Of a stretch of 64,000 nt of DNA, positions 1-64,000 are shown piece by piece; position 1 is the stretch's first letter, and each line of letters starts with the position of its first letter. Made by a program: the position numbers and the translations under genes. The notes beneath the pieces are model-generated. The model had not been told where the DNA came from. It saw only the letters and a list, made by a program, of their open reading frames with translations, and searched no databases. Location: positions 62,001 through 126,000 of the forward strand of contig NZ_JQKI01000015.1 of the NCBI RefSeq assembly GCF_000745965.1. The letters run 5' to 3'. The stretch comes from Edaphobacter aggregans DSM 19364. GTDB lineage: Bacteria > Acidobacteriota > Terriglobia > Terriglobales > Acidobacteriaceae.

Positions 1-70
1 GGCTACGGAGAAGTTTCTGCGAGCGCCGCAGCCGGTGCAGGAGAGCGAGAGCGTGCTGGCCGCGGACTGA
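1..70 (+). CDS. 3' end of an unidentified gene entering from the left
   Basis: An open frame comes in from the left edge and ends at a TGA at 68-70; the visible tail is about 22 residues ending in ESVLAAD. It converges on the ubiX gene with a 17-base gap. Too little is visible to name it. It may simply be an open frame without coding meaning, but the tight convergent spacing suits a gene end. Confidence 0.4.
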   Translation, partial: ATEKFLRAPQPVQESESVLAAD

Positions 71-87
71 GCGATGGCCCCGGAGTC

Positions 88-705
88 TTAGTCGACGTCA
101 GTCTTCCATTGGTAGGCGCCGGGCTGTGGCAGGCCGACCTGCGCGAGAACGCGATGGACGAAGTTGCGCGCCATTTCGGCCGTGGATTGAGGCTGGTTGT
201 AGAGCGTCGGAATGGCGGGAAAGATCGTCGCTCCGGCATCGGAGGCGAGCTGCATGTTGCGCAGGTGGATGCGATTGAAGGGCGTCTCGCGGACGCAGAG
301 GATGAGCGGACGGCGCTCCTTCAGGCAGACGTCGGCGGCGCGGTGGATGAGGTTTGATGCGAGGCCATTGGCGATGGCGGCGAGGGTTCCCATAGAACAG
401 GGAAGGATGATCATCGCATCGGTGGGATAGCTTCCGCTGGCGATGCTGGCGCCAATGTCGGAGTCTGCGTGCTGGCGAAGCTTTGCGCTGGGGGAGCCGA
501 GGAGTTTTTCGGCGAGATCGTTGCGGCCGCTGATGGAGAGCTCCTCGGCGAAGACGCGGAGGGAGTTTTCCGAAGCGACGAAGTTGATGTGGTCGACGCG
601 ATCATCGGCGGCGAGGGCGCGGAGCATCTCGGCGGCGTAGATGGAGCCGCTGGCTCCGGTGACTGCGAGAGTGATGTTGCGCGTGGCTTGGCGAGTCTCG
701 GACAC
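88..705 (-). CDS. ubiX: Flavin prenyltransferase UbiX
   Basis: 205 residues, the normal length of the UbiX/Pad1 family. These enzymes attach a dimethylallyl group to FMN to make the prenylated FMN used by UbiD-type decarboxylases, here probably for quinone biosynthesis. The flavin-binding GASGSIYA lies at residues 17-24. Later come PCSMGTLAAIANG and the family signature around RRPLILCVRETPFN. The gene is the third member of a tight minus-strand set (purB, ykgJ-like, ubiX), 15 bases behind the ykgJ-like gene. No UbiD is visible in the window. Function is assigned from motifs. Confidence 0.93.
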   Translation of the reverse strand: MSETRQATRNITLAVTGASGSIYAAEMLRALAADDRVDHINFVASENSLRVFAEELSISGRNDLAEKLLGSPSAKLRQHADSDIGASIASGSYPTDAMIILPCSMGTLAAIANGLASNLIHRAADVCLKERRPLILCVRETPFNRIHLRNMQLASDAGATIFPAIPTLYNQPQSTAEMARNFVHRVLAQVGLPQPGAYQWKTDVD

Positions 706-720
706 GAGGATGATTATCGC

Positions 721-1329
721 TTATGCGTTGCGAAGAGCGTAGGCGACGATGGTCTCGCCGTGCGCGTTGTGCGCGTCGTTGAAGGCCTCGTTGCTGGCGG
801 TCTCGATTGCGGGGATGGCGGGATCGAGCTCGGCGGCGGCGATCTCTCCCGTTGTGGCGGTGATGAAGCAGAGCTCGCAGGTGGCGAGGTTGTCGTCAGG
901 CGTGCGCATGGGCGGGCCGAAGGTCCGGCAGACGATGGGGCGCACGGCGTAGAGATCGCAGGTACCGGTGACGGAGTCGAGGACGGGGCAGGGCTCATTC
1001 TCACCGAGGGCGTCTTCGGATTCGTCGGAGAAGAGTGGGGAGTCTTCGTAGTCTTCGGCGAGGATGCCGGTGACCGGGTCGCCCGGGAAGAGCGGGGACA
1101 GGCGATTGAGGGATTCGGCCGTGCGGGCACGAATGCGTGCGGCTCGCTGAGGGGCAGTTTGGTCGAGTGTCTGGAGGGCTTCGCGCAGGCGGGCTGCGTC
1201 CTGCTGGGAGATGGGGAAGACTCCGTGGCAGCACTGGGTGCAGCCGGGCCGACAGGCCAAATGTTGGCCGCTCCGTTGAGTGGCGGAGGCGAGGGCAGCA
1301 TCTACGATCTGGATGAGTTCCGTCGCCAT
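721..1329 (-). CDS. YkgJ-type cysteine-cluster protein
   Basis: 202 residues with the CxxxCxxCC cluster typical of the YkgJ (zinc/iron-chelating) family: Cys26, Cys30, Cys33 and Cys34. Further Cys residues follow in a CPVLD...CDLYAVRPIVCRTFG block and a late CELC. The family is thought to bind a metal or Fe-S centre, but its biochemical role is unknown. It lies 21 bases after purB and 15 before ubiX, so the three are probably co-transcribed. Cytoplasmic; no signal peptide is seen. Confidence 0.85.
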   Translation of the reverse strand: MATELIQIVDAALASATQRSGQHLACRPGCTQCCHGVFPISQQDAARLREALQTLDQTAPQRAARIRARTAESLNRLSPLFPGDPVTGILAEDYEDSPLFSDESEDALGENEPCPVLDSVTGTCDLYAVRPIVCRTFGPPMRTPDDNLATCELCFITATTGEIAAAELDPAIPAIETASNEAFNDAHNAHGETIVAYALRNA

Positions 1330-1350
1330 CGTCGTTTTGCTCTCGATTAA

Positions 1351-2652
1351 CTACTTTCCTAAGACGCGCTCAAAGATAGCATCCACATTCGCCAACTGGC
1401 GGTTGTAGTCGAAGGCGTGGGCCAGCTTTTCTGGGGTTAGCCTCGCTGTAATCTCAGGGACTTTGGCGATCTCGTCGCGGAAGACGAGGTCGTTCTTCCA
1501 GGAGTTCATGGCGTGGCTCTGGACGAGGCGGTAGGCGTCTTCGCGACTCATGCCGGATTCGGCGAGGTCGAGCAAGAGCTGGCCGGAGAAGATGAGGCCG
1601 CCGGTGGATTCGAGGTTCTTGAGCATGCGCGCCGGGTAGACGAGCAGCTTGTCGATGAGGTTGGTGGTCTTCGTGAGCAGGTAGTCGGCGAGTATGGTGG
1701 AGTCGGGGAAGATGACTCGCTCGGCGGAGGAGTGCGAGATGTCGCGCTCGTGCCAGAGGGCTACGTTCTCGAGCGCGGTCTGGGCGTTAGCGCGCATGAC
1801 GCGGGCGAGGCCGGAGATCTGCTCGCTGGTGATGGGATTGCGCTTGTGTGGCATCGCGCTGGAACCTTTTTGTTTCTCAGAGAAGAACTCCTCGGCCTCG
1901 CGGACCTCGGTGCGCTGCAGATGGCGGATCTCGGTGGCGATCTTGTCGAGTGAACTGGCGAGAACAGCGAGCGTGCTGATGTAGGCCGCGTGGCGATCGC
2001 GCTGCAGCACTTGCGTGGCGATGTCCGCGGGCCTGAGGCCGAGCTCAGCGCAGATCGCCTCTTCATGCTCGGGCTTGAGATGGCCGAAGGTTCCGACGGC
2101 GCCGGAGAGTTTGCCGACGCGGAGATCTTCGGCGGCGGCGTCGAAGCGCGTGAGGTTGCGCTGCATCTCAGCGTGCCAGAGGAGGAGCTTCAGGCCGAAG
2201 GTGGAGGGCTCGGCGTGGATGCCGTGGGTGCGGCCGATGATGGGGGTGTTCTTGAACTCGACCGCGCGGCGCTTGAGGACGTCCGAGAGGGTGACGATGC
2301 CGGCGCGGATGATGGCCGATGCCTCGCGGATCTGCAGGGCCTGGGCGGTGTCGACGACGTCGGTGGAGGTGAGGCCGTAGTGGAGCCAACGCGAGTGCTC
2401 GGGGTTCGCGATGTGCTCGGCGACGGTAGTGGTGAAGGCGATGACATCGTGCTTGACCTCTGCCTCGATGGCGTTGATGCGCTCGACGGTGAAGTCGCCC
2501 TTGTCGCGGATGGCATCGGCGGCCTCCTGCGGGACGAGGCCGAAGCGCGCGAGTGCCTGGGAGGCGGCGGCCTCCACCTTGAGCCAGCAGCGGTACTTGT
2601 TCTCGTCGGACCAGATGCGGCCCATAGCGGGGCGTGTGTAGCGGGGAATCAT
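1351..2652 (-). CDS. purB: Adenylosuccinate lyase
   Basis: 433 residues, the usual length. It catalyses two steps of purine synthesis: SAICAR to AICAR plus fumarate, and adenylosuccinate to AMP plus fumarate. Visible landmarks are the N-terminal [27 protein letters not shown] at 95-102, the catalytic-histidine segment RTHGIHAEP at 141-149, and the fumarase/ASL superfamily signature [11 protein letters not shown] at 263-273. The open frame continues upstream past the MarR gene on the other strand, but the ATG at 2652 begins the conserved N-terminus and was chosen as start. Head of the purB-ykgJ-ubiX set. Confidence 0.96.
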
Positions 2653-2813
2653 GTTTTTCCTTGCTTGATCGGTGAAAAGCCGGTGCGTGTTGGCGGACGT
2701 AGCCGAGAGTGGGTGGCATAGTCCTTCTCTTTTCTGCGTCAGATTCCATTCTACCGACATGTGTTTTCGTACTGCTCTGGCAGTCTTTGGGAGAACACAG
2801 AGCAGGGTATCTT

Positions 2814-2839
2814 TGAAAAACATCGTATTACGATATAAT
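2814..2839 (+). promoter_or_regulatory. Probable promoter and palindromic operator of the marR-clc operon
   Basis: A perfect inverted repeat ATCGTA-T-TACGAT occupies 2822-2834 and overlaps a consensus -10 box TATAAT at 2834-2839. A TTGAAA at 2814-2819 could act as -35 but is only 14 bases away, shorter than the usual 17. The palindrome has the size and symmetry expected of a MarR dimer site and would block the -10 box, so autorepression is inferred. Confidence 0.6.
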
Positions 2840-2854
2840 GGGCCGCGGGCGGCA

Positions 2855-3325
2855 ATGGCGATGCGAAGGCGAATGACGGGAGCGCACGAGTTCCCCGAGA
2901 GAGTGAAGGCGCTGGCGGAGTTCCGGTACCAGTTGCGGCGTTTTCTCAGCTTCAGTGAAGAGGCTGCGGAGAGGGCAGGGATCTCAGCACAGCAGTACCA
3001 ACTGCTCCAGGTTGTTGCGGCAGCGCCGGCAGGCATACAGGCCTCGATCTCATATGTCGCCGAACGCATGGTGCTGCGGCATAACAGCGCAGTTGAGCTG
3101 GTGGGAAGGGCTGAGCGCAGCGGGCTAGTGCGACGGCAGGAGGATGCGGCGGACCACCGACGTGCACTGATCTCGCTGACGCCGGAGGGCGAGGCGATGT
3201 TGGGGGGGCTGGTGAAAAAACATTGGATGGAACTGGAGAGCCAGGGACCCAAGCTCATGACAGCGTTGGACAGATTGCTGGGCGATGGCGCGCTGATTAC
3301 CCAGCGGAGGAGTGAGACGCAATGA
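2855..3325 (+). CDS. MarR-family transcriptional regulator
   Basis: About 156 residues with the winged-helix layout of MarR proteins: an N-terminal dimerisation helix (FRYQLRRFLSFSEEAAERAG), the recognition-helix region around SYVAERMVLRHNSAVELVGR, the wing DxxDHRRALISLTPEG, and a C-terminal helix. MarR proteins are dimeric repressors released by small ligands. In-frame ATGs at 2855, 2861 and 2873 are all possible starts and none has a convincing ribosome site; the leader is short. The stop overlaps the start of the chloride-channel gene by 4 bases (ATGA), so the regulator very likely controls that gene and itself. Confidence 0.88.
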   Translation: MAMRRRMTGAHEFPERVKALAEFRYQLRRFLSFSEEAAERAGISAQQYQLLQVVAAAPAGIQASISYVAERMVLRHNSAVELVGRAERSGLVRRQEDAADHRRALISLTPEGEAMLGGLVKKHWMELESQGPKLMTALDRLLGDGALITQRRSETQ

Positions 3326-5211
3326 GCGAGACGGCAAAGAATGAGTTGCGGGATTACACCACGGCAGATGCCCGCATGGTGCTGATGAGTTGCATTGCGG
3401 TGATTATTGGTGGGGCGGGTGCTGTGTTGAGTTGGGCGCTGCTGCGGCTGATCTTCCTTGCGACCAATTTGTTTTATTTCCACCGCGTGAGCGCGCAGTT
3501 TGCCGATCCTGCATTCAGCCATCTCGGATGGAGGGTGTTATTTCTGCCGGTGATTGGCGGATTGCTGGTTGGTCTGATCGCGCGCTATGGGTCGGACCGC
3601 ATACGCGGACATGGGATGCCGGAGGCGATTGAGGCAGTCCTGATGCGAGGGGCAAGGATTTCGCCGAAGATCACGGTCATCAAGCCGGTGGCAACGGCGA
3701 TTGCGATCGGGTCGGGCGGCCCGTTCGGCGCGGAGGGGCCGATCATCATGACAGGAGGTGCGGCGGGGTCGCTGCTGGCGCAACTGATGAAGGTGAGCGA
3801 CGCGGAGCGATCGACGCTGCTGGTGGCGGGTGCGGCGGCCGGAATGGCGGCGACGTTTTTGGCGCCTCTTTCCGCGATCCTCCTGGCGGTGGAGCTGCTG
3901 CTGTTTGAGTGGCGGCCGCGGAGCCTCGTGCCGGTGGCGGTAGCGAGCGTGACGGCTGCGGCGTTGCGCCGTCTGCTGCTGGGAAGCAATCCCGTGTTTC
4001 CGATGTCGGCGACGACGGCGGCGATTCCGGACAGCGCTATGCTTGGGGCGGTGTTTGCAGGTTTGCTGGCAGGGCTGCTGGCGCTGCTGCTCACGAGGGG
4101 AGTTCATTTTTTCGAGGAGATGTTTGAGAAGCTGCCGATCCATTGGATGTGGTGGCCGGCAATCGGCGGCGTGTTAATCGGACTGGGGGGCTGGGTGTAT
4201 CCGCCGGCACTAGGCGTGGGCTATGCGACGATTCAGCGGATGCTGAACGGGGATACGGCATGGACGCTGGTGTTCGGGGTGCTTATTGTGAAGAGCCTGA
4301 TCTGGACGAGCTCGCTAGGGTCGGGCACGTCAGGTGGAATTCTGGCTCCGCAGCTGATGATCGGCGGGGGACTAGGAGTTGCGCTGGCACATGTGCTGCC
4401 CGGAATTTCTCCGGGGGCGTGGCCGCTAATATGCATGGCGGCGGTGCTGGCCGGATCGATCGGGACTCCATTGACGGCTTCGGTTCTGGCAGTAGAGCTG
4501 ACACACAACAGTGGGCTGCTGCTACCGCTGCTGCTGGCGAGTGTGACGTCCTATGGAATGGATGTGCTTCTGCAGCACAGGTCCATTTTGACGGAACGGC
4601 TAAGCCGCAGAGGGTATCACCTTAGTCGTGAGTATGGCGTCGATCCACTGGAGACTGTGACGGCCCGGGAAGTAATGCATACCAGCGTCTTTGCGTTGCC
4701 GGCGGATGCGACGCGGAAGGCGGCAGCCGATTGGCTGAAGAAGATGAACCAGCGCGGAAATGAGGCGTGGTCGCATTGGCAACGGCTGTTTCCATTGGTG
4801 GATGCGACAGGAAGGCTCAATGGAGTTCTTACGCGCGGCCAAATGATTCTCGCGGCTGAAGCGTCCGACAAGAATGCGCCGTTGCTGCAGGACGGGATCA
4901 CGACGCCCGCTGTCATCGGACAGTTGGAGACGTTGCGATCTGTAGCAGAGAAGATGGCAGCGCTGAAGATTTGGTCGTTTCCAGTCGAGGAACAGGGCCG
5001 GCTTGTTGGGATACTGAATATCGAGGACCTTCTTGAGCCGCGTGGAAAGGCAAGCCTGCGAGACAAGGAGCGTCAACGTGTTCTGACGCTGCGCTGGCCG
5101 TTTGGCCGGCAGCAGGGCATGGAACCTTCAGTCGATGCACTTGTAGACCGGGCGTTTGATAGCGCCGAGCGCGCGCGGATGCTCCGGCAGAAGGCGGGGA
5201 GGGCAGATTGA
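3322..5211 (+). CDS. CLC-family chloride channel/antiporter with CBS domains
   Basis: 629 residues: roughly eleven hydrophobic segments (about 20-430), then a cytoplasmic pair of CBS domains (about 445-600). The CLC filter motifs are recognisable: GSGGPFGAEGP at 130-140, with Glu138 in the position of the gating glutamate, and GSGTSGGILAP further on. The family exchanges chloride for protons or conducts chloride, and CBS pairs often sense nucleotides. Retention of the glutamate argues for an exchanger-like mechanism, though fluoride or other halide transport cannot be excluded. It is translationally coupled (ATGA) to the MarR regulator and ends 12 bases from the convergent glutaredoxin gene. 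Confidence 0.92.
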   Translation: MSETAKNELRDYTTADARMVLMSCIAVIIGGAGAVLSWALLRLIFLATNLFYFHRVSAQFADPAFSHLGWRVLFLPVIGGLLVGLIARYGSDRIRGHGMPEAIEAVLMRGARISPKITVIKPVATAIAIGSGGPFGAEGPIIMTGGAAGSLLAQLMKVSDAERSTLLVAGAAAGMAATFLAPLSAILLAVELLLFEWRPRSLVPVAVASVTAAALRRLLLGSNPVFPMSATTAAIPDSAMLGAVFAGLLAGLLALLLTRGVHFFEEMFEKLPIHWMWWPAIGGVLIGLGGWVYPPALGVGYATIQRMLNGDTAWTLVFGVLIVKSLIWTSSLGSGTSGGILAPQLMIGGGLGVALAHVLPGISPGAWPLICMAAVLAGSIGTPLTASVLAVELTHNSGLLLPLLLASVTSYGMDVLLQHRSILTERLSRRGYHLSREYGVDPLETVTAREVMHTSVFALPADATRKAAADWLKKMNQRGNEAWSHWQRLFPLVDATGRLNGVLTRGQMILAAEASDKNAPLLQDGITTPAVIGQLETLRSVAEKMAALKIWSFPVEEQGRLVGILNIEDLLEPRGKASLRDKERQRVLTLRWPFGRQQGMEPSVDALVDRAFDSAERARMLRQKAGRAD

Positions 5212-5223
5212 GAGCGGGCGCGG

Positions 5224-5481
5224 CTAAAGCTGGTTGACGCCGAAGAGCTCGGCCATCTCGTCGTAGAGGAAGCCTTCGCCCGGGCGGTAGGGCTGCACCC
5301 ACTTGCCGTCGATGACGAACTGCGGGATGGCGCGCTTGCCAACGTTGGCGAGCACCAGGTCGGCGGCACCGGGGGTCTTCTCGATGTCGACCTCGTTATA
5401 GGGGATGTTGTGCGTAGTAAGGAAGCGCTTGGCCTCGCGGCAGTCGCGGCACCAGGCTGCAGTGTAGACAGTTAGCTCCAT
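5224..5481 (-). CDS. Glutaredoxin-family protein
   Basis: 85 residues with a thioredoxin fold signature: the redox pair CRDC at Cys11/Cys14 and the cis-proline region AIPQFVIDG. It lacks the CPYC of classical glutaredoxin and resembles the NrdH/Grx-like small oxidoreductases (the WC...C pattern). Likely a cytoplasmic disulfide reductase of unknown client. Last gene of a minus-strand run, 24 bases after the SDR gene. Confidence 0.87.
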   Translation of the reverse strand: MELTVYTAAWCRDCREAKRFLTTHNIPYNEVDIEKTPGAADLVLANVGKRAIPQFVIDGKWVQPYRPGEGFLYDEMAELFGVNQL

Positions 5482-5505
5482 GACCTCATTCTACGAGATT
5501 AAACT

Positions 5506-6279
5506 CTACTGCTCGTGGTAGCTGACCATTAGTCCGCCGTCGACGACGTGCGTGCTTCCGGTGATGTAAGCGGCCTCATCGGATGCGAGGAAGGCTGCAA
5601 GCGCGGACACGTCATCACAGGTGCCCAGGCGCCCGAGGGGGATGTTCTTCAGCAGCGCGTTGAGCTTCTCCTTGTCTTCGAGGAGCGACTTGTTGATGGG
5701 TGTGGCGATGGCTCCGGGAGCGATGTTGTTGATAGTGATGCCGATTGGCCCGAGTTCGACGGCGAGGTCGCGCGTCAGCATGCGCATCCCGCCTTTGGAC
5801 GCGCAGTAGGTGGAGAAGTGTGGGAAGGCCATGTCCTCGTGGACAGAGCTGATGTTGATGATGCGGCCGGGAAGCTTCGCGTCACGCAGGCGGCGGACGA
5901 AGGCCTGGGCAAGGAAGAAGGCGCCTTTGAGGTTGACGTTGAGGACGGTGTCGTAGTCCTGCTCGGTGACGTCCCAGAAGTCGGCACCCTTCTCCACGCC
6001 GGCGTTGTTGACGAGAATGTCGCAGCGGCCGAGCTGCTGCCAGGCCTGGTCGACCAGCTTCTGTGTATCGGCGTGCTTTGAGACGTCGGCCTGGACCACC
6101 ACAGCTTTTGCTCCTGCGGATTCGACCTGCTTTTTTGTGTCATCGGCTCCTTCGGGGCGTTTGCGATAGTCCACAACGACATTTGCCCCTTCCTGGGCAT
6201 AACGAATCGCAATGGATTGACCGATGCCTGAGGAAGAACCGGTGACGATAGCGACTTTGCCTGCGAGACGACCAGCCAT
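5506..6279 (-). CDS. Short-chain dehydrogenase (glucose 1-dehydrogenase-like)
   Basis: 257 residues, classical SDR architecture. The nucleotide-binding TGSSSGIG is at 13-20, NNAG follows, then the catalytic Ser (NISSVHE) and YxxxK in STYCASKGG. The sequence resembles NAD(P)-dependent glucose 1-dehydrogenases, but SDR substrate assignments from sequence are unreliable. The end is typical (GSTHVVDGGLM). It sits between the DUF3175 gene (26-base gap) and the glutaredoxin gene. Confidence 0.88.
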   Translation of the reverse strand: MAGRLAGKVAIVTGSSSGIGQSIAIRYAQEGANVVVDYRKRPEGADDTKKQVESAGAKAVVVQADVSKHADTQKLVDQAWQQLGRCDILVNNAGVEKGADFWDVTEQDYDTVLNVNLKGAFFLAQAFVRRLRDAKLPGRIINISSVHEDMAFPHFSTYCASKGGMRMLTRDLAVELGPIGITINNIAPGAIATPINKSLLEDKEKLNALLKNIPLGRLGTCDDVSALAAFLASDEAAYITGSTHVVDGGLMVSYHEQ

Positions 6280-6305
6280 TGCGATGTTGCTCCAACCGTG
6301 AGATG

Positions 6306-8569
<2,264 letters not shown>

Positions 8570-8597
8570 CGGACCTCCGAGTTTCATTCGGATGAGA

Positions 8598-9662
8598 TTA
8601 TGCAGGTTCCTGTTGCGTCATGCAGTGTAGCGCGCCGAGGCCCCAGATCAGGTCGACAGAGTGAATTCCGACGATTTTTCGGTCGGGGAAGCAGGCGGCG
8701 ATGATGTTGAGCGCGTGTCGGTCGTTGGGATCGTTGAAGGTGGGGACGAGGACCGTTTCGTTGGCGACGTAGAAGTTTGCGTAGCTGGCCGGGAGTCGCT
8801 GACCGTCGAAGACGACCGGGGAGGGCATGGGAAGCTCGATGATCTTGAGCGGCTCGCCTTCGTGATTGCGGAAGGAGCGGAGGCGTTCGAGGTTCTCGGC
8901 CAGCGGCAGATGGTTCTCGTCGTGAGTGCTGGGTTCGACGCAGGTGACGAGGGTGTCGTAGGCGACGAAGCGGGTGATGTCGTCGATGTGTCCGTGGGTG
9001 TCGTCGCCGGCGGCGCCGCGGTGGAGCCAGATGGTCTGGTCGACGCCGAGGTAGTCATGGAAGGCCTGCTCGATCTGCTGCTTCGAGACGCCGGGGTTGC
9101 GCTGCTGGACCTCGGAGAGGAGGCACTCTTCGGTGGTGAGGAGGAGGCCTTCGCCGTTGACGTCGATGGAGCCGCCTTCGAGGACGAGGCGGCGGGGCTG
9201 GCCGTCGGGGCCGGGGACCTCGGGGCGGAACTCTTCCATACCGTTGAGGCGGGCGACGTGGTGGGGGATCTGGTCGTCGCGGTGCCAGTTGGGATATTTG
9301 GCCCAGGCGTTGAACTGCCAGTTGGTGATGGCGAGGTCGCCTTCAGGGTTTTTGATGAAGATAGGGCCGGAGTCGCGGAGCCAGACGCGGTCGGTGAGCC
9401 ACTGGTGGAAGTGGAGGCGGGCGAGATTGGCGCCGGCACGGAGGAGCATGCGGCGGGCACGGTTCTCGGCGGCGTCGTTGTTGACGAGGATGTGGACGTC
9501 CTCGCAACAGGAGAGGTGGCGGACGATCTCGGCGTAGACCCAAGGGATGGGCTGGAATTTTCCGGGCCAGTCCTCGGCGTTGTGGGGCCAGGCGATCCAG
9601 GTGGCGGAGTGGGGGGCCCACTCGGCGGGCATGCGGTATTTCCGGTCGCGCGGCTTCGTCAT
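8598..9662 (-). CDS. aguA: Agmatine deiminase (peptidylarginine deiminase-like)
   Basis: 354 residues. The enzyme hydrolyses agmatine to N-carbamoylputrescine plus ammonia. The family catalytic set is seen: WLRDSGPIF, LEGGSIDVNGEG, THGHIDDITRF and the nucleophile Cys347 in ALHCMTQQEP near the C-terminus. The partner N-carbamoylputrescine amidase is at 12263-13243, so the two-step route to putrescine is present, though the genes are 2.6 kb apart. The ribosome site GGGGAGGGG just before the ATG is part of the intergenic repeat element that begins here. Heads a minus-strand run down to the glutaredoxin. Confidence 0.9.
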   Translation of the reverse strand: MTKPRDRKYRMPAEWAPHSATWIAWPHNAEDWPGKFQPIPWVYAEIVRHLSCCEDVHILVNNDAAENRARRMLLRAGANLARLHFHQWLTDRVWLRDSGPIFIKNPEGDLAITNWQFNAWAKYPNWHRDDQIPHHVARLNGMEEFRPEVPGPDGQPRRLVLEGGSIDVNGEGLLLTTEECLLSEVQQRNPGVSKQQIEQAFHDYLGVDQTIWLHRGAAGDDTHGHIDDITRFVAYDTLVTCVEPSTHDENHLPLAENLERLRSFRNHEGEPLKIIELPMPSPVVFDGQRLPASYANFYVANETVLVPTFNDPNDRHALNIIAACFPDRKIVGIHSVDLIWGLGALHCMTQQEPA

Positions 9663-9850
9663 GGTCCCCTCCCCACAAAAGTGTGCAAAGTCTTCGAAAC
9701 AAAAAACTTAGCCTGGTACTTCGGTGTGTACTGGCCTCGTAGAGCTTTATTTCCTGCTATTTCAAGTATAGCGGGTGGAGGGTAATTAATCGGCACTTCG
9801 GATGTTATTCGTGGGTAAAGGTTTAGTGGGATTCTGGGCTTGACAGCATT
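9663..9850. repeat. Dispersed intergenic element, copy A
   Basis: One of three related non-coding elements in the window. Landmarks: CCCCTCCCC at 9666-9674, a GTGCAAAGTCTTCGAAAC stretch, TTCAAGTATAGC at 9761-9772, TAATTAATCGGCAC at 9783-9796 and GGGCTTGACAG at 9836-9846. The spacing between the last three boxes is identical to copy C (10 and 43 bases). Read on the minus strand, the C-rich box becomes the ribosome site of aguA and CTATACTT resembles a -10 box. Copy A lacks the clear terminator-like hairpin of copies B and C. Confidence 0.7.
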
Positions 9851-9890
9851 TTAATGGAAAAGTGGTATTTGTGGTTGGGCGGGCGGTGTG

Positions 9891-10060
9891 AAATGCGGGG
9901 TTCTCATTCGACTTCGCTCGGGCCAGGCTCTCGACTTCGCGCTTCTCTCGGAGTGACGTTCAACAAAGAGAGAGCGGTTCGGGACAGCGGTTACGGGCAT
10001 CAAAGAGCAGTCGGTAGAGAAGCAGGTTCCTCCACTCCGCTGCGCTTGGTCGGGATGATC
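9891..10060. repeat. REP-like palindromic repeats in a 518-base intergenic region
   Basis: The gap between aguA and the transporter gene holds, after copy A, two REP-like units: 9891-9958 (AAATGCGGGG...CTCGGAGTGACG) and 10021-10060 (AGCAGGTTCC...CGGGATGATC). They belong to the palindrome family also seen near 16.8, 32.7, 41.9, 44.0, 44.9 and 50.4 kb. I see no convincing gene in 9663-10180. Confidence 0.6.
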
Positions 10061-10180
10061 AATCTATCCAGGAAAGGGTTTGAGTGCCAGGTTGCCGTTC
10101 TTACCCCCGGTCCATATAGGATGGGGAGCGGTTCCAGAATTTGAAACCGCGTCGAAACGTTTGTTGGAAGAGGGCCTCAG

Positions 10181-11500
10181 ATGGCAATTGGCGTCAGCAG
10201 CACCACCACGAGTACCGGGCAGTATGGAGCACAGAAGACCGACATCCGGGCGATGAGCATCGCGACGATGCTGTTTTTCATGTGGGGATTTCTGACGTGC
10301 CTGAACGACATTTTGATTCCGCACCTGAAGGGCATCTTCGAGCTGAACTACGGGCAGGCGATGCTGGTGCAGTTCTGCTTCTTCTCGTCGTACTTCATCT
10401 TTGCGCTGCCGGCGGGCAAGCTGGTGGAGTGGCGCGGGTATAAGGGCACGATGGTGATCGGGCTGCTGGTGATGGCGGCGGGAGCGTTCCTGTTTCTGCC
10501 GGCGTCGACGATGGCGTCGTTCGGTGTGTTTCTTTCGGCGCTGGTGATTCTGGCGGCAGGAATTACGACGCTGCAGGTGGCGGCGAATCCTTATGTGGCG
10601 AACCTGGGGCCGCCGGAGACCGCGGCGGCGCGGCTGAATCTTTCGCAGGCGTTCAACTCGTTCGGGACGTTCGTGGCACCGTTCTTCGGGAGCGTGCTGA
10701 TTCTGAGCTCGACACAACTTACGCCGGAGAAGCTGCAGTCATTTTCCGCGGCGGCGCTGCAGCAGTACAGGATGGAGCAGGCGTCTTCGGTACGGCTTCC
10801 GTATGTAGGGATCGGGCTGACGCTGGTGCTGCTGGCGATCTCGTTTGCGGTTCTTAAGATGCCGACGATGGACTTCACGCGCGACATACGGCCGGGCGAG
10901 CTGGATACGTCTGCGGCTGGGGACAGCATCTGGAAGCATCCGGTGCTGCTGGCCGGAGCGCTGGCGATCTTCGTGTATGTCGGGGCGGAGGTCTCGATCG
11001 GGAGCTTCCTGGTGAACTACTTCGGGCTGCCGGACATTGCGGCGCTGCCGGAGAAGGTGGCGGCGAGGTACGTGTCGCTGTACTGGGGCGGCGCGATGGT
11101 GGGAAGGTTTGTCGGGTCGTGGCTGCTGACGAAGTTCCGGACGAGCGTGGTGCTGGGGACGGCGGCGGTGGTGGCGTGCTTCCTGGTGGTGACTTCGATC
11201 CTGACGGATGGGCACACGGCGATGTGGGCGATCATTGCGGTGGGGTTGTTCAACTCCGTGATGTTCCCGAGCATCTTTACCGTCGGGCTGACGGGGCTGG
11301 GGCCGCTGACTTCAAAGGGGTCGAGCCTGATGGTGGCGGCGATTGTGGGCGGGGCGCTGATTCCGCTGGCCGAGGGGCATCTGGCGGATGCGATCGGCGT
11401 GCACCATGCGTTTGTGATTCCAGCGGTCTGCTACATCTACATTGCTCTGTTTGGGTATCTGGGCGGGCGGCATGCGGAGCGTGAGGTTGGGGTGGCGTAG
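10181..11500 (+). CDS. FucP-like sugar transporter (MFS)
   Basis: 439 residues, about twelve membrane segments. The start of the membrane part (MLFFMWGFLTCLNDILIPHLK) and the AANPYV...NLSQAFNSFGTFVAP block are characteristic of the FucP/GluP fucose-glucose-galactose:H+ symporter branch of the major facilitator superfamily. Sugar specificity cannot be read from sequence. The gene stands alone; its ATG follows a GAAGAGGG ribosome site. A pentad-repeat protein gene follows 44 bases later. Confidence 0.9.
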   Translation: MAIGVSSTTTSTGQYGAQKTDIRAMSIATMLFFMWGFLTCLNDILIPHLKGIFELNYGQAMLVQFCFFSSYFIFALPAGKLVEWRGYKGTMVIGLLVMAAGAFLFLPASTMASFGVFLSALVILAAGITTLQVAANPYVANLGPPETAAARLNLSQAFNSFGTFVAPFFGSVLILSSTQLTPEKLQSFSAAALQQYRMEQASSVRLPYVGIGLTLVLLAISFAVLKMPTMDFTRDIRPGELDTSAAGDSIWKHPVLLAGALAIFVYVGAEVSIGSFLVNYFGLPDIAALPEKVAARYVSLYWGGAMVGRFVGSWLLTKFRTSVVLGTAAVVACFLVVTSILTDGHTAMWAIIAVGLFNSVMFPSIFTVGLTGLGPLTSKGSSLMVAAIVGGALIPLAEGHLADAIGVHHAFVIPAVCYIYIALFGYLGGRHAEREVGVA

Positions 11501-11544
11501 TGGGCTACAGGCTGGCGCGAGTTTGAGCTGTGTCGGGAGGCGAG

Positions 11545-11802
11545 ATGGAGAAGGACTCTAAGATTATCCACTTCGAATCTGCGAAGCTGGCTCGGACGAA
11601 GCTGGCGTTGGGAGCTGTCTCGGCGGGAAGCTTGGCTGTGGGAGCGTTTGCCATGGGGGCTGTGGCGATTGGAGCCTTGGCAGTGGGGGCGCTTGCGATT
11701 CGCAGACTCGTTATAGGCAGCGGTTATGTGAAGAAGCTGCGGATTGGAGAGCTGACTGTGGACCGTTTGGTGGTGAAGGAATCAGTCAGGCAGATGCATT
11801 AA
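11545..11802 (+). CDS. Small protein made of five-residue repeats
   Basis: 85 residues. After a 19-residue charged N-terminus the chain is twelve consecutive pentads: LALGA VSAGS LAVGA FAMGA, then VAIGA LAVGA LAIRR LVIGS, then GYVKK LRIGE LTVDR LVVKE. Small hydrophobic residues alternate with Gly/Ala in the first half, and charged residues enter in the second. The period of five suggests a small beta-solenoid like pentapeptide-repeat proteins, though the A(D/N)Lxx consensus is not followed; membrane association is the alternative. The ATG at 11545 has GGGAGG at 11535-11540. Function unknown. Confidence 0.72.
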   Translation: MEKDSKIIHFESAKLARTKLALGAVSAGSLAVGAFAMGAVAIGALAVGALAIRRLVIGSGYVKKLRIGELTVDRLVVKESVRQMH

Positions 11803-11848
11803 AGCTCCCAAGTAGTATTGTTGGCCTACTTCATTTTTGGGCTTCTCG

Positions 11849-12259
11849 ATGCAATTCAGACCAGCAATGTGTTTTGGTTTATTTATTTGTGCATTTTTGA
11901 CTCTGGTCATTGCGCATTGCCAAGCGCAGCACATGAATGTTCCAGGGGTTCCCTGCGACAAGCCATCATCTGGTGCCGAGGAAACGGCTTGTTTTTTTCG
12001 AGCCTACAAAGAAGCTGATCAGGAGCTAAATCGTACTCTCGCTCTCATTCGAACGGTTGTCGACGGTGACGAGCTGACCAAACTGAGGGCAGCCCAGAAT
12101 CTCTGGATAAAGTTCCGCGACGCTAACTGTGCTGCAGAGCGAGAGCTCTATTCGGGAGGCTCTGCCGCATCGATGGTCTATGCAGCCTGCATGGAGGCAG
12201 ATACTCGACAACGCACCGCTGAGTTGAAGACGATGTATGGATGGAGGCTGGAGAAGTAA
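11849..12259 (+). CDS. LprI/DUF1311-type secreted protein
   Basis: 136 residues with a signal peptide (FGLFICAFLTLVIAHCQAQ). The mature part has the DUF1311 (lysozyme-inhibitor LprI N-terminal) pattern: four cysteines (CDKPSS, ETACF, DANCAAE, YAACM) with AYKEADQELNRTL, LRAAQNLWIKFRDANC and RTAELK. LprI-like proteins bind or inhibit lysozyme in some bacteria; that role here is inferred. The open frame begins at a TTG at 11837, but the ATG at 11849 directly precedes the signal peptide. Convergent with aguB, with a 3-base gap. Confidence 0.78.
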   Translation: MQFRPAMCFGLFICAFLTLVIAHCQAQHMNVPGVPCDKPSSGAEETACFFRAYKEADQELNRTLALIRTVVDGDELTKLRAAQNLWIKFRDANCAAERELYSGGSAASMVYAACMEADTRQRTAELKTMYGWRLEK

Positions 12260-12262
12260 ACG

Positions 12263-13243
12263 TCAATCCAAGAAACGCTTGGCGATGCCTTCGTAGGCGT
12301 CGATGCGGCGGTCGCGCAGGAAGGGCCAGTGCTGGCGGGTGATTTCGATGAGTTTGGGGTCCAGATCGGCGATTAGGGTTTCTTCTTTGTCGTGGCTGGC
12401 CTGGGCGAGGATGCGGCCGAAGGGGTCGGCGATGAAGCTTCCTCCCCAGAACTCGAGGCCGGATTGCGGGGTGTGGTCGCCGGGGCCGCGGAGTTCGACG
12501 GTGGCGGGGTTGCCGTCGGCGGCGGTGACCTTGAACTTGACGTCGCCATGCTCGTGGCCGGTGCGGTTGACGGCGCAGACGAAGACTCCGTTGGCGATGG
12601 CGTGGGCGCGCTGGGCGGTCTGCCAGGCGGAGTACTGGGCTTCGCCGAACTCGGTCTTCTCGGAGGGGTGCCAGCCGATGGCGGTGGGGAAGAAGAGGAC
12701 TTCGGCGCCTTTGAGCGAGGTGAGGCGGGCGCCCTCGGGGTACCACTGGTCCCAGCAGACGAGGGTTCCGACGGGGCCCTGCGAGGTGCGGGTGGCTTTG
12801 AAGCCGAGGTCGCCAGGGGTGAAGTAGAACTTCTCGTAGTAGAGCGGGTCGTCGGGGATGTGCATCTTACGGTAGACGTCGGCGATGGAGCCGTCGCGCT
12901 CGATGGTGACGGCGGTGTTGTGGTAGAGGCCGGGGGCGCGGCGCTCGAAGAGGGAGGCGACGAGGACGACGCCAGTCTCCTGGCAGACGCGGGTAAGGAC
13001 GTCGGTGGAGGGGCCCGGGATGGGCTCGGCGAGGCCGAAGAGGTCGTGGTCTTCGCGCTGGCAGAAGTACTGGGCGCGGAAGAGCTCGGGGAGGCAGACG
13101 AGGGTGGCTCCCTGGCGGGCGGCATCGTAGACGCGCTCGGCGGCCTTGTCGAGGTTGATCTGGGTGTCGGGGGAGCAGGACATCTGGATGAGGGCGACGC
13201 GCTTGATGCCGTTGGGGGCGCTGGTTCGGTTGTTCTTCGTCAT
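12263..13243 (-). CDS. aguB: N-carbamoylputrescine amidase (nitrilase superfamily)
   Basis: 326 residues. Carbon-nitrogen hydrolase with the Glu-Lys-Cys triad visible: Glu53 (LPELF), Lys126 (YRKMHIPDD) and Cys163 (LVCWDQWYPE). The CWDQWYPE and KMHIPDDPLYYEKFYFTPGD blocks are typical of AguB. It would hydrolyse N-carbamoylputrescine to putrescine, CO2 and ammonia, completing the AguA reaction. Divergent from glnA, with about 215 bases between the starts. Confidence 0.92.
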   Translation of the reverse strand: MTKNNRTSAPNGIKRVALIQMSCSPDTQINLDKAAERVYDAARQGATLVCLPELFRAQYFCQREDHDLFGLAEPIPGPSTDVLTRVCQETGVVLVASLFERRAPGLYHNTAVTIERDGSIADVYRKMHIPDDPLYYEKFYFTPGDLGFKATRTSQGPVGTLVCWDQWYPEGARLTSLKGAEVLFFPTAIGWHPSEKTEFGEAQYSAWQTAQRAHAIANGVFVCAVNRTGHEHGDVKFKVTAADGNPATVELRGPGDHTPQSGLEFWGGSFIADPFGRILAQASHDKEETLIADLDPKLIEITRQHWPFLRDRRIDAYEGIAKRFLD

Positions 13244-13458
13244 GGCAATACTTCTATTTTATAGGCGTTGGCGGCGCGGGGCTTTAGCGCTCTGTGAAAG
13301 GGAGGAATGACTTTCGTTCTGTGGGAATTTTCTGTTAGTTTGAAGGCTAGGACTTTCTGCCCACGACGCCAGCGGGTCCTCCGTTATCCCACTACAACCA
13401 AGCTGTGCCCAGCCGACCATGCCAGTCGTGTATTTCACTATGCAGAAGGAGCAAGACG

Positions 13459-14886
13459 TTGAGCGAATTTCGAGAATTCCTGGAACTTCCATACGCAGAA
13501 CTCGAGGACCTGAACCTGATGGCGAAGGAGCAGCGCCGGAATCGCGTTGCCGCAGATGTGATTCAGGAGGAGCGGCTGAAATATCTGACCGATGAGCGCC
13601 GCATCAAGGCGGTGACGGTCCTGTTCAGCGACCTCGAAGGCCGGCTGCACATGCTGGATTACGACAAGAAGTTCCTGGTGAAGAGCTACGACAACCTGAC
13701 GTTCGACGGCTCGTCGATCCGCGGCTTTACGGCGCAGCGGGAGAGCGATCTGCGGCTCGGCATCGACTGGAGCGCGTTCTATTGGGCTCCGGCGGACATC
13801 TTTGGGCCTGGCAAGGTACTGGTCTTCGGCGAGGTGATCGACAAGAACGGCACGACGTACAGCGCGGACATTCGCGGCGTGCTGAAGGAGTTCTCGAGCG
13901 AACTGTACAAGGAACAGGGCTACACGCTGAACGCAGCGAACGAGATCGAGGGCTTCCTGTTCGAGGGCGTGGATGCGGAGCGCAAGTATCACGAGACGAG
14001 CGTGTTTGAGTACGTGAACAAGGGCGGCTACTACCACTCGCTGCCCGGGGACCCGCTGCGCGAGTTCATCGACACGACGGCGGAGGTGCAGCGTGCGATG
14101 GGCTTTGAGAACGAGAAGGACCATCCCGAGGTTGCGCCCTCGCAGTTCGAGATCAACTACAGCTATGGCGAGGTGGTTGCCGCGGCCGACCAGATTCAGC
14201 TGTACAAGCTGATCTGCCGCCAGGTGGCGACGCAGATGGGCATGACGGCGAGCTTCCTTCCGAAGCCGGTGGTGGGCGTGAATGGAAGCGGCATGCACAC
14301 GAACGTGTCGATCACGAAGAACGGCAAGAACCTGTTCTGGGATCCGAAGGGCGAGGAGAAGATCTCGAAGCTGGCGTGGCAGTTTACGGACCGCATTCTG
14401 ACGCACGGCAATGATCTTTGCCTGCTACTGAATGCGAGCGTGAACGCGTACCGCCGGCTTGATCCTCACTTCGAGGCTCCGAACCAGCTGAAGGCATCGG
14501 CTGTAGATCGCGGAGCGATGATCCGCATTCCGATCGGCAACGAGAAGTCGGCGCGTGTTGAGGTGCGGTCGGTAGGACCGGACGCAAATCCGTATATGGT
14601 GCTGTACTCGATCTTCAAGACCGGCCTGCATGGCGAGACGGCGAAGATCAAGAACCTGCGCCAGGCGGAGCGGTATCTGCCGGACAACATCTACACGGCG
14701 CTGGATGACTTCCGCAAGGCGGAGTGGACGACGAAGCTGCTGAGCGCCGATGTGAAGGCGCGTTACGCAGACCTGAAGCAGGCTTCGGCGGACCGCTGCC
14801 CGCGGCTGCTGGGAACGATCGTGAAGGCTCCGGAGGTTCAGTTCCACCACGATGTTTACAACCAGCTTCTGTGGAACATCTTCTAA
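13459..14886 (+). CDS. glnA: Glutamine synthetase
   Basis: 475 residues. It makes glutamine from glutamate, ammonia and ATP. Conserved GlnA landmarks: LTFDGSSIRGF near the N-terminus, NEIEGFLFEG, the ATP-site NGSGMHTNVSI, and the RGAMIRIPIGNEKSARVEVR...DANPY region. A Tyr lies in DNIYTALDDF where adenylylated enzymes have NLYDLPP, so regulation by adenylylation is uncertain. A TTG at 13459 was chosen as start: AAGGAG at 13446-13451 sits 7 bases upstream, whereas the longer frame from 13405 adds a Cys/Arg-rich piece unlike GlnA. Followed by a strong terminator. Confidence 0.95.
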   Translation: MSEFREFLELPYAELEDLNLMAKEQRRNRVAADVIQEERLKYLTDERRIKAVTVLFSDLEGRLHMLDYDKKFLVKSYDNLTFDGSSIRGFTAQRESDLRLGIDWSAFYWAPADIFGPGKVLVFGEVIDKNGTTYSADIRGVLKEFSSELYKEQGYTLNAANEIEGFLFEGVDAERKYHETSVFEYVNKGGYYHSLPGDPLREFIDTTAEVQRAMGFENEKDHPEVAPSQFEINYSYGEVVAAADQIQLYKLICRQVATQMGMTASFLPKPVVGVNGSGMHTNVSITKNGKNLFWDPKGEEKISKLAWQFTDRILTHGNDLCLLLNASVNAYRRLDPHFEAPNQLKASAVDRGAMIRIPIGNEKSARVEVRSVGPDANPYMVLYSIFKTGLHGETAKIKNLRQAERYLPDNIYTALDDFRKAEWTTKLLSADVKARYADLKQASADRCPRLLGTIVKAPEVQFHHDVYNQLLWNIF

Positions 14887-14905
14887 ACGCGATTGTGTGG
14901 GAAGG

Positions 14906-14940
14906 AAAGGCCGGCGAGAGATCGCCGGCCTTTTGATTTT
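14906..14940 (+). terminator. Rho-independent terminator of glnA
   Basis: A perfect 9-bp stem, GGCCGGCGA (14909-14917) with TCGCCGGCC (14922-14930), with a GAGA loop, followed by TTTTGATTTT, 20 bases past the glnA stop. Confidence 0.9.
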
Positions 14941-14960
14941 GGGATGGAAGGCATGACTAC

Positions 14961-15878
14961 GTGCTAATGTCTGGAAGGATGAGATTATGGGTCAGGTCGT
15001 TTGCATTCGTCGCTTTGTTGATGCCTGGTGGATTCGGAGTCGGAAGCGTGGAGCCTGTTCCGACCTCAGTGGATACGAGTTTGCTACAGGGGAATTGGCT
15101 CCTGACGGAATCAATGCCGACCACTGTCGTTGACGGACAGTCGACGTCATTTCGAATGGCAGTGAACCTGCCTGTAGCGGGCAATGCAATTGCGACAACT
15201 GGCTTTGTCAATGACGTTTGCAGCGACAGGAAGACTATGACCTCGTATGGGCTATCTGAGGCTACAGGCACCATTGCAAATGACGGTACCTTCACGATTC
15301 AGACGCCGGCCAATTCCAATGCTCAGTCAGTGGCGATTCACGGTAGGGTGCCCAAGGCGGCGGCGGGGGAATCGTGGACTGGCAGTTATTCGACGGCGGT
15401 GACGACACCCACAGGCAATGGTTGCAATGGACATAGCTCGGGAGTGTTTACGGCTAAGTCCTTCCCGTTGCTGAAGGGAGCGTACTCGGGATCGGTTCTG
15501 GGAGTCTCTATTGCGGATAAGCCACCTGCATCGCCCCCTTCGCGCATCGAGATAACAGTTCAACAAGGCGTCGATGGGAAAGGCCAAGCGGCTATGTGGC
15601 ACATGCCTGCGATCTCGATTATTACGGGGACGATTCGGGTGACAGGATCAAGTTGCTCGAGCAGCGGGGTAACCGATCCGTCCTCTTTGAACGACATAGA
15701 GGGCAACGAGATTCGACTGAACTTTGTCATGGATGATGGTTCGAAAATAGAAATGATGGGCTCGCTCCCTGAGCTTGGCGAGGAACATATCATGGTTAAT
15801 GCCGTGCATGTCTCGGGAAGTAAGTGCGGCAGTCCTTCGTATTCCTTCCTGGTGGACCAGCTCAAACGGCAGGGCTAG
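14961..15878 (+). CDS. Hypothetical secreted protein
   Basis: About 305 residues, not recognised. It starts with a signal-peptide-like segment (RSFAFVALLMPGGFGVGS); the mature part is rich in Ser, Thr and Gly with several Cys (VCSDRK, GNGCNGH, SSCSSSG, SKCGSPS), as in exported beta-rich proteins. The same repeated theme (LLKGAYSGSV, LLQGNWLL) suggests two related beta domains. Start choice is uncertain: GTG at 14961 has GGAAGG nine bases upstream; ATGs at 14967 and 14979 also fit. Stands between glnA and the SIMPL gene. Confidence 0.65.
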   Translation: MLMSGRMRLWVRSFAFVALLMPGGFGVGSVEPVPTSVDTSLLQGNWLLTESMPTTVVDGQSTSFRMAVNLPVAGNAIATTGFVNDVCSDRKTMTSYGLSEATGTIANDGTFTIQTPANSNAQSVAIHGRVPKAAAGESWTGSYSTAVTTPTGNGCNGHSSGVFTAKSFPLLKGAYSGSVLGVSIADKPPASPPSRIEITVQQGVDGKGQAAMWHMPAISIITGTIRVTGSSCSSSGVTDPSSLNDIEGNEIRLNFVMDDGSKIEMMGSLPELGEEHIMVNAVHVSGSKCGSPSYSFLVDQLKRQG

Positions 15879-15949
15879 TGCACTTCGTTGCTCATTGACA
15901 GGGGCGAGCGGGTGCTGCATTCTGCACGTACTTTGTCTGGAGGCTTGCT

Positions 15950-16726
15950 TTGGACGGACGAGAGAACGGTCTTTTGATTCCGGCGGCAGTGCTTGGTGGA
16001 TGCGTGCTGCTGGGATTGGTGTTTGGCGGGTGGACGCTTGGATCGCAGATCAAGGAGACGAAGCTGGCCGACCGTTATGTGACGGTGAAGGGGCTGGTGG
16101 AGCGGACGGTGAAGTCCGACAGCGCGATCTGGCCGGTGACGTTCAAGGAGACGGGGAATGACCTGCAGCAGGTGTATGCGAAGAGCGAGGAAGATCGCGC
16201 GGCGGTGCTGAGGTTCTTTACGGCGCAGGGGATTACGCAGCAGGAGATTTCGGTGGGGCAGATTCAGGTGACGGATAAGCAGGCCAATGAATATGGCGGC
16301 AACAATCAGGGCGGGCTTCGGTACATCGTGCAGCAGACGGTGACGGTGAACTCGAACGACGTGGACAAGATTGCCAAGGCAGGGCAGAAGACGGCGCAAC
16401 TGCTGCAGGCGGGGATTATCATCGTCGGCGGATATGGGCAGGGGATCCGGTACGTGTTCAACGGGCTGAATGCGCTGAAGCCGGACATGATTACGGAGGC
16501 GACGAGGAATGCGCGGGCTGCGGCGGACCGGTTCGCGGCGGACTCGGGGAGCCAGGTGGGGTCGATCCGGTCGGCGAACCAGGGAGTGTTTTCGATCTCG
16601 GCGGCGGACGCGGGGAGCGGAGTAGGGCCGGGAGAAGAGGGCGGCGGCGGAGGACCGAGTCCGGATGCGAGCATGATGAAGAAGGTTCGCGTGGTCTCGA
16701 CGGTGGATTACTACCTGGTGAAGTAG
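15950..16726 (+). CDS. SIMPL-domain (DUF541) protein, membrane-anchored
   Basis: 258 residues. One N-terminal membrane segment (LIPAAVLGGCVLLGLVFGGWTL) is followed by the periplasmic SIMPL/DUF541 fold: RYVTVKGLVERTVKSD, a long helix with LRFFTAQGITQQEISVG, and RAAADRFAADSGSQVGSI. The family includes the oxidative-stress protein YggE, whose molecular role is unclear. A Gly-rich loop (GPGEEGGGGGPSPD) precedes the last strand. It starts at a TTG (15950) with GGAGG at 15939-15943 six bases before. Confidence 0.85.
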   Translation: MDGRENGLLIPAAVLGGCVLLGLVFGGWTLGSQIKETKLADRYVTVKGLVERTVKSDSAIWPVTFKETGNDLQQVYAKSEEDRAAVLRFFTAQGITQQEISVGQIQVTDKQANEYGGNNQGGLRYIVQQTVTVNSNDVDKIAKAGQKTAQLLQAGIIIVGGYGQGIRYVFNGLNALKPDMITEATRNARAAADRFAADSGSQVGSIRSANQGVFSISAADAGSGVGPGEEGGGGGPSPDASMMKKVRVVSTVDYYLVK

Positions 16727-16755
16727 GTTTTCCCTTACTCGTTAGGCATTAGCAA

Positions 16756-16796
16756 CCCGCAGGTCCTTCGACTTCGCGCTCCGCTCAGGATGACAC
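16756..16796. repeat. REP-like unit
   Basis: The unit GCAGGTCCTTCGAC...CTCAGGATGACAC lies in the gap between the SIMPL gene and icd. It can form an imperfect hairpin and belongs to the dispersed family of the window. Confidence 0.55.
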
Positions 16797-16901
16797 TACT
16801 TCCCGGGCGTGCGATTATCGCGTTTATCGTGCGAATATTGCCAGAGCCTGTTTTCGGATGGTAGTTTGGATTTCGCAGAGTTTACGGAGGGCTGTTTACG
16901 T

Positions 16902-18302
16902 ATGCAGGAGAGCTACAACGGGATTGCGGTGCCCAAGGACGGAGCGCCGATTCAGTATGTCAACGGCAAGTACACGATTCCTGACAACCCGGTTATCCCG
17001 TTCATCGAGGGCGATGGTACGGGCCGCGATATATGGAAGGCGTCGCAGCGCGTGTTCGATGCGGCGGTGGAGAAGGCCTACGGCGGCAAGCGCAAGGTGA
17101 AGTGGTTTGAGGTGCTGGCCGGAGAGAAGGCGTACCGGCAGACGCAGAACTGGCTTCCGGACGAGACGGTGAAGGCGACGGTGGACTTTCGCGTGTCGAT
17201 CAAGGGGCCGCTGACGACGCCGGTGGGCGGCGGCATTCGTTCGCTGAACGTGGCGCTGCGGCAGTTGATGGATCTGTACCAGTGCGTGCGGCCAGTAAAG
17301 TATTACTCCGGTGTGCCGAGCCCGGTGAAGCATCCGGAGAAGCTGGACGTCGTGATCTTTCGTGAGAACACGGAGGACATCTATGCGGGCATTGAGTTCC
17401 GCGAGGGAACGCCTGAGGCGGCGAAGTTCATCTCGTTCGTCAACGACGAGATGCTGAAGGGCGGCAAGAAGAAGGTACGGACGGATTCGGGTGTGGGTGT
17501 GAAGCCGATCTCGATTACAGGCTCGAAGCGTCTGGTGCGGGCGGCGATCCAGTTTGCGCTGGACAACAACCGCAAGACGGTGACGCTGGTGCACAAGGGC
17601 AACATCCAGAAGTTCACCGAGGGCGCGTTCCGCGAGTGGGGATACGAGGTGGCGACGCAGGAGTTCCGCGAGCATACGGTGACGGAGCGCGAGAGCTGGA
17701 TTCTTGGCAACCTGGAGGCGAACCCGAACCTGACAGTGGAGGAGAATGCTGCGCTAATTGAGCCGGGAATCGAGTTCGCTCCGAAGCCGTTTGTGGATGA
17801 GGTGATCGCGGAGGTAAAGGGCGTGATCGATGCGATCGGCAAGTCGCATGGCAACGGCGCGTGGAAGATGAAGATTCTGGTAAACGACCGTATTGCGGAC
17901 TCGATCTTCCAGCAGATCATTATTCGTCCTTCGGACTACTCGGTGCTGGCGACGACGAATCTGAACGGCGACTACATCTCGGATGCTGCGGCGGCGCAGG
18001 TGGGCGGGCTGGGCATTGCTCCAGGCGCGAACATTGGCGATGGCTATGCGGTGTTTGAGGCGACGCACGGCACGGCTCCGAAATACGCGGACAAGGATGT
18101 GATCAATCCGGGTTCGGTGATGCTGTCGGGCGTGATGCTGTTTGACTTTATTGGATGGCCTGAGGCGGCGCGGCTGATCGAGTCGTCGATGGAGAAGACG
18201 ATTCAACAGAAGTTCGTGACGTACGACTTTGAGCGGCAGATGGCAGGCGCGACGAAAGCGAAGACGAGCGAGTTTGCAACGCGCATGATTGAGAACATGT
18301 AG
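16902..18302 (+). CDS. icd: NADP-dependent isocitrate dehydrogenase
   Basis: 466 residues from the ATG at 16902. TCA-cycle enzyme producing 2-oxoglutarate and NADPH. Visible features are [14 protein letters not shown] near the N-terminus, [20 protein letters not shown] (the substrate-binding Ser/Asn region), [13 protein letters not shown], the Lys of KILVNDR, and [24 protein letters not shown] with [10 protein letters not shown]. The frame extends 31 codons upstream, but that part is unlike Icd and lies across a GGAGG at 16886-16890. mdh follows after 81 bases, so two consecutive TCA enzymes are linked. Confidence 0.95.
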
Positions 18303-18383
18303 TGCTTGGCACGGGCGCCGGCGCGTCGGCTACTGATCATTTCGACGACGCGATAGTCTTTAGTAGTGACGATAGGAGAAAGA

Positions 18384-19313
18384 ATGCGTAAGAAGGTAAC
18401 GGTTGTTGGCGCGGGAAACGTTGGAGCCACGGCGGCTCATTGGATTGCTTCGAAGGAGCTGGCGGATGTTGTGCTGATCGACGTGATTGATGGCGTGCCG
18501 CAGGGCAAGGGTCTTGATCTGCTGGAGGCACTGCCGATCGAGAAGCGCGACGTTTCGGTGATTGGCACGAACGACTATGCGGATACAGCGAACTCGGACA
18601 TCGTGGTGATCACGGCGGGCATTGCGCGCAAGCCGGGCATGAGCCGCGACGATCTGCTGAATACGAACTTCAACATCATGAGCGATGTTGCCGGCAAGGC
18701 TCTGGCGGCTTCGCCGAACGCTATCTTTATCATTGTGTCGAATCCGCTGGACGCGATGGCGCAGACGGCGTTCAAGAAGCTGGGGCTGCCGCGTGAGCGC
18801 GTGATCGGCATGGCGGGCGTGCTGGATTCGGCGCGCTTCCGTACGTTTATCGCGGAGGAGCTGAAGGTGTCGGTGGAGAACGTGACGGCGTTTGTGCTGG
18901 GCGGACACGGCGACACGATGGTTCCGCTGTCGCGCTACTCGACGGTTGCGGGCATTCCGATCACGGAGCTGATTCCGGCGGATCGTCTGAAGGAGCTGGA
19001 GACCCGCACGGCCAATGGCGGCGCGGAGATTGTGAAGTACCTGAAGACGGGCTCGGCTTACTATGCTCCCTCGGCTGCTGCGGTGGAGATGGTGGAGGCG
19101 ATTCTGAAGGACAAGAAGAAGATTCTTCCTTGCGCGGCGTATCTTGAGGGCGAGTACGGCATCAAGGGGCTGTATGTTGGCGTGCCTTGCAAGCTTGGGG
19201 CGAAGGGGCTTGAGCAGATCATCGAGATCAAGCTGACTGCCGATGAGCAGGCTGCTCTGAACAAGAGTGCTGATGCGGTGAAGGAGCTTTGCACGGTGAT
19301 TGGTGTGGCCTGA
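18384..19313 (+). CDS. mdh: Malate dehydrogenase (LDH-like)
   Basis: 309 residues. It interconverts malate and oxaloacetate. The Rossmann [10 protein letters not shown] is near residue 10, the catalytic-loop substrate arginines lie in [20 protein letters not shown] follows, and the catalytic histidine lies in [10 protein letters not shown]. These mark the LDH-like (type III) MDH group rather than the E. coli type. ATG 18384 is preceded by AGGAGA at 18374-18379. Probably co-transcribed with icd. Confidence 0.96.
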
Positions 19314-19357
19314 AGCAGTTATCAGTTGATGGTTGCAGGTTTGTGGTTGAAGAAGAA

Positions 19358-19381
19358 GGGCCCGCTCGTTGAGCGGGGCCC
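19358..19381 (+). terminator. Hairpin after mdh
   Basis: GGGCCCGCTC-GTT-GAGCGGGGCCC forms a stem with one bulged G, 45 bases past the mdh stop. There is no strong T-run, so termination efficiency is uncertain; it may also serve the convergent small ORFs. Confidence 0.6.
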
Positions 19382-19395
19382 CTCGTGTAATTACA

Positions 19396-19569
19396 TTACT
19401 TGCGAATTGCGACGTGAATCACCGAATATCCGATGCAAGCCATGGGCGCTATCAACAATATGAAGGTCAACAAAAATCGAACAACGATCTCTCGTCTCAC
19501 GTTGCTGTTGGGAAAGCTATCTCTATGAATTTTCCAAGCTGGAAGCCACCAAACGCGGCTTAGCTTCAT
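19396..19569 (-). CDS. Candidate small membrane protein (57 aa)
   Basis: A 57-codon frame, ATG at 19569 to TAA at 19396-19398. It starts MKLSRVWWLPAWKIHRD and has one hydrophobic segment (VVRFLLTFILLIAPMACIGY), ending VAIRK. A basic, Trp-rich N-terminus before a membrane helix is a common small-membrane-protein layout. Its ATG is 7 bases after the stop of another tiny frame, suggesting coupling. No family recognised. The region is otherwise empty and sits between terminators. Confidence 0.5.
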   Translation of the reverse strand: MKLSRVWWLPAWKIHRDSFPNSNVRREIVVRFLLTFILLIAPMACIGYSVIHVAIRK

Positions 19570-19576
19570 GTCAGGC

Positions 19577-19675
19577 TTAGTCTCCCTGCTCTCTCACGAG
19601 TTGGGAAATCGATCGCCAAATCAGTGCATAAAAGCACAAGGCAACTATGAAGAAAACATAGCCCGCAACTTTCAA
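19577..19675 (-). CDS. Candidate small membrane protein (32 aa)
   Basis: A 32-codon frame starting with TTG at 19675, preceded by GGAGG (complement of 19680-19684) with a 4-base spacer. The product begins MKVAGYVFFIVALCF, has a single membrane helix (residues 4-20) and ends RSISQLVREQGD. It is followed by the 57-aa frame. Real translation is supported only by the ribosome site and composition. Confidence 0.45.
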   Translation of the reverse strand: MKVAGYVFFIVALCFYALIWRSISQLVREQGD

Positions 19676-19716
19676 CTCGCCTCCAAATTCTGAGAGATGC
19701 CAAGCCAATCTAAAGC

Positions 19717-19743
19717 AAAGGCCCGTTCACTGAACGGGCCTTT
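19717..19743. terminator. Bidirectional-looking terminator after the cyclophilin gene
   Basis: Perfect 12-bp stem AAAGGCCCGTTC (19717-19728) / GAACGGGCCTTT (19732-19743) with a 3-base loop; the A/T ends give a U-run in both directions. It lies 20 bases past the stop of the minus-strand peptidyl-prolyl isomerase gene. Confidence 0.85.
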
Positions 19744-19763
19744 GCATCTAAGTAACGGCCGTT

Positions 19764-20285
19764 TTACGCAACGCGCTCGATGGTGACGGACTCGAGGACG
19801 ACGGGGGTCTTGGGGCGGTCCATGCCGTCGCGGGCGACTTTGCTGATCTTCTCGACGATGTCGTAGCCTTCGACGACCTCACCGAAGATGGTGTGCTTGC
19901 CGGTCAGCCAGGTGGTGGGGGTTACGGTGATGAAGAACTGCGAGCCGTTGGTGTTGGGGCCGGCGTTGGCCATGGCGAGCTTGCCCTTCTCCTGGAATCC
20001 ATGCTTGGAGTCGCGGGTCTCGTCGGCGAAGCGGTAGCCGGGGCCGCCCATGCCCGTGCCTTCGGGGTCGCCGCCCTGGATCATGAAGTCGGGGATGACG
20101 CGGTGGAAGATGGTTCCGTCGTAGAGCTTGTCGCCTTTCTTGCTGCGGCTCTCCCACTTCTTTGTGCCCTCGGCGAGGCCGATGAAGTTTGCGACGGTCT
20201 CGGGCGCGTCCTTCTCGAAGAGCTCAGTGACGATGGTGCCTTCGGAGGTCGTGAAGATTGCGTAGGTTCCTGGCTTGCGTGCCAT
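19764..20285 (-). CDS. Peptidyl-prolyl cis-trans isomerase, cyclophilin type (cytoplasmic)
   Basis: 173 residues without a signal peptide. Cyclophilin landmarks: NFIGLAEG, FHRVIPDFMIQGGDPEGTG with the catalytic Arg, [18 protein letters not shown], and the Trp/His region TTWLTGKHTIFGEV. It catalyses proline isomerisation during folding. The neighbouring gene upstream encodes an exported paralogue. Confidence 0.93.
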   Translation of the reverse strand: MARKPGTYAIFTTSEGTIVTELFEKDAPETVANFIGLAEGTKKWESRSKKGDKLYDGTIFHRVIPDFMIQGGDPEGTGMGGPGYRFADETRDSKHGFQEKGKLAMANAGPNTNGSQFFITVTPTTWLTGKHTIFGEVVEGYDIVEKISKVARDGMDRPKTPVVLESVTIERVA

Positions 20286-20354
20286 GTTTTTCTCCTTGTG
20301 GAATCGAACGGCTTGTTGAGTGGATCTCTCGTGATGTCTGAGAGAGAAGAAGGA

Positions 20355-21098
20355 CTATTTTGTGGGCGCGGCAGCAGGTGCGGGAGCCGGTAATGGGGGC
20401 TCGGGCGGCATCGGCTGGCCCTCGCGAACGATGGTGATCTTGTTGATGACGACGGGCGTGACGGGCTTGTCGTCGGGATTGCGCTCGACGCGCGCGATGG
20501 AGGCGACGAGCAGGATAGTGTGGGTGTCGCACTGGCCGAAGATGGTGTGCTTGCCGTTGAGGTGAGGAACGGGCGCTTCGGTGATGAAGAACTGCGAGCC
20601 GTTGGTGCTGGGTCCGGAGTTGGCCATGGCGAGGCGGCCGGGCTCATCGAAGGTGAGGGATGGATCGATCTCGTCCTGGAAGAGATAGCCGGGGTCGCCG
20701 GTGCCGTTACCTGCCTTGTCGCCGCCCTGGATCATGAATCCGGGGATGACGCGATGGAAGATGGTTCCGTTGTAGAAGGGCTTGCCGTGAACCTTCTTTA
20801 GCGTCGTGGGATCGGTCCAGTCCTTGGTTCCTTCGGAAAGGCCGATGAAGTTGGCGACGGTGATGGGCGCCTGTGTGTCGTAGAGCTTGCAGGTCAGGCG
20901 GCCCATGGTGGTGTCGATGACTGCGGTGGGACCGGTGGGCGTGACGGGCGGCTTGGCCTGGCTGGTGGTGCTGGGAGCGTCAGGGAGCGGCTGAGAGGCA
21001 GCCGGCGGTGGTGTCTGGGTTGCGGGTGTTGTCTGTGGTGTCTGAGCCAGCGCTGGTGCGGCGAGCGCGGTGGCAAGTGCGATAAGACGAAGCGTCAT
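20355..21098 (-). CDS. Peptidyl-prolyl cis-trans isomerase, cyclophilin type (exported)
   Basis: 247 residues. A signal peptide ([18 protein letters not shown]) is followed by a Pro/Thr/Ala-rich linker of about 45 residues, then a cyclophilin domain ([42 protein letters not shown]). The C-terminus is again Pro/Ala-rich. The ATG at 21098 begins the signal peptide; an in-frame extension upstream is not needed. Paralogue of the downstream cytoplasmic enzyme, probably by tandem duplication; the two are 69 bases apart. Confidence 0.9.
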
Positions 21099-21172
21099 GC
21101 GTGGTTTAGCTCCATGGAACAGGCTATCGTAGACGCTCTGGTTGGGCAATTCGTCTCGTCCTAGAGCGAAGA

Positions 21173-21748
21173 CTACATGAGCCGACGGAGGAGGCTTCGG
21201 ATGAGCTCGAGCGAACCGCCGTATACGACGTGCGCTGCCCAGTGCTGAAGGTGGTCGCGGGGCGGGGTGTCGGTTGGTGCGGGAGAGAGCTGGAAGGCGG
21301 GAACGGCGACCTCGTGGGCAGCGAGAAAGAGCAGGGTGCCGTAGGCGGTGCCTCCGCCGGTGGTGACTTCGGGGACGAGTTCGGCGGTGACCCCGTAAAC
21401 GGCGCCCATGAGAGTTCCGAAGGCGTAGTGAACGGCCTGGCCGGCTCTCTTCTTTTCTTCGGGGGGAAGCTGTTTGCCGGCGATTTCAGCGATCTTTCGT
21501 GCGACGATTTCCGTGGAGTCTTCCTGTTGTTGAGCTAGCTGCTCCTTTTGTTGCTGGTCGCGTTCGATGGCTTCGGCCGATTCGTGGCTGGCGAGTCGTA
21601 TCTGTTTTTCGACCGCCTTCTGACCAGCGGTGGAGATTTTCTGAAACTGGTCCATGATAAGGGTGGCTGCAATGCCGGCGGTGATGCCGGTTGCGAGACC
21701 GCGGAGAACATTTGGGCGACGGCGGCGAGTGAAGTATCTCAAGAACAC
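21173..21748 (-). CDS. DUF1440 (YagU-like) membrane protein
   Basis: About 191 residues. An N-terminal basic stretch is followed by a Gly/Ala-rich segment ([20 protein letters not shown]), a long charged, Gln-rich coiled-coil-like region (residues ~50-95), and two more hydrophobic segments ([40 protein letters not shown]). This matches my memory of the DUF1440/YagU inner-membrane family, of unknown function. A GTG at 21748 has an AGGTG six bases upstream; a TTG at 21805 is the alternative start. Divergent from the ABM gene. Confidence 0.72.
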
Positions 21749-21858
21749 GTTTGCACCTCGACGGTGGTTTACACGATTTTCACGTTGTGTGATGCGAAAT
21801 TCCAAACGCAGGTGTGACCGACGGAGCTTAGCGGCATCTCACTGTAAGGAGGAATGAT

Positions 21859-22158
21859 ATGCCTAAACTTGCACTCTATGTCCCGTTGAAGTCGAAGCCC
21901 GGTAAGGAAGCAGAGCTGAAGGAGTTTCTGAAACAGGGCGCTGCGATGGCCGCTGAGGAACCGGGCACGACGACCTGGTACGCGCTGGATGAAATGGACG
22001 GGCGCTATAGCATCTTCGACACGTTTGAAGATGAGGCAGGGCGGGATGCGCACCTGAATGGTCCGATTGCAAAGGCGCTGATGGCGAAGGCCAGCGAGCT
22101 GTTGGCGGAGCCGCCGCAGATCAACAAGCTCACGCTGATTGCCACCAAGGCAAAGTAG
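21859..22158 (+). CDS. Antibiotic-biosynthesis-monooxygenase (ABM) domain protein
   Basis: 99 residues, a single ferredoxin-like ABM domain: LYVPLKSKPGKEAELKEFL, then EPGTTTWYALDEMDGRYSIFDTFEDEAGRDAHLNG. Such small dimers include quinol monooxygenases (YgiN) and many of unknown role. A strong AAGGAGGAATGAT ribosome site precedes the ATG. It ends 4 bases before the stop of the convergent dipeptidase gene. Confidence 0.85.
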   Translation: MPKLALYVPLKSKPGKEAELKEFLKQGAAMAAEEPGTTTWYALDEMDGRYSIFDTFEDEAGRDAHLNGPIAKALMAKASELLAEPPQINKLTLIATKAK

Positions 22159-22162
22159 CGAG

Positions 22163-23380
22163 TTACTGGTTCTGGCCGGGTGCGACGACGGGCGGCTTTT
22201 CCTGTGCGGCCTCGACGGCGCGGAGGACTCGCAGAAGATTTTCGCCGAGGAGCTTGCGCATGTCTTCGGCGGAGTGGCCGCGTGCCATCAGGGCAGCGGT
22301 GATCTTTGGGAGATCGGCGGCGGAGTCGATCTCGGCTGGTGGGACGGGAATGCCGTCGAAGTCGGTGCCGATGCCGACGTGATCGATGCCTGCGACGCGG
22401 ATGATGTGATCGAAGTGGGCTATCAGGGAATCGAACGGTGCGCGTCCGATTCGCTCGGCGTACTTGCGGTCGATCGCGTCTGAAGCGGCGAACGGGACGG
22501 GAAGTCCCTTGGCGTGATACTCCGCGTCGAGGGCGTCCTGTTCCTTCTGGCGTTCGGGCCTGGAGGCGTTCCAGGCGGCGCGCCAGTTCTCGTCGATGAA
22601 GCCTGGGTAGAAGTTCACCATCACGACGCCGTTGTTCTTTGCGACGGCGCGCAGCATGTCGTCGGTCAGGTTGCGCGGAGCCTGCGTTAGGGCGCGCGCG
22701 GAGGAGTGCGAGGCGATGATGGGAGCGCGAGTGATCTCGATGACGTCCCAGAAGGTCTTGTTGGAGGCGTGTGAGACGTCGACCATCATGCCGAGGCGGT
22801 TCATCTCGGCGATCACCCGCTTGCCGAAGGGAGCGAGGCCGTTGTGGTGTTTGACGGCGGGGTCGTCGATGTCGCCGGAGGAGTCGGCCCAATCGTTGGA
22901 GTTGGACCAGGTGAGGGTCATGTAGCGGACGCCGAGGCGATAGTAGTCGCGGAGGAGGCCGAGTGAGTTCTCGATGGAGTGGCCGCCTTCGATGCCCAGC
23001 ATGACGCAGAACTTGCCTTCGGCGTGCGCGGTGACGATCTCGTCGGCGGTGACGCAGAGCTTGAGCTTGTCGGGAGCGCGGCGGACCTGCTCGAGCGTGC
23101 CGTCGATGAGGTCGAGGGTGCGGCGTGCGCTGTTCTCGGCGCAGTACTGGCTGGGATCGACCCAGATGGAGAAGAACTGCGCGTTGAGGTTGCCCTTCAT
23201 CGCAGTGTCGTAGTTGAGCATTCCGCCGTGGAGCGGGTCGGTGAAGTTCCAGTTCTCGTCGACGAATCGCTGGGGCGTGTCGGCGTGTGTGTCGATGACG
23301 ATGGCGCGGGCATGAACGGCTTGCGGGGCTAACGAATCTATTGGCAAATCTATTGGCGAATCTATTGGGTCTTCAGACAT
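22163..23380 (-). CDS. Membrane-dipeptidase-like peptidase (M19 family)
   Basis: 405 residues. Zinc peptidase of the renal dipeptidase family, cleaving dipeptides, often with D-residues. Metal ligands visible: VIDTHADTP (HxD), the Glu in GIEGGHSIEN, MVDVSHAS and ASHSSARAL, and the Asp in GIGTDFDG. The ATG at 23380 follows GAAGGA and begins the conserved protein; the frame runs further into the repeat element but that part is not coding-like. The N-terminus contains a threefold PID(S/L) repeat encoded by a 12-base tandem repeat at 23333-23368. No signal peptide is apparent. Confidence 0.9.
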   Translation of the reverse strand: MSEDPIDSPIDLPIDSLAPQAVHARAIVIDTHADTPQRFVDENWNFTDPLHGGMLNYDTAMKGNLNAQFFSIWVDPSQYCAENSARRTLDLIDGTLEQVRRAPDKLKLCVTADEIVTAHAEGKFCVMLGIEGGHSIENSLGLLRDYYRLGVRYMTLTWSNSNDWADSSGDIDDPAVKHHNGLAPFGKRVIAEMNRLGMMVDVSHASNKTFWDVIEITRAPIIASHSSARALTQAPRNLTDDMLRAVAKNNGVVMVNFYPGFIDENWRAAWNASRPERQKEQDALDAEYHAKGLPVPFAASDAIDRKYAERIGRAPFDSLIAHFDHIIRVAGIDHVGIGTDFDGIPVPPAEIDSAADLPKITAALMARGHSAEDMRKLLGENLLRVLRAVEAAQEKPPVVAPGQNQ

Positions 23381-23501
23381 CTGTTTCCTTCGGGTTGCCG
23401 GGGAGAGGCGGTTGGAGCGATGGACTCTGGAAATTGTAGCAAGCGTTTGGGTTATGCCCGGTTGGGCGGCTTGCTCGGGATCGTACCTGCTACCGAGGGG
23501 A

Positions 23502-23800
23502 CCCCCTCCCCCTTTAGTCATATAAAGCATTTATTTCTATGTACTTATGCGATTTGCACGGGCCAAAATATTGAAAACAGGTGCTTTATGGGAAAAAGTC
23601 TTGAAAACAAAAGGGATAAGGCCGGGAGTGTTCTCCCGGCCTTCTGGCTTTTTCTGAGCTTATTTCTATTTTAGCAAGGGGAAGGAAATTGATCGGCACT
23701 TTGCGGCGGTTTTCTTTTTGCGGGGGGAAGTATATTTGTTTGTTGTGGTTGCGAGGTATGAGAGGGGTTCGGGAGAGATTGTGGGGGCTTGACAGGGTTT
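23502..23800. repeat. Dispersed intergenic element, copy B
   Basis: The 709-base gap between the dipeptidase and SDR genes begins with this copy. It has CCCCCTCCCCC at 23502-23512, two AAAAnTnTTGAAAACA motifs, a terminator-like hairpin AAGGCCGGGAG-TGTT-CTCCCGGCCTT at 23618-23643, a TTTTAGC box, AAATTGATCGGCAC at 23686-23699 and TTGACAG at 23789-23795. Box order matches copies A and C; the final spacing is longer (89 instead of 43 bases). Confidence 0.68.
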
Positions 23801-23872
23801 CGCAGGGGTGTGGCGCGGAGCGATCTGGATTTTTGGCTGGTGTGGAGTTGGGGGGCCTTCGGCAGAGCGGTT

Positions 23873-23994
23873 GCGCCTTCGGCGCGGCTTTTCGGTGCCC
23901 GGGCTGAAGCCCGGGCCTACCTCAGAGGCAAAGGCGAGGGCGGATCGTGCTTCGCACGATTGTCCCCTTCATGCGATGAGACCGCATGAAGGGG
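23873..23994. repeat. Four-hairpin array, copy 1
   Basis: Four successive perfect palindromes: GCGCC-TTC-GGCGC (23873-23885), GCCCGGGCT-GA-AGCCCGGGC (23897-23916), ATCGTGC-TTC-GCACGAT (23944-23960), and a 12-bp stem CCCCTTCATGCG/CGCATGAAGGGG with a 7-base loop (23964-23994). The same order, loop types and linkers (TACC, CAGAGGC, GTC) recur at 40373-40480 with different stem sequences. No gene is evident in 23381-24089. Confidence 0.72.
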
Positions 23995-24089
23995 GCACCG
24001 CGGGAACCCCGGCCCTGCGGCCAGTCGAGCAAACGGATCGCTCAATTTTTTCAAAGGGTGGCCGAGTCTCGTACACTGCCTGCGTGCAG

Positions 24090-24869
24090 ATGCTCCAGGG
24101 CAAGGTCGCGGTGGTGACGGGCGGGAGCAGGGGCGTGGGCAGGGGCGTCGCCAGCGAGCTCGCTCGACAGGGGGCGAAGGTGTTTGTCACTGGCCGGTCT
24201 GAGGCTGATCTTCAGCGCATTGACGGCGTGGTTGGTATCCGTTGCGATCATCGGGTGGATGCTGAGGTGGCGGCGGCGTTTCAGCAGATCGCGAGCGAGG
24301 GTGGTGAGGTCGAACTTCTGGTCAATAACGTCTGGGGCGGCTATGAGCGGATGGTGGAGGGCGGCGAGTTTACCTGGGCCAGGCCGTTCTGGGAGCAGCC
24401 GCTGTGGCGCTGGGACGCGATGTTCGCCGCGGGTGTTCGCGCGCACTACCATGCGAGTCAGCTTGTGACGCCGGGGATGGTCGCGCGCCGGCGCGGCCTG
24501 ATTGTGAACATTTCGTTCTGGGCGGCGCAGAAACACATTGGAAATGTGGCGTATGGTGTGGCGAAGGCCGCGACGGACAAGATGACGGCCGATATGGCGG
24601 TCGAGCTTGCGCCGCATGGCGTCGCAGTTGTGTCGCTCTACCCGGGACTAGTGCGCACGGAAAAGGTGATGGAGGCGGCGGCGTGGCTCGATTTGAGCAA
24701 CTCGGAGTCTCCGGAGTTTATTGGGCGAGCGGTTGCGGCGCTGGCGGCGGATGCGGATGTGATGCGCCACACGGGAAAGGTGCTGGTGGCGGCAGCGGTT
24801 GCGAAGGAGTACGGCTTTACGGATGTTGATGGGAAGAGTCCGCGGCCACTTGCGCTGGCCGATGTCTGA
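24090..24869 (+). CDS. Short-chain dehydrogenase (DHRS1-like)
   Basis: 259 residues. SDR nucleotide site TGGSRGVGRG near residue 10, NNVWGGYERM in place of NNAG, NISFWAAQ (catalytic Ser) and AYGVAKAATDKM (YxxxK). The 'NNVWGGYE' stretch and a Trp-rich region (FTWARPFWEQPLWRWDAMF) resemble the DHRS1 branch. Substrate unknown. The frame is open far upstream into the repeat region, but ATG 24090 (or GTG 24084) starts the conserved fold. Related copies of a palindromic repeat flank the gene at 23964-23994 and 24891-24925. Confidence 0.84.
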   Translation: MLQGKVAVVTGGSRGVGRGVASELARQGAKVFVTGRSEADLQRIDGVVGIRCDHRVDAEVAAAFQQIASEGGEVELLVNNVWGGYERMVEGGEFTWARPFWEQPLWRWDAMFAAGVRAHYHASQLVTPGMVARRRGLIVNISFWAAQKHIGNVAYGVAKAATDKMTADMAVELAPHGVAVVSLYPGLVRTEKVMEAAAWLDLSNSESPEFIGRAVAALAADADVMRHTGKVLVAAAVAKEYGFTDVDGKSPRPLALADV

Positions 24870-24890
24870 GGTGAGGGTGCGGAAGGGATT

Positions 24891-24985
24891 GTCCCGCTCA
24901 TGCGATGAGACCACATGAATGGGGAAGTACTCGATGATCGCAGGTGAAGGCGCCTGAGGTGGCAGATCTTCACCTGCGATCATCG
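24891..24985. repeat. Degenerate repeat copy and an 18-bp inverted repeat
   Basis: 24891-24925 repeats, with changes that break several pairs, the last hairpin of the array at 23964-23994 (shared CATGCGATGAGACC). Next to it lies a perfect 18-bp inverted repeat, arms 24932-24949 and 24968-24985 separated by 18 bases (CGATGATCGCAGGTGAAG and its complement). It sits between the convergent SDR and formaldehyde dehydrogenase genes and could form a strong hairpin; there is no T-run. Confidence 0.65.
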
Positions 24986-24995
24986 GAGGTAAGCG

Positions 24996-26192
24996 TTATG
25001 CGGACCTGGCGAGGAGGCCGTGTGGATCGAGGACGAACTTCTTCGCTACGCCGGAGTCGAAGGCCTTGTAGCCTTGAGCTGCGTCCGTGAGCGAGATCAC
25101 GCTCGCGTTGACGATCTTTGCTATGGGCAGGCGGTCGTGCAGGATCGCTTGCATAAGCTGGTGGTTGTACTTCAGCACGGGAGTCTGTCCGGTGTAGAAG
25201 CGGTGCGATTTTGCCCAGCCGAGGCCGAAGCGCATCTTGAGATTGCCTAGCTTCGCGGCTTCGTCGTGGGAGCCGGGGTCGTTGGTGACGTATAGGCCGG
25301 GGATACCGATACCACCAGCGGCACGGACGATGGACATGAGCGAGTTGAGTACGGTTGCAGGGGCTTCGGCACCGTCCTTGCCTTGTGCCCTGGCTTCGAA
25401 GCCGACTGCGTCTACAGCGGCATCAACTTCCGGCTTGCCGACTACGGAGGCTATGAGGTCTCCGAGATTGTCAGATTTGGTGAGATCGATTGGAGTGAAG
25501 CCGACGCTCGCGGCATGCTTGAGGCGATAAGGGTTCATGTCTCCGATCATGACAAGGGCTGCACCGAGAATCTGGGCGGAGGCGGCGGCTGCGAGTCCTA
25601 CGGGGCCTGCACCTGCGACGTAGACGATGGAGCCTACGCCTACACCGGCCATGACGGCTCCGTGAAAGCCGGTAGGGAGGATGTCGGAGAGCATGGTGAG
25701 GTCCTTGATCTTCGACATGGCCTGGGCCTTATCGGGAAATTTGATGAGGTTGAAGTCTGCGTAGGGGACCATGACGTACTCGGACTGACCGCCAATCCAG
25801 CCGCCCATATCGACGTAGCCGTAGGCTCCTCCGGCGCGACCGAGATTGACGTTGAGACAGACGCCTGTCTGCTGCTCGCGGCAAGTGCGGCACCGGCCGC
25901 AGGCTACATTGAAGGGCACGGTGACAAGGTCGCCAACTTGCAGGAATTCGACATCGGAACCTGTTTCGATGATCTCGCCGGTGATCTCATGTCCCAGGAC
26001 CATGCCTGTGGGCGCTGTGGTGCGACCGCGAACCATGTGCTGGTCCGAGCCGCAGATGTTGGTGGAGACAACCTTCAAGATCACACCGTGGTTGATCTTC
26101 TTACCGGCTGGATTCTGTAATTTGGGGAAATCAATGGATTGAACTTCGACGTGGTTCTGACCCAGGAAAACGACACCGCTATTTTCTGCCAT
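24996..26192 (-). CDS. fdhA: Glutathione-independent formaldehyde dehydrogenase (zinc alcohol dehydrogenase family)
   Basis: 398 residues, as in the Pseudomonas putida-type enzyme that oxidises formaldehyde with NAD(H) kept in the active site. Catalytic zinc ligands: Cys in STNICGSDQHMVRGR and GHEITGE. The structural zinc cluster is CGRCRTCREQQTGVC. The NAD site is GAGPVGLAAAASAQ, and the family-specific insertion with PTGFHGAVMAG and GGWIGGQSEYVMVPYAD is present. Related alcohol dismutases cannot be excluded. Lies behind the GlcG-like gene. Confidence 0.9.
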   Translation of the reverse strand: MAENSGVVFLGQNHVEVQSIDFPKLQNPAGKKINHGVILKVVSTNICGSDQHMVRGRTTAPTGMVLGHEITGEIIETGSDVEFLQVGDLVTVPFNVACGRCRTCREQQTGVCLNVNLGRAGGAYGYVDMGGWIGGQSEYVMVPYADFNLIKFPDKAQAMSKIKDLTMLSDILPTGFHGAVMAGVGVGSIVYVAGAGPVGLAAAASAQILGAALVMIGDMNPYRLKHAASVGFTPIDLTKSDNLGDLIASVVGKPEVDAAVDAVGFEARAQGKDGAEAPATVLNSLMSIVRAAGGIGIPGLYVTNDPGSHDEAAKLGNLKMRFGLGWAKSHRFYTGQTPVLKYNHQLMQAILHDRLPIAKIVNASVISLTDAAQGYKAFDSGVAKKFVLDPHGLLARSA

Positions 26193-26246
26193 CCTTTACT
26201 ACCTCTGGTGATTGGATTCGGGCTACCAAGGATACGGTGCAGAGGA

Positions 26247-26269
26247 AAGGGAGCGCATTGCGCTCCCTT
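26247..26269 (-). terminator. Hairpin between the GlcG-like gene and fdhA
   Basis: Perfect 10-bp stem AAGGGAGCGC (26247-26256) / GCGCTCCCTT (26260-26269), loop ATT, downstream of the GlcG-like stop. On the minus strand it is followed by TTTCCTC, a weak U-run; termination or attenuation before fdhA is inferred. Confidence 0.6.
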
Positions 26270-26270
26270 G

Positions 26271-26310
26271 GATAAATATTTTTTATGGATGATAAATATT
26301 TTTTATGGAT
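26271..26310. repeat. Perfect 20-bp tandem duplication
   Basis: GATAAATATTTTTTATGGAT occurs at 26271-26290 and again at 26291-26310, directly abutting the stop codon of the GlcG-like gene. It is A/T-rich, unlike the rest of the region; a recent slippage duplication is likely. Confidence 0.95.
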
Positions 26311-26706
26311 TTAGAGGGCTGCTGCGCCCGCTTCGGCTACTGCGTGATCTTGCACGCCGGAGCCTCCGCTGACACCAATAGCGCCGACCACTTTGCCGTC
26401 CTTCTTAATGGGGATGCCGCCGGCGAAGATCATAACTTTGCCGTCGTTGGAAGCGTTGATTCCAAAAAACTGGTCGCCCGACTGCGAGTTTGCACCGAGG
26501 TCCCTGGTTGTGATGTCGAAGGCTCGGGAGGTCCAGGCTTTCTTCTGGGCGATGTCGATAGAACCGAGCCAGGCGTTGGCCATGCGCTCGAAGGCGATGA
26601 GGTTGCCACCTTCGTCGACTACGGCTACGTTCATGGGTTGGCCGAGTTCTTCGGCTTTCTTTTCGGCGGCGGCGATGATGCGCCGGGCATCGGCGAGGGT
26701 GATCAT
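26311..26706 (-). CDS. GlcG/HbpS-family protein
   Basis: 131 residues. The family hallmarks are MNVAVVDEGGNLIAFERM, KKAWTSRAF, IFAGGIPIKKDGKVVGAIGVSGG and the terminal VQDHAVAEAGAAAL. HbpS homologues bind haem or cobalamin-like ligands; GlcG is encoded with glycolate oxidase genes, but no glc genes are seen here. No signal peptide, so cytoplasmic. It precedes fdhA on the same strand with a 118-base gap holding a hairpin and a tandem repeat. Confidence 0.88.
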   Translation of the reverse strand: MITLADARRIIAAAEKKAEELGQPMNVAVVDEGGNLIAFERMANAWLGSIDIAQKKAWTSRAFDITTRDLGANSQSGDQFFGINASNDGKVMIFAGGIPIKKDGKVVGAIGVSGGSGVQDHAVAEAGAAAL

Positions 26707-26827
26707 TAGCTTCTCCTAGTGTTAACTTACGATTGGGCGCTCGAGGTTGAAAAAGGAACGAACTCGGCGAGCGGTCCACAAGATTTTGCATCCCGTATTG
26801 CCTTTGGGAGGAGCCTCTCGCGACTTA

Positions 26828-27592
26828 TTATCTCGTGAAGAAGTCTTTGACTTGCTGGACGAAGGCGTCGCGGCCCATGTCGCTGATGGCCTCGGTGAGG
26901 GGGAGTTCTTTGGGGCAGGCTACGACGCAGTTCTGGGCGAAGCCGCACTCCTGGATTCCGCCGTCGCCGGCGAGGGCGCGGAGGCGCTCTTCGGCGAGGA
27001 CGGCGCCTGAGGGGTCCATGTTGAAGAGCTTGGCCTGGGCGATGGTTGCGGCTCCGACGAAGTTGGTGGAGACGTTGAACTGGGGGCAGACCTCCATGCA
27101 GCAGCAGCAGCTGATGCAGCTGGAGAGCGGGTAGCGCTGTTCTTGTATATGTGGGTGCTGGCGTGGGCCAGCACCCAGATCGTACGTGCCATCGATGGGG
27201 ACCCAGGCCTTGACCTTCTTGAGGTTCTCGAAGAGGACGGAGCGGTCGACGGCGAGGTCGCGGACGACGGGGAACTTGGTGAGCGGCGCGAGCGTGATGG
27301 GCTGGGCCATGTCAGAACCCATCAGCTTGTCGACGAGGGCGGAGCAGGCCATGCGGGCCTTGCCGTTGATGAGCATGGCGCAGGAGCCGCAGATCTCCTC
27401 GAGGCAGTTGGAGTCGTAGGTGATGGGCGTGGTGGGGTGGCCTGCGACGTCGACGGGGTTGAGCGCGATCTCGCCGAGCAGCGAGGTGATGTTCATGCCC
27501 GGGCGATAGGGGATCTCGAACTTCTCGGTGACGGGGGCGGCATCGGGGGTGGCCTGGCGCTTGATCTCGACTTTGATGGTGCTGGGTGGCAT
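26828..27592 (-). CDS. sdhB: Succinate dehydrogenase iron-sulfur subunit
   Basis: 254 residues. Carries electrons from the flavoprotein to quinone. The [2Fe-2S] cysteines are 63, 68, 71 and 83 (CLEEICGSC...C). The second group is C159, C162-165 and C169 (CISCCCCMEVCP), with four adjacent cysteines, and the third is CGFAQNCVVACPK. These supply the [4Fe-4S] and [3Fe-4S] centres. Length and layout fit the B-type enzyme. A 10-bp perfect inverted repeat (27152-27161 and 27168-27177) lies inside the coding sequence. Separated from sdhA by an acyltransferase gene and a small ORF. Confidence 0.95.
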   Translation of the reverse strand: MPPSTIKVEIKRQATPDAAPVTEKFEIPYRPGMNITSLLGEIALNPVDVAGHPTTPITYDSNCLEEICGSCAMLINGKARMACSALVDKLMGSDMAQPITLAPLTKFPVVRDLAVDRSVLFENLKKVKAWVPIDGTYDLGAGPRQHPHIQEQRYPLSSCISCCCCMEVCPQFNVSTNFVGAATIAQAKLFNMDPSGAVLAEERLRALAGDGGIQECGFAQNCVVACPKELPLTEAISDMGRDAFVQQVKDFFTR

Positions 27593-27602
27593 GGTCTGTT
27601 CC

Positions 27603-28598
27603 TTAGCTTGGCGTTACGGCAGGATATGGGGTCTTGATGCGCCGCGAGTGGGCGAGCGCGAGCGATGGCTTTTCAACGAAGAACCAGGAGAGGGCGGCGC
27701 CGATGGCGATGGCTGCGAGCGTGAGTGCGAGAGCGAGCCAGGGATGCGCGCGGTAGAGCCCTGCGGCGACGACGAGCTGAATGATGGGCCAGTGCAGGAC
27801 GTAGGTTCCGTAGGAGAAGTCTCCCCAGCGCGTGGGGCCTTTGACCGTGGGCAGCAGAAGGCAGGCGCTGAGGGTGAGGGTGGCGACTCCTGCTGGGCGG
27901 AAGACGAACCAGCCGGTGGCGACGTGCGCGATGTAGAGCAGCGCGGCGACGGCGCTGATCCACTTGCCGTTGGCCTCGAACCAGCGGAGGTGGTAATGGA
28001 TGAGCGCGCCAATCATGAAGAACGAAAGCTGGCCGGGGAGTTGGAGGGCGAGTGAGTTGTGGTCGGCCATGAGGACGCGGTAGACGATGGAGAGCACGAA
28101 AAGGGTCCAGAGGACGGCGTCGCGATGGAGGCGGCGGCAGAGCCAGACGATGATGGGGACGGCGATGTAGAACATCACCTCGATCTTGATGGTCCAGAGG
28201 GCGCCGTTTATTCCGTGCTCGGGGTTATTGGCGAAGACGCCGGGGATGGAGCCGCCGAGGAAGTTGAGGAAGGTGAGGTTGGCGAAGAGGAAGCGGCCGA
28301 CGTGGAAGCTGCCGCTGAAGAAGGCGATGGCGAGGCAGAAGGCGGTGGCGAGCCAGTAGCCGGGAAGGATGCGAGCGGCGCGCTTGATCCAGTAGTCGCG
28401 CAGGGAGGAGGAGCGCTCCCAGCTGGCGAAGATGAGGAAGCCGGAGATGGCGAAGAAGCCTTCGACGGCGAGATGGCCGCTGAAGTAGCGGGGGAGCGGC
28501 GCGAAGATGGGGGCGCCGCTGATGTAGCCGACGTGGAAGAAGATGACCACGGCGGCGAGCAGCAGACGCATGATGTCGAAGTTGTTCTCTCGCTTCAT
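27603..28598 (-). CDS. Membrane acyltransferase (acyltransferase 3 family)
   Basis: 331 residues, about ten membrane segments. The family pattern is clear: NNFDIMRLLLAAVVIFFHVGY with the conserved His, GHLAVEGFFAISGFLIFASW, the RAARILPGYW motif, and ALWTIKIEVMFY. Members transfer acyl groups to surface sugars or lipids (OafA/NodX-like). It lies within the sdh operon, 10 bases before sdhB, which is an unusual place; a role in respiration is not implied. ATG 28598 (MKREN) was preferred to an ATG three codons earlier. Confidence 0.87.
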   Translation of the reverse strand: MKRENNFDIMRLLLAAVVIFFHVGYISGAPIFAPLPRYFSGHLAVEGFFAISGFLIFASWERSSSLRDYWIKRAARILPGYWLATAFCLAIAFFSGSFHVGRFLFANLTFLNFLGGSIPGVFANNPEHGINGALWTIKIEVMFYIAVPIIVWLCRRLHRDAVLWTLFVLSIVYRVLMADHNSLALQLPGQLSFFMIGALIHYHLRWFEANGKWISAVAALLYIAHVATGWFVFRPAGVATLTLSACLLLPTVKGPTRWGDFSYGTYVLHWPIIQLVVAAGLYRAHPWLALALTLAAIAIGAALSWFFVEKPSLALAHSRRIKTPYPAVTPS

Positions 28599-28683
28599 GA
28601 GGAACACGTCCGCTGGAAGAGCGGGTTTTGAAGATGTGCAGGCGTCCCCCGCGTCGCCGTGGAGGTGACGGGTTGGGCGCGTG

Positions 28684-28884
28684 CTACCGAGCGGCCTTCC
28701 GGGGCCGGTCTTGCATGGCAGCGGCGATACCGGCTTCCATGCTCTCGAGGTGACCGCTGGGACCCTCGATCTTCTTCATTCTGGCTTTGATCCGTCGGTT
28801 GTGGATCAAGACGAAGCTCCAGATGGCAATGAAGATCAGGGGCAGCACGCCGAAGACGAAGATAGTCGACTGCAGCTCTGTCAT
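28684..28884 (-). CDS. Small single-pass membrane protein in the sdh operon (66 aa)
   Basis: 66 residues: a hydrophobic helix (IFVFGVLPLIFIAIWSFVLI, about 8-27), then a basic stretch (HNRRIKARMKKIEG) and a polar tail ending RPRKAAR. This gives an N-out/C-in topology by the positive-inside rule. It lies 106 bases after sdhA and 86 before the acyltransferase. No family recognised. It may assist the succinate dehydrogenase complex or be unrelated. Confidence 0.65.
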   Translation of the reverse strand: MTELQSTIFVFGVLPLIFIAIWSFVLIHNRRIKARMKKIEGPSGHLESMEAGIAAAMQDRPRKAAR

Positions 28885-28990
28885 GGCTGGTTAGATGGCA
28901 AAAGCGAGTTGTGGGAGTATTTCGCTGCATCGGATTTTTTGGTGTTTCGCGAGCTTGACAGAGATACAGGGACGTCTACCTTCGCCTGGG

Positions 28991-30763
28991 TTATGCGGTT
29001 GCGTCGTAACGGCGCGGCCGCGGCTTGATGTACTGGATGTCGACCTCTTCGAACTCGAAGTGCGGCGCGTCGTTGCAGAAGCTGGCCTTCGTGGTCTTGA
29101 GGAACTTCTCGTCGTTGCGGTCGGGGAAGTCGGGCTTGTAGTGGGCTCCGCGAGATTCGTCGCGGAGGTGCGCACCCTGGACGATGACGCGGGCTAGCTC
29201 AAGCATGTTGTAGAGCTGGCGGGCGAAGGCGAAGCTGGTGTTGGCCCACTGGCTCTTGTCGGAGAGGTTGATGTTGCGGTAGCGGTGCTGCAGCTCGACG
29301 ATCTTGGCGTCGGCCTCTTCGAGACCTTTGTTGTAGCGGATGATGGTGGCGTGCTTGGTCATGGTGTCGCCGAGCTCGCGCCAGAGCTTGAAGGGGTTTT
29401 CGGTGCCGGGGTTGTTGAGGAGGATGTTGTTGGACTCCTTCTGACGCTGGAGTTCGGCTGCGTGGCCGCCGTCGCCAGCCTGCTCGGGTAGGGACTTGGC
29501 GTACTGGATGGCCTGCGGGCCGGCGACGAAGCCGCCGTAGATGCAGGAGAGCAGCGAGTTGGCTCCGAGGCGGTTGGCGCCGTGGATAGAGTAGTCGGCC
29601 TCGCCGGCGGCGAAGACGCCGGGGATGTTGGTCTGCTGATTGAAGTCGACCCAGAGGCCGCCCATGGTGTAGTGCATGCCGGGGAAGATCTTCATGGGGA
29701 CTTTGCGGGGGTCGTCTCCGACGAACTTCTCGTAGATCTCGAGGATGCCCTCGAGCTTATGCAGGCGCTCGGGCGGGAGATGCGAGACGTCGAGGTAGAC
29801 CTGCGGCTGGCCGTCGATGCCCATGTTGTGCTCGTAGACGACCTTGAAGATGGCGCGGGTGGCGACGTCGCGGGGGACGAGGTTGCCGTACTTGGGGTAC
29901 CACTCCTCGAGGAAGTACCAGCGGTCGCCTTCAGGAATGGACTCAGAGGCGCGCTTGTCGTTCTTGTCCTTGGGGACCCAGACGCGGCCGCCTTCGCCGC
30001 GGGCTGACTCGGACATGAGGCGGAGCTTGTCTTCGCCGGGGATGGCGGTGGGGTGGACCTGGATGAACTCGCCGTTGGCGTAGTAGGCGCCCTGCTGGTA
30101 GAGGGCGGATTGGGCGGAGCCGGTGCAGACGACGGAGTTGGTGGATTTGCCGAAGATGGCTCCGTTGCCGCCGGTGCAGATGATGATGGCGTCGGCGGGG
30201 AAGGTGCGGAGCTCCATGGTGCGGAGGTCCATGGCGCAGATGCCGCGGCAGACACCGTTTGCGTCGAGCACGGCGGAGAGGAACTCCCAGCCCTCGTACT
30301 TGGTGACCTTGCCCTCGGACTCGTAGCGGCGGACCTGCTCGTCGAGCGCGTAGAGGAGCTGCTGGCCGGTGGTGGCTCCGGCGAAGGCAGTGCGGTGGTA
30401 GAGCGTGCCTCCGAAACGGCGGAAGTCGAGCAGGCCCTCGGGGGTGCGGTTGAAGGGCACGCCCATGCGGTCGAGCAGGTCGATGATGGCGGGGCCCTGC
30501 GCGGTCATCTGCTTGACGGGCGTTTGGTTGGCGAGGAAATCGCCACCGTAGATGGTGTCGTCGAAGTGCTTGAAGACGTCGTCGCCCTCGCCCTTGAGGT
30601 TCTTGGCGGCGTTGATGCCTCCCTGGGCGCAGACGGAGTGCGAGCGCTTGACGGGGACGATGGAGAAGAGGTCAACCTTGCCGCCAGCCTCGGCGATCTT
30701 GATGACGGCGGCCAGGCCTGCGAGGCCTCCGCCTACGACTATGATTCTGGGTGTTGCTGCCAT
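28991..30763 (-). CDS. sdhA: Succinate dehydrogenase flavoprotein subunit
   Basis: 590 residues. Oxidises succinate to fumarate. FAD site VGGGLAGLAAVIKIAEAGG at the N-terminus, the covalent-FAD His42 in RSHSVCAQGGIN, the catalytic region HPTAIPGEDKLRLMSESARGEGG, and HYTMGGLWVDFN. The absence of a long C-terminal extension and the pairing with a single cytochrome b subunit point to a B-type (Bacillus/epsilonproteobacterial-like) menaquinone-linked enzyme. Two tiny membrane ORFs lie between it and sdhC. Confidence 0.96.
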   Translation of the reverse strand: MAATPRIIVVGGGLAGLAAVIKIAEAGGKVDLFSIVPVKRSHSVCAQGGINAAKNLKGEGDDVFKHFDDTIYGGDFLANQTPVKQMTAQGPAIIDLLDRMGVPFNRTPEGLLDFRRFGGTLYHRTAFAGATTGQQLLYALDEQVRRYESEGKVTKYEGWEFLSAVLDANGVCRGICAMDLRTMELRTFPADAIIICTGGNGAIFGKSTNSVVCTGSAQSALYQQGAYYANGEFIQVHPTAIPGEDKLRLMSESARGEGGRVWVPKDKNDKRASESIPEGDRWYFLEEWYPKYGNLVPRDVATRAIFKVVYEHNMGIDGQPQVYLDVSHLPPERLHKLEGILEIYEKFVGDDPRKVPMKIFPGMHYTMGGLWVDFNQQTNIPGVFAAGEADYSIHGANRLGANSLLSCIYGGFVAGPQAIQYAKSLPEQAGDGGHAAELQRQKESNNILLNNPGTENPFKLWRELGDTMTKHATIIRYNKGLEEADAKIVELQHRYRNINLSDKSQWANTSFAFARQLYNMLELARVIVQGAHLRDESRGAHYKPDFPDRNDEKFLKTTKASFCNDAPHFEFEEVDIQYIKPRPRRYDATA

Positions 30764-30790
30764 TTAGTTCTTCCTCTTAATCTTGTCGGC

Positions 30791-30913
30791 CTAGATTGGG
30801 GCGTGAGATGCAAAAATCACCGCGAGAAGCAACACGACTATCCCGCCTGCCATACACGAGATATAAGCAACGTTTAAGCGACCTTGAGGCAATACCGAGT
30901 GATAAGTCTTCAT
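30791..30913 (-). CDS. Candidate 40-aa membrane protein between sdhC and sdhA
   Basis: ATG at 30913 to TAG at 30791-30793. The product starts MKTYHSVLPQGRLNVAY and has one strongly hydrophobic helix (GGIVVLLLAVIFA, around 23-36), ending SHAPI. An AAGGA lies 10 bases upstream, a weak ribosome site. It is 24 bases after the preceding 44-aa ORF and 27 before sdhA, filling the gap like a real operon member. Not recognised. Confidence 0.55.
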   Translation of the reverse strand: MKTYHSVLPQGRLNVAYISCMAGGIVVLLLAVIFASHAPI

Positions 30914-30937
30914 TACTTGCCGGTCCTTATAATTCGG

Positions 30938-31072
30938 CTACCACGCCAACGAGATCCATTCCCGAGGCTCTCGTCTGCGATTGATCTCCTGAGCCATCCT
31001 GACGACCGATAACTTCGCGACCACCAGCATCGCCAGCCCAGTGGTCAAGGTGATCCAAGTAACGGCGCTCAT
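30938..31072 (-). CDS. 44-aa membrane protein coupled to sdhC
   Basis: ATG at 31072 overlaps the sdhC stop as ATGA, with GGGAG seven bases upstream. The product begins MSAVTWITLTTGLAMLVV (one membrane helix, about 5-20) and continues with a basic, soluble tail (RMAQEINRRREPREW), ending SLAW. The overlap, ribosome site and operon position argue for a real gene. It may be an accessory subunit or assembly peptide of succinate dehydrogenase; no homologue is known to me. Confidence 0.7.
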   Translation of the reverse strand: MSAVTWITLTTGLAMLVVAKLSVVRMAQEINRRREPREWISLAW

Positions 31073-31869
31073 CGCAGCTCTCCCGGCTGGGATGGATTTG
31101 TTGAATTCGGCGGCGGCACGGTGGGTGCTGGTAGGGTCACTCCCGCAGGCTGCTCGGGCATGACGTCTTCGGGGGCGGGTGGTGCGCTGACGACAGCCCA
31201 GATGCTGATGAGGCCCATGAGGCAGAGCGCAGCGCCGCCGAGGCCGCAGATGTAGCCGAAGTTCTTGCGGGCCTTGTCGCCAGGGGTGATGCCCCACTTG
31301 GCGGCGAAGAGCCAGATGCCGTAGGCGAAGTGCCAGGTGGTGGCGATCATGGCGATGACGTATGCCGCGAGGATCCACGGGTTGGCGAGTTCGACCTGAA
31401 CCTTGTGGAAGGCTGCTCCGGGGTGTTCGGGCAGCGAGATGCCGTGGAAGCGCTGGCTCCAGACGTGGTAGCCGATGTAGAGGAGCGCGATGATGCCGGT
31501 GATGCGCTGGGAGAGGTACATCCAGTTGCCGGCCCATGGGTAGACGTTGACGTTCGAGCGTCCGCGGACGGCGATGAAGACGCCGTAGAAGGCGTGGTAG
31601 GCGAGCGGGATGAAGATCAGTCCCCACTCGAGGACGCGAACGAGGGGAAGGGCGTTGAGGAACTTGACCTGCTGGGCGTAGGCGAGGGGGCCGTTGACGG
31701 TCTCGTAGTTGGAGACGATGTGCTCGATGAGGAAGGCGCCGATGGGGACGATGCCGGTGAGCGAGTGCAGCTTGCGCCAGAAGAAGGAGTGTCCCTCGCC
31801 GGCGCGAAGCGGTTGCACTCCACGCAGAGGCGGAGTTGCGGGTGGGGCGGGCGGGGCGGCGGCGGCCAT
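31069..31869 (-). CDS. sdhC: Succinate dehydrogenase cytochrome b subunit
   Basis: 266 residues, about five membrane helices, as in the B-type single-anchor di-haem cytochrome b558. Candidate haem histidines are in FFWRKLHSLTGIVP, FLIEHIVSNYE, LAYHAFYGVF, YIGYHVWSQRFHG and TTWHFAYG. N- and C-terminal tails are Pro/Ala-rich. ATG 31869 follows AAAGGAG with a 5-base spacer, so the longer in-frame extension is rejected. First gene of the operon sdhC-44aa-40aa-sdhA-66aa-acyltransferase-sdhB. Confidence 0.93.
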   Translation of the reverse strand: MAAAAPPAPPATPPLRGVQPLRAGEGHSFFWRKLHSLTGIVPIGAFLIEHIVSNYETVNGPLAYAQQVKFLNALPLVRVLEWGLIFIPLAYHAFYGVFIAVRGRSNVNVYPWAGNWMYLSQRITGIIALLYIGYHVWSQRFHGISLPEHPGAAFHKVQVELANPWILAAYVIAMIATTWHFAYGIWLFAAKWGITPGDKARKNFGYICGLGGAALCLMGLISIWAVVSAPPAPEDVMPEQPAGVTLPAPTVPPPNSTNPSQPGELR

Positions 31870-32030
31870 GAAAACTCCTTTGAGGTCGTTGGGAGTGCTG
31901 CCTGTTTTCTGCAGCAGCCTGATTATTCCGCCTGCCAATGGCAACGTCAAGAAAATCAGGCATGGTCTGTGCGGTTACCGATACGCTTGTGCGATTATTT
32001 GGACGCCGGCCCTTTCCGATGGTTTGAGAG

Positions 32031-32654
32031 TCAGCCCAGCGCTTTGATCAGGGCTCGGAAGGCGCGGCCGCGATGGCTGAGGGTGAGCTTGGTCTCGAGG
32101 TCGAGTTCAGCCATGGTTTGGCCAAATTCGGGAAGGTAGAAGAGCGGATCGTACCCGAAGCCTCCGGTTCCTTGAGGCTTGTGGAGGATCGTTCCTTCGA
32201 CGGTTCCGTCTCCTGTCGCGACGACGACACCGTCGCGGGCGGTGGCGAGGACGCAGTGATAGCGCGCCTGCCGCCCGGCGTCGGGAGACGTTTTGGGAAT
32301 GGCTTCGAGGGCGGCGAGGAGGCAGAGATTGTTTTTCTCGTCGACGGGAAGATCGGTGTCGGTCGCAAAGCCAGAGTCGTCGGCGTAGCGTGCGGAGCGG
32401 ACGCCCGGCGCGCCCGAGAGTGCATCGACCTCGAGACCGGAGTCGTCGGCGACGACGAGGAGTCCGGGTGCGAGGCGAGAGTAGGCGAGGGCCTTGAGGC
32501 GGGCGTTGCTGGCGAAGGTCGGCTCGTCCTCGGCGGGCGCGGGCATGGCGGCGAGGCCGGGGAGGGGTTCGATGGTGATGCCGGAGTTCGCGCCGGCGGC
32601 AGCGGCGAAGTCGCGCAGCTTGCCCTGGTTGGTGGTGGCGACGTAGAGGTTCAT
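32031..32654 (-). CDS. rdgB: RdgB/HAM1 non-canonical purine NTP pyrophosphatase
   Basis: 207 residues from ATG 32654. It removes dITP/XTP from the nucleotide pool. Family motifs: NLYVATTNQGKLRDF at the start, EDEPTFASNARLKALAYS, VADDSGLEVDALSGAPGVRSARYA, GFGYDPLF and TKLTLSHRGRAFRAL. The frame is open 51 codons further upstream, but that part covers a REP-like palindrome and is not coding. Confidence 0.94.
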   Translation of the reverse strand: MNLYVATTNQGKLRDFAAAAGANSGITIEPLPGLAAMPAPAEDEPTFASNARLKALAYSRLAPGLLVVADDSGLEVDALSGAPGVRSARYADDSGFATDTDLPVDEKNNLCLLAALEAIPKTSPDAGRQARYHCVLATARDGVVVATGDGTVEGTILHKPQGTGGFGYDPLFYLPEFGQTMAELDLETKLTLSHRGRAFRALIKALG

Positions 32655-32709
32655 GGGAAGTTCATTGTGGCATGGAAGAGATTCGTAACGGCTGACGGTG
32701 AAGGGCAAC

Positions 32710-32769
32710 CGCAGGTCCTTCGACTGCGCCTCTCGCGATAAGGCTGCGAGATTCCGCCCAGGATGACAC
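32710..32769. repeat. REP-like unit upstream of rdgB
   Basis: GCAGGTCCTTCGAC...CCAGGATGACAC with an inner palindrome around CTCTCGCGATAAGGCTGCGAG; the longest form of this repeat family seen here. Confidence 0.55.
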
Positions 32770-32803
32770 TCTTTTGTCGGAAGGGAGTTACCTTGTGCTG
32801 TTC

Positions 32804-34186
32804 TCATGGTGCGATGCGTAGGCGGACGAAGGCGGCAACTCCCCAGGGGTGATGGCCGTAGATGGTGTGCAGAGCGTCGGGGGTGGTGTAGGTGGTGAAC
32901 TGCGCGCCGGGGGCGACGGTGAGGTGAGCTGCGAGGCGGAGGTCACGGTCGTAGCCGAAGGTGTAGGCCTGCACGTGGCCGATGGGAGACTCCTCGAAGT
33001 TCGGCGGCAGAGCGGTTCCGGGGGTGAGGAGAAGCTCGCTGGAGCGCGCTGCGTTCTCGATGCGCGTCCAGAGGTAGTTCTTGCGGCCGAACTTGACGAG
33101 CGACTCGGCGAGGTAGCTGTTCATGGTGTGGTTGTCGGCGAGGGAGCGGGTGCGGCCCCAGATGAGTGTGCTCGACCAGTTTCCGGTGGTGAGGCCGTTG
33201 GCGTCGCGAGGGCCGAAGGGCCGGTTGTACATCACCGAGGCAGTCTGGCGATACTGGTCTTCATGCGGGTAGAGCGCCTCGGGGCTGGTGATGTGCGCGA
33301 TGGAGTACTGGCCGCTCCAGTTGGCCGTGGGCGAGACGGTGATGCGCGTGGAGTAGCTGTCGATGGCGAGGCCGTTGGTGGAGGGTTGAAAGTGCCAGCG
33401 GTCTTCGGCGGGCTCGCCGCCGTGGAAGCCGGAGCCTTCGACGCGAAGCCAATGCCAGGTGAGGCCGGCGGTGAGGACGTTGAAGGCGATGTGGGTGGAG
33501 TCCTGCTGGTGGTGGCCGAGGGCGGCGACGGGGTTCTCGGAGGCCGACATGCGATGCGGGTACGCGGTGGGGCCGATGGCGGGGTCGCCGATGGGCGCGG
33601 CGTAGAAGCTGAGCAGCGTGCGCTCGCTGAGGCGGATGTCGTAGAGCGCGGCGACCTCCATGAAGAAGTCGTGCGGATGCTGGCCATCGACGATGGGCTT
33701 GCCGAAGGCGGTCTCGCCCTGCTGGAAGAGCAGAGGGTATTGACGGCTGGTGATGGTCGCGGGCTCGAGGGAGAACATGGCGCGTAGAGTGAGCTGGCCG
33801 GGGCCGATGCGCCGCATCGCCATGGGCATGATCCAGTTGGCGGAGAAGAGCTTGTCGCCGCCGCGGCGGCCGTCTGGTGTTTGTGCGGCGTGCTGCTGGA
33901 TGTCGGTGACGAAGGCCTCGCCGTGCAGCATCCACATCCATGAGTTGTGGTGCCCCATGATCATGTACATCGGCGTAGAGGCGGGTTCGGCGCTGGTGCC
34001 GGAGGAGAGGTGGTTGAGTTGCGCCTGGATGAGGTTGGTGGGCTGCATGATCATTCCGGGCATCTGGGGCATGTTCCTTGAGCTGGTGTCTTGCTCCATC
34101 TGCGCGTGGCTGCGGTTTACGGATATGGCAAGACCGCAGAGCAGAATGACGCGGCCGAGCAGACGTTGGCGAGAGGGTGATGTCAC
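32804..34186 (-). CDS. Probable outer-membrane protein, Met/His-rich
   Basis: 460 residues with a signal peptide (GRVILLCGLAISVNRSHAQ). The mature N-terminus is rich in Met (NMPQMPGMIMQP, TPMYMIMGHHNSWMWMLHGE) and His pairs. The rest alternates aromatic and polar residues (e.g. LYDIRLSERTLLSFYAAPIG, YLWTRIENAARSSELLL), ending VAAFVRLRIAP, as expected of a beta-barrel. I do not know a named family. Met/His richness suggests copper or other soft-metal exposure. A Cys/His-rich secreted peptide gene lies 94 bases upstream on the same strand. Confidence 0.7.
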   Translation of the reverse strand: MTSPSRQRLLGRVILLCGLAISVNRSHAQMEQDTSSRNMPQMPGMIMQPTNLIQAQLNHLSSGTSAEPASTPMYMIMGHHNSWMWMLHGEAFVTDIQQHAAQTPDGRRGGDKLFSANWIMPMAMRRIGPGQLTLRAMFSLEPATITSRQYPLLFQQGETAFGKPIVDGQHPHDFFMEVAALYDIRLSERTLLSFYAAPIGDPAIGPTAYPHRMSASENPVAALGHHQQDSTHIAFNVLTAGLTWHWLRVEGSGFHGGEPAEDRWHFQPSTNGLAIDSYSTRITVSPTANWSGQYSIAHITSPEALYPHEDQYRQTASVMYNRPFGPRDANGLTTGNWSSTLIWGRTRSLADNHTMNSYLAESLVKFGRKNYLWTRIENAARSSELLLTPGTALPPNFEESPIGHVQAYTFGYDRDLRLAAHLTVAPGAQFTTYTTPDALHTIYGHHPWGVAAFVRLRIAP

Positions 34187-34280
34187 GGAAGTTCTTCTCC
34201 TGAGGGTGCAGTCAGGGGCATGCCAGCGGCGAGCGCGGGTGCGCTCAGGCGAACAGGCAGGGGTCAGGGAAGAGTTGTGA

Positions 34281-34649
34281 TCAGATGCGCAGGGCGATCA
34301 GCGGAGGGGGTTGGGTCGCGGCGATCTTTGCGGGTGCGGTGGGATTGATGGCTGTAGGGATCTGAATGGAGATGAGTAGCGTCGTGGGAGAGATGATGGC
34401 GGGTTGCTCTAACTCCACGGCGGAAGCTGAGGATACTGGTTGGTGGTGAATGGTGCAGCAGGTCGTGGTGGTATGTTCGCCAGCGGGGCTGCGCTGAGGG
34501 CAGCAGGAGTGTTCGGCGGCGCTCAACGTGTGCGGATGGCGTGAGGCGGTGGCAGGCGGGTCCTGGGGCAAAGCGAGGCATGCTGCGGAGCTAACGAAGA
34601 GCGTCAGCAGGCAGAGTGTCGCGACGAAGCTGGAGATCGTGCGCCTCAT
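34281..34649 (-). CDS. Small secreted Cys/His-rich protein
   Basis: 122 residues from ATG 34649 (a start at 34688 is possible). A signal peptide (SSFVATLCLLTLFVSSAACLALP) is followed by a region with paired cysteines and histidines (AEHSCCPQRSP, EHTTTTCCTIHHQPV), then a Pro/Ile/Thr-rich tail ending IALRI. The CC...CC/HH set could bind a soft metal. Upstream partner of the Met/His-rich outer-membrane protein gene, so a metal-handling pair is inferred. Confidence 0.62.
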   Translation of the reverse strand: MRRTISSFVATLCLLTLFVSSAACLALPQDPPATASRHPHTLSAAEHSCCPQRSPAGEHTTTTCCTIHHQPVSSASAVELEQPAIISPTTLLISIQIPTAINPTAPAKIAATQPPPLIALRI

Positions 34650-34723
34650 GGCGTTTCTATTGGACGACGCCGAAAGGTGAAGCATCATCCAACCCTAGTG
34701 TAACGCGGTCGCTGCGTTGTCGG

Positions 34724-35199
34724 CTATGCGGACCAACGCGATGCCGTGGGGGTCTCGCTGTTCGCGGCGGGGGCGGGAGTGACGAAGCGCTCCTCGCGGG
34801 TGCGCAGCTCACGCGGCAGAACTTTGCCGGCTTCGGGATCGCGAGCTGCGATCACCCACGCGTCGCGGACGTTGCGGATGCAGGCGATGACCTCGTGGAA
34901 CTGTTCGACGGACTCGTGGTGCGAGGCTTCGAGCGCCATGGTGAACATGGTGGCGTAGAAGTCGGAGAGAGACTGCGCGGTGCTGCCGCCGAGGTCGGGA
35001 CGCAGGCGTGCCTGAAGATACATCAGCACATCGAGCGCGCGATGCACGGCGATGCGGCGCCCGCGCACGTCGCCTTCTTCGACGCACTGCGCTGCGCGGT
35101 ACAGGAAGCGGATTGCGCCGTCGTAGAGGGCGACGATGAGTTCCATGCCAGTCGCACCGACCAGCGCCTGCTGCTGATAGCTCGTTTCCGTCGTGGCCT
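34724..35199 (-). pseudogene. fliS: fliS, flagellin chaperone, start codon apparently lost
   Basis: The FliS fold is recognisable: MELIVALYDGAIRFLYRAAQCVEEGD, a long helical middle and a variable tail. In-frame codons upstream of the first ATG (35146) read like a FliS N-terminus (TETSYQQQALVGATG), but no start codon occurs before the fliD stop. Adding one A after + strand position 35198 would restore ATG GCC ACG ACG, i.e. MATTETSYQQQ. So one base seems to be missing at the start. A shortened 140-residue protein from 35146 would lack the first helix. Confidence 0.75.
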
Positions 35200-35202
35200 C
35201 GT

Positions 35203-36580
35203 TTACTGGTTGCCTGTGTCGAAGCCGGTTACGGCGCTGTAGAGTTGGTTGATCTGGTTGATCTGGTCGGGGATCGATTGCAGGATCTGGTTGGCGAGGT
35301 TGAGCTGGTTGGTCAGGCGCACTTTGTCGTCGGCGATTCTGGCATCCTGGTCGCTGATGCTTTCGTTCAGAGCGGCCTCCTGGGCGGTATTCTGCTGCAT
35401 CGCGAGAAAAAGGACGCCCTTGGTCGAGGTGCTGCTCAGGCCGTTGAGGGTCTTGGTGAAGCTTTGGCCGAAGCTGTCGGAGTTTTGCAGGAAGCCTTCG
35501 ATGTCTGAGAAGTTAGTATTGAGCGCGGTGTCGAGTTGGCTGGCGTCGAGGCTCAGCTTCCCGAACTGATCTACCGAGATGCCGAGCTGCTGCAGGCTCT
35601 TGATGGAGCCGCTGGCGGCGCCCGACAGAAGGCCCTGCGTGAGCTGGTTCTGGATCAACGCGACGGTGGGGTCGCCGTACAGCTGCTCGGGATTGCCGCT
35701 GGAGTCCTTGCCCTCCTGGGTCTTGATGTCGGAGATCACGGTGTTGTAAGCCGTGACGAAGTTGCTCACCGCCTGTTCGATGGAGCTGTTGTCGTTGGTG
35801 ATCTGCACCTGCACGGGTTGGCTCGTGTTTGGCGATACCGATAGAATCTGGAAGGTTACGCCGGGGATGAGGCCGGTAACGGTGTTTGATGCGCTCGTCG
35901 TGTCCAGGCCGTCGACGTTGAGGCTTGCGTCCAGGCCCTGCTGACCCTGTTGGAACGATATCGTGCTGCCGGTCGTCGCGTCGGTTAGCGAACCGCTCAG
36001 CGCAATCTGTCCCGCGGCGCCGCTGGTCTTGCTGACCAGCGAGAGACGCGAGCCGGTGGTGTCCGTCACTACGCTTGCCGCCACGCCGATCGAAGCGGCG
36101 TTGATGGAGGCTGCCAGAAGCGGCAATGTGTTGTTGGAGCTGTCGATCGTGATGGTCTGGCTCTGCCCGGAGCCGATCTGGATCGTCAGTGAGCCGCTGA
36201 GCGTGTCACTGGCCTTGGTGATCCGGGTCGGAGTACTGCGACGACGTCTGTGCCAGGTGATTGACGACGATGGTATGGCTGCCAGCGGTCGCAAGGTTGC
36301 TGGCCGAGGTCAGCGCGACGACGTTGGTGTCGGAGCTTGAGCCCTGCTTCGAGGCGAAGACCCCGCTGAAGTCTGTGAGGGTCTGAAGCGAGGAAGAGAG
36401 CGTGGCGAGATGCGTGCCGAATGAACTGAGCGCGGTGTCCTGCGCCTGCAGGTTTGTCAGCTGCGTCTTCCATGGCGTCTCGATGCCCTGTTCGATCGCG
36501 AGGATCTGATTCACCGTGGAGGTTACGTCGAACCCGTTTCCGCTGTTGACCGAACCGAAGTTGATCCCGACTGTTGCCAT
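35203..36580 (-). pseudogene. fliD: fliD, flagellar filament cap, with a +1 frameshift
   Basis: The N-terminal part (from ATG 36580) reads MATVGINFGSVNSGNGFDV, then QILAIEQG, and ends out of frame after LAQTSSQYSD. The rest continues in another frame from ITKASDTLSGSLTIQIG to INQLYSAVTGFDTGNQ at 35203. Total length is 3n+1, and removing one base from the CCGGG run at 36223-36227 would join the two as SDPITKASD. The intact product would be 458 residues, normal for FliD, with the usual coiled terminal regions. Adjacent to fliS. Confidence 0.85.
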
Positions 36581-36625
36581 TCTTCCTCCACGATGCAGGG
36601 CGATGAAGCTGATAGAGCAACTGCG

Positions 36626-36656
36626 CTGCCTAATCCTCGGTTGGAGGATTAGGCAG
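36626..36656 (-). terminator. Hairpin between fliC and fliD
   Basis: Perfect 13-bp stem CTGCCTAATCCTC (36626-36638) / GAGGATTAGGCAG (36644-36656) with a 5-base loop, downstream of fliC. No T-run follows on the minus strand, so it may stabilise the transcript end rather than terminate. Confidence 0.55.
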
Positions 36657-36733
36657 TCTTAACCTTCGTTACCGAAGAGAAGTCGGCGGACGAGCATGTT
36701 CATTCGCTCGCCGCCGTCTCTCCTGTCCACGTT

Positions 36734-37589
36734 TTACTGGAGCAGCTTCAGGACGTCCTGCTGGACGGGGTTGGCCTGCGAGAGCGCTGCGATACCCGTC
36801 TGGCTGAGCACCTTGAACTTGGCCATGTCGCTGGTGGCCTGGCCGTAGTTGGTCGCACGTACGTTGTTCTCGGCGGAGGTCAGGTTGACCGACTCGGCGC
36901 TGGCGACGTTCGACGCTGCGTTGAGCTGGTTGATGTTGGCGCCGATCGTACCTCGCTGGTAGGCGACATCCTGAATCGCAGTGGTAAGGCTGGTGAGCAC
37001 ATTCTGTGCCATCCCCGAGGACAGCGTCGCAACACCGACCGCAGTGAAGTCCACGCCAGCACCTGCCGATGACGTGCCCACGCTGGCCGTGGTCAGAGCG
37101 CCGATCGTCTCACTGAATGTAGTCGCTCCTGAGGCTGTGCCATCGCTTACAAATACGTTCGTGGCGGTCGCCGAAAACACGCTATTGCCGTTGAAGTTGG
37201 TGGTCGAGCCGATGTTGCCGATCTCGGTGAGGATGTTCTGGTACTCCTGGTTGGCCGAGCTGACCTGCGAGGAGTTCAGTGTGCCGTTGGCGGCCTCAGT
37301 CGCCAGTGTCACGGCGCGGTTGAGGAGGTTGGTGACCTGCGACAGGGCGCCGTCGGCGGTCTGCAGCAGGCCGACGCCGGAAGACGCGTTCTGCGCCGAC
37401 TGCCTGAGGGCGGCGACGTTGGCGTGGAGGCCGTCGGCGAGCGCCAGGCGTGCGGCGTCGTCGGCGCCGCTGGTTGATGCGCGAACCGGATGAGAGCTGC
37501 GTGAGCGTGTTCTGCAGGCTCATCTGCGTCTGGTTCAGATTGGTCTGCGCGTAGATTGCTGCGATGTTATTCAGTACACCCAAGGACAT
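36734..37589 (-). pseudogene. fliC: fliC, flagellin, with a +1 frameshift near the N-terminus
   Basis: Starts MSLGVLNNIAAIYAQTN, then LQNTLTQLSSGSRIN, the conserved flagellin D0/D1 start. It then leaves frame; the continuation in another frame is SGADDAARLALADGLHANV onward to LSQANPVQQDVLKLLQ. The length is 3n+1 and one extra base in the GG at 37472-37473 explains the shift (RIN-SGADDAA when removed). The repaired protein would be 284 residues, a short flagellin with little D2/D3 domain. ACAGGAG precedes the ATG. Confidence 0.87.
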
Positions 37590-37648
37590 GGGAAAGGCTC
37601 CTGTAACGCTCGATTTGAGTTGCCGCGCTGCCTGTCCCGGGTGCTGAT

Positions 37649-37666
37649 CCGGGCCGTTGGGCCCGG
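37649..37666. promoter_or_regulatory. Palindrome in the fliC-flbD divergent intergenic region
   Basis: CCGGGCC-GTTG-GGCCCGG lies between the divergent fliC and flbD starts (gap 37590-37821). It could be a regulator site or a leader hairpin. I could not recognise a sigma-28 or sigma-54 promoter with confidence. Confidence 0.35.
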
Positions 37667-37821
37667 TTCACCTTGCGATAGGCGTTGCGTTCTCCCACCT
37701 CATCGGCGCGGTGTCGTGCGACTTGAGGCGCAGGCGAATTTTTCTCTGGTTACCTTGTGGTCGAGCCGGCCTATCGATATGGGCGGCGCCGCCGATGAGA
37801 GGCCTGAGAGGAACGATTCCC

Positions 37822-38100
37822 ATGATCGAACTGACGCGCCTGAACGGCAGCCGCCTCAGCCTGAACTGCGATCTGATCAAGCAGGCGGAGTCGGCCCCGG
37901 ATACGGTGCTGACCTTAATTACAGGAGAGAAACTGGTGGTGCTGGAGCCGCGCAGCGAGGTGACTCGCAGGACGCTGGACTATCGCGCGGCGGTGCTGCG
38001 CGCGGCGTGGCCGGACGCGGCGTCAGCGCTGAGCGCGAAGACTGCGCGCCACGCTCAGGATGTTGTGGAGCGAGCGGATGCTGACGAAGCCGCGACCTAA
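37822..38100 (+). CDS. flbD: FlbD-family flagellar protein
   Basis: 92 residues from ATG 37822. The N-terminus MIELTRLNGSRLSLNCDLI and the ITGEKLVVLEPRSEV block match FlbD (swarming/flagellar protein, usually encoded just before motA). Its role is unclear. It has an Ala-rich C-terminal tail of about 35 residues beyond the usual domain. It is the only motility gene here without a reading-frame problem. motA follows after 34 bases. Confidence 0.85.
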   Translation: MIELTRLNGSRLSLNCDLIKQAESAPDTVLTLITGEKLVVLEPRSEVTRRTLDYRAAVLRAAWPDAASALSAKTARHAQDVVERADADEAAT

Positions 38101-38134
38101 TCGATACCAGTTTTGCTTCTGAAGAGGAGTTTAT

Positions 38135-38913
38135 ATGGATATCGCCAGCATTGGAGGCATTCTGCTCGCCGTGGTCGGCATTCTGGCCGGCATGATGATC
38201 GAGGGCGGAAACATCGGCCAAATTACGCAGCCTACGGCGGCGATGATCGTGGTCGGCGGCACGATGGGAGCGGTGATGCTGCAGTTTCCGCTGAAGACGT
38301 TTCTGGCTGCGCTGAAGCAGGCGATGCGGATCTTATCTCGGGTGGGTCGGATGGCGACGAGGTGCTGAAGCAGCTGGTGCAGTTTGCCAACAAGGCTCGC
38401 AAGAGCGGCATCGTGTCGCTCGACCAGGACCTGGGATCGGTGAGCGACCCGTTTCTGAAGCAGGCTCTGATGCTGGCGATCGACGGCACGGAGCCGAACG
38501 AGGTTCGGAAGATCATGCAGTTGGAGTTGGATAACAAGGCCGAGATGGAGGAGAAGATTCCTCAGGTTTTTGAAGCTGCGGGTGGGTACTCGCCGACGGT
38601 CGGGATCATCGGCGCGGTGCTGGGGCTGATCCAGGTGATGCAGCATCTGGACAATATTACCGAGGTGGGCCGGGGGATCGCGGTGGCGTTTGTGGCGACG
38701 ATCTACGGTGTCGCGCTGGCGAACCTGATCTGTCTTCCGGCGGCGGGGAAGCTGAAGATCCGCCATCGCGAGGATCAGATGGTGAAGGAGATGATGCTGG
38801 AGGGAGTGATCTCGATCCTGGAGGGGATGAATCCCAGGATGATGGAGACGAAGCTGAAGACCTTCCTGCTGGACGCAAAGGACGGCGAGAGCGTTGCGGA
38901 GGCCGCAGCGTGA
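38135..38913 (+). pseudogene. motA: motA, flagellar motor stator, frameshifted
   Basis: ATG 38135 has a GAGGAG site. The first frame gives MDIASIGGILLAVVGILAGM, then QITQPTAAMIVVGGTMGAV and LKTFLAALKQAMRI, then runs to a stop near 38368. The normal MotA continuation (GDEVLKQLVQFANKARKSG, then PTVGIIGAVLGLIQVMQ, to the end at 38913) is in another frame. Length is 3n+2, consistent with one missing base around 38325-38350. The intact protein would be about 259 residues with four membrane helices, forming the proton or sodium stator with MotB. Confidence 0.82.
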
Positions 38914-39667
38914 GCCGCAAGAAGAAGCATGAGCATGTGAACCACGAGCGGTGGCTGGTCTCGTATGCAGACTTCATCACGCTGCTGTTTGCGTTCTTCG
39001 TGGTGCTGTTTGCTTCGAGCCAGTCGGACAAGAAGAAGCAGATTCAGATTGCGGCGGTGATGCAGACGGCGTTCACTCCGCTAGGGACCTTCGAGGCTCA
39101 CTCGAAGGAGCCTTCGCTGGCGGATGCGGGGAGTGGTGGGGCGGTGCTGCAGCCGGCGGCGCTGGCGCTGCCGTTTCCGCAGGCGGCTTCGGAGATGCGG
39201 GAGGCGGAGACCGAGGCTCGGCTGGGGAGGTTGGTGAAGGCTCAGATGGCCGGCGGGAGGCTTCCGGCGGGCAGTTTGTCGGTGCGGATGACTCCGGAAG
39301 GTCTGGTTGTCTCGCTGAACGAGGTTGGATCTTTGCTTCGGGCTCGGCGGTGGTGAGGCCGGAGGCGGTGGAGGCGGTTGCGGCGCTGGCGGCGACGCTG
39401 CCGGACGCTCCGTTGCGCGTGGAGGGGCACACGGACAATGTTCCGATTCACACGGCGCAGTTCGGGGCGAACTGGGAGCTTTCGGCGGCTCGGTCGAGTG
39501 CGATTGCTCGGCTGCTGCTGGAGCGGGGCACGATGCATCCGTCGAACGTTGCGGCTGCGGGGTATGCGGAGTTTCATCCCTTGGCTTCGAATGCGACCGA
39601 GGAGGGCCGGAGGGCGAACCGCAGGGTGGACGTTATTGTTTTGCGATCCCGAGGACCTTCACGATGA
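38910..39667 (+). pseudogene. motB: motB, flagellar motor stator, with a -1 frameshift
   Basis: GTG 38910 overlaps the motA stop (GTGA). The first frame has the MotB anchor VSYADFITLLFAFFVVLFA with the ion-carrying Asp, and ends at 39356 soon after LVVSLNEVG. The peptidoglycan-binding OmpA-like domain (FASGSAVVRPEAVEAV, VEGHTDNVPIHTAQFGANWE, AARSSAIARLLL) follows in another frame to 39667. One missing base near 39328-39334 would restore NEVG-FFASGSAVV. Length 3n+2. The 3' end overlaps yjbQ by 35 bases, convergent. Confidence 0.85.
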
Positions 39668-40067
39668 CGCGCTTGGAGCGCTGGCCGTCGAACTCGGCGT
39701 AGAAGACGCGCTGCCAGGTTCCGAGGTCGAGGCGGCCGGCGGTGACGGGCAGGGTGGTCTCGTGGTGGAGGAGCAGGGACTTGAGGTGGGCGTCGGCGTT
39801 ATCCTCGCCGGTCTGATGGTGCCGGTAGCCAGGCCAGCGGGGGGCGAGTTTCTCGAGCCAGACGCCGATGTCTTCGATGAGGCCGTCCTCGTGGTCGTTG
39901 ACGTAGATGGCGGCGGTGATGTGCATGGGGGAGACGAAGCAGAGGCCGTCGTCGATGCCGCTCTTGCGGACGATCTCCTCGACCTGCGGGGTGATGTGGA
40001 CCATCTCGTAGCGGTCGCGAGTCTTGAAGGTGAGGTATTCGGTGTGTGCTTTCATAGTCTGCGGCAT
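39633..40067 (-). CDS. YjbQ-family (UPF0047) protein
   Basis: 144 residues. Conserved UPF0047 features: [37 protein letters not shown], the [29 protein letters not shown] histidine-rich block, and [26 protein letters not shown]. The family has weak thiamine-phosphate synthase activity; its true role is unsettled. The GGGGAGGGG ribosome site belongs to the adjacent repeat element. An internal ATG at 40055 is the other start candidate. Confidence 0.9.
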
Positions 40068-40076
40068 TTGGTGGGT

Positions 40077-40269
40077 CCCCTCCCCCTGTTTTGGTTCAAA
40101 GTATTCATTCCAGATACTTAAGTTTGGTACTTCTATTCACGAGAAAGCCCCGGTGGGTTTGCCGGGGCTTTCTTTGACGCTGTTTTAAGTATAGCGACGT
40201 GGCGGTAATTAATCGGCACATTGGAAGTACCTTGTTTTGTTGGGGATGGGTGGCTTTGGGGCTTGACAG
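40077..40269. repeat. Dispersed intergenic element, copy C
   Basis: CCCCTCCCCC at 40077-40086, TTCAAAGTATTC, a terminator-like hairpin at 40142-40173, TTTTAAGTATAGC at 40183-40195, TAATTAATCGGCAC at 40206-40219 and GGGGCTTGACAG at 40258-40269. Spacing of the last three boxes equals copy A. A weaker echo of the last box (GGGGTTTGACAAGGTTTT) occurs near 40671-40688. The 625-base gap 40068-40692 contains no gene I can support. Confidence 0.7.
40142..40175. terminator. Hairpin within copy C
   Basis: AGAAAGCCCCGG (40142-40153) / CCGGGGCTTTCT (40162-40173), perfect 12-bp stem with an 8-base loop followed by TTT on the plus strand. Copy B has a different stem at the equivalent place. Confidence 0.75.
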
Positions 40270-40372
40270 AGTTGGCTGTGGAAAAGTGATCTCTCGATTG
40301 GCGGCTCGGCGCTGATCGTGCGGTGGGTCGTTTCGTCCTTCGGACTGCACTCCGGCCTACGGCAGTGCGGAT

Positions 40373-40480
40373 GCGCCTTTCGGCGCGGCGAAATAGAGGG
40401 CCAAGCCTGAAGGCTTGGCGTACCCAGAGGCGGTTCGAGCTTCGCTCGAATGGTCCCACATCTCAGAATCGAGATGTGGG
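40373..40480. repeat. Four-hairpin array, copy 2
   Basis: GCGCC-TTTC-GGCGC (40373-40386), GCCAAGCCT-GA-AGGCTTGGC (40400-40419), TTCGAGC-TTC-GCTCGAA (40434-40450), CCCACATCTC-AGAATC-GAGATGTGGG (40455-40480). Same order as 23873-23994, with compensatory stem changes in hairpins 2-4 and conserved linkers. Confidence 0.72.
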
Positions 40481-40692
40481 GCACCCGGTACCCGGCGCCG
40501 ACTCCTAATCTGTATTGGATATGTCTCTCGTCGCCGGGCTTGAAACCGTTTGTGGCTCTGGGACAGAGATACAGGGACCCCGGTTTAGCTCGCAGCGCAG
40601 GTTTGTCCACTCAGCGATACGCGCCTTGGTCGAGCGACGTTTTGAGAGTTTGGGGCTGACGGGAATTTGGGGTTTGACAAGGTTTTATAAGG

Positions 40693-41334
40693 TTATTGGT
40701 CGTGCCAGTGGAAGAGCTTGTGTGTGATCTTCCACTCACCGTTACGTTTGAGTAGGGTGAACACGTCGGAGGCCCTGGCGTTCGCGCCAGCCAACTTACC
40801 TGACCAGTGTTGTACTTCCAGGTGAACGACGGCGATCGTTTCGATGATCTCAATGCGGGCGAAGCGAGGTTCGATGTTCGGTGCGGGTCCGTTCTCGGTG
40901 ATCCAATCGAACACGTGTTTGACGGAACCGCTGTATTCGACCCCCTGGCAGAATCCGGAGATCGTGGCCCAAGGGTAAAAGGCGGCATGCATGAGATTGC
41001 TATCGCCTGCGCGAGCACCGGCGATGTAGCAGTGCATCGTCCGGGTGATCGCGTCGTGCTCGACCAGATAACCATTATTGGCGGATTTGACCGGGGGGAG
41101 ACTCTCGGCGTCATCGATCCGTTCCGCGCCGGGACATTTGGTGCGTGAGCGACTCCAGACGTCGATCTCATGCCGGTAGGCGAAGACAGTGTCCTGTTTT
41201 TCGTGCCCGCGTCGATGGACCGGAAGTCCCTCGGATGCCTCCCAACGGCGCACGGTACGTTCACTTCTCTCGAGATAGCCTGCGATCTGCTTCCACGACT
41301 CCAGAATCTTCTGTGGAGTATTCCGTGTAAACAT
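40693..41334 (-). CDS. Helix-turn-helix domain fused to an NTF2-like domain
   Basis: 213 residues. Residues ~8-62 (KILESWKQIAGYLERSERTV, then RWEASEGLPVHRRGH and VFAYRHEIDVWS) form a MerR-like DNA-binding helix-turn-helix that in Acidobacteria I know mainly as the N-terminus of larger proteins. Residues ~85-213 form an NTF2/SnoaL-like alpha+beta barrel (YLVEHDAITRTMHCYIAG, HVFDWITENGP, WKITHKLFHWHDQ). The NTF2 part is clearly paralogous to the neighbouring stand-alone protein. A GGAGG lies six bases before the ATG. Probably a ligand-responsive regulator; inferred. Confidence 0.75.
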   Translation of the reverse strand: MFTRNTPQKILESWKQIAGYLERSERTVRRWEASEGLPVHRRGHEKQDTVFAYRHEIDVWSRSRTKCPGAERIDDAESLPPVKSANNGYLVEHDAITRTMHCYIAGARAGDSNLMHAAFYPWATISGFCQGVEYSGSVKHVFDWITENGPAPNIEPRFARIEIIETIAVVHLEVQHWSGKLAGANARASDVFTLLKRNGEWKITHKLFHWHDQ

Positions 41335-41385
41335 CGGAGACCTCCGTCGAGGACTATACCAGAGGCTATGCTCTGGTGCGCGATC

Positions 41386-41772
41386 TCAGGCGGACCAGTG
41401 AAACGCCTTCTGGATAATCTTCCACCCGGTAGGCATTTTGAGAAGCGTGAAGAGGTCGGACATATGAACTCCGCGACCGGCCAGCTTACCTGACCAGCCA
41501 TCGACCTCGAGACGAACGACGGCGATGGATTCGAGGATGTCGACGCTGACGATGCGGGGTTCGATCGCAGAAGCGGGACCGTTTTTGTCGATCCAGTCGA
41601 AGAGAAACTGGGTTCCGTTCGCGAGTTGGTCTCCAACGTAGCCGAAGAATGAGGCGTCGGGGTGGAAGGCTGGACGCATAAGCTCGCTCCTGCCCTGCTT
41701 ACTTCCGTCAAGGTACATCTGCATCGTCTTGACGATTCCGTCGTACTCGGTGAGGTACTCGTTGTTTGCCAT
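41386..41772 (-). CDS. NTF2-like (SnoaL/lumazine-binding type) protein
   Basis: 128 residues from ATG 41772. A single NTF2-like domain: NNEYLTEYDGIVKTMQMYLDGS, LMRPAFHPDASFFGYVGD, FDWIDKNGPAS, IAVVRLEVDGWSGKLAG, SDLFTLLKMPTGWKIIQKAFHW. This is the pattern of the 'putative lumazine-binding' NTF2 subgroup. It lies 51 bases upstream of the HTH-NTF2 fusion on the same strand and shares long identical stretches with it (e.g. WSGKLAG, DWI..NGP, TLLK). Ligand or enzyme activity unknown. Confidence 0.78.
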   Translation of the reverse strand: MANNEYLTEYDGIVKTMQMYLDGSKQGRSELMRPAFHPDASFFGYVGDQLANGTQFLFDWIDKNGPASAIEPRIVSVDILESIAVVRLEVDGWSGKLAGRGVHMSDLFTLLKMPTGWKIIQKAFHWSA

Positions 41773-41910
41773 GGGCCCGACAGTAAGGTTGGGAAATCGG
41801 CGCGTCAACGGTCAAACTTGGCCAAAGTTGGTCGCCATTCGTCAGCCTGTTGATGAGTCGTTGGGGTGATGGTGGTGGTGGCCACGGCAGTGCCGGCGCT
41901 TTGGCAAGGC

Positions 41911-42039
41911 ACAACCGTAGATCCTTCGACTACGCGGCTACGCCGCTTCGCTCAGGATGACACTTGAAATGTGGTTCCGGTGGATTCAGTGGCGCTCCGG
42001 GCGAAATGCGGGGGTTCCTCGCTCCGCTCGGAATGACGC
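41911..42039. repeat. Two REP-like units
   Basis: 41911-41963 (GATCCTTCGAC...CTCAGGATGACAC) and 42001-42039 (GCGAAATGCGGGGGTTCCTC...CTCGGAATGACGC) lie between the ABC exporter 3' end and the NTF2-like gene. No gene in 41773-42062. Confidence 0.6.
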
Positions 42040-42062
42040 CTTCGTAAAAAAAGAAGTGATGA

Positions 42063-43862
42063 TTAAGTAGCGACGGAGAGCTCTTCTTCGAGGCGCTGCT
42101 TTTCGAAGAGGCTGGTGTAGTAGCCGTTGCGGGCGAGGAGTTCGTCGTGGGTGCCTAGTTCGGCGATGCGGCCGTGGACGAGGACGGCGATCTGGTCGGC
42201 GTTGCGGGCGGTGGAGATGCGGTGGGAGATGAAGATGGTGGTGCGGCCGTTCATGACGCGGGCGAAGCCCTCGAGGATGCGCTCTTCGGTGTAGGTGTCG
42301 ACGGAGGCGAGGGCGTCGTCGAGGATGAGGATGCGGGGGTCGCGGATGACGGCTCGGGCGATGGCGGTGCGCTGCTTCTGGCCTCCGGAGAGGGTGACGC
42401 CGCGCTCGCCGACGAGGGTGTCGAAGCCGCGGGGGAAGTCGAGGATCTCGGTACGGATGTGGGCGGTGGCGGCGGCCTCTTCGACCTGCTGGTCGGTGGC
42501 GTCGGGGCGGCCGAAGGAGATGTTGTGGCGGATGGTATCGGAGAAGAGGAAGGTCTCTTGCGGGACGAAGCCGATCGAGGAGCGGAGCTCGGAGAGAGGG
42601 AAGGAGCGGATGGGTGCGCCGTCGATGAGGACGGTGTTGGGGGCGGCGTCTTGCACGCGGGCGATGAGGGATACGAGCGTGGATTTGCCGGAGCCGGTGG
42701 GGCCGACGATCGCGAGTGAGGAGCCTGCGGGGACGGTGAGGTTGATGTCGTGGAGGACAGTGGGACCGTTGGGGTAGGCGAAGGAGAGGTTGCGGAACTC
42801 GATGTCGCCGTGGATAGCACAGGGTGACAGTGCAGTGGGGATGGCGTCGACGTAGGGAGCGCTGCGGTCTGGTTTACAAGCAAGGAGCGTGGGGTCGTCG
42901 GCTATGGCGGGTTGTTGTTTGAGGAGTTCGTTGATGCGGACTACGGAGGCGGTTCCTCGCTGGAAGAGGTTGACGACCCAGCCTACGGCGATGATGGGCC
43001 AGATGAGCTGGACCATGTAGACGTTGAAGCTGGTGAACTGGCCTACGGTGATCTGGTGCTGGACGACCTCGTGGCCTCCGACGAGGAGCGTGATCATGAG
43101 CGAGATGCCGAGGATGAACTCGAGCGAGGGCCAGAGCATGGCCATGAGGCGGACGAGGTGGAGGGAGCGGCGGATGTACTCGCGGTTGGCCTCTTCGAAG
43201 GAGTCGATCTCGGCCTCTTCCTGGGCGAAGGCACGGATGAGGCGGGCTCCGGAGAAGTTCTCCTGGGCCTTGGCGGAGATGTCGGAGAACATGGCCTGGA
43301 TGCGCTCGAAGCGGCGGTGGATGCGGTTGCCGAAGTACTGGACGAGCACGGAGGCGAAGGGCATCGGCACGAAGGCGAAGAAGGTGAGCTTGGGCGAGAT
43401 GCGCCACATGAAGGGCAGCGCGGCGCAGGTGAAGACGAGGGTGTTGGCGGAGTACATGATGGCCGGGCCGAGGAGCTGGCGGACCGCGGAGAGGTCGTTG
43501 GTGGTGCGGGCCATGATGTCGCCGGTGCGGTGGGTGTGGAAGTAGGAGGGCGACTGGCGTTCGAGGTTGGCGAAGATGTCGTTGCGGAGGTCGTACTCGA
43601 TCTCGCGGGAGGCTCCGATGATGACCTGGCGGGTGATGTAGAGGAAGACGGCGGAGGTGGCGGCGACGAGGAGGAGGCGCAGGGCGTGGAAGAGGATCTT
43701 CTGCTGGGTGATGCCGTGTTGCATGTCGTCGACGGCGTGGCCGATGACGATGGGAACGAGGACCTTGACGACGTTGTAGAGGATGACGGCGACGCCGCCC
43801 CAGGCGAGGTGTTTCCAGTAGCGCTTGAGGTAGGGGTTGAGGGGTTTTAGGCGATCCATCAT
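42063..43862 (-). CDS. ABC exporter, fused membrane and ATPase domains
   Basis: 599 residues. Six-helix type IV exporter domain (about 15-310), then an ATPase domain with Walker A GPTGSGKST, Q-loop GFVPQETFLFSDTIRHNI, signature LSGGQKQRTAIARA, Walker B ILILDDALASVD and switch His (FISHRIST). Homodimeric MsbA/MDR-like half transporter; substrate unknown (lipid, peptide or drug). The EARG-like coupling region is SGARLIRAFAQEEAE. Transcribed alone, with a hairpin upstream at 43941-43967. Confidence 0.92.
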   Translation of the reverse strand: MMDRLKPLNPYLKRYWKHLAWGGVAVILYNVVKVLVPIVIGHAVDDMQHGITQQKILFHALRLLLVAATSAVFLYITRQVIIGASREIEYDLRNDIFANLERQSPSYFHTHRTGDIMARTTNDLSAVRQLLGPAIMYSANTLVFTCAALPFMWRISPKLTFFAFVPMPFASVLVQYFGNRIHRRFERIQAMFSDISAKAQENFSGARLIRAFAQEEAEIDSFEEANREYIRRSLHLVRLMAMLWPSLEFILGISLMITLLVGGHEVVQHQITVGQFTSFNVYMVQLIWPIIAVGWVVNLFQRGTASVVRINELLKQQPAIADDPTLLACKPDRSAPYVDAIPTALSPCAIHGDIEFRNLSFAYPNGPTVLHDINLTVPAGSSLAIVGPTGSGKSTLVSLIARVQDAAPNTVLIDGAPIRSFPLSELRSSIGFVPQETFLFSDTIRHNISFGRPDATDQQVEEAAATAHIRTEILDFPRGFDTLVGERGVTLSGGQKQRTAIARAVIRDPRILILDDALASVDTYTEERILEGFARVMNGRTTIFISHRISTARNADQIAVLVHGRIAELGTHDELLARNGYYTSLFEKQRLEEELSVAT

Positions 43863-43940
43863 CGGGGTTAGTTTATGCCGCCTCTGTTAGATAGCTGGGG
43901 TGGCGTTGGGGGTTCGGGATTGTGGGCTGGATTAGCAAAG

Positions 43941-43967
43941 CCCCAGGTCTGAGATGCGGACCTGGGG
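43941..43967 (-). terminator. Hairpin downstream of the FKBP gene
   Basis: CCCCAGGTC (43941-43949) / GACCTGGGG (43959-43967); on the minus strand followed by CTTTGC. Probably ends the FKBP transcript before the ABC exporter gene. Confidence 0.55.
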
Positions 43968-43998
43968 TCTTGGTCTCCGGATGGCTTTGGTGGCGCTG

Positions 43999-44052
43999 CG
44001 GGCAAAATGCGAGGGTTCCTCCCCTTTGGCAGGCTCAGGGGCGGAATGACGG
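43999..44052. repeat. REP-like unit
   Basis: GGGCAAAATGCGAGGGTTCCTC...GGCGGAATGACGG, a variant with a CCCCTTTGGCAGGCTCAGGGG inner palindrome. Confidence 0.5.
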
Positions 44053-44080
44053 CGCTCACCAAACCAGCTCGTCAACAGGT

Positions 44081-44770
44081 TTAGTTGGGCTGGGGTTGCG
44101 GCTTGGCGGTTGAATCTGGAGGCGTTGTGGCTTCGGGCTTGGCGGGTTCGGTGGGTTGGGTTGCGGGTTTTGCCTCGGGTGCGGGGGCGGGCTTGGGCTG
44201 GGGTGGGGCGTCGGATTCGGAGACGAGTTCGATGTCGAAGATGAGGTCGGCCTTGGCGGGGATGACGGGCGGGCGGCCGGATTCGCCGTAGGCGAGCTGG
44301 TAGGGGATGAAGAGGCGGCGCTTGCCTCCGACCTGCATGCCCTCGAAGCCGGTGTCCCAGCCGGGGATGACCTGGCGGGCGCCGTAGGGGAAGACGATGG
44401 GGTCGCCGCCGGGGTGGTCGTGGGAGGAGTCGAACTTGGTGCCGTCGGTGAGCCAGCCGGTGTAGTGGACGGTGTAGAACTTGCGGGTCTTGGCAGGTTC
44501 GCCGGTGCCGACCTGGATGTCGATGTAGCGGAGGGCGTAGAGAGGCTTGGGCGTGCCCTCGACCTTGGGAATGTTGGGGGGATTGTCGGCGGGGTTGGCC
44601 TCGGGGGCTGCCGGGGCCGCCGCTGCGGGCTTCTTGGCAGCGGTGGTGGAGGCGGTTGTGTGGTGAGCGGGGGCCGGCTTCTTTGGCGGCGTCGTGGTGG
44701 TCTGGCCGGTGGTCTGAGCGGCGGCGCAGGCGGCGAGCAGGGAGAGTGAGAGCGAGGTGCGGAGGGTCAT
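44081..44770 (-). CDS. FKBP-type peptidyl-prolyl isomerase, exported
   Basis: 229 residues. A signal peptide (RTSLSLSLLAACAAAQ) is followed by a Thr/Pro/Ala-rich linker of ~55 residues. The FKBP domain (~80-185) has KFYTVHYTGWLTDGTKFDSS, VFPYGARQVIPGWDTGFEGMQVGGKRRLFIPYQLAYGE and DLIFDIELVS. A long Pro/Ala/Thr C-terminal tail follows. Likely a periplasmic folding helper. Third exported or cytoplasmic prolyl isomerase in the window. Confidence 0.92.
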   Translation of the reverse strand: MTLRTSLSLSLLAACAAAQTTGQTTTTPPKKPAPAHHTTASTTAAKKPAAAAPAAPEANPADNPPNIPKVEGTPKPLYALRYIDIQVGTGEPAKTRKFYTVHYTGWLTDGTKFDSSHDHPGGDPIVFPYGARQVIPGWDTGFEGMQVGGKRRLFIPYQLAYGESGRPPVIPAKADLIFDIELVSESDAPPQPKPAPAPEAKPATQPTEPAKPEATTPPDSTAKPQPQPN

Positions 44771-44844
44771 CTTGAGTCTTAGTGTAGGGCAGATTGGGGG
44801 AAGGAAGATACTGCGGGGTTGACCCGAAGGTGAAGGTGGCTCGA

Positions 44845-44886
44845 CGGGCGAGATGCGGGGATTCCTCGCTTCGCTCGGAATGACAC
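44845..44886. repeat. REP-like unit
   Basis: ACGGGCGAGATGCGGGGATTCCTC...GCTCGGAATGACAC between the FKBP gene and the terminator of the alginate-lyase-like gene. Confidence 0.55.
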
Positions 44887-44894
44887 TTCGTTAA

Positions 44895-44925
44895 ATAGAA
44901 ACAGGAGCCGGTTAGGGCTCCTGTT
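44895..44925 (-). terminator. Terminator of the alginate-lyase-like gene
   Basis: AACAGGAGCC (44900-44909) / GGCTCCTGTT (44916-44925) with a 6-base loop. On the minus strand the stem is followed by TTTCTATTT, 25 bases after the gene's stop. Confidence 0.8.
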
Positions 44926-44950
44926 CTGTGTGGTAGCGGGTGATGCAGGG

Positions 44951-47554
44951 TTATTTGCCTCCGGGGAGAGTGGCGCGGATGCTGCCGCTGAAGGTTCCTC
45001 CGGTGTAGGTTCCGGTGAAGCGTTCGACGGTGGCTGAGCCGGGGATGCCGGCGGAGGCGGGGAAGGTGATGACGGCGACTCCGAGCGAGCCAGCCTCGAT
45101 GTCACCGAGCCCGGAGGGCAGTGGGGTGCCGGTTGTACTGCCGAGCATGGCGGTGACGATCTGAACGTTTGGCGCGGTTGCGGTGCCGTTGTTCCTGACC
45201 AGCACGGTGGCCTGGTAGGAGCCATCGGGAAGCTGGGAGAGGATCGAGGTAGTGATGAGTTGAACGGTTCCCGGGTTGGCCGGGTTGCTGATGACGAGGT
45301 TGCAGAGCTGGACGAGGCCGACCTGCGAGATGGCGTCCCAGTGATCGAGGCTGGTGACACCGGACTGCTCGGAGCGGAACCCGTAGTTGGTGCCGATGGT
45401 GATCTCGCTCCCGCCAGCGGGGGTGACGTAGATGGAGTACTTGCGTGTGGCGACGTTGACGACGGCGCGGAAGTGATACTTGACGCCGGCGGCGTAGTTG
45501 ATGGTGGCGGCGGCGGCGAAGGCTCCGCCGTTGCGGGCGTCGATCTGACCAGTGGGGTTGAAGCGGCCGGCGATGGCGAGTCCGGTGAAGGCCGACTGCG
45601 GGCCGAAGGAGAGGCCGACGTTGGAGTTGTTGAGTGCGGTGGAGGGTGTGGCGTCCCACTCGGCGGTGAAGGTTCCGGTCTGGGTGGGGATGGTTCCGTT
45701 TATCCAGTTGTTGCCGAGCTGCTCGATGCAGGCTCCGCTGAGGGAGTTGATGATGAGCAGGGCGGGTGTGGTGTGGGTTACGGATCCGTCGGTGGCGGAG
45801 ATGGTGATGGGGTAGGCTCCGGGAGCGGTGGAGCCGAGGGTCTGGATGGTGAGGGTGGAGGTTGGGCTTCCGCTGCCGATGGTTGGCTGCGAGAAGGTCG
45901 CGGTGGCTCCGGCGGGCAGACCGCTGGCTACGCTGAGGGCGACGTTGCCGAGATAGCCATTGGACGTTGCAAAGTTGATGGCGAAGGCGGCCGGGTCTCC
46001 CGCCACCTTGGTGAGGAGCGAGGGGACTGCGGTGATGGTGTAGTCGGATGACGAGGAGTTGACGGTGAGGGTGAGCGGCAGCGTGAAGGTGAAGGTGCCG
46101 TTGTTGCCGAGTACGTTGATGGGATAGACGTCGGGAGCGGTGGTGCCGTTGGTGGTGATGGTGAGGGTGGTGGTGCCGGTTCCGGTGATCGTGGAGGGAT
46201 CGAAGGAGGGAGTGGCTCCTGAGGGCAGGCCGGTGACGTTAAAGCCGACGGAGGGGTTGGCGTCGCTGCCGGGGAGGACGTTGATGGTGAAGGTGGTGCT
46301 GTTGCCGGCACGGACGGCGGAGGCGGTTGAAAGAGCGCGCAGAAGGAAGGGCTGCAGGAAGGAGGCGTCGCCACCGTGCGAGAGGGTCTCGTAGACCATG
46401 ATGTGGTACTCGGTGGGATTGGGGAGCTGACGGATTACCTGATTGAGGTACTGAATGGTGAGGGGGAGATCGAGGCCCTGACGGTTGTGGTAGTTGTTGT
46501 AGCCGATCTCGTCGGTGGGATAGACCTGTAGAGCAACGGTGCCGTTGCAGACGTACGAGGGTACGGAGGTCGAGTTGGCGAGCTGATATTTGGCGTTGAA
46601 CTCAAGCGCTGACATGAGGCGGAGACGTGCGTTCGAGGTGACGTCGTTGTAGAGATCGACGCCCTGGATGGAGGCGGTCTCGGCGGCGTCGAGCGCGCCG
46701 GAGATTCCGTACTGGGCGTGGCCGAAGTCGCGGCAGGTCTCCTGGGAGATGCCGTCGACGCGATCGTCGTAGACGGGCTGGTTGTACCAGAAGGCGGTTC
46801 CGCGCGGGGAAGGAACGGGGGCGGGGCCGTCGGTGTGGTAGTAGAAGTAAGCGGGGATGCGCTGCTTCCAGTAGAGGACGCCCTTGTTGAAGGTGGCGAG
46901 GTCGTCGTTGAAGACGCCGATGTTGATCATGCCCTCGATCATGCTGATCTCCCAGTTTCCGTTGGAGGTCGAGCCGTTGATGATGCGAGGAAGGATGACT
47001 GTGGAGAGCATGGTCTTGAACTGCTGGATGTCGGCGTCGGCCCAGCCGGCGTTGGAGTAGCGGATAATTTCAGCGGCGCGGGGGAATTTTTCGCTGTCCC
47101 ATGCGGCCTGGAGGGGCTCGTTGGAGTTGGTGTAGCCCTTGAGGTTGTAGGCGTACTTATTGAGGATGGCGATGGCGTTGTTGGCGTATTGCTGGTTGCC
47201 TGTGATGTACCAAAGGAGGGTCTGGAGGTAGGCGGCGCTGGAGTCGTTGTCTGCGGCGGAGCAGCCGAAGTTGGGGTTGGAGGTGGGGCCACACTCGATG
47301 ATGCCGGTGGCGGGTGGGCCCTGGATCTGGTAGTTGAGCTGGCCAATATTGCTGTTCAGCGCCTTGAGATAGGCGGAGTAGAAGGGCTCGTTGTGCGCGG
47401 CGACCATGACCTTGACATAGTCGAGCTGAGCGCGTGAGACGAGGACTCCGGGGTGATTGAAGGGCTGGGTTTGTGCAGTGGCGGTGCGGAAGGCCCCGAG
47501 GGCGATCAGCGCAACTGCAAGGAATGTTGCAATAACTCTGCGAGAGACTCTCAT
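44951..47554 (-). CDS. Secreted alginate-lyase-like protein with Ig-like repeats
   Basis: 867 residues from ATG 47554. A signal peptide (RRVIATFLAVALIALGAFRTATAQ) precedes an alpha-helical alginate-lyase-type domain (about 28-400): HPGVLVSRAQLDYVKVMV, YLQTLLWYITGNQQYANNAI, ETCRDFGHAQYGISG and EIGYNNYHNRQGLDLP. Two or three Ig-like modules (~405-590) follow, with the repeated xGLPxGAT motif and 'TSTLTI' strands, then a C-terminal beta-rich part with a possible carbohydrate-binding role. It probably degrades an acidic polysaccharide; activity is inferred. A longer in-frame start exists but the signal peptide fixes this one. Confidence 0.8.
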   Translation of the reverse strand: MRVSRRVIATFLAVALIALGAFRTATAQTQPFNHPGVLVSRAQLDYVKVMVAAHNEPFYSAYLKALNSNIGQLNYQIQGPPATGIIECGPTSNPNFGCSAADNDSSAAYLQTLLWYITGNQQYANNAIAILNKYAYNLKGYTNSNEPLQAAWDSEKFPRAAEIIRYSNAGWADADIQQFKTMLSTVILPRIINGSTSNGNWEISMIEGMINIGVFNDDLATFNKGVLYWKQRIPAYFYYHTDGPAPVPSPRGTAFWYNQPVYDDRVDGISQETCRDFGHAQYGISGALDAAETASIQGVDLYNDVTSNARLRLMSALEFNAKYQLANSTSVPSYVCNGTVALQVYPTDEIGYNNYHNRQGLDLPLTIQYLNQVIRQLPNPTEYHIMVYETLSHGGDASFLQPFLLRALSTASAVRAGNSTTFTINVLPGSDANPSVGFNVTGLPSGATPSFDPSTITGTGTTTLTITTNGTTAPDVYPINVLGNNGTFTFTLPLTLTVNSSSSDYTITAVPSLLTKVAGDPAAFAINFATSNGYLGNVALSVASGLPAGATATFSQPTIGSGSPTSTLTIQTLGSTAPGAYPITISATDGSVTHTTPALLIINSLSGACIEQLGNNWINGTIPTQTGTFTAEWDATPSTALNNSNVGLSFGPQSAFTGLAIAGRFNPTGQIDARNGGAFAAAATINYAAGVKYHFRAVVNVATRKYSIYVTPAGGSEITIGTNYGFRSEQSGVTSLDHWDAISQVGLVQLCNLVISNPANPGTVQLITTSILSQLPDGSYQATVLVRNNGTATAPNVQIVTAMLGSTTGTPLPSGLGDIEAGSLGVAVITFPASAGIPGSATVERFTGTYTGGTFSGSIRATLPGGK

Positions 47555-47831
47555 TGGATCACTGCTCCTGTGTAGTGATGTGTTCACGGCTGTGCTGCCA
47601 GGCGAACGTCCGCGCGCGCCTGGCGATGTTGGCAGGCGGGAGGACACGGGGAGAAAGTCCTCAAGACAAACGTATGTCTTCAAAATTTTTTACTTATGTT
47701 CGTAGAGCGGATTAATTGCCGCCAGCCATTTAGCACGAGTGGGAGAACTGCTGTCAATACGAAAGCAGGAACGCGGCGGATTTTCACGGAACTGCTATAC
47801 GCGAGCTTGCGATTCCAACGATACGGCTTGT

Positions 47832-50207
47832 TTAGGTGGGGGTGCGGAGGAGGAGGTAGGTTCCGGCGATTCCGAAGAGGAGGTCGGGGGTCCAGGCGGC
47901 GAGGACGGCGGGGAGGGTGGCGACGTTGCCCATGGCCTGGAAGAGTCCGTCGACGACCCAGTAAGCGATGGCGAGGCCGATGGCGGTGGCGATTCCGGCA
48001 AGCGAGCCTCGTTTGCCCATGGAGAGCGCGAAGGGGATGGCGAGCATGGCCATGACGAGGGTGATGAGCGGGTAGGCGAGCTTGCGGTTGAGCTGCACGC
48101 TGAGGCGCTTGGTGTCGAAGCCGGATTGTTTTAGGTCGGTGATGTAGCGGGAGAGCTCGTTGTAGCTCATCTCCTGGGAGGGGCGGTCTTCCTTGACGAA
48201 GTAGGAGGGCTGCTCGTGGATCTCGGGGAAGGCGGTGAGGGTGAAGGGCTGGTAGGAGGCGATGGTCTCGCCGGAGAAGGTGCGCTGCCAGCCGTTCTCA
48301 AAGACCCACTGGCTGATGCGGTCGTTCCAGTGCGCGGAGGAGGCGAAGATGCGGCGCTCGAGGGCGAAGGTGGTGGGGTTGAACTCGAAGACGGTGAGGT
48401 TGGCGAAGACGTTTTTGCTGGCGTCGAAGAACTGGTAGTAGAAGATGCGCGCGGGGCTTCCGGTGGGGCCGGCCTGGCCGGAGATCCATTTGCGGTCGGG
48501 GCGGAGGAAGGTCTGGGCGGGCTTGTCCTTGATGACGGAGCGGAGGGCCTCCTGGCGGCGGTTGGCGGCGGGGAGGTAGAGCTCGTCGAAGGCGAAGAGG
48601 CCGCCGGCGATGAGCAGCGTGGTGATGAGAACCGGCGTGACGATGCGGTAGAGGCTGATGCCGGTGGCCTTCATCGCTGTGAGTTCGGACGAGCGGCCGA
48701 GCGCGCCGAAGGTGATGAGCACGGCGACGAGGCAGCAGAGCGGAGTGACGTTGTAGAGGATGAAGGGGATGAGGTTGATGAGGTAGTCGCCGACGGTGAC
48801 GAGGGGAGTGCGGTTGCGAATGATGTCGCCGATGAGTTCGAAGAAGGTGAAGATGATGAAGAGGGTGGAGAACGACATGAGCACCATGGCGAAGTTGGTG
48901 GCGTACTCGCGCATGACGTAGTCGTCGAGCAGGAGAGGGAACTGGATATTGAAGGTGCTGCGGAAGCGGCGCAGGATGGTGGCGATGTCGAGGTTGCCGT
49001 TGCCGGCGGCGGCGATCTTGCGGCCGCGGGTGAGGCGGGCGAGGAGCTTGTTGATCCCGACGCCGATGGAGGAGATGAGTCCGAGGGCGATGCCTCCGCG
49101 CGACATCTGGTAGAGGAGGAGGGCACCGGCGGCGGCGAAGAGGAGGTTGGCTCCCCAGACGCCGAGGACGGGGGAGAGCTTGCCGTTTTTGGCGAAGGCG
49201 ATTCCGATCTGCGAGAGGAAGTAGTAGATGAAGACGAGGACGATGGTGAGGACGAAGCCAGTGGACTTGCCTCCGCGCTTGGAGGCGATGCCGAGCGGCA
49301 CGCCGATGAGCATGAGGACGAGGCAGGCGAAGGGATAGGAGAAGCGCCGGTTGAACTCGATGCGATAGAGGCGTGAGGTGTGGCCGGGGATGTCGCTATC
49401 GGGCGCGTTGCCGAGGCGCCAGAGCGTGGAGAGCGGGAGCGCGAGGATAGGCGTGTCCGAGCGGCCGAGGTGAGGGTCCTGCTGCTCGCCGGTCTGGATG
49501 GGGAGGTCGGTGGAGGCGAAGGTGGAGATGTTGTACTGATTGGCGTCGGTTGGCGAGGTCTGGTGCTGGCCTCCGTTGAGCAGATGGAGACGTATGGTCT
49601 GCTCGTCGCCGTTGACGACGACGGCCTGGTCGGCGGTGGTGATGTTGGGGCTGGCGGGCTGAGTAAGATCGGCGAGGAAGACGTGGTGCCAGAGGGCGGC
49701 TCCGGCGGCGGGGCGGACGTCCTGGATGTAGAGGACGTAGTTGCGGAAGTCCTCGTAGAAGACGCGGGGCTGGACTTCGAAGGAGGCCTGTGAAGTTTTT
49801 AAAGATTGTTCGAGCGCGAGCGTGGCGGCGGCGGAGCGCGGTGCGAGGTAGAGAGAGTTGAAGAGGCCGAGCAGGACACCGACGCCGGAGACGATGGAGA
49901 TGATACGGACGAAGTCGAGGGCTCCCATGCCTGAGGCGCGCATGGCGGTGATCTCGGAGTCGGCGGCGAGGCGGGAGAGGCCAAGGAGGATGCCGACGAG
50001 CACGGCCATGGGGATGGTGACGATGAGGAAGTTGGGGAGGAGATAGGCGAAGATTTTGAGGACGTCGGTGAGGGAAGCGGAGTCGCGGACGACGAGCTCG
50101 ATGATGTGGCCGAGGTCGCGCATGAAGAGCACGAAGGTGAAGAGGGCACCGCCAAGCAGGGCGTGGGAGGTGACTTCGCGGAGGATGTAGCGGGTGAAGA
50201 TGCGCAT
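47832..50207 (-). CDS. LptF-LptG fusion, lipopolysaccharide export permease
   Basis: 791 residues containing two permease halves in one chain. The first (about 1-375: RIFTRYILREV, FMRDLGHIIELVV, PRSAAATLALEQ, FNRRFSYPFACLVLMLIGVPLGIA) and the second (about 425-790: LLDDYVMREYATNFAM, ELIGDIIRNR, LYLPAANRRQEAL, LNRKLAYPLITLVMAMLAIPFAL) each have the YjgP/YjgQ plan of six membrane helices around a periplasmic jellyroll. LptF and LptG normally form the LptB2FG transporter that lifts LPS from the inner membrane. Start uncertain: ATG 50207 begins the first conserved helix; a TTG at 50303 is upstream. Confidence 0.9.
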   Translation of the reverse strand: MRIFTRYILREVTSHALLGGALFTFVLFMRDLGHIIELVVRDSASLTDVLKIFAYLLPNFLIVTIPMAVLVGILLGLSRLAADSEITAMRASGMGALDFVRIISIVSGVGVLLGLFNSLYLAPRSAAATLALEQSLKTSQASFEVQPRVFYEDFRNYVLYIQDVRPAAGAALWHHVFLADLTQPASPNITTADQAVVVNGDEQTIRLHLLNGGQHQTSPTDANQYNISTFASTDLPIQTGEQQDPHLGRSDTPILALPLSTLWRLGNAPDSDIPGHTSRLYRIEFNRRFSYPFACLVLMLIGVPLGIASKRGGKSTGFVLTIVLVFIYYFLSQIGIAFAKNGKLSPVLGVWGANLLFAAAGALLLYQMSRGGIALGLISSIGVGINKLLARLTRGRKIAAAGNGNLDIATILRRFRSTFNIQFPLLLDDYVMREYATNFAMVLMSFSTLFIIFTFFELIGDIIRNRTPLVTVGDYLINLIPFILYNVTPLCCLVAVLITFGALGRSSELTAMKATGISLYRIVTPVLITTLLIAGGLFAFDELYLPAANRRQEALRSVIKDKPAQTFLRPDRKWISGQAGPTGSPARIFYYQFFDASKNVFANLTVFEFNPTTFALERRIFASSAHWNDRISQWVFENGWQRTFSGETIASYQPFTLTAFPEIHEQPSYFVKEDRPSQEMSYNELSRYITDLKQSGFDTKRLSVQLNRKLAYPLITLVMAMLAIPFALSMGKRGSLAGIATAIGLAIAYWVVDGLFQAMGNVATLPAVLAAWTPDLLFGIAGTYLLLRTPT

Positions 50208-50321
50208 GCCGGTGGGGATTTGTAGCCCTCGCTTGAGTTTATCGCGAAGGGCAGGAATGAGATGCGCGGGAAGCGAGTAGTGAGTCTCAAAACTTCCGGC
50301 CAAGCTGAGTGAATTTGCTGC

Positions 50322-50417
50322 ACGGGCAAAATGCAGGTCCCATTCGGCTTTGCTCAGGGCAGGCTCTTCGACTTCGTAACTCGCAAAAGACGAGAGTTAC
50401 TTCGCTCAGGATGACAG
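50322..50417. repeat. REP-like repeat, long form
   Basis: GGGCAAAATGCAGGTCCC...CTCAGGATGACAG with two nested palindromes (e.g. AACTCGC...GCGAGTT-like arms around AAAAGACGAGAGTT). Lies between the LptFG and ADOP genes. Confidence 0.55.
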
Positions 50418-50438
50418 TTTTGTTTTCGCGGCTGAAGG

Positions 50439-53087
50439 CTATTCGGCTCGGAGAGCTTCGACGGGATTGATGGAGGCGGCGCGATGCGCGGGGATGTAGC
50501 TGGCGATGAGCGCGGCTGCTGCGAGGACGATGGCGACGAGGGCCAGGGTGGAGAAGTCCCAGGTGCGGATCTGGAAGAGGATGCCGCGGAGGAGCGTGGA
50601 GGTAAGCAAGGCGCAGAGGATTCCGGCGGTGATTCCGAGCGCGGTGAGGACGCCGGCTTCGCGGAGTATGAGCTGGTAGACGGTGGCTCGCTGAGCGCCG
50701 AGGGCCATGCGGACTCCGATCTCGCGGGTGCGCTGCGAGACGGAGTAGGCGATGACGCCGTAGAGGCCGATGACGCCGAGGAGGAGAGCGAGCGCAGCGA
50801 AGCCTCCAACGAGCCAGGCGGCGGAGCGGTGCAGGTAGGCGGTCTGCGAGTCGTCGATGCGCTGCTGCATGGTCAGCTCATTGAAGGTGCCGATGCCGGG
50901 ATCGACCTGATGGACGGCGGTGCTGAGAGACGGCAGGATGGACTTCGGATCGCCGGAGGTGCGGACGACGAGAGCGAAGAAGGAGTCGGCGTCCTGATTA
51001 TGAGCCTTGTACTCAGCGGGCCAGATCTCTTCGTCGAGGGAGCTCTCGCGGACGTTGTCCACGATGCCGACGATCTCCTTGATGGAGTCGGGAGCGAGAT
51101 CGCCATTGCCGTATTTTTTGCCGATAGGATCTTCGCCGGGGAAGTATTTATCGGCGAAGGCCTTGTTGATAACGGTTACTCGGGGTCTGGTGGCGTCATC
51201 CTGCTGTGTCAAGAGACGGCCTCGAAGGAGCCGTGCCTGGAGGGTTTTGAAATAGTCTGAGCTGACTTCGCGCTCGTTGACCTCGTTATGTTCTCCGTGA
51301 AAGGGATGGCCAACGACGCGAATCCAGTCGGTGTTGCCGTTTCCGCTTACGGGAAGCGTGCTGGTGATGGCTACCGAGGTGGCGCCGGGAAGGGTGGCGA
51401 CGCGATCGATGATCTTGTGAGCGGCGGTAACGACGAGCTCGTCCTTGTTGTACGTGGTGGTCGGAAGCGAGACGAAGAGTGTGGCGAGGTTGCCGGGCTC
51501 GAAGGCGAGATCGACGTGGAGAAGGCGGTAGAAGCTTTTCCCGAGGAGGCCGGCGCCGACGAGCAGCACGACGGCGATGGTGAGCTCGAGGACGACGAGG
51601 TTGGCTCCGAGACGACGCCAGAGGGTACCGGCAGAGGCGCGGTCGCCGTCGTTGAGGGCCTCGCGCATGGCTGCTGTGGGGAGGCGAAGGATCGGGGTGA
51701 GCGAGAAGATAGCTGCTGAGAGAAGTGCGATGGCGGCCGTGAAGCCGAGAACGTGTGTGTTGAGGCCGTGGTTGGAGAGATACGGCATGCTGGAGAGCAT
51801 GTCTTTGGAGACGAGGCCGAGCAGGAGGCGCATGGCGAGGACTCCTGAGGCGAGGCCGGCGAAGGTGCCTGCAGCGACGAGGACTAAACCTTCGGTGATG
51901 AACTGACGGATGAGACGTGACGGTGTGGCTCCCAGGGCGCCGCGGACGGCGAACTCGCGGCGGCGGCTCTCAGAGCGGACAAGCAAGAGGCTGGCGACGT
52001 TGACGCAGGCGATGACGAGTAGAAGGCAGGCGCCGGCGAGGAGAACGAGAAGGATTGGGCGGATGGTGCCGACGATGAGTTCGGAGAGTGAGCCGATATG
52101 TGCGCCCTGATCGCGATTGCTGCCGGGGTACTGGATCTCAAGCTGCTTGGCGATGGCGGCCATCTCGGTCTGCGCGGCGTCGAGAGAGACGCCGTCTTTG
52201 AGGCGGCCGATAGCGAAGAGATTATGGCAGCTGCGTCGCTTCTCACAGCTGGTGAGTTCGTGGATGGTGGTCCAGAACTCAGCGCTGCCGCGAGGTGGGA
52301 AGAGAAAGTCGTTGGGGAGGACTCCGATGATCGTGGTCGGGGTGCCGCTGAGGGTGATGGTCTCTCCGATTACGTCTTTGCGTCCGCCGAAGCGGCGCTG
52401 CCAGGTGCCGTAGGTCAGGATAGTGGTTGCAGGGGCGTTGGGCTGATCTTCTCCGGCGTGGAAGTCGCGGCCGATCACAGGCTGGATGCCGAGGGTGCGG
52501 AAGAAGCCGTCGGTGACGCGCGCGGCGGGGACGGGTTCGACCCCGGAGGGAGTGCGGAGAAGGAAGCCGCCGCCGGTGTAGGCCTCCATCGAGGAGAAGA
52601 CTTTGTTCATGCGCTGCCAATCGCGGAAGTCCTGGTAGGAGATGTTGGAGCGCGGGAAGGCGACTCCGCGCTCGGCGACGTCGGCGAGGCGTGTGGGATC
52701 AGCGTAAGGCAGAGGCTTGATGAGGGCAGCGTCGACGAAGGCAAAGATGGCGATGCTGGCTCCGATACCGAGCGCAAGCATGAGAATGGCTGTTGCGGTG
52801 AAGCCTGGGGAGCGGCGCAGCTGGCGCAGGGCGTAGCGGATGTCCTGGAGCGTGGTCTCGAGGATGGGGAAGGTGTGAATCTCGCGGTGGGCTTGCTTGG
52901 TGTGCTCGATGCCGCCAAGCTTGAGGATGGCGCTCCGGCGGGCTTCCTCCGGAGTCATGCCGGCGCGCAGGTTGTCGTCGATGTGAAGCTGGAGGTGGCT
53001 CTCGAGCTCAGAGGAGAACTCCTGCTCCTGTTGCTGGGTTGGGACGATGCCGGCGAGTCTGCGAAGCCGTGCGCGAAGACGATTCAT
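50439..53087 (-). CDS. ABC transporter permease, ADOP (MacB-like) family
   Basis: 882 residues from ATG 53087. An N-terminal soluble helical piece (EQEFSSELESHLQLHIDDNL, the 'permease prefix' domain) is followed by two MacB-type units, each with a periplasmic core domain and FtsX-like helices: GFTATAILMLALGIGASIAIFAFV, SLLLVRSESRRREFAVRGALGA, and REIGVRMALGAQRATVYQLILREAGVL ending ASINPVEALRAE. These acidobacterial permeases usually lack an adjacent ATPase. The start overlaps the PadR stop by 4 bases (ATGA), so PadR probably regulates it. Confidence 0.9.
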   Translation of the reverse strand: MNRLRARLRRLAGIVPTQQQEQEFSSELESHLQLHIDDNLRAGMTPEEARRSAILKLGGIEHTKQAHREIHTFPILETTLQDIRYALRQLRRSPGFTATAILMLALGIGASIAIFAFVDAALIKPLPYADPTRLADVAERGVAFPRSNISYQDFRDWQRMNKVFSSMEAYTGGGFLLRTPSGVEPVPAARVTDGFFRTLGIQPVIGRDFHAGEDQPNAPATTILTYGTWQRRFGGRKDVIGETITLSGTPTTIIGVLPNDFLFPPRGSAEFWTTIHELTSCEKRRSCHNLFAIGRLKDGVSLDAAQTEMAAIAKQLEIQYPGSNRDQGAHIGSLSELIVGTIRPILLVLLAGACLLLVIACVNVASLLLVRSESRRREFAVRGALGATPSRLIRQFITEGLVLVAAGTFAGLASGVLAMRLLLGLVSKDMLSSMPYLSNHGLNTHVLGFTAAIALLSAAIFSLTPILRLPTAAMREALNDGDRASAGTLWRRLGANLVVLELTIAVVLLVGAGLLGKSFYRLLHVDLAFEPGNLATLFVSLPTTTYNKDELVVTAAHKIIDRVATLPGATSVAITSTLPVSGNGNTDWIRVVGHPFHGEHNEVNEREVSSDYFKTLQARLLRGRLLTQQDDATRPRVTVINKAFADKYFPGEDPIGKKYGNGDLAPDSIKEIVGIVDNVRESSLDEEIWPAEYKAHNQDADSFFALVVRTSGDPKSILPSLSTAVHQVDPGIGTFNELTMQQRIDDSQTAYLHRSAAWLVGGFAALALLLGVIGLYGVIAYSVSQRTREIGVRMALGAQRATVYQLILREAGVLTALGITAGILCALLTSTLLRGILFQIRTWDFSTLALVAIVLAAAALIASYIPAHRAASINPVEALRAE

Positions 53088-53428
53088 GAGGCGTCCTCCG
53101 ACGGTGCGAGAAAGCGGGCGAGGATGGCGGTGGTCTGTTCCCAGGAGCGGGCCTCTTTGTGCAGGAGGTGGCGGCCGGCGCGGGTGAGGGAGTAGAACTT
53201 TGCGCGGCGGTTGTTCTCCGACTGGCCCCACTCGGAGGCGATGGCTCCCTCCTGCTCGAGGCGGAGGAGCGCGGGGTAGAGGGTGCCGTAGTTGAGCGAG
53301 AGCAGATCGCCGCTGGTCTGCTCGATGCGGCGGGCGATGCCGTAGCCGTGAAGCGGTCCCATGGACTCGATGGTCTTGAGGACCATCAGTGCTAGTGTGC
53401 CTTGCCAAACGTCGGTTTTGTCGCCCAT
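53084..53428 (-). CDS. PadR-family transcriptional regulator
   Basis: 114 residues. Winged-helix PadR pattern: GTLALMVLKTIESMGPLHGYGIARRIEQTS, LLSLNYGTLYPALLRLEQEGAIASEW, RAKFYSLTRAGRHLL, and a short C-terminal helix. It belongs to the short PadR group that accompanies ADOP permeases in Acidobacteria. Translationally coupled to the permease; possible self-complementary TGGCAATAG/CTATTGCCA-like sequence occurs upstream around 53429-53490. Confidence 0.93.
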   Translation of the reverse strand: MGDKTDVWQGTLALMVLKTIESMGPLHGYGIARRIEQTSGDLLSLNYGTLYPALLRLEQEGAIASEWGQSENNRRAKFYSLTRAGRHLLHKEARSWEQTTAILARFLAPSEDAS

Positions 53429-53515
53429 TTGCCACTCCTATTGTCTTGCCATAGGAGTATGGGCGGTTTTGTATGGGATGGCAATAGGAGAAGATAAAAT
53501 TGTGACGAATGGCGG

Positions 53516-54256
53516 CTAGGGGTTGGCGAGGAAGCGGTAGCCGACGCCGCGCACGGTGATGAGGTGTTGCGGACTCGAGGGGTCGTCTTCGATGTAGCGG
53601 CGGAGGCGGACGATGAAGTTGTCGATGGCGCGGGTGTCTGTATCTTCGTGGACGCGCCATACCTGATCGAGGATCTCTTTGCGGGAGACGATCTGGCCTT
53701 CGCGCTCGGTGAGGTAGCGGAGGAGGTCGGCCTCCATGACGGTGAGGTGCGTGGTGCGATTGGGGGCGACGAGCTCGAGGTGGTCGAAGCGGATGGTGCG
53801 GTGGTTAAAGGCGTACTCGTCTTTTGGCTGCGGAGGCTCGGGTGTGGCGTCGCTTGCGGTCTGCGCGCGCTGCCAGGATGTGCGGCGGAGGAGGGATTTG
53901 ATGCGGACGAGGAGGATGCTGAGGTCGAAGGGCTTGGGCAGGTAGTCGTCGGCGCCTGCTTCGAGTCCCTCGAGGACGTCTTCTGGGCGAGAGCGTGCCG
54001 TGAGCATGAGGACGGGGGTGTAACGCTGAGCCTTGCGGAGGGCGCGGACGATCTCGAAGCCGTCGGTGCCGGGGAGCATGCAGTCGAGGACGACGGCAGC
54101 GATGCGCTCGGTGGGATTGAGGAGCCAGGCGAGAGCGGCATCGCCGTCGGCTTCGTGGTGGGTGCGGTAGCCTTCGGCCTGGAGATTGAAGAGGAGGCCC
54201 TGGGCGAGGTGCTCTTCGTCTTCGACGACGGCGATGAGAGGTTGAGCTTCGTTCAT
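53516..54256 (-). CDS. Response regulator, OmpR/PhoB type
   Basis: 246 residues. Receiver domain with VVEDEEH (acidic pocket), phospho-acceptor Asp58 (VVLDCMLPG), Thr in MLTARSRPED and Lys108 in DDYLPKPFD. A linker with TPEPPQPKDE leads to a winged-helix DNA-binding domain ending RGVGYRFLANP. The matching histidine kinase is 628 bases upstream on the same strand, with a DinB gene inserted between on the opposite strand. Confidence 0.93.
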   Translation of the reverse strand: MNEAQPLIAVVEDEEHLAQGLLFNLQAEGYRTHHEADGDAALAWLLNPTERIAAVVLDCMLPGTDGFEIVRALRKAQRYTPVLMLTARSRPEDVLEGLEAGADDYLPKPFDLSILLVRIKSLLRRTSWQRAQTASDATPEPPQPKDEYAFNHRTIRFDHLELVAPNRTTHLTVMEADLLRYLTEREGQIVSRKEILDQVWRVHEDTDTRAIDNFIVRLRRYIEDDPSSPQHLITVRGVGYRFLANP

Positions 54257-54338
54257 TCGGTTCACCAGGTGCGTTCTCTTGATATTAAACTGGCGAGCAG
54301 CGATGGTCCGGGGCGGGTTTCTCTTTAAAGGGACGACG

Positions 54339-54887
54339 ATGGATGACAGATTCAGCCTGGTAGGGTTCGAGAGGCAAATCGACGCGATCGATGAGACGAT
54401 TCTGCGGCTGATGGATTCGAAGGCAGATTTGAATAGGAGGCCTACCCCTGGCAGCTGGTCGATCGCGCAGTGCATCCATCATCTGAATTTGACTACGGAT
54501 GCATTCCTGACGGCGTGGCGCGATGCGGAGAGAGTTGTGCTTGCGGGACAGGGTACGGAGTCCAGGCCGTATGGATGGTTTCTGCGAAGGATGCTGTGGA
54601 CGATGGAGCCGCCATATCGGATGAAGACGAAGACGGCTAAGGGGTTTCAACCTGGAGAGGTGGACAGCGGCCTTTTCACGCTCGAGGCGTTTCGTGAGAG
54701 ACAACCGCTGGTGAAGGATGCTGCGCGGGAGGCCTGCGGATACGATCTGACGCGAAGCCGGGTGCGATCGCCGTTTGTATCGTGGATGCGTTATCCGCTG
54801 GGATTCTCTTTCGATCTGTTTGCGGCACACGAGCGCCGACATCTCTGGCAGGCGGGGGAGATTGAGCGCGTGTCGCTTACGGGCTAA
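54339..54887 (+). CDS. DinB-superfamily protein
   Basis: 182 residues, a four-helix bundle of the DinB/YfiT type. Conserved positions: RRPTPGSWSIAQCIHHLNLT with the first metal-binding His, and HERRHLWQA near the C-terminus with the other histidines. Family members use a metal for thiol-linked transfer or hydrolysis; the substrate is unknown. Its stop overlaps that of the histidine kinase by 4 bases (convergent), and its start is close to the divergent response regulator. ATG 54339 begins the conserved protein. Confidence 0.85.
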   Translation: MDDRFSLVGFERQIDAIDETILRLMDSKADLNRRPTPGSWSIAQCIHHLNLTTDAFLTAWRDAERVVLAGQGTESRPYGWFLRRMLWTMEPPYRMKTKTAKGFQPGEVDSGLFTLEAFRERQPLVKDAAREACGYDLTRSRVRSPFVSWMRYPLGFSFDLFAAHERRHLWQAGEIERVSLTG

Positions 54888-55825
54888 GCGGACACGGCCG
54901 CCGTGGCGGGGGCGGGACCAACAGGACTGGCGAGGGGCAGGGTGATGGTGATGGTGGTGCCCTGATTGGGGCCGGGGCTGGATGCCTTGGCTTCGCCGCC
55001 GTGCTGGCGGGCGATGTTGCGGACGAGGAAGAGTCCGAGGCCGGTGCCCTTGATGCGGAGCATGGTGCGTCCGGGGACGCGGTAGAAGCGCCGGAAGATG
55101 CGTTTGTGCTGGTTGGGAGGGAGGCCGACGCCGGTGTCGGTGACGCGAAGCTCCGCCCAGGTGTAGTGGGTGATGGAGAGAGAGCAGCGGACGTGGACGC
55201 CATCGGGGGAGTACTTGACGGCGTTGTCGAGGAGGTTGAGGACGGCGATGCGGAGGTCTTCGGCGATGCCCATGATGCGGAGATGGACGGCGCCGGGGAT
55301 GGGCTCGAGGACGATGGCGTCTGGTGCGAGGTGGTGGCGCTGAAGGGTGATGGCGATGCAGTCGGCGACGAGCGGCTCGAGGTCGACGACGGTGCGGTTC
55401 TGCTGGCGCAGCTTCTGGCCGAGCTGGCCGGCCTTGAGGACCTGCTCGACGGTGGCGAGGAGGCGGTCCGAGTCGGCGAGCATGATGGAGTAGAACTGCT
55501 GGCGCTGGGCCTCGTCGACGGGACGGCGCTGGAGAGTCTCGAGGTAGAGTCGGATGCTGGTGATGGGGGTCTTGAGCTCGTGGGTGACGGCGTTGAGGAA
55601 GGAGTCCTGGCGGTCGTTGCGGCGGACCTCGCGGACGAGAAAGATGGTGTTGAGGACGACGCCGGCGACGAGGATGGCGAAGAAGATGATGCCGAGGACG
55701 AGGAGCGCGAGATGGCCCTTGTTGTGGATGATCCAGGTGATGTTGAGAAAGATGGTGAGGCCTGTGAGCAGTACGCCGAGCGTGATGAAGATTGCAATGG
55801 TTCCGCGGCGTCGGTTGATGTTCAT
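54884..55825 (-). CDS. Membrane sensor histidine kinase
   Basis: 313 residues. Two N-terminal membrane helices (~8-30 and ~39-65) with a very short periplasmic loop, so it probably senses a membrane or intracellular signal. HisKA domain with His82 in VTHELKTPITS; HATPase motifs NLLDNAVKYSPDG (N box), DTGVGLPP (G1), KGTGLGLFLVRNIARQHGG (G2). The tail is Ala/Pro-rich. Cognate regulator is at 53516-54256. Confidence 0.92.
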   Translation of the reverse strand: MNINRRRGTIAIFITLGVLLTGLTIFLNITWIIHNKGHLALLVLGIIFFAILVAGVVLNTIFLVREVRRNDRQDSFLNAVTHELKTPITSIRLYLETLQRRPVDEAQRQQFYSIMLADSDRLLATVEQVLKAGQLGQKLRQQNRTVVDLEPLVADCIAITLQRHHLAPDAIVLEPIPGAVHLRIMGIAEDLRIAVLNLLDNAVKYSPDGVHVRCSLSITHYTWAELRVTDTGVGLPPNQHKRIFRRFYRVPGRTMLRIKGTGLGLFLVRNIARQHGGEAKASSPGPNQGTTITITLPLASPVGPAPATAAVSA

Positions 55826-55882
55826 GCCCTTGAGGTCCCTTGGCGAAGTATACGAGGCTGGGGAGATTTCGGAAGGGGTAGG

Positions 55883-56329
55883 ATGGTGGGCATGGATCGA
55901 CGTAGCTTACTGCAGGTGATGGGGGCGGCAGCCGTTGTGCCGTTCATGGGCGGATCGGAGCTGAAGGCCGAGGCCGCAGTCGATGGTGTGGACAAGGATA
56001 CGGTGTACGAGCTGCGCATCTATCACACGCCGGAGGGCAAGCTTGAGCCGCTGCTGGCGCGGTTCCGCGGGGCGGAGAGAGGGATCTTCGAGCGGCTGGG
56101 GATGCACTGCGTGGCGTTTTGGACGGCGACGGACGAGCCTCTGAAGGGGCGGACGCTGATCTACATGCTGCGGCACAAGAGCCGCGCGATTGCGGATAAG
56201 AACTGGGAGGCGTTCCGCGCCGATCCGGAGTGGGTGAAGCTGAAGGCGACGTCGGAGGCGAATGGGCCGCTGGTGGAGAAGCACGAGTCCTACTTCATGT
56301 CGCTGACAGATTTTTCGCCGGTGCTGTAA
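55883..56329 (+). CDS. NIPSNAP-family protein, exported
   Basis: About 148 residues. A Tat-like signal (MDRRSLLQVMGAAAVVPFMGG) precedes a NIPSNAP ferredoxin-like domain: VYELRIYHTPEGKLEPLLARFR, RLGMHCVAFWTATDEPLKGRTLIYMLRHKS, and WEAFRADPEWVKLKATSEANGPL. Function of bacterial NIPSNAP proteins is unknown. ATG 55883 has a good AAGGGG site; the in-frame ATG 55892 (MDRRS) gives the cleaner twin-arginine start. Confidence 0.85.
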   Translation: MVGMDRRSLLQVMGAAAVVPFMGGSELKAEAAVDGVDKDTVYELRIYHTPEGKLEPLLARFRGAERGIFERLGMHCVAFWTATDEPLKGRTLIYMLRHKSRAIADKNWEAFRADPEWVKLKATSEANGPLVEKHESYFMSLTDFSPVL

Positions 56330-56404
56330 GTCTGCCGGTCTGAGATGAGAGAGCCGCGCCTGGAGATGTTTCCGGCGCGGCTTGAGTTGTCAGCGGGCAG
56401 TTAG

Positions 56405-57379
56405 TTAGTTGGAGCGGAACTCGGCGCGGCAGCCGCGGTCGACCCAGAGGCCATGACGATCGGTGCCCCAGGTCTGGCCCTGGACGCAGGGCGAGCCGCT
56501 GATCTGGCGAGAGAGGGAGACGTTGCCCGGATTTACGCCGCTCGGAAGCGAGCAGTAGTGGCGTCCTCCGTCGTCGGAGGAGCAGGTGAAGGTGCGGCCG
56601 GCACTGTTACCGGAACCGGAGCCCCAGTTGCCCCCTCCATTGCCGCCCCCTGCGACAAACTCGGCGCGGCAGCCACGGTCTACCCAGATTCCGCTTTTGT
56701 CCCATCCCCAGGTCTGTCCCTGCGTGCAGGGTGAGCCGCTGCGCTGATTGACGAGACGAACACCGCCGCGTGTGTTGGCGCTGCAGAAGTGACGTCCGCC
56801 GTCTTCGGAGGCGCAGTAGATCGTGCCCGCCCCTGACCCGCCTCCGCCTCCCCAGTTTCCGCCATTGCCTCCCTGGCCGATGAGGAACTCGGCGCGGCAG
56901 CCACGATCGACCCAGACACCATTGCGATCCCATCCCCAGGTCTGACCCTGGGTGCAGGGAGAGCCGCTTCGCTGGCGAACCATCTGGACCCCGCCTCGTG
57001 TGTCGGCGTTGCAGTAGTTGCGACGGCCATCATCGGAGGCGCAGGTGAGGGTTTGGCCGGTGCCGCCTCCGCCGGCATTTCCTCCGCGGCCGGTGACGAA
57101 GTCGGCACGGCAGCCGCGGTCGACCCAGATGCCATTACGATCCCATCCCCAGGTCTGTCCCTGCGTGCAGGATGAGCCGCTGCGCTGGCGGACTAACTGA
57201 ACTCCACCTCGCGTGTCTGCATTGCAGTAGTTGCGCTTGCCATCGTCGGAGGAACAGGTGATGGTCTGGCCGCCGTCGTAGTAGCCGGGCTGGGCATGGG
57301 TGGGTGAGGGATTTCCCAGAACAGCACAGGTGAGAAGCAACAGTACTATGAGAGGGAGAAATTTGAACTTCGCAAACAT
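56405..57379 (-). CDS. Secreted protein with four DUF3011 repeats
   Basis: 324 residues. A signal peptide (FLPLIVLLLLTCAVLGNPSPTHAQ) is followed by four tandem modules of about 60 residues separated by Gly/Asn/Trp-rich linkers. Each module has the pattern TCxSxDGxRxYC, then SGSxCxQGQTWGWDxxGIWVDRGCRAEF, with four cysteines that probably form two disulfides. This matches the DUF3011 domain. Function unknown; lectin or matrix roles have been suggested for Cys-rich repeats. The last repeat differs most (SLPSGVNPGNVSLSRQ). Confidence 0.85.
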   Translation of the reverse strand: MFAKFKFLPLIVLLLLTCAVLGNPSPTHAQPGYYDGGQTITCSSDDGKRNYCNADTRGGVQLVRQRSGSSCTQGQTWGWDRNGIWVDRGCRADFVTGRGGNAGGGGTGQTLTCASDDGRRNYCNADTRGGVQMVRQRSGSPCTQGQTWGWDRNGVWVDRGCRAEFLIGQGGNGGNWGGGGGSGAGTIYCASEDGGRHFCSANTRGGVRLVNQRSGSPCTQGQTWGWDKSGIWVDRGCRAEFVAGGGNGGGNWGSGSGNSAGRTFTCSSDDGGRHYCSLPSGVNPGNVSLSRQISGSPCVQGQTWGTDRHGLWVDRGCRAEFRSN

Positions 57380-57533
57380 AGGGGCCCCTTTTTTCGAAAG
57401 ATCTGGCATGACAGCAGCACTGCAGAGGGCCGATGGATCCGGCCAGAGGAGGATAACCTCCGTCGAGTGTGATGCGGTTTTTTCTCTCTGGGTAGGTAAC
57501 AGGGAAGGGGGCTGTGGCATAGAGAGTTAAATG

Positions 57534-57567
57534 CCGAAGGGCGCAGACTATGCCCTGCGCCCTTCGG
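57534..57567 (-). terminator. Terminator-like hairpin after the desaturase gene
   Basis: Perfect 13-bp stem CCGAAGGGCGCAG (57534-57546) / CTGCGCCCTTCGG (57555-57567), 22 bases beyond the desaturase stop; CATTTAACT follows on the minus strand. Confidence 0.75.
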
Positions 57568-57588
57568 TTACTGCTGTCACTGAATAAA

Positions 57589-58575
57589 TTACATTCCTGC
57601 GGGCTTCGGGTTGGCTGGATCGAACTTGGCGATCTGGACCTTCTTGGCGAGGCCGATCTTTTCGAGAAGCCAGATGCCGTAGTAGTTGATGTCGAACTCG
57701 TACCAGGCGAGGCCGTGGCGGGCGCTGACCGGGTGAGCGTGGTGGTTGTTGTGCCAGCCCTCGCCGCCGGTGAGGAGGGCGACCCACCAGTTGTTGCGCG
57801 AGTCGTCGTGGGTCTCGAAGCGGCGCTTGCCCCAGAGGTGTGTGGCCGAGTTGACCAGCCAGGTGGCGTGCAGGCCGAGCGTGACGCGGAGGAAGGTTCC
57901 CCAGAGGACCATGCCAATGGCTCCGGCGAGGCGATGGCCGGGGGAGGCGAGCCCGGCGCCCAGCGCGAGTTGGAGGAAGCCTGCGATGGTGAGCGGGAGC
58001 CAGTGGTACTTCGAGAGCCAGACGTGGACGGGGTCGCGGGTGAGGTCGGGAGCATAGCGGCCGAGCAGCGCGGTCTCCGAGTGCAGGGAGCGTCCGGAGA
58101 TGATCCAGCCGGCGTGCGCCCACCAGGTTCCGTCGTGCGGAGTGTGGGGGTCGCCCTCGTGGTCGGAGTTCTGATGATGGACGCGGTGGGTGGCGACCCA
58201 GAAGATCGGTCCGCCCTCGAGCGCCATGGTGCCGCAGGTGGTCAGGAAGTACTCGACCCACTTGGGCGTCTTGTATCCGCGGTGCGTGAGCAGGCGGTGA
58301 TAGGCCATGCCGATGCCGACGTTGATGGCGAAGAAGTACATCACGGCGGCGACGGCGAGGTTGGTCCAGGAGAAGAAGAAGAGTGCAGCGATGGCTCCGA
58401 TGTGGAAGATCGCCATCGCGATGGCGGTGATCCAGTTGATGCGGCCTTCCTGGTGCTCGCGGCCCATGCGGAGGTCTTCGCGAACCTTGCGCGCGGTGCG
58501 CGCGGCGGCGGGCTGCGAACCCTCGATGACGGGGGCCTGTGTGATCTCTTCGGGGGTAATCAGGGAGGGACTCAT
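57589..58575 (-). CDS. Fatty acid (acyl-CoA delta-9 type) desaturase
   Basis: 328 residues, four membrane helices and the three histidine boxes of the membrane desaturases: HRLLTHR (~93-99), HRVHHQ and HNNHHAHP. The GGPIFWVATHRVHHQNSDHEGDPH and GEGWHNNHHAHPVSARHG segments mark the acyl-CoA or acyl-lipid delta-9 group. It would introduce a double bond into membrane fatty acids using O2. Divergent from the ArsR regulator, with about 200 bases between the starts. Confidence 0.93.
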   Translation of the reverse strand: MSPSLITPEEITQAPVIEGSQPAAARTARKVREDLRMGREHQEGRINWITAIAMAIFHIGAIAALFFFSWTNLAVAAVMYFFAINVGIGMAYHRLLTHRGYKTPKWVEYFLTTCGTMALEGGPIFWVATHRVHHQNSDHEGDPHTPHDGTWWAHAGWIISGRSLHSETALLGRYAPDLTRDPVHVWLSKYHWLPLTIAGFLQLALGAGLASPGHRLAGAIGMVLWGTFLRVTLGLHATWLVNSATHLWGKRRFETHDDSRNNWWVALLTGGEGWHNNHHAHPVSARHGLAWYEFDINYYGIWLLEKIGLAKKVQIAKFDPANPKPAGM

Positions 58576-58739
58576 GATGACTTTTCGCTTCCTTTGGAGC
58601 TTCTATTTCCGAAGCTAACAGGGTGCGGAGAACGCGGTTGTAAGACTTTTGTAATGGCTGGTGGATGTGCGGTTAGGGGCCTTCCGGAGCAGGAAAAGAA
58701 GGGGGCGCAGTTGGTCTGCAAAATTTTCTGAATCCGGGG

Positions 58740-58767
58740 TTTACATATTCTCATATAGGAATATATT
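58740..58767 (+). promoter_or_regulatory. Promoter with an inverted repeat upstream of the ArsR gene
   Basis: TTTACA (58740-58745) and TATATT (58762-58767) with a 16-base spacer form a good promoter. Between and over them lies ATATTC (58745-58750) ... GAATAT (58759-58764), an inverted repeat with an 8-base gap, placed to act as the operator of an autoregulating ArsR dimer. Confidence 0.55.
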
Positions 58768-58776
58768 TTCTTAGCC

Positions 58777-59154
58777 ATGCCGAGAGCCGCCACTACCGCT
58801 GATGTCTTCAATGCGATCGCCGAGCCTCGCCGGAGGGAGATTATCGGCGTGCTGGTGGATGGGCGGGAGCATGCCGTCGGCGATGTGGTGAAGGTGTTGC
58901 GGATGCCGCAGCCGGCAGTCTCCAAGCATCTTGGCGTGCTGCGCAAGGTTGGCGTGGTGACGGTGGTGAAGCGTGGCCAGCACCGGATGTACCGGCTGAA
59001 CGCGGCGGAGCTGAAGCCCGTGCACGACTGGGTGAAGACGTTTGAGAGGTACTGGACGAACCAGATCTCGAGGATCAAGGAGAGGGCTGAGCAGAAGGCC
59101 GCCTCCGGAGCCATTGCTCCACCGTCGGCGAAGAAGCACGACGGAGAGGACTAG
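58777..59154 (+). CDS. ArsR-family transcriptional regulator
   Basis: 125 residues. Winged helix: FNAIAEPRRREIIGVLVDGREHAVGDVVKVLRMPQPAVSKHLGVLRKVGVVTVVKRGQHRMYRLNAAELK (seen as separate helices). The metal-binding cysteines of ArsR/SmtB are absent, and it resembles the group usually paired with SRPBCC/AHSA1 genes. No such partner follows here. The C-terminus is Lys/Ala-rich. Confidence 0.9.
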   Translation: MPRAATTADVFNAIAEPRRREIIGVLVDGREHAVGDVVKVLRMPQPAVSKHLGVLRKVGVVTVVKRGQHRMYRLNAAELKPVHDWVKTFERYWTNQISRIKERAEQKAASGAIAPPSAKKHDGED

Positions 59155-59186
59155 AAGGCGAACCCAAATTGCGAGAGGCCTGATTT

Positions 59187-59363
59187 TCAAAGCAAGAGTT
59201 GGCGGGAAGGACGAATGGTGCTGCGGAGGAGTTCGCTCCGCTGCGCATGGAAGAGCATCACGGACATGAGCAGCCCCAGCACCGCCGTACACCCGCCGAC
59301 AAACGCCAGCCGCAGCCACTGCGCGGCCATCATCGAGATCTCGAGCCCCGTCGCCAGCGCCAC
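59187..59363 (-). CDS. Candidate small membrane protein (58 aa)
   Basis: A GTG at 59363 opens a 58-codon frame ending at 59187. The product has a hydrophobic segment (LAFVGGCTAVLGLLMSVMLF) after MMAAQWLR and a basic tail (RSTIRPSRQLLL). No clear ribosome site. The region 59155-59548 (394 bases) holds nothing else I can support; this may be a remnant. Confidence 0.3.
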   Translation of the reverse strand: MALATGLEISMMAAQWLRLAFVGGCTAVLGLLMSVMLFHAQRSELLRSTIRPSRQLLL

Positions 59364-59548
59364 ATTGAGGGCGGTTCGCGGCCTGGCTGCGGGACGGTGA
59401 GTTTCACGTCTGGGAGAGGCCTTATTTTTAGCAATGATGAGAAGCCTTCACGTGTGAAATTGAAAATTCTCTTTTGAGTGACGAGTGGTTCGTTGGGGAA
59501 ATAGAATCTCTGTGGAACGCGTTTCAAGTGTTGTTCCGGAGGTGGGGT

Positions 59549-60289
59549 CTGCGAGTCGCTCTGTTTATCACCTGCTACAACGACACTCTGTTTCCTGAGA
59601 CGGGCAAGGCAGTCGTGACGGTACTGGAGCGACTGGGCCACGCGGTCGAGTTTCCCTCGGGACAGACCTGTTGCGGCCAGATGCACTGGAACACCGGCTA
59701 TCAGTCTGAGGCGCTGCCGCTGGTGGGGCGTTTCATTGCGCAGTTTTGTCATGCCGAGGCTGTGGTGGTTCCCTCGTCGAGCTGCGTTGCGATGATGCGC
59801 GACCACTATCCAAAGATGGCGGAAGAGATCGGCGACCGGAAGCTGATGGCGGAGGTGGCGGAGCTTCTGCCGCGTGTGTTTGAGTTCTCGGAGTTTCTGA
59901 CGAAGCGGCTGGGACTGGAGGATGTGGGGGCGTACTATCCGCATCGTGTGACGTACCATGCGAGCTGCCACGGGCTGCGGAATCTTGGGTTGGGCGATGG
60001 TCCGCAGAGGCTGCTGCGCGCGGTGAAGGGAATCGACCTGGTGCAGATCGACCACATGGAGCAGTGCTGCGGCTTCGGCGGAACGTTCGCGGTGAAGAAC
60101 GCCGACGTGTCGAGCGCGATGCTGGCCGAGAAGACGACAGCGGTGCTGAACACGGCGGCGGAGGCCTGCACGGCATGCGACAACAGCTGCCTGATGCACA
60201 TACAGGGAGCACTGCACCGGCAGCGGACCGGCGTGCGGACGGTTCATCTGGCGGAGATTCTGGCCGGCGCCGAGGAGGCAGGCCGATGA
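59549..60289 (+). CDS. lutA: LutA, lactate utilisation iron-sulfur protein
   Basis: About 246 residues. Subunit of the LutABC L-lactate oxidation complex. Two CCG-type cysteine-rich repeats are visible: SGQTCCGQMHWNTGY with SSSCVAMMRDHY, and ASCHGLRNLG with QCCGFGGTFAVKN. The start is unusual: GGAGG at 59538-59542 lies six bases before a CTG codon (59549) from which the protein reads LRVALFITCYNDTLFPETG, the normal LutA beginning. An open frame from TTG 59474 adds 25 residues not typical of LutA. Overlaps lutB by ATGA. Confidence 0.88.
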   Translation: MRVALFITCYNDTLFPETGKAVVTVLERLGHAVEFPSGQTCCGQMHWNTGYQSEALPLVGRFIAQFCHAEAVVVPSSSCVAMMRDHYPKMAEEIGDRKLMAEVAELLPRVFEFSEFLTKRLGLEDVGAYYPHRVTYHASCHGLRNLGLGDGPQRLLRAVKGIDLVQIDHMEQCCGFGGTFAVKNADVSSAMLAEKTTAVLNTAAEACTACDNSCLMHIQGALHRQRTGVRTVHLAEILAGAEEAGR

Positions 60290-61731
60290 GCGCAGGACTT
60301 AACGTGCTTGATCCGAAGACGTCGCCGGCGTTTCCGATCGCCGCGCGAGAGATGCTGGAGGACACGCAGCTGCGGAAGAACGTCCGTCATGCGACGGAGG
60401 TGATTCAGGCCAAGCGCGCTCGCGTGGTGGGCGAGATGCCGGACTGGCAGCAGCTTCGCGAGAGCGGGAGGCAGATTCGCGAGCATGCGATGGCGAACCT
60501 CGACTACTACCTTGAGGAGTTCGAGCACAACTGCACGCGCGCGGGAGGCAAGGTTCACTGGGCTCGCGATGGCGAGGAGACGAAGCGCATCGTCACGGCG
60601 CTGGTGAAGGCGAGCGGATCGGACGAGGTCATCAAGATCAAGTCGATGACGACGGAGGAGATTCATCTGAACCTCGCGCTCGAGGCAGCGGGCGTGCGTG
60701 CGTACGAGACGGACCTTGCGGAGCTGATTATTCAGCTGGGGCATGATCAGCCATCGCACATTGTTGTTCCGGCGCTGCACAAGAATCGCCAGCAGATTCG
60801 GGAGATCTTTCAGCGCGAGATGAATCTGCCGGAGCTGGGAGATAAGCCGCAGGATCTGGCCGATGCTGCGCGGAGATTTCTGCGCGAGAAGTTTCTGCGG
60901 GTGAAGACGGCGGTGAGCGGAGCGAACTTCCTGATTGCGGAGACGGGCGGGGTCTGCATCGTGGAGAGCGAAGGCAACGGAAGGATGTGCCTGACGCTGC
61001 CGGAGACGCTGATCACGATTGCGGGGATCGACAAGGTGCTTCCGCGCTTCGAGGACCTGGAGGTGATGCTGCAGCTTCTGCCGCGTTCTGCAACGGGCGA
61101 GCGGATGAATCCGTACAACTCGGTCTGGACGGGCGTGCATGCGGACGATGGACCGCGCAGCTTCCATGTGGTGCTGATGGACAACGCGCGTACGGAGGTG
61201 CTGGCCGACAAAGAAGGACGGCAGACGCTGCACTGCATTCGCTGCGGCGCGTGCCAGAATGCTTGCCCGGTGTATCGGCAGACGGGAGGCCACGCCTATG
61301 GTTCGGTGTATGCGGGACCGATCGGGGCGATCCTGACGCCGCAGCTGCAGCAGATGCATCATGCGCAGTCGCTGCCGTATGCGTCGTCGCTGTGTGGGGC
61401 GTGTTACGAGGTCTGTCCGGTGAAGATCAACATCCCGGAGGTGTTGATTCACCTGAGGAATAAGGTCGTCGAGCAGAAGGGGCTGAGCGCCGAGGCGGTG
61501 GCGATGAAGGCGATGGCAGCGATCTTTCGCAGCGAGTGGAGGTTCCGCGCGGCGCAGAGACTGGGTCGCGTGGCCGAGGCTCCGCTGGTCCGCAAGGACG
61601 GGCAGGGCGGAGGATGGATCGGCTGGCTGCCGGGGCTGCTGGGCGGCTGGACGCAGGTGAGAGATCTGCAGGAGATGCCAAAGGAGACGTTCCGCGACTG
61701 GTGGGAGAAGAGAGGAAGCCATGGCAACTGA
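60286..61731 (+). CDS. lutB: LutB, lactate utilisation iron-sulfur protein
   Basis: 481 residues. Contains a LUD/YkgG-like domain (about 65-300) and two [4Fe-4S] motifs: CIRCGACQNACPVY (from Cys317) and CGACYEVCPVKINIP (from Cys370). An added C-terminal segment (WRFRAAQRLGRVAEAPLVRK, LRDLQEMPKETFRDWW-like) is typical of LutB. ATG overlaps the lutA stop; lutC overlaps its last 11 bases. Together LutABC oxidise lactate to pyruvate. Confidence 0.94.
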   Translation: MSAGLNVLDPKTSPAFPIAAREMLEDTQLRKNVRHATEVIQAKRARVVGEMPDWQQLRESGRQIREHAMANLDYYLEEFEHNCTRAGGKVHWARDGEETKRIVTALVKASGSDEVIKIKSMTTEEIHLNLALEAAGVRAYETDLAELIIQLGHDQPSHIVVPALHKNRQQIREIFQREMNLPELGDKPQDLADAARRFLREKFLRVKTAVSGANFLIAETGGVCIVESEGNGRMCLTLPETLITIAGIDKVLPRFEDLEVMLQLLPRSATGERMNPYNSVWTGVHADDGPRSFHVVLMDNARTEVLADKEGRQTLHCIRCGACQNACPVYRQTGGHAYGSVYAGPIGAILTPQLQQMHHAQSLPYASSLCGACYEVCPVKINIPEVLIHLRNKVVEQKGLSAEAVAMKAMAAIFRSEWRFRAAQRLGRVAEAPLVRKDGQGGGWIGWLPGLLGGWTQVRDLQEMPKETFRDWWEKRGSHGN

Positions 61732-62395
61732 GACTGGAGCGACGGTGGACTCCTCCGCGGCGCGGACTGAGGTACTGCGACGGGTTCGCGCGGCGAACGG
61801 TGGGACTGCCGAGGCGGCTCGCGCGAACGAGGCGTGGAGCGCGATTGAGCGTAGATATTGCCGGTCAGCGACACATTCGCGCGACGAGGTGCTGGAGCTG
61901 CTGGAGGATCGCCTGCGTGACTACGACGCGCATGTACAACGCGCGGCCGAGGGTGACGTGGCGCTGACGGTTGCGAAGATGCTCGCAGAGCGCGAGCGGA
62001 GCCGAATCGTGGTCCCCGCGGGGCTCGATCAGGCGTGGCTGCCGGAGGGATTCAGCTTTGTGGTTGACGAAGGGCTCTCTGCGAAGGAACTGGATGGCTT
62101 CGACAGCGTGATGACCGGAGCGACGGTGGCGATTGCGGAGACTGGCTCGGTGGTGTTGCAGAACGTTGCGGGTCAAGGACGCCGCGCCGTTACGCTGGTT
62201 CCTGACTACCATCTTTGCCTGGTGCGGGCGAGGGATGTGGTGGAGACAGTTCCCGAGGCTATGGAGCGGTTGCGGGCGACCTCGGGGCTACCGACGACGT
62301 TCTTCTCCGGCCCCTCGGCGACCGCCGACATTGAGATGACGCGGATCAAGGGTGTCCATGGCCCCCGTTTTCTGGATGTCATCCTGCTGACATAG
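61721..62395 (+). CDS. lutC: LutC, lactate utilisation protein
   Basis: 224 residues with the LUD domain: an N-terminal helical part, then RIVVPAGLDQAWLPEGFSFVVDEGLSAKELDGFDSVMTGATVAIAETGSVVLQN (read as consecutive strands), LVPDYHLCLVRARDVVETVPEA, and the terminal FFSGPSATADIEMTRIKGVHGPRFLDVIL. Third gene of the overlapping lutABC operon, within a 2.9 kb unit. Confidence 0.93.
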   Translation: MATETGATVDSSAARTEVLRRVRAANGGTAEAARANEAWSAIERRYCRSATHSRDEVLELLEDRLRDYDAHVQRAAEGDVALTVAKMLAERERSRIVVPAGLDQAWLPEGFSFVVDEGLSAKELDGFDSVMTGATVAIAETGSVVLQNVAGQGRRAVTLVPDYHLCLVRARDVVETVPEAMERLRATSGLPTTFFSGPSATADIEMTRIKGVHGPRFLDVILLT

Positions 62396-62699
62396 GGGGC
62401 GACCAGGTCCGGTCACAACTTCTTTGCTGCCATATCCTTGCATCTGCAGCGCAGCGAGAGTTTTACATTTTCTTGACTAATGGGCGACGAAAGTCGCTGG
62501 AAGATGTCAGGAACTGGTATATATATTTGTCCGACGAAAGAAAAACCGAGAGATGACGAGTTGCAGTTTTAAAGCCAGAAGGTCGTGGGTTTACGGTTTT
62601 CGAAGTCGTTCCGGTGTTTGCCTTTGAGGGACGGGTTCTAAGGTAGGACCGGCTGGCCGGGGGCTGCGCAGTCTCAAGGATTCTGACGAGGTGTTCGCG
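62396..62699 (+). other. 304-base intergenic region with a small hairpin
   Basis: Between lutC and the next gene. It contains a GCGAC-GAAA-GTCGC mini-hairpin with a GNRA-type loop near 62482-62500, downstream of a TTGACT at 62474. A TGGTATATATATTTG run also lies here. No riboswitch class is recognised. Confidence 0.35.
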
Positions 62700-64000
62700 A
62701 TGAAGTCCTCTCTTCGTGCGCTCGCAGTCCTTTCAGCAGGCTTTATCTGCCTGCTCGCCTCTTCGCTTGACCTGATGGCTCAGACAGGTTCTTCCGTGCG
62801 ACTTGCGAGGACGGCTCCTTCAGGGAAATCGGTCTCTCGCGCGGCAGATGGTGTGGTCATTCCCGGACCCTTGCGGTCATTTATGCGGATGGCCGGCATC
62901 AGCCAGAAGATTCCTGCGGAGGATGTGCTTCCGCTGCTGGCGCGCAACGTTTACATGCAGGGATACACGCGGGGGCGGCCCACAGAGTTTCTGATTCTGC
63001 TGGATCGTTATGTGCAGCAGGCGCGCGAGCTTCAAGTGCTTGCGGGATCGAGCAACACGATTCACGTTAACGGGTGCGAGGATGTGGGGACGCTGATTCA
63101 GATCCTCGGCTACCGGCTGGTGGGGAACTGCCAGGAGAAGAACCTGACTCTTGCGACATCGAATCCCGACCGGGCATTTCTGACGATCGACTCCGGCTTC
63201 CCGCTGGTTACGCTCGAGGAGTCGCTGCAGAAGGGCCTGCCCTTCAACTATCCGTTCCCATCGACGCGGGTTCCTGTACTGCTTCGGGAAGCGGACTGGC
63301 TGTCGGTGAGCAGAAAGCGGTCGGCGAGCAATCTGGTCGACCTGCTGGTGCGCGATCCGGACACGGCGCGCCTATATTGGGCCTTGGCCCGCAACGACTC
63401 GGAGACGAACCTTGCGCTGGAGAAGTCTCCGGGGCTGGTCAAGCTGGCCGGCTTCGCGCCGGTGCTGGACTTCTACGGCAGCCAGATCTCGATTCGCTCG
63501 GGACGTGTGCTGGTGCCCGGGGGGGCGAGCGCCGAGCCGGCGTGGAAGGACCTGGTGGCCGCCAGTCCTGAGGCTCCGGGTGACTTCGTTCTTCGCCTGC
63601 TGTCGAAGGACAACGGCTGGCTGGCCGCTTACTTCGACGCGCTGTCCCGCGTCAACCGCGCGCAGCAGGCGCACCTGACGGAGCCTGCGCGCATGAAGCG
63701 CGTCTATGAGGCGTTCCGCTCACCGGATGCGGAGCCTCCGGCGACGGCCAGCGTCTTTCGCAAAGCGCCTGGCCTTCTGGTGTTGTTCACGCGTGTGGAG
63801 TGGGACGCCGACGGGCAGCCGCATGTTCCCGGCGATCTTGCCGTCTGGAAGGATGTTCTCAACGGCAAAACGGATTCAAAGCTGGTGCGCACATGGGGCA
63901 AGCGCGCACGCGGCTTCAACAGCGCGGACCAGTTGCTGGAAGCGATGGCCTCGCTCTCGCGGCTGGAGTCCGACACCGGGCCGCTGCAGAGCTATATGAT
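62700..64000 (+). CDS. Large secreted protein, truncated by the window edge
   Basis: An open frame of 433 codons from ATG 62700 runs off the right end without a stop. The N-terminus is a signal peptide (SSLRALAVLSAGFICLLASSLDLMAQ). Visible features include PGPLRSFMRMAGIS, LARNVYMQGYTRGRPTEFLILLDRYV, a CEDVGTLIQILGYRLVGNC pair of cysteines, and DLLVRDPDTARLYWALARND. It resembles large acidobacterial secreted proteins of unknown function. I cannot name it. Confidence 0.8.
   Translation, partial: MKSSLRALAVLSAGFICLLASSLDLMAQTGSSVRLARTAPSGKSVSRAADGVVIPGPLRSFMRMAGISQKIPAEDVLPLLARNVYMQGYTRGRPTEFLILLDRYVQQARELQVLAGSSNTIHVNGCEDVGTLIQILGYRLVGNCQEKNLTLATSNPDRAFLTIDSGFPLVTLEESLQKGLPFNYPFPSTRVPVLLREADWLSVSRKRSASNLVDLLVRDPDTARLYWALARNDSETNLALEKSPGLVKLAGFAPVLDFYGSQISIRSGRVLVPGGASAEPAWKDLVAASPEAPGDFVLRLLSKDNGWLAAYFDALSRVNRAQQAHLTEPARMKRVYEAFRSPDAEPPATASVFRKAPGLLVLFTRVEWDADGQPHVPGDLAVWKDVLNGKTDSKLVRTWGKRARGFNSADQLLEAMASLSRLESDTGPLQSYM

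Follow-up and report, generated by a model that had tools for sequence, protein, structure and literature searches.

The decay of flagellar genes is known from bacteria that have turned non-motile, as typified by Shigella, in which deletion is accompanied by frameshifts in the genes that remain. Most cases of this type concern host-adapted bacteria. The locus described here, from the genome of Edaphobacter aggregans DSM 19364 (G000), displays the same combination of deletion and frameshifts, but in a large genome (8.18 Mb) whose named relatives are free-living bacteria of soil. It is a clear further instance of a known process, and of an ordinary kind, and its value lies in capturing flagellar loss at an early stage, within a genus of soil bacteria that includes genomes with and without FliG, where large deletions and small-scale decay are both visible. 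E. aggregans is listed as non-motile and E. modestus as motile in a tabulation within PMC11354219, parts of which also give soil as the habitat of Edaphobacter species. No report of this flagellar decay was found in the literature searched by titles and abstract openings, and the main text of PMC5900883 contains neither "flagell" nor "motility".

The DNA analysed, referred to here as the window, is a stretch of 64,000 nucleotides (G000:C10:62001-126000) that includes a cluster of six flagellar genes (Table 1). The same genes, in the same order and on the same strands as here, namely fliS-fliD-fliC and flbD-motA-motB, are found in congeners, for instance in Edaphobacter modestus DSM 18101 (L014); whereas the aligned parts of these genes are single-frame in the congeners, four of them are split between frames in E. 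aggregans. The sites of the shifts were placed by tblastn with proteins from the loci of seven relatives, by aligning the DNA of as many as 16 relatives (six of the 16 cover the motB site), and by a check of all six genes against relatives' loci. An initial annotation of the window, made from its letters alone, had proposed one single-base indel in each of fliD, fliC, motA and motB, and the homology alignments agree, with one net single-base shift in each gene at places where the aligned parts of relatives stay in one frame. In fliC, the Flagellin_N match itself falls in two places and in different frames. That annotation had also held flbD to be clean, as it is, and fliS to have lost a base, which it has not. 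All 150 of the 150 reference residues of FliS align in one frame, and the codon at 35191-35189, which is ATG in several relatives, is not a start codon here; as read from the DNA, the defect is a substitution of the start codon with no base missing. Identity to the E. modestus proteins, taken piece by piece over the six genes, ranges from 61 to 92%, and no nonsense change was seen.

Table 1. Flagellar genes of the window, with positions counted from its first base
Gene	Position	Strand	State	Domain evidence
fliS (filament chaperone) remnant	34724..35188	-	frame open; relatives' start codon substituted	Pfam FliS
fliD (filament cap) pseudogene	35203..36580	-	net +1 shift near 36223-36227	FliD_N and FliD_C on halves in different frames
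fliC (flagellin) pseudogene	36734..37589	-	net +1 shift near 37472	Flagellin_C in 3' piece
flbD, intact	37822..38100	+	single frame	Pfam FlbD
motA (stator) pseudogene	38135..38913	+	net -1 shift near 38332-38347	MotA_ExbB in 3' piece
motB (stator) pseudogene	38910..39667	+	net -1 shift near 39308-39331	MotB_plug and OmpA on halves in different frames

The six-gene check set the loci of 28 relatives beside the window, among them that of G032, the species that supplied the reference proteins. Within these 28 loci, fliS and fliD were each found in 26, fliC and motB in 27, and flbD and motA in all 28, and the aligned part was single-frame in every gene found, some of the alignments being partial (e.g. 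fliC in G001 and G046). The comparison with the fliC, fliD and motAB genes of relatives that the initial annotation had suggested revealed, over the aligned parts, no relative sharing the split frames. The motA piece has its best matches, within the named genome collection, in Edaphobacter and other Acidobacteriaceae. Two relatives each bear one internal stop in a stator gene, G046 in motA (L207) and G049 in motB (L194).

A cluster of frameshifts can be judged better by what the genome lacks elsewhere than by the sites alone, and here the main event is the loss of the core flagellar machine. The assembly comprises 8,177,135 bases in 345 contigs, with a completeness of 100 and a contamination of 7.21. 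No match to FliG_C was found in it with all 17 of 17 candidates scored, nor any match to the rod/hook family Flg_bb_rod with all 35 of 35 scored, the latter being a negative that is weak alone, as the model spans only 31 positions and the FlgB of one relative falls just under its cut-off. A FliG match is present in 52 of the 62 genomes of the genus. The core cluster of G001 extends over 18 kb and encodes FliF, a FliI-type ATPase, FlgE, FliP, FliR, FlhB and FliM, as identified with Pfam, together with FlhA and FliG, as identified by search. Strong matches to this cluster occur in 9 of the 11 other congeners searched (the exceptions are G004, without a match, and G008, with a single short one), and G000 returned only two weak matches, both on contig C29 (14 of 102 candidates scored).

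Both C29 matches fall in a locus for non-flagellar type III secretion, a gene cluster at L110:5209-17766 (G000:C29:5209-17766). SctV, SctN and SctQ meet their NCBIfam cut-offs there; SctS is at its cut-off, yet scores higher as FliQ; and SctJ, SctL, SctT and SctU are the best or near-best names while falling under theirs. An intact flagellum served by an FlhA encoded on C29 was considered and rejected, given that the FlhA-like protein of this contig is 38-41% identical to the FlhA proteins of relatives and has SctV as its best-scoring name.

A second flagellar locus, on contig C19, has been truncated. A segment of 5.9 kb in L185 and L187 corresponds to 123 bp in G000, a loss of about 5.8 kb; the comparison with L186 gives the same picture, its gap being slightly wider, and L188 shows one side only. 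The deletion lies inside the contig and takes FlgF, FlgG, FlgH and FlgI together with the front of FlgK, the names FlgF and FlgH resting on scores below the curated cut-offs. The remaining stump of flgK is split over two frames in four of four comparisons, and flgL is whole at the same locus. A search of the rest of the genome for fli, flg and flh genes, also suggested by the initial annotation, thus found neither FliG nor the rod/hook family, no core cluster beyond the two weak C29 matches among the candidates scored, and a second locus with a 5.8 kb deletion.

On this evidence from sequence, the damaged genes of the window are very probably recent pseudogenes left after the loss of the flagellum, and the product neither of regulated frameshifting nor of local sequence error only. 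The core cluster, with its MS ring, switch, hook and export genes, would have been lost; flgF, flgG, flgH and flgI, along with the front of flgK, are deleted at the second locus. From the established roles of these proteins, without a basal body, a hook and a flagellar export gate no filament can be built, and there is nothing for a stator to drive. The genes that remain would then have been released from selection and be decaying, each apparently seen at, or close to, the first change that disabled it; any order of these events is conjectural, and a mobile element beside one flank of the lost cluster may have taken part. The earlier suggestion of a recent and possibly simultaneous loss of motility is therefore retained in its first part, and more strongly than the window alone would allow, given that FliG, the rod/hook family and the core cluster were not found and 5.8 kb is deleted at the second locus; simultaneity is no more than a possibility. 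The points that weigh against the preferred reading are a missense load that is not significantly raised, the lack of any nonsense change, the whole state of flbD and flgL, the scoring of a part of the candidates in the DNA searches for the core cluster, the weakness of the Flg_bb_rod negative, and an assembly of 345 contigs with a contamination of 7.21.

The missense load was gauged from private changes at otherwise invariant columns, with 16 of 681 columns so changed for the six genes and 15 of 1060 for the controls (p 0.19). The references were E. modestus proteins for the six genes but window proteins for the control genes, a possible source of bias. Two control genes were left out because too few taxa (6 of 12) were available. 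The relatives G051, G062 and G023 display larger or more significant excesses, and motB alone, with 7 of 113, has the highest count among 12 taxa. As the load is not significantly raised, either the decay is recent or some of the indels could still be errors; the decay looks young.

An error of sequencing or assembly confined to this locus, by which the indels would be artefacts and the genes whole in the cell, is the best surviving of the alternatives and is itself unlikely. Four indels within 5 kb, with neither a significant excess of missense changes nor a single nonsense change, are what such an error might leave. The background of apparent frame changes was measured with an ab initio HMM for frame changes, trained on long frames from the genome itself, which clearly called 53 of 84 planted shifts and called 69 of the 84 at all. 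In 1,011,665 bases of this genome outside the window its strict calls numbered 26, and the loci of relatives, some of which overlap, gave 22 in 1,346,091 bases. This background predicts 0.13 calls per 4,944 bases and, set beside the four indels, also counts on the side of local error. The rate in G000 (26 in 1.01 Mb) is thus of the same order as that in the relatives (22 in 1.35 Mb), which speaks against error as the cause and led to the rejection of poor sequence throughout the genome. Also against local error, the flgK stump is split between frames on a different contig, in a gene already truncated, and the core machine is absent in any case, so that decay is to be expected. A purely local error, which the initial annotation had offered as an alternative, is unlikely as the sole cause in view of this further frame split, and error at individual sites could be a minor rival. 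Among the 26 strict calls, 5 lie in one TonB-receptor-like gene, and at least 6 lie in L180:13965-15901 (G000:C4), about 2 kb with almost no stops in any of the three forward frames; the latter calls are probably false, and the stretch, rather than being a pseudogene, is probably repetitive DNA or coding DNA of an unusual sort.

Within the window, the raw path of the HMM contains seven switches, those of fliD, fliC and motA and those at 35206, 38905, 6373 and 53109, and it misses motB; the method being imperfect in this way, homology is the basis for the four shifts, and the HMM serves as background only. The strict filter retains 6373, 35206 and 36223, the last of which is the fliD shift. The switch at 35206 marks the junction of fliS and fliD, and that at 38905, seen in the raw path only, the junction of motA and motB. 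Position 6373 has an SDR gene on one side and a DUF3175 gene on the other, and the raw switch at 53109 lies between genes for a MacB/FtsX-type permease and a PadR-type regulator. The extra switches thus fall between separate genes or at junctions, and no further real frameshift was found by this method in the rest of the window, as the initial annotation had stated.

A staged course of loss is improbable as a complete account. It would have the basal body, hook and export gate go first, by deletion and rearrangement, and the filament and stator genes later, indel by indel, with flbD and flgL kept for another role, all in a free-living genus and in a genome whose sole FlhA-family protein found belongs to non-flagellar type III secretion.

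The flanks of the lost core cluster bear on whether it is missing from the cell or from the assembly. With G010 as guide, the left flank was located at C19:47121-52457 (40 of 133 candidates scored) and the right flank at C11:89394-101174 (40 of 105 scored). Of the stretch that lies between them in the guide, G000 yielded, apart from the C29 matches, only scattered ones to a region around query base 7100-7600 and a few further short matches. The C19 flank continues, inside the contig, into other genes, lexA being followed by groEL and groES. The C11 flank adjoins, also inside its contig, an IS5-like transposase gene whose Pfam transposase domain is over its cut-off and whose NCBIfam IS5 score is just under. 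About 4 kb past this transposase gene is a TonB-receptor-like outer-membrane gene (L200:3889-6644; G000:C11:105889-108644), which is broken over three frames, its pieces corresponding one after another to consecutive parts of a single Pfam model, and after it a phage-type integrase gene.

That the cluster is present in the cell and merely absent from a fragmented assembly, with damage confined to the genes of the window, might be suspected from the 345 contigs, from the placement of the two flanks on separate contigs and from DNA searches in which part of the candidates were scored. It is nevertheless very unlikely, as both flanks run on into other genes inside contigs and not to contig ends, the second deletion also lies within a contig, the completeness is 100, and FliG was not found with all candidates scored. 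Regulated (programmed) frameshifting, another alternative of the initial annotation, would yield full-length proteins from the split frames and might account for one shift per gene in otherwise well-kept coding sequence, but it can be dismissed almost entirely, given that the aligned genes in the 28 relatives' loci are single-frame and need no shift, that the shifts here run in both directions, and that the genome is without the machine these proteins serve.

The preferred reading, of recent pseudogenes after flagellum loss, has points of comparison within the genus. Like G000, the genome G065 (99% complete) has no FliG match. It is also without a FlgL or MotA match, whereas G000 keeps remnants, and G065 is apparently without flagellar genes of the FliG, FlgL and MotA families. 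A further genome of the genus, G031 (99% complete; L205 and L206), has motA and flgL, with no FliG match, and its genes of the types found in the window are single-frame; G031 is possibly another case of flagellar loss.
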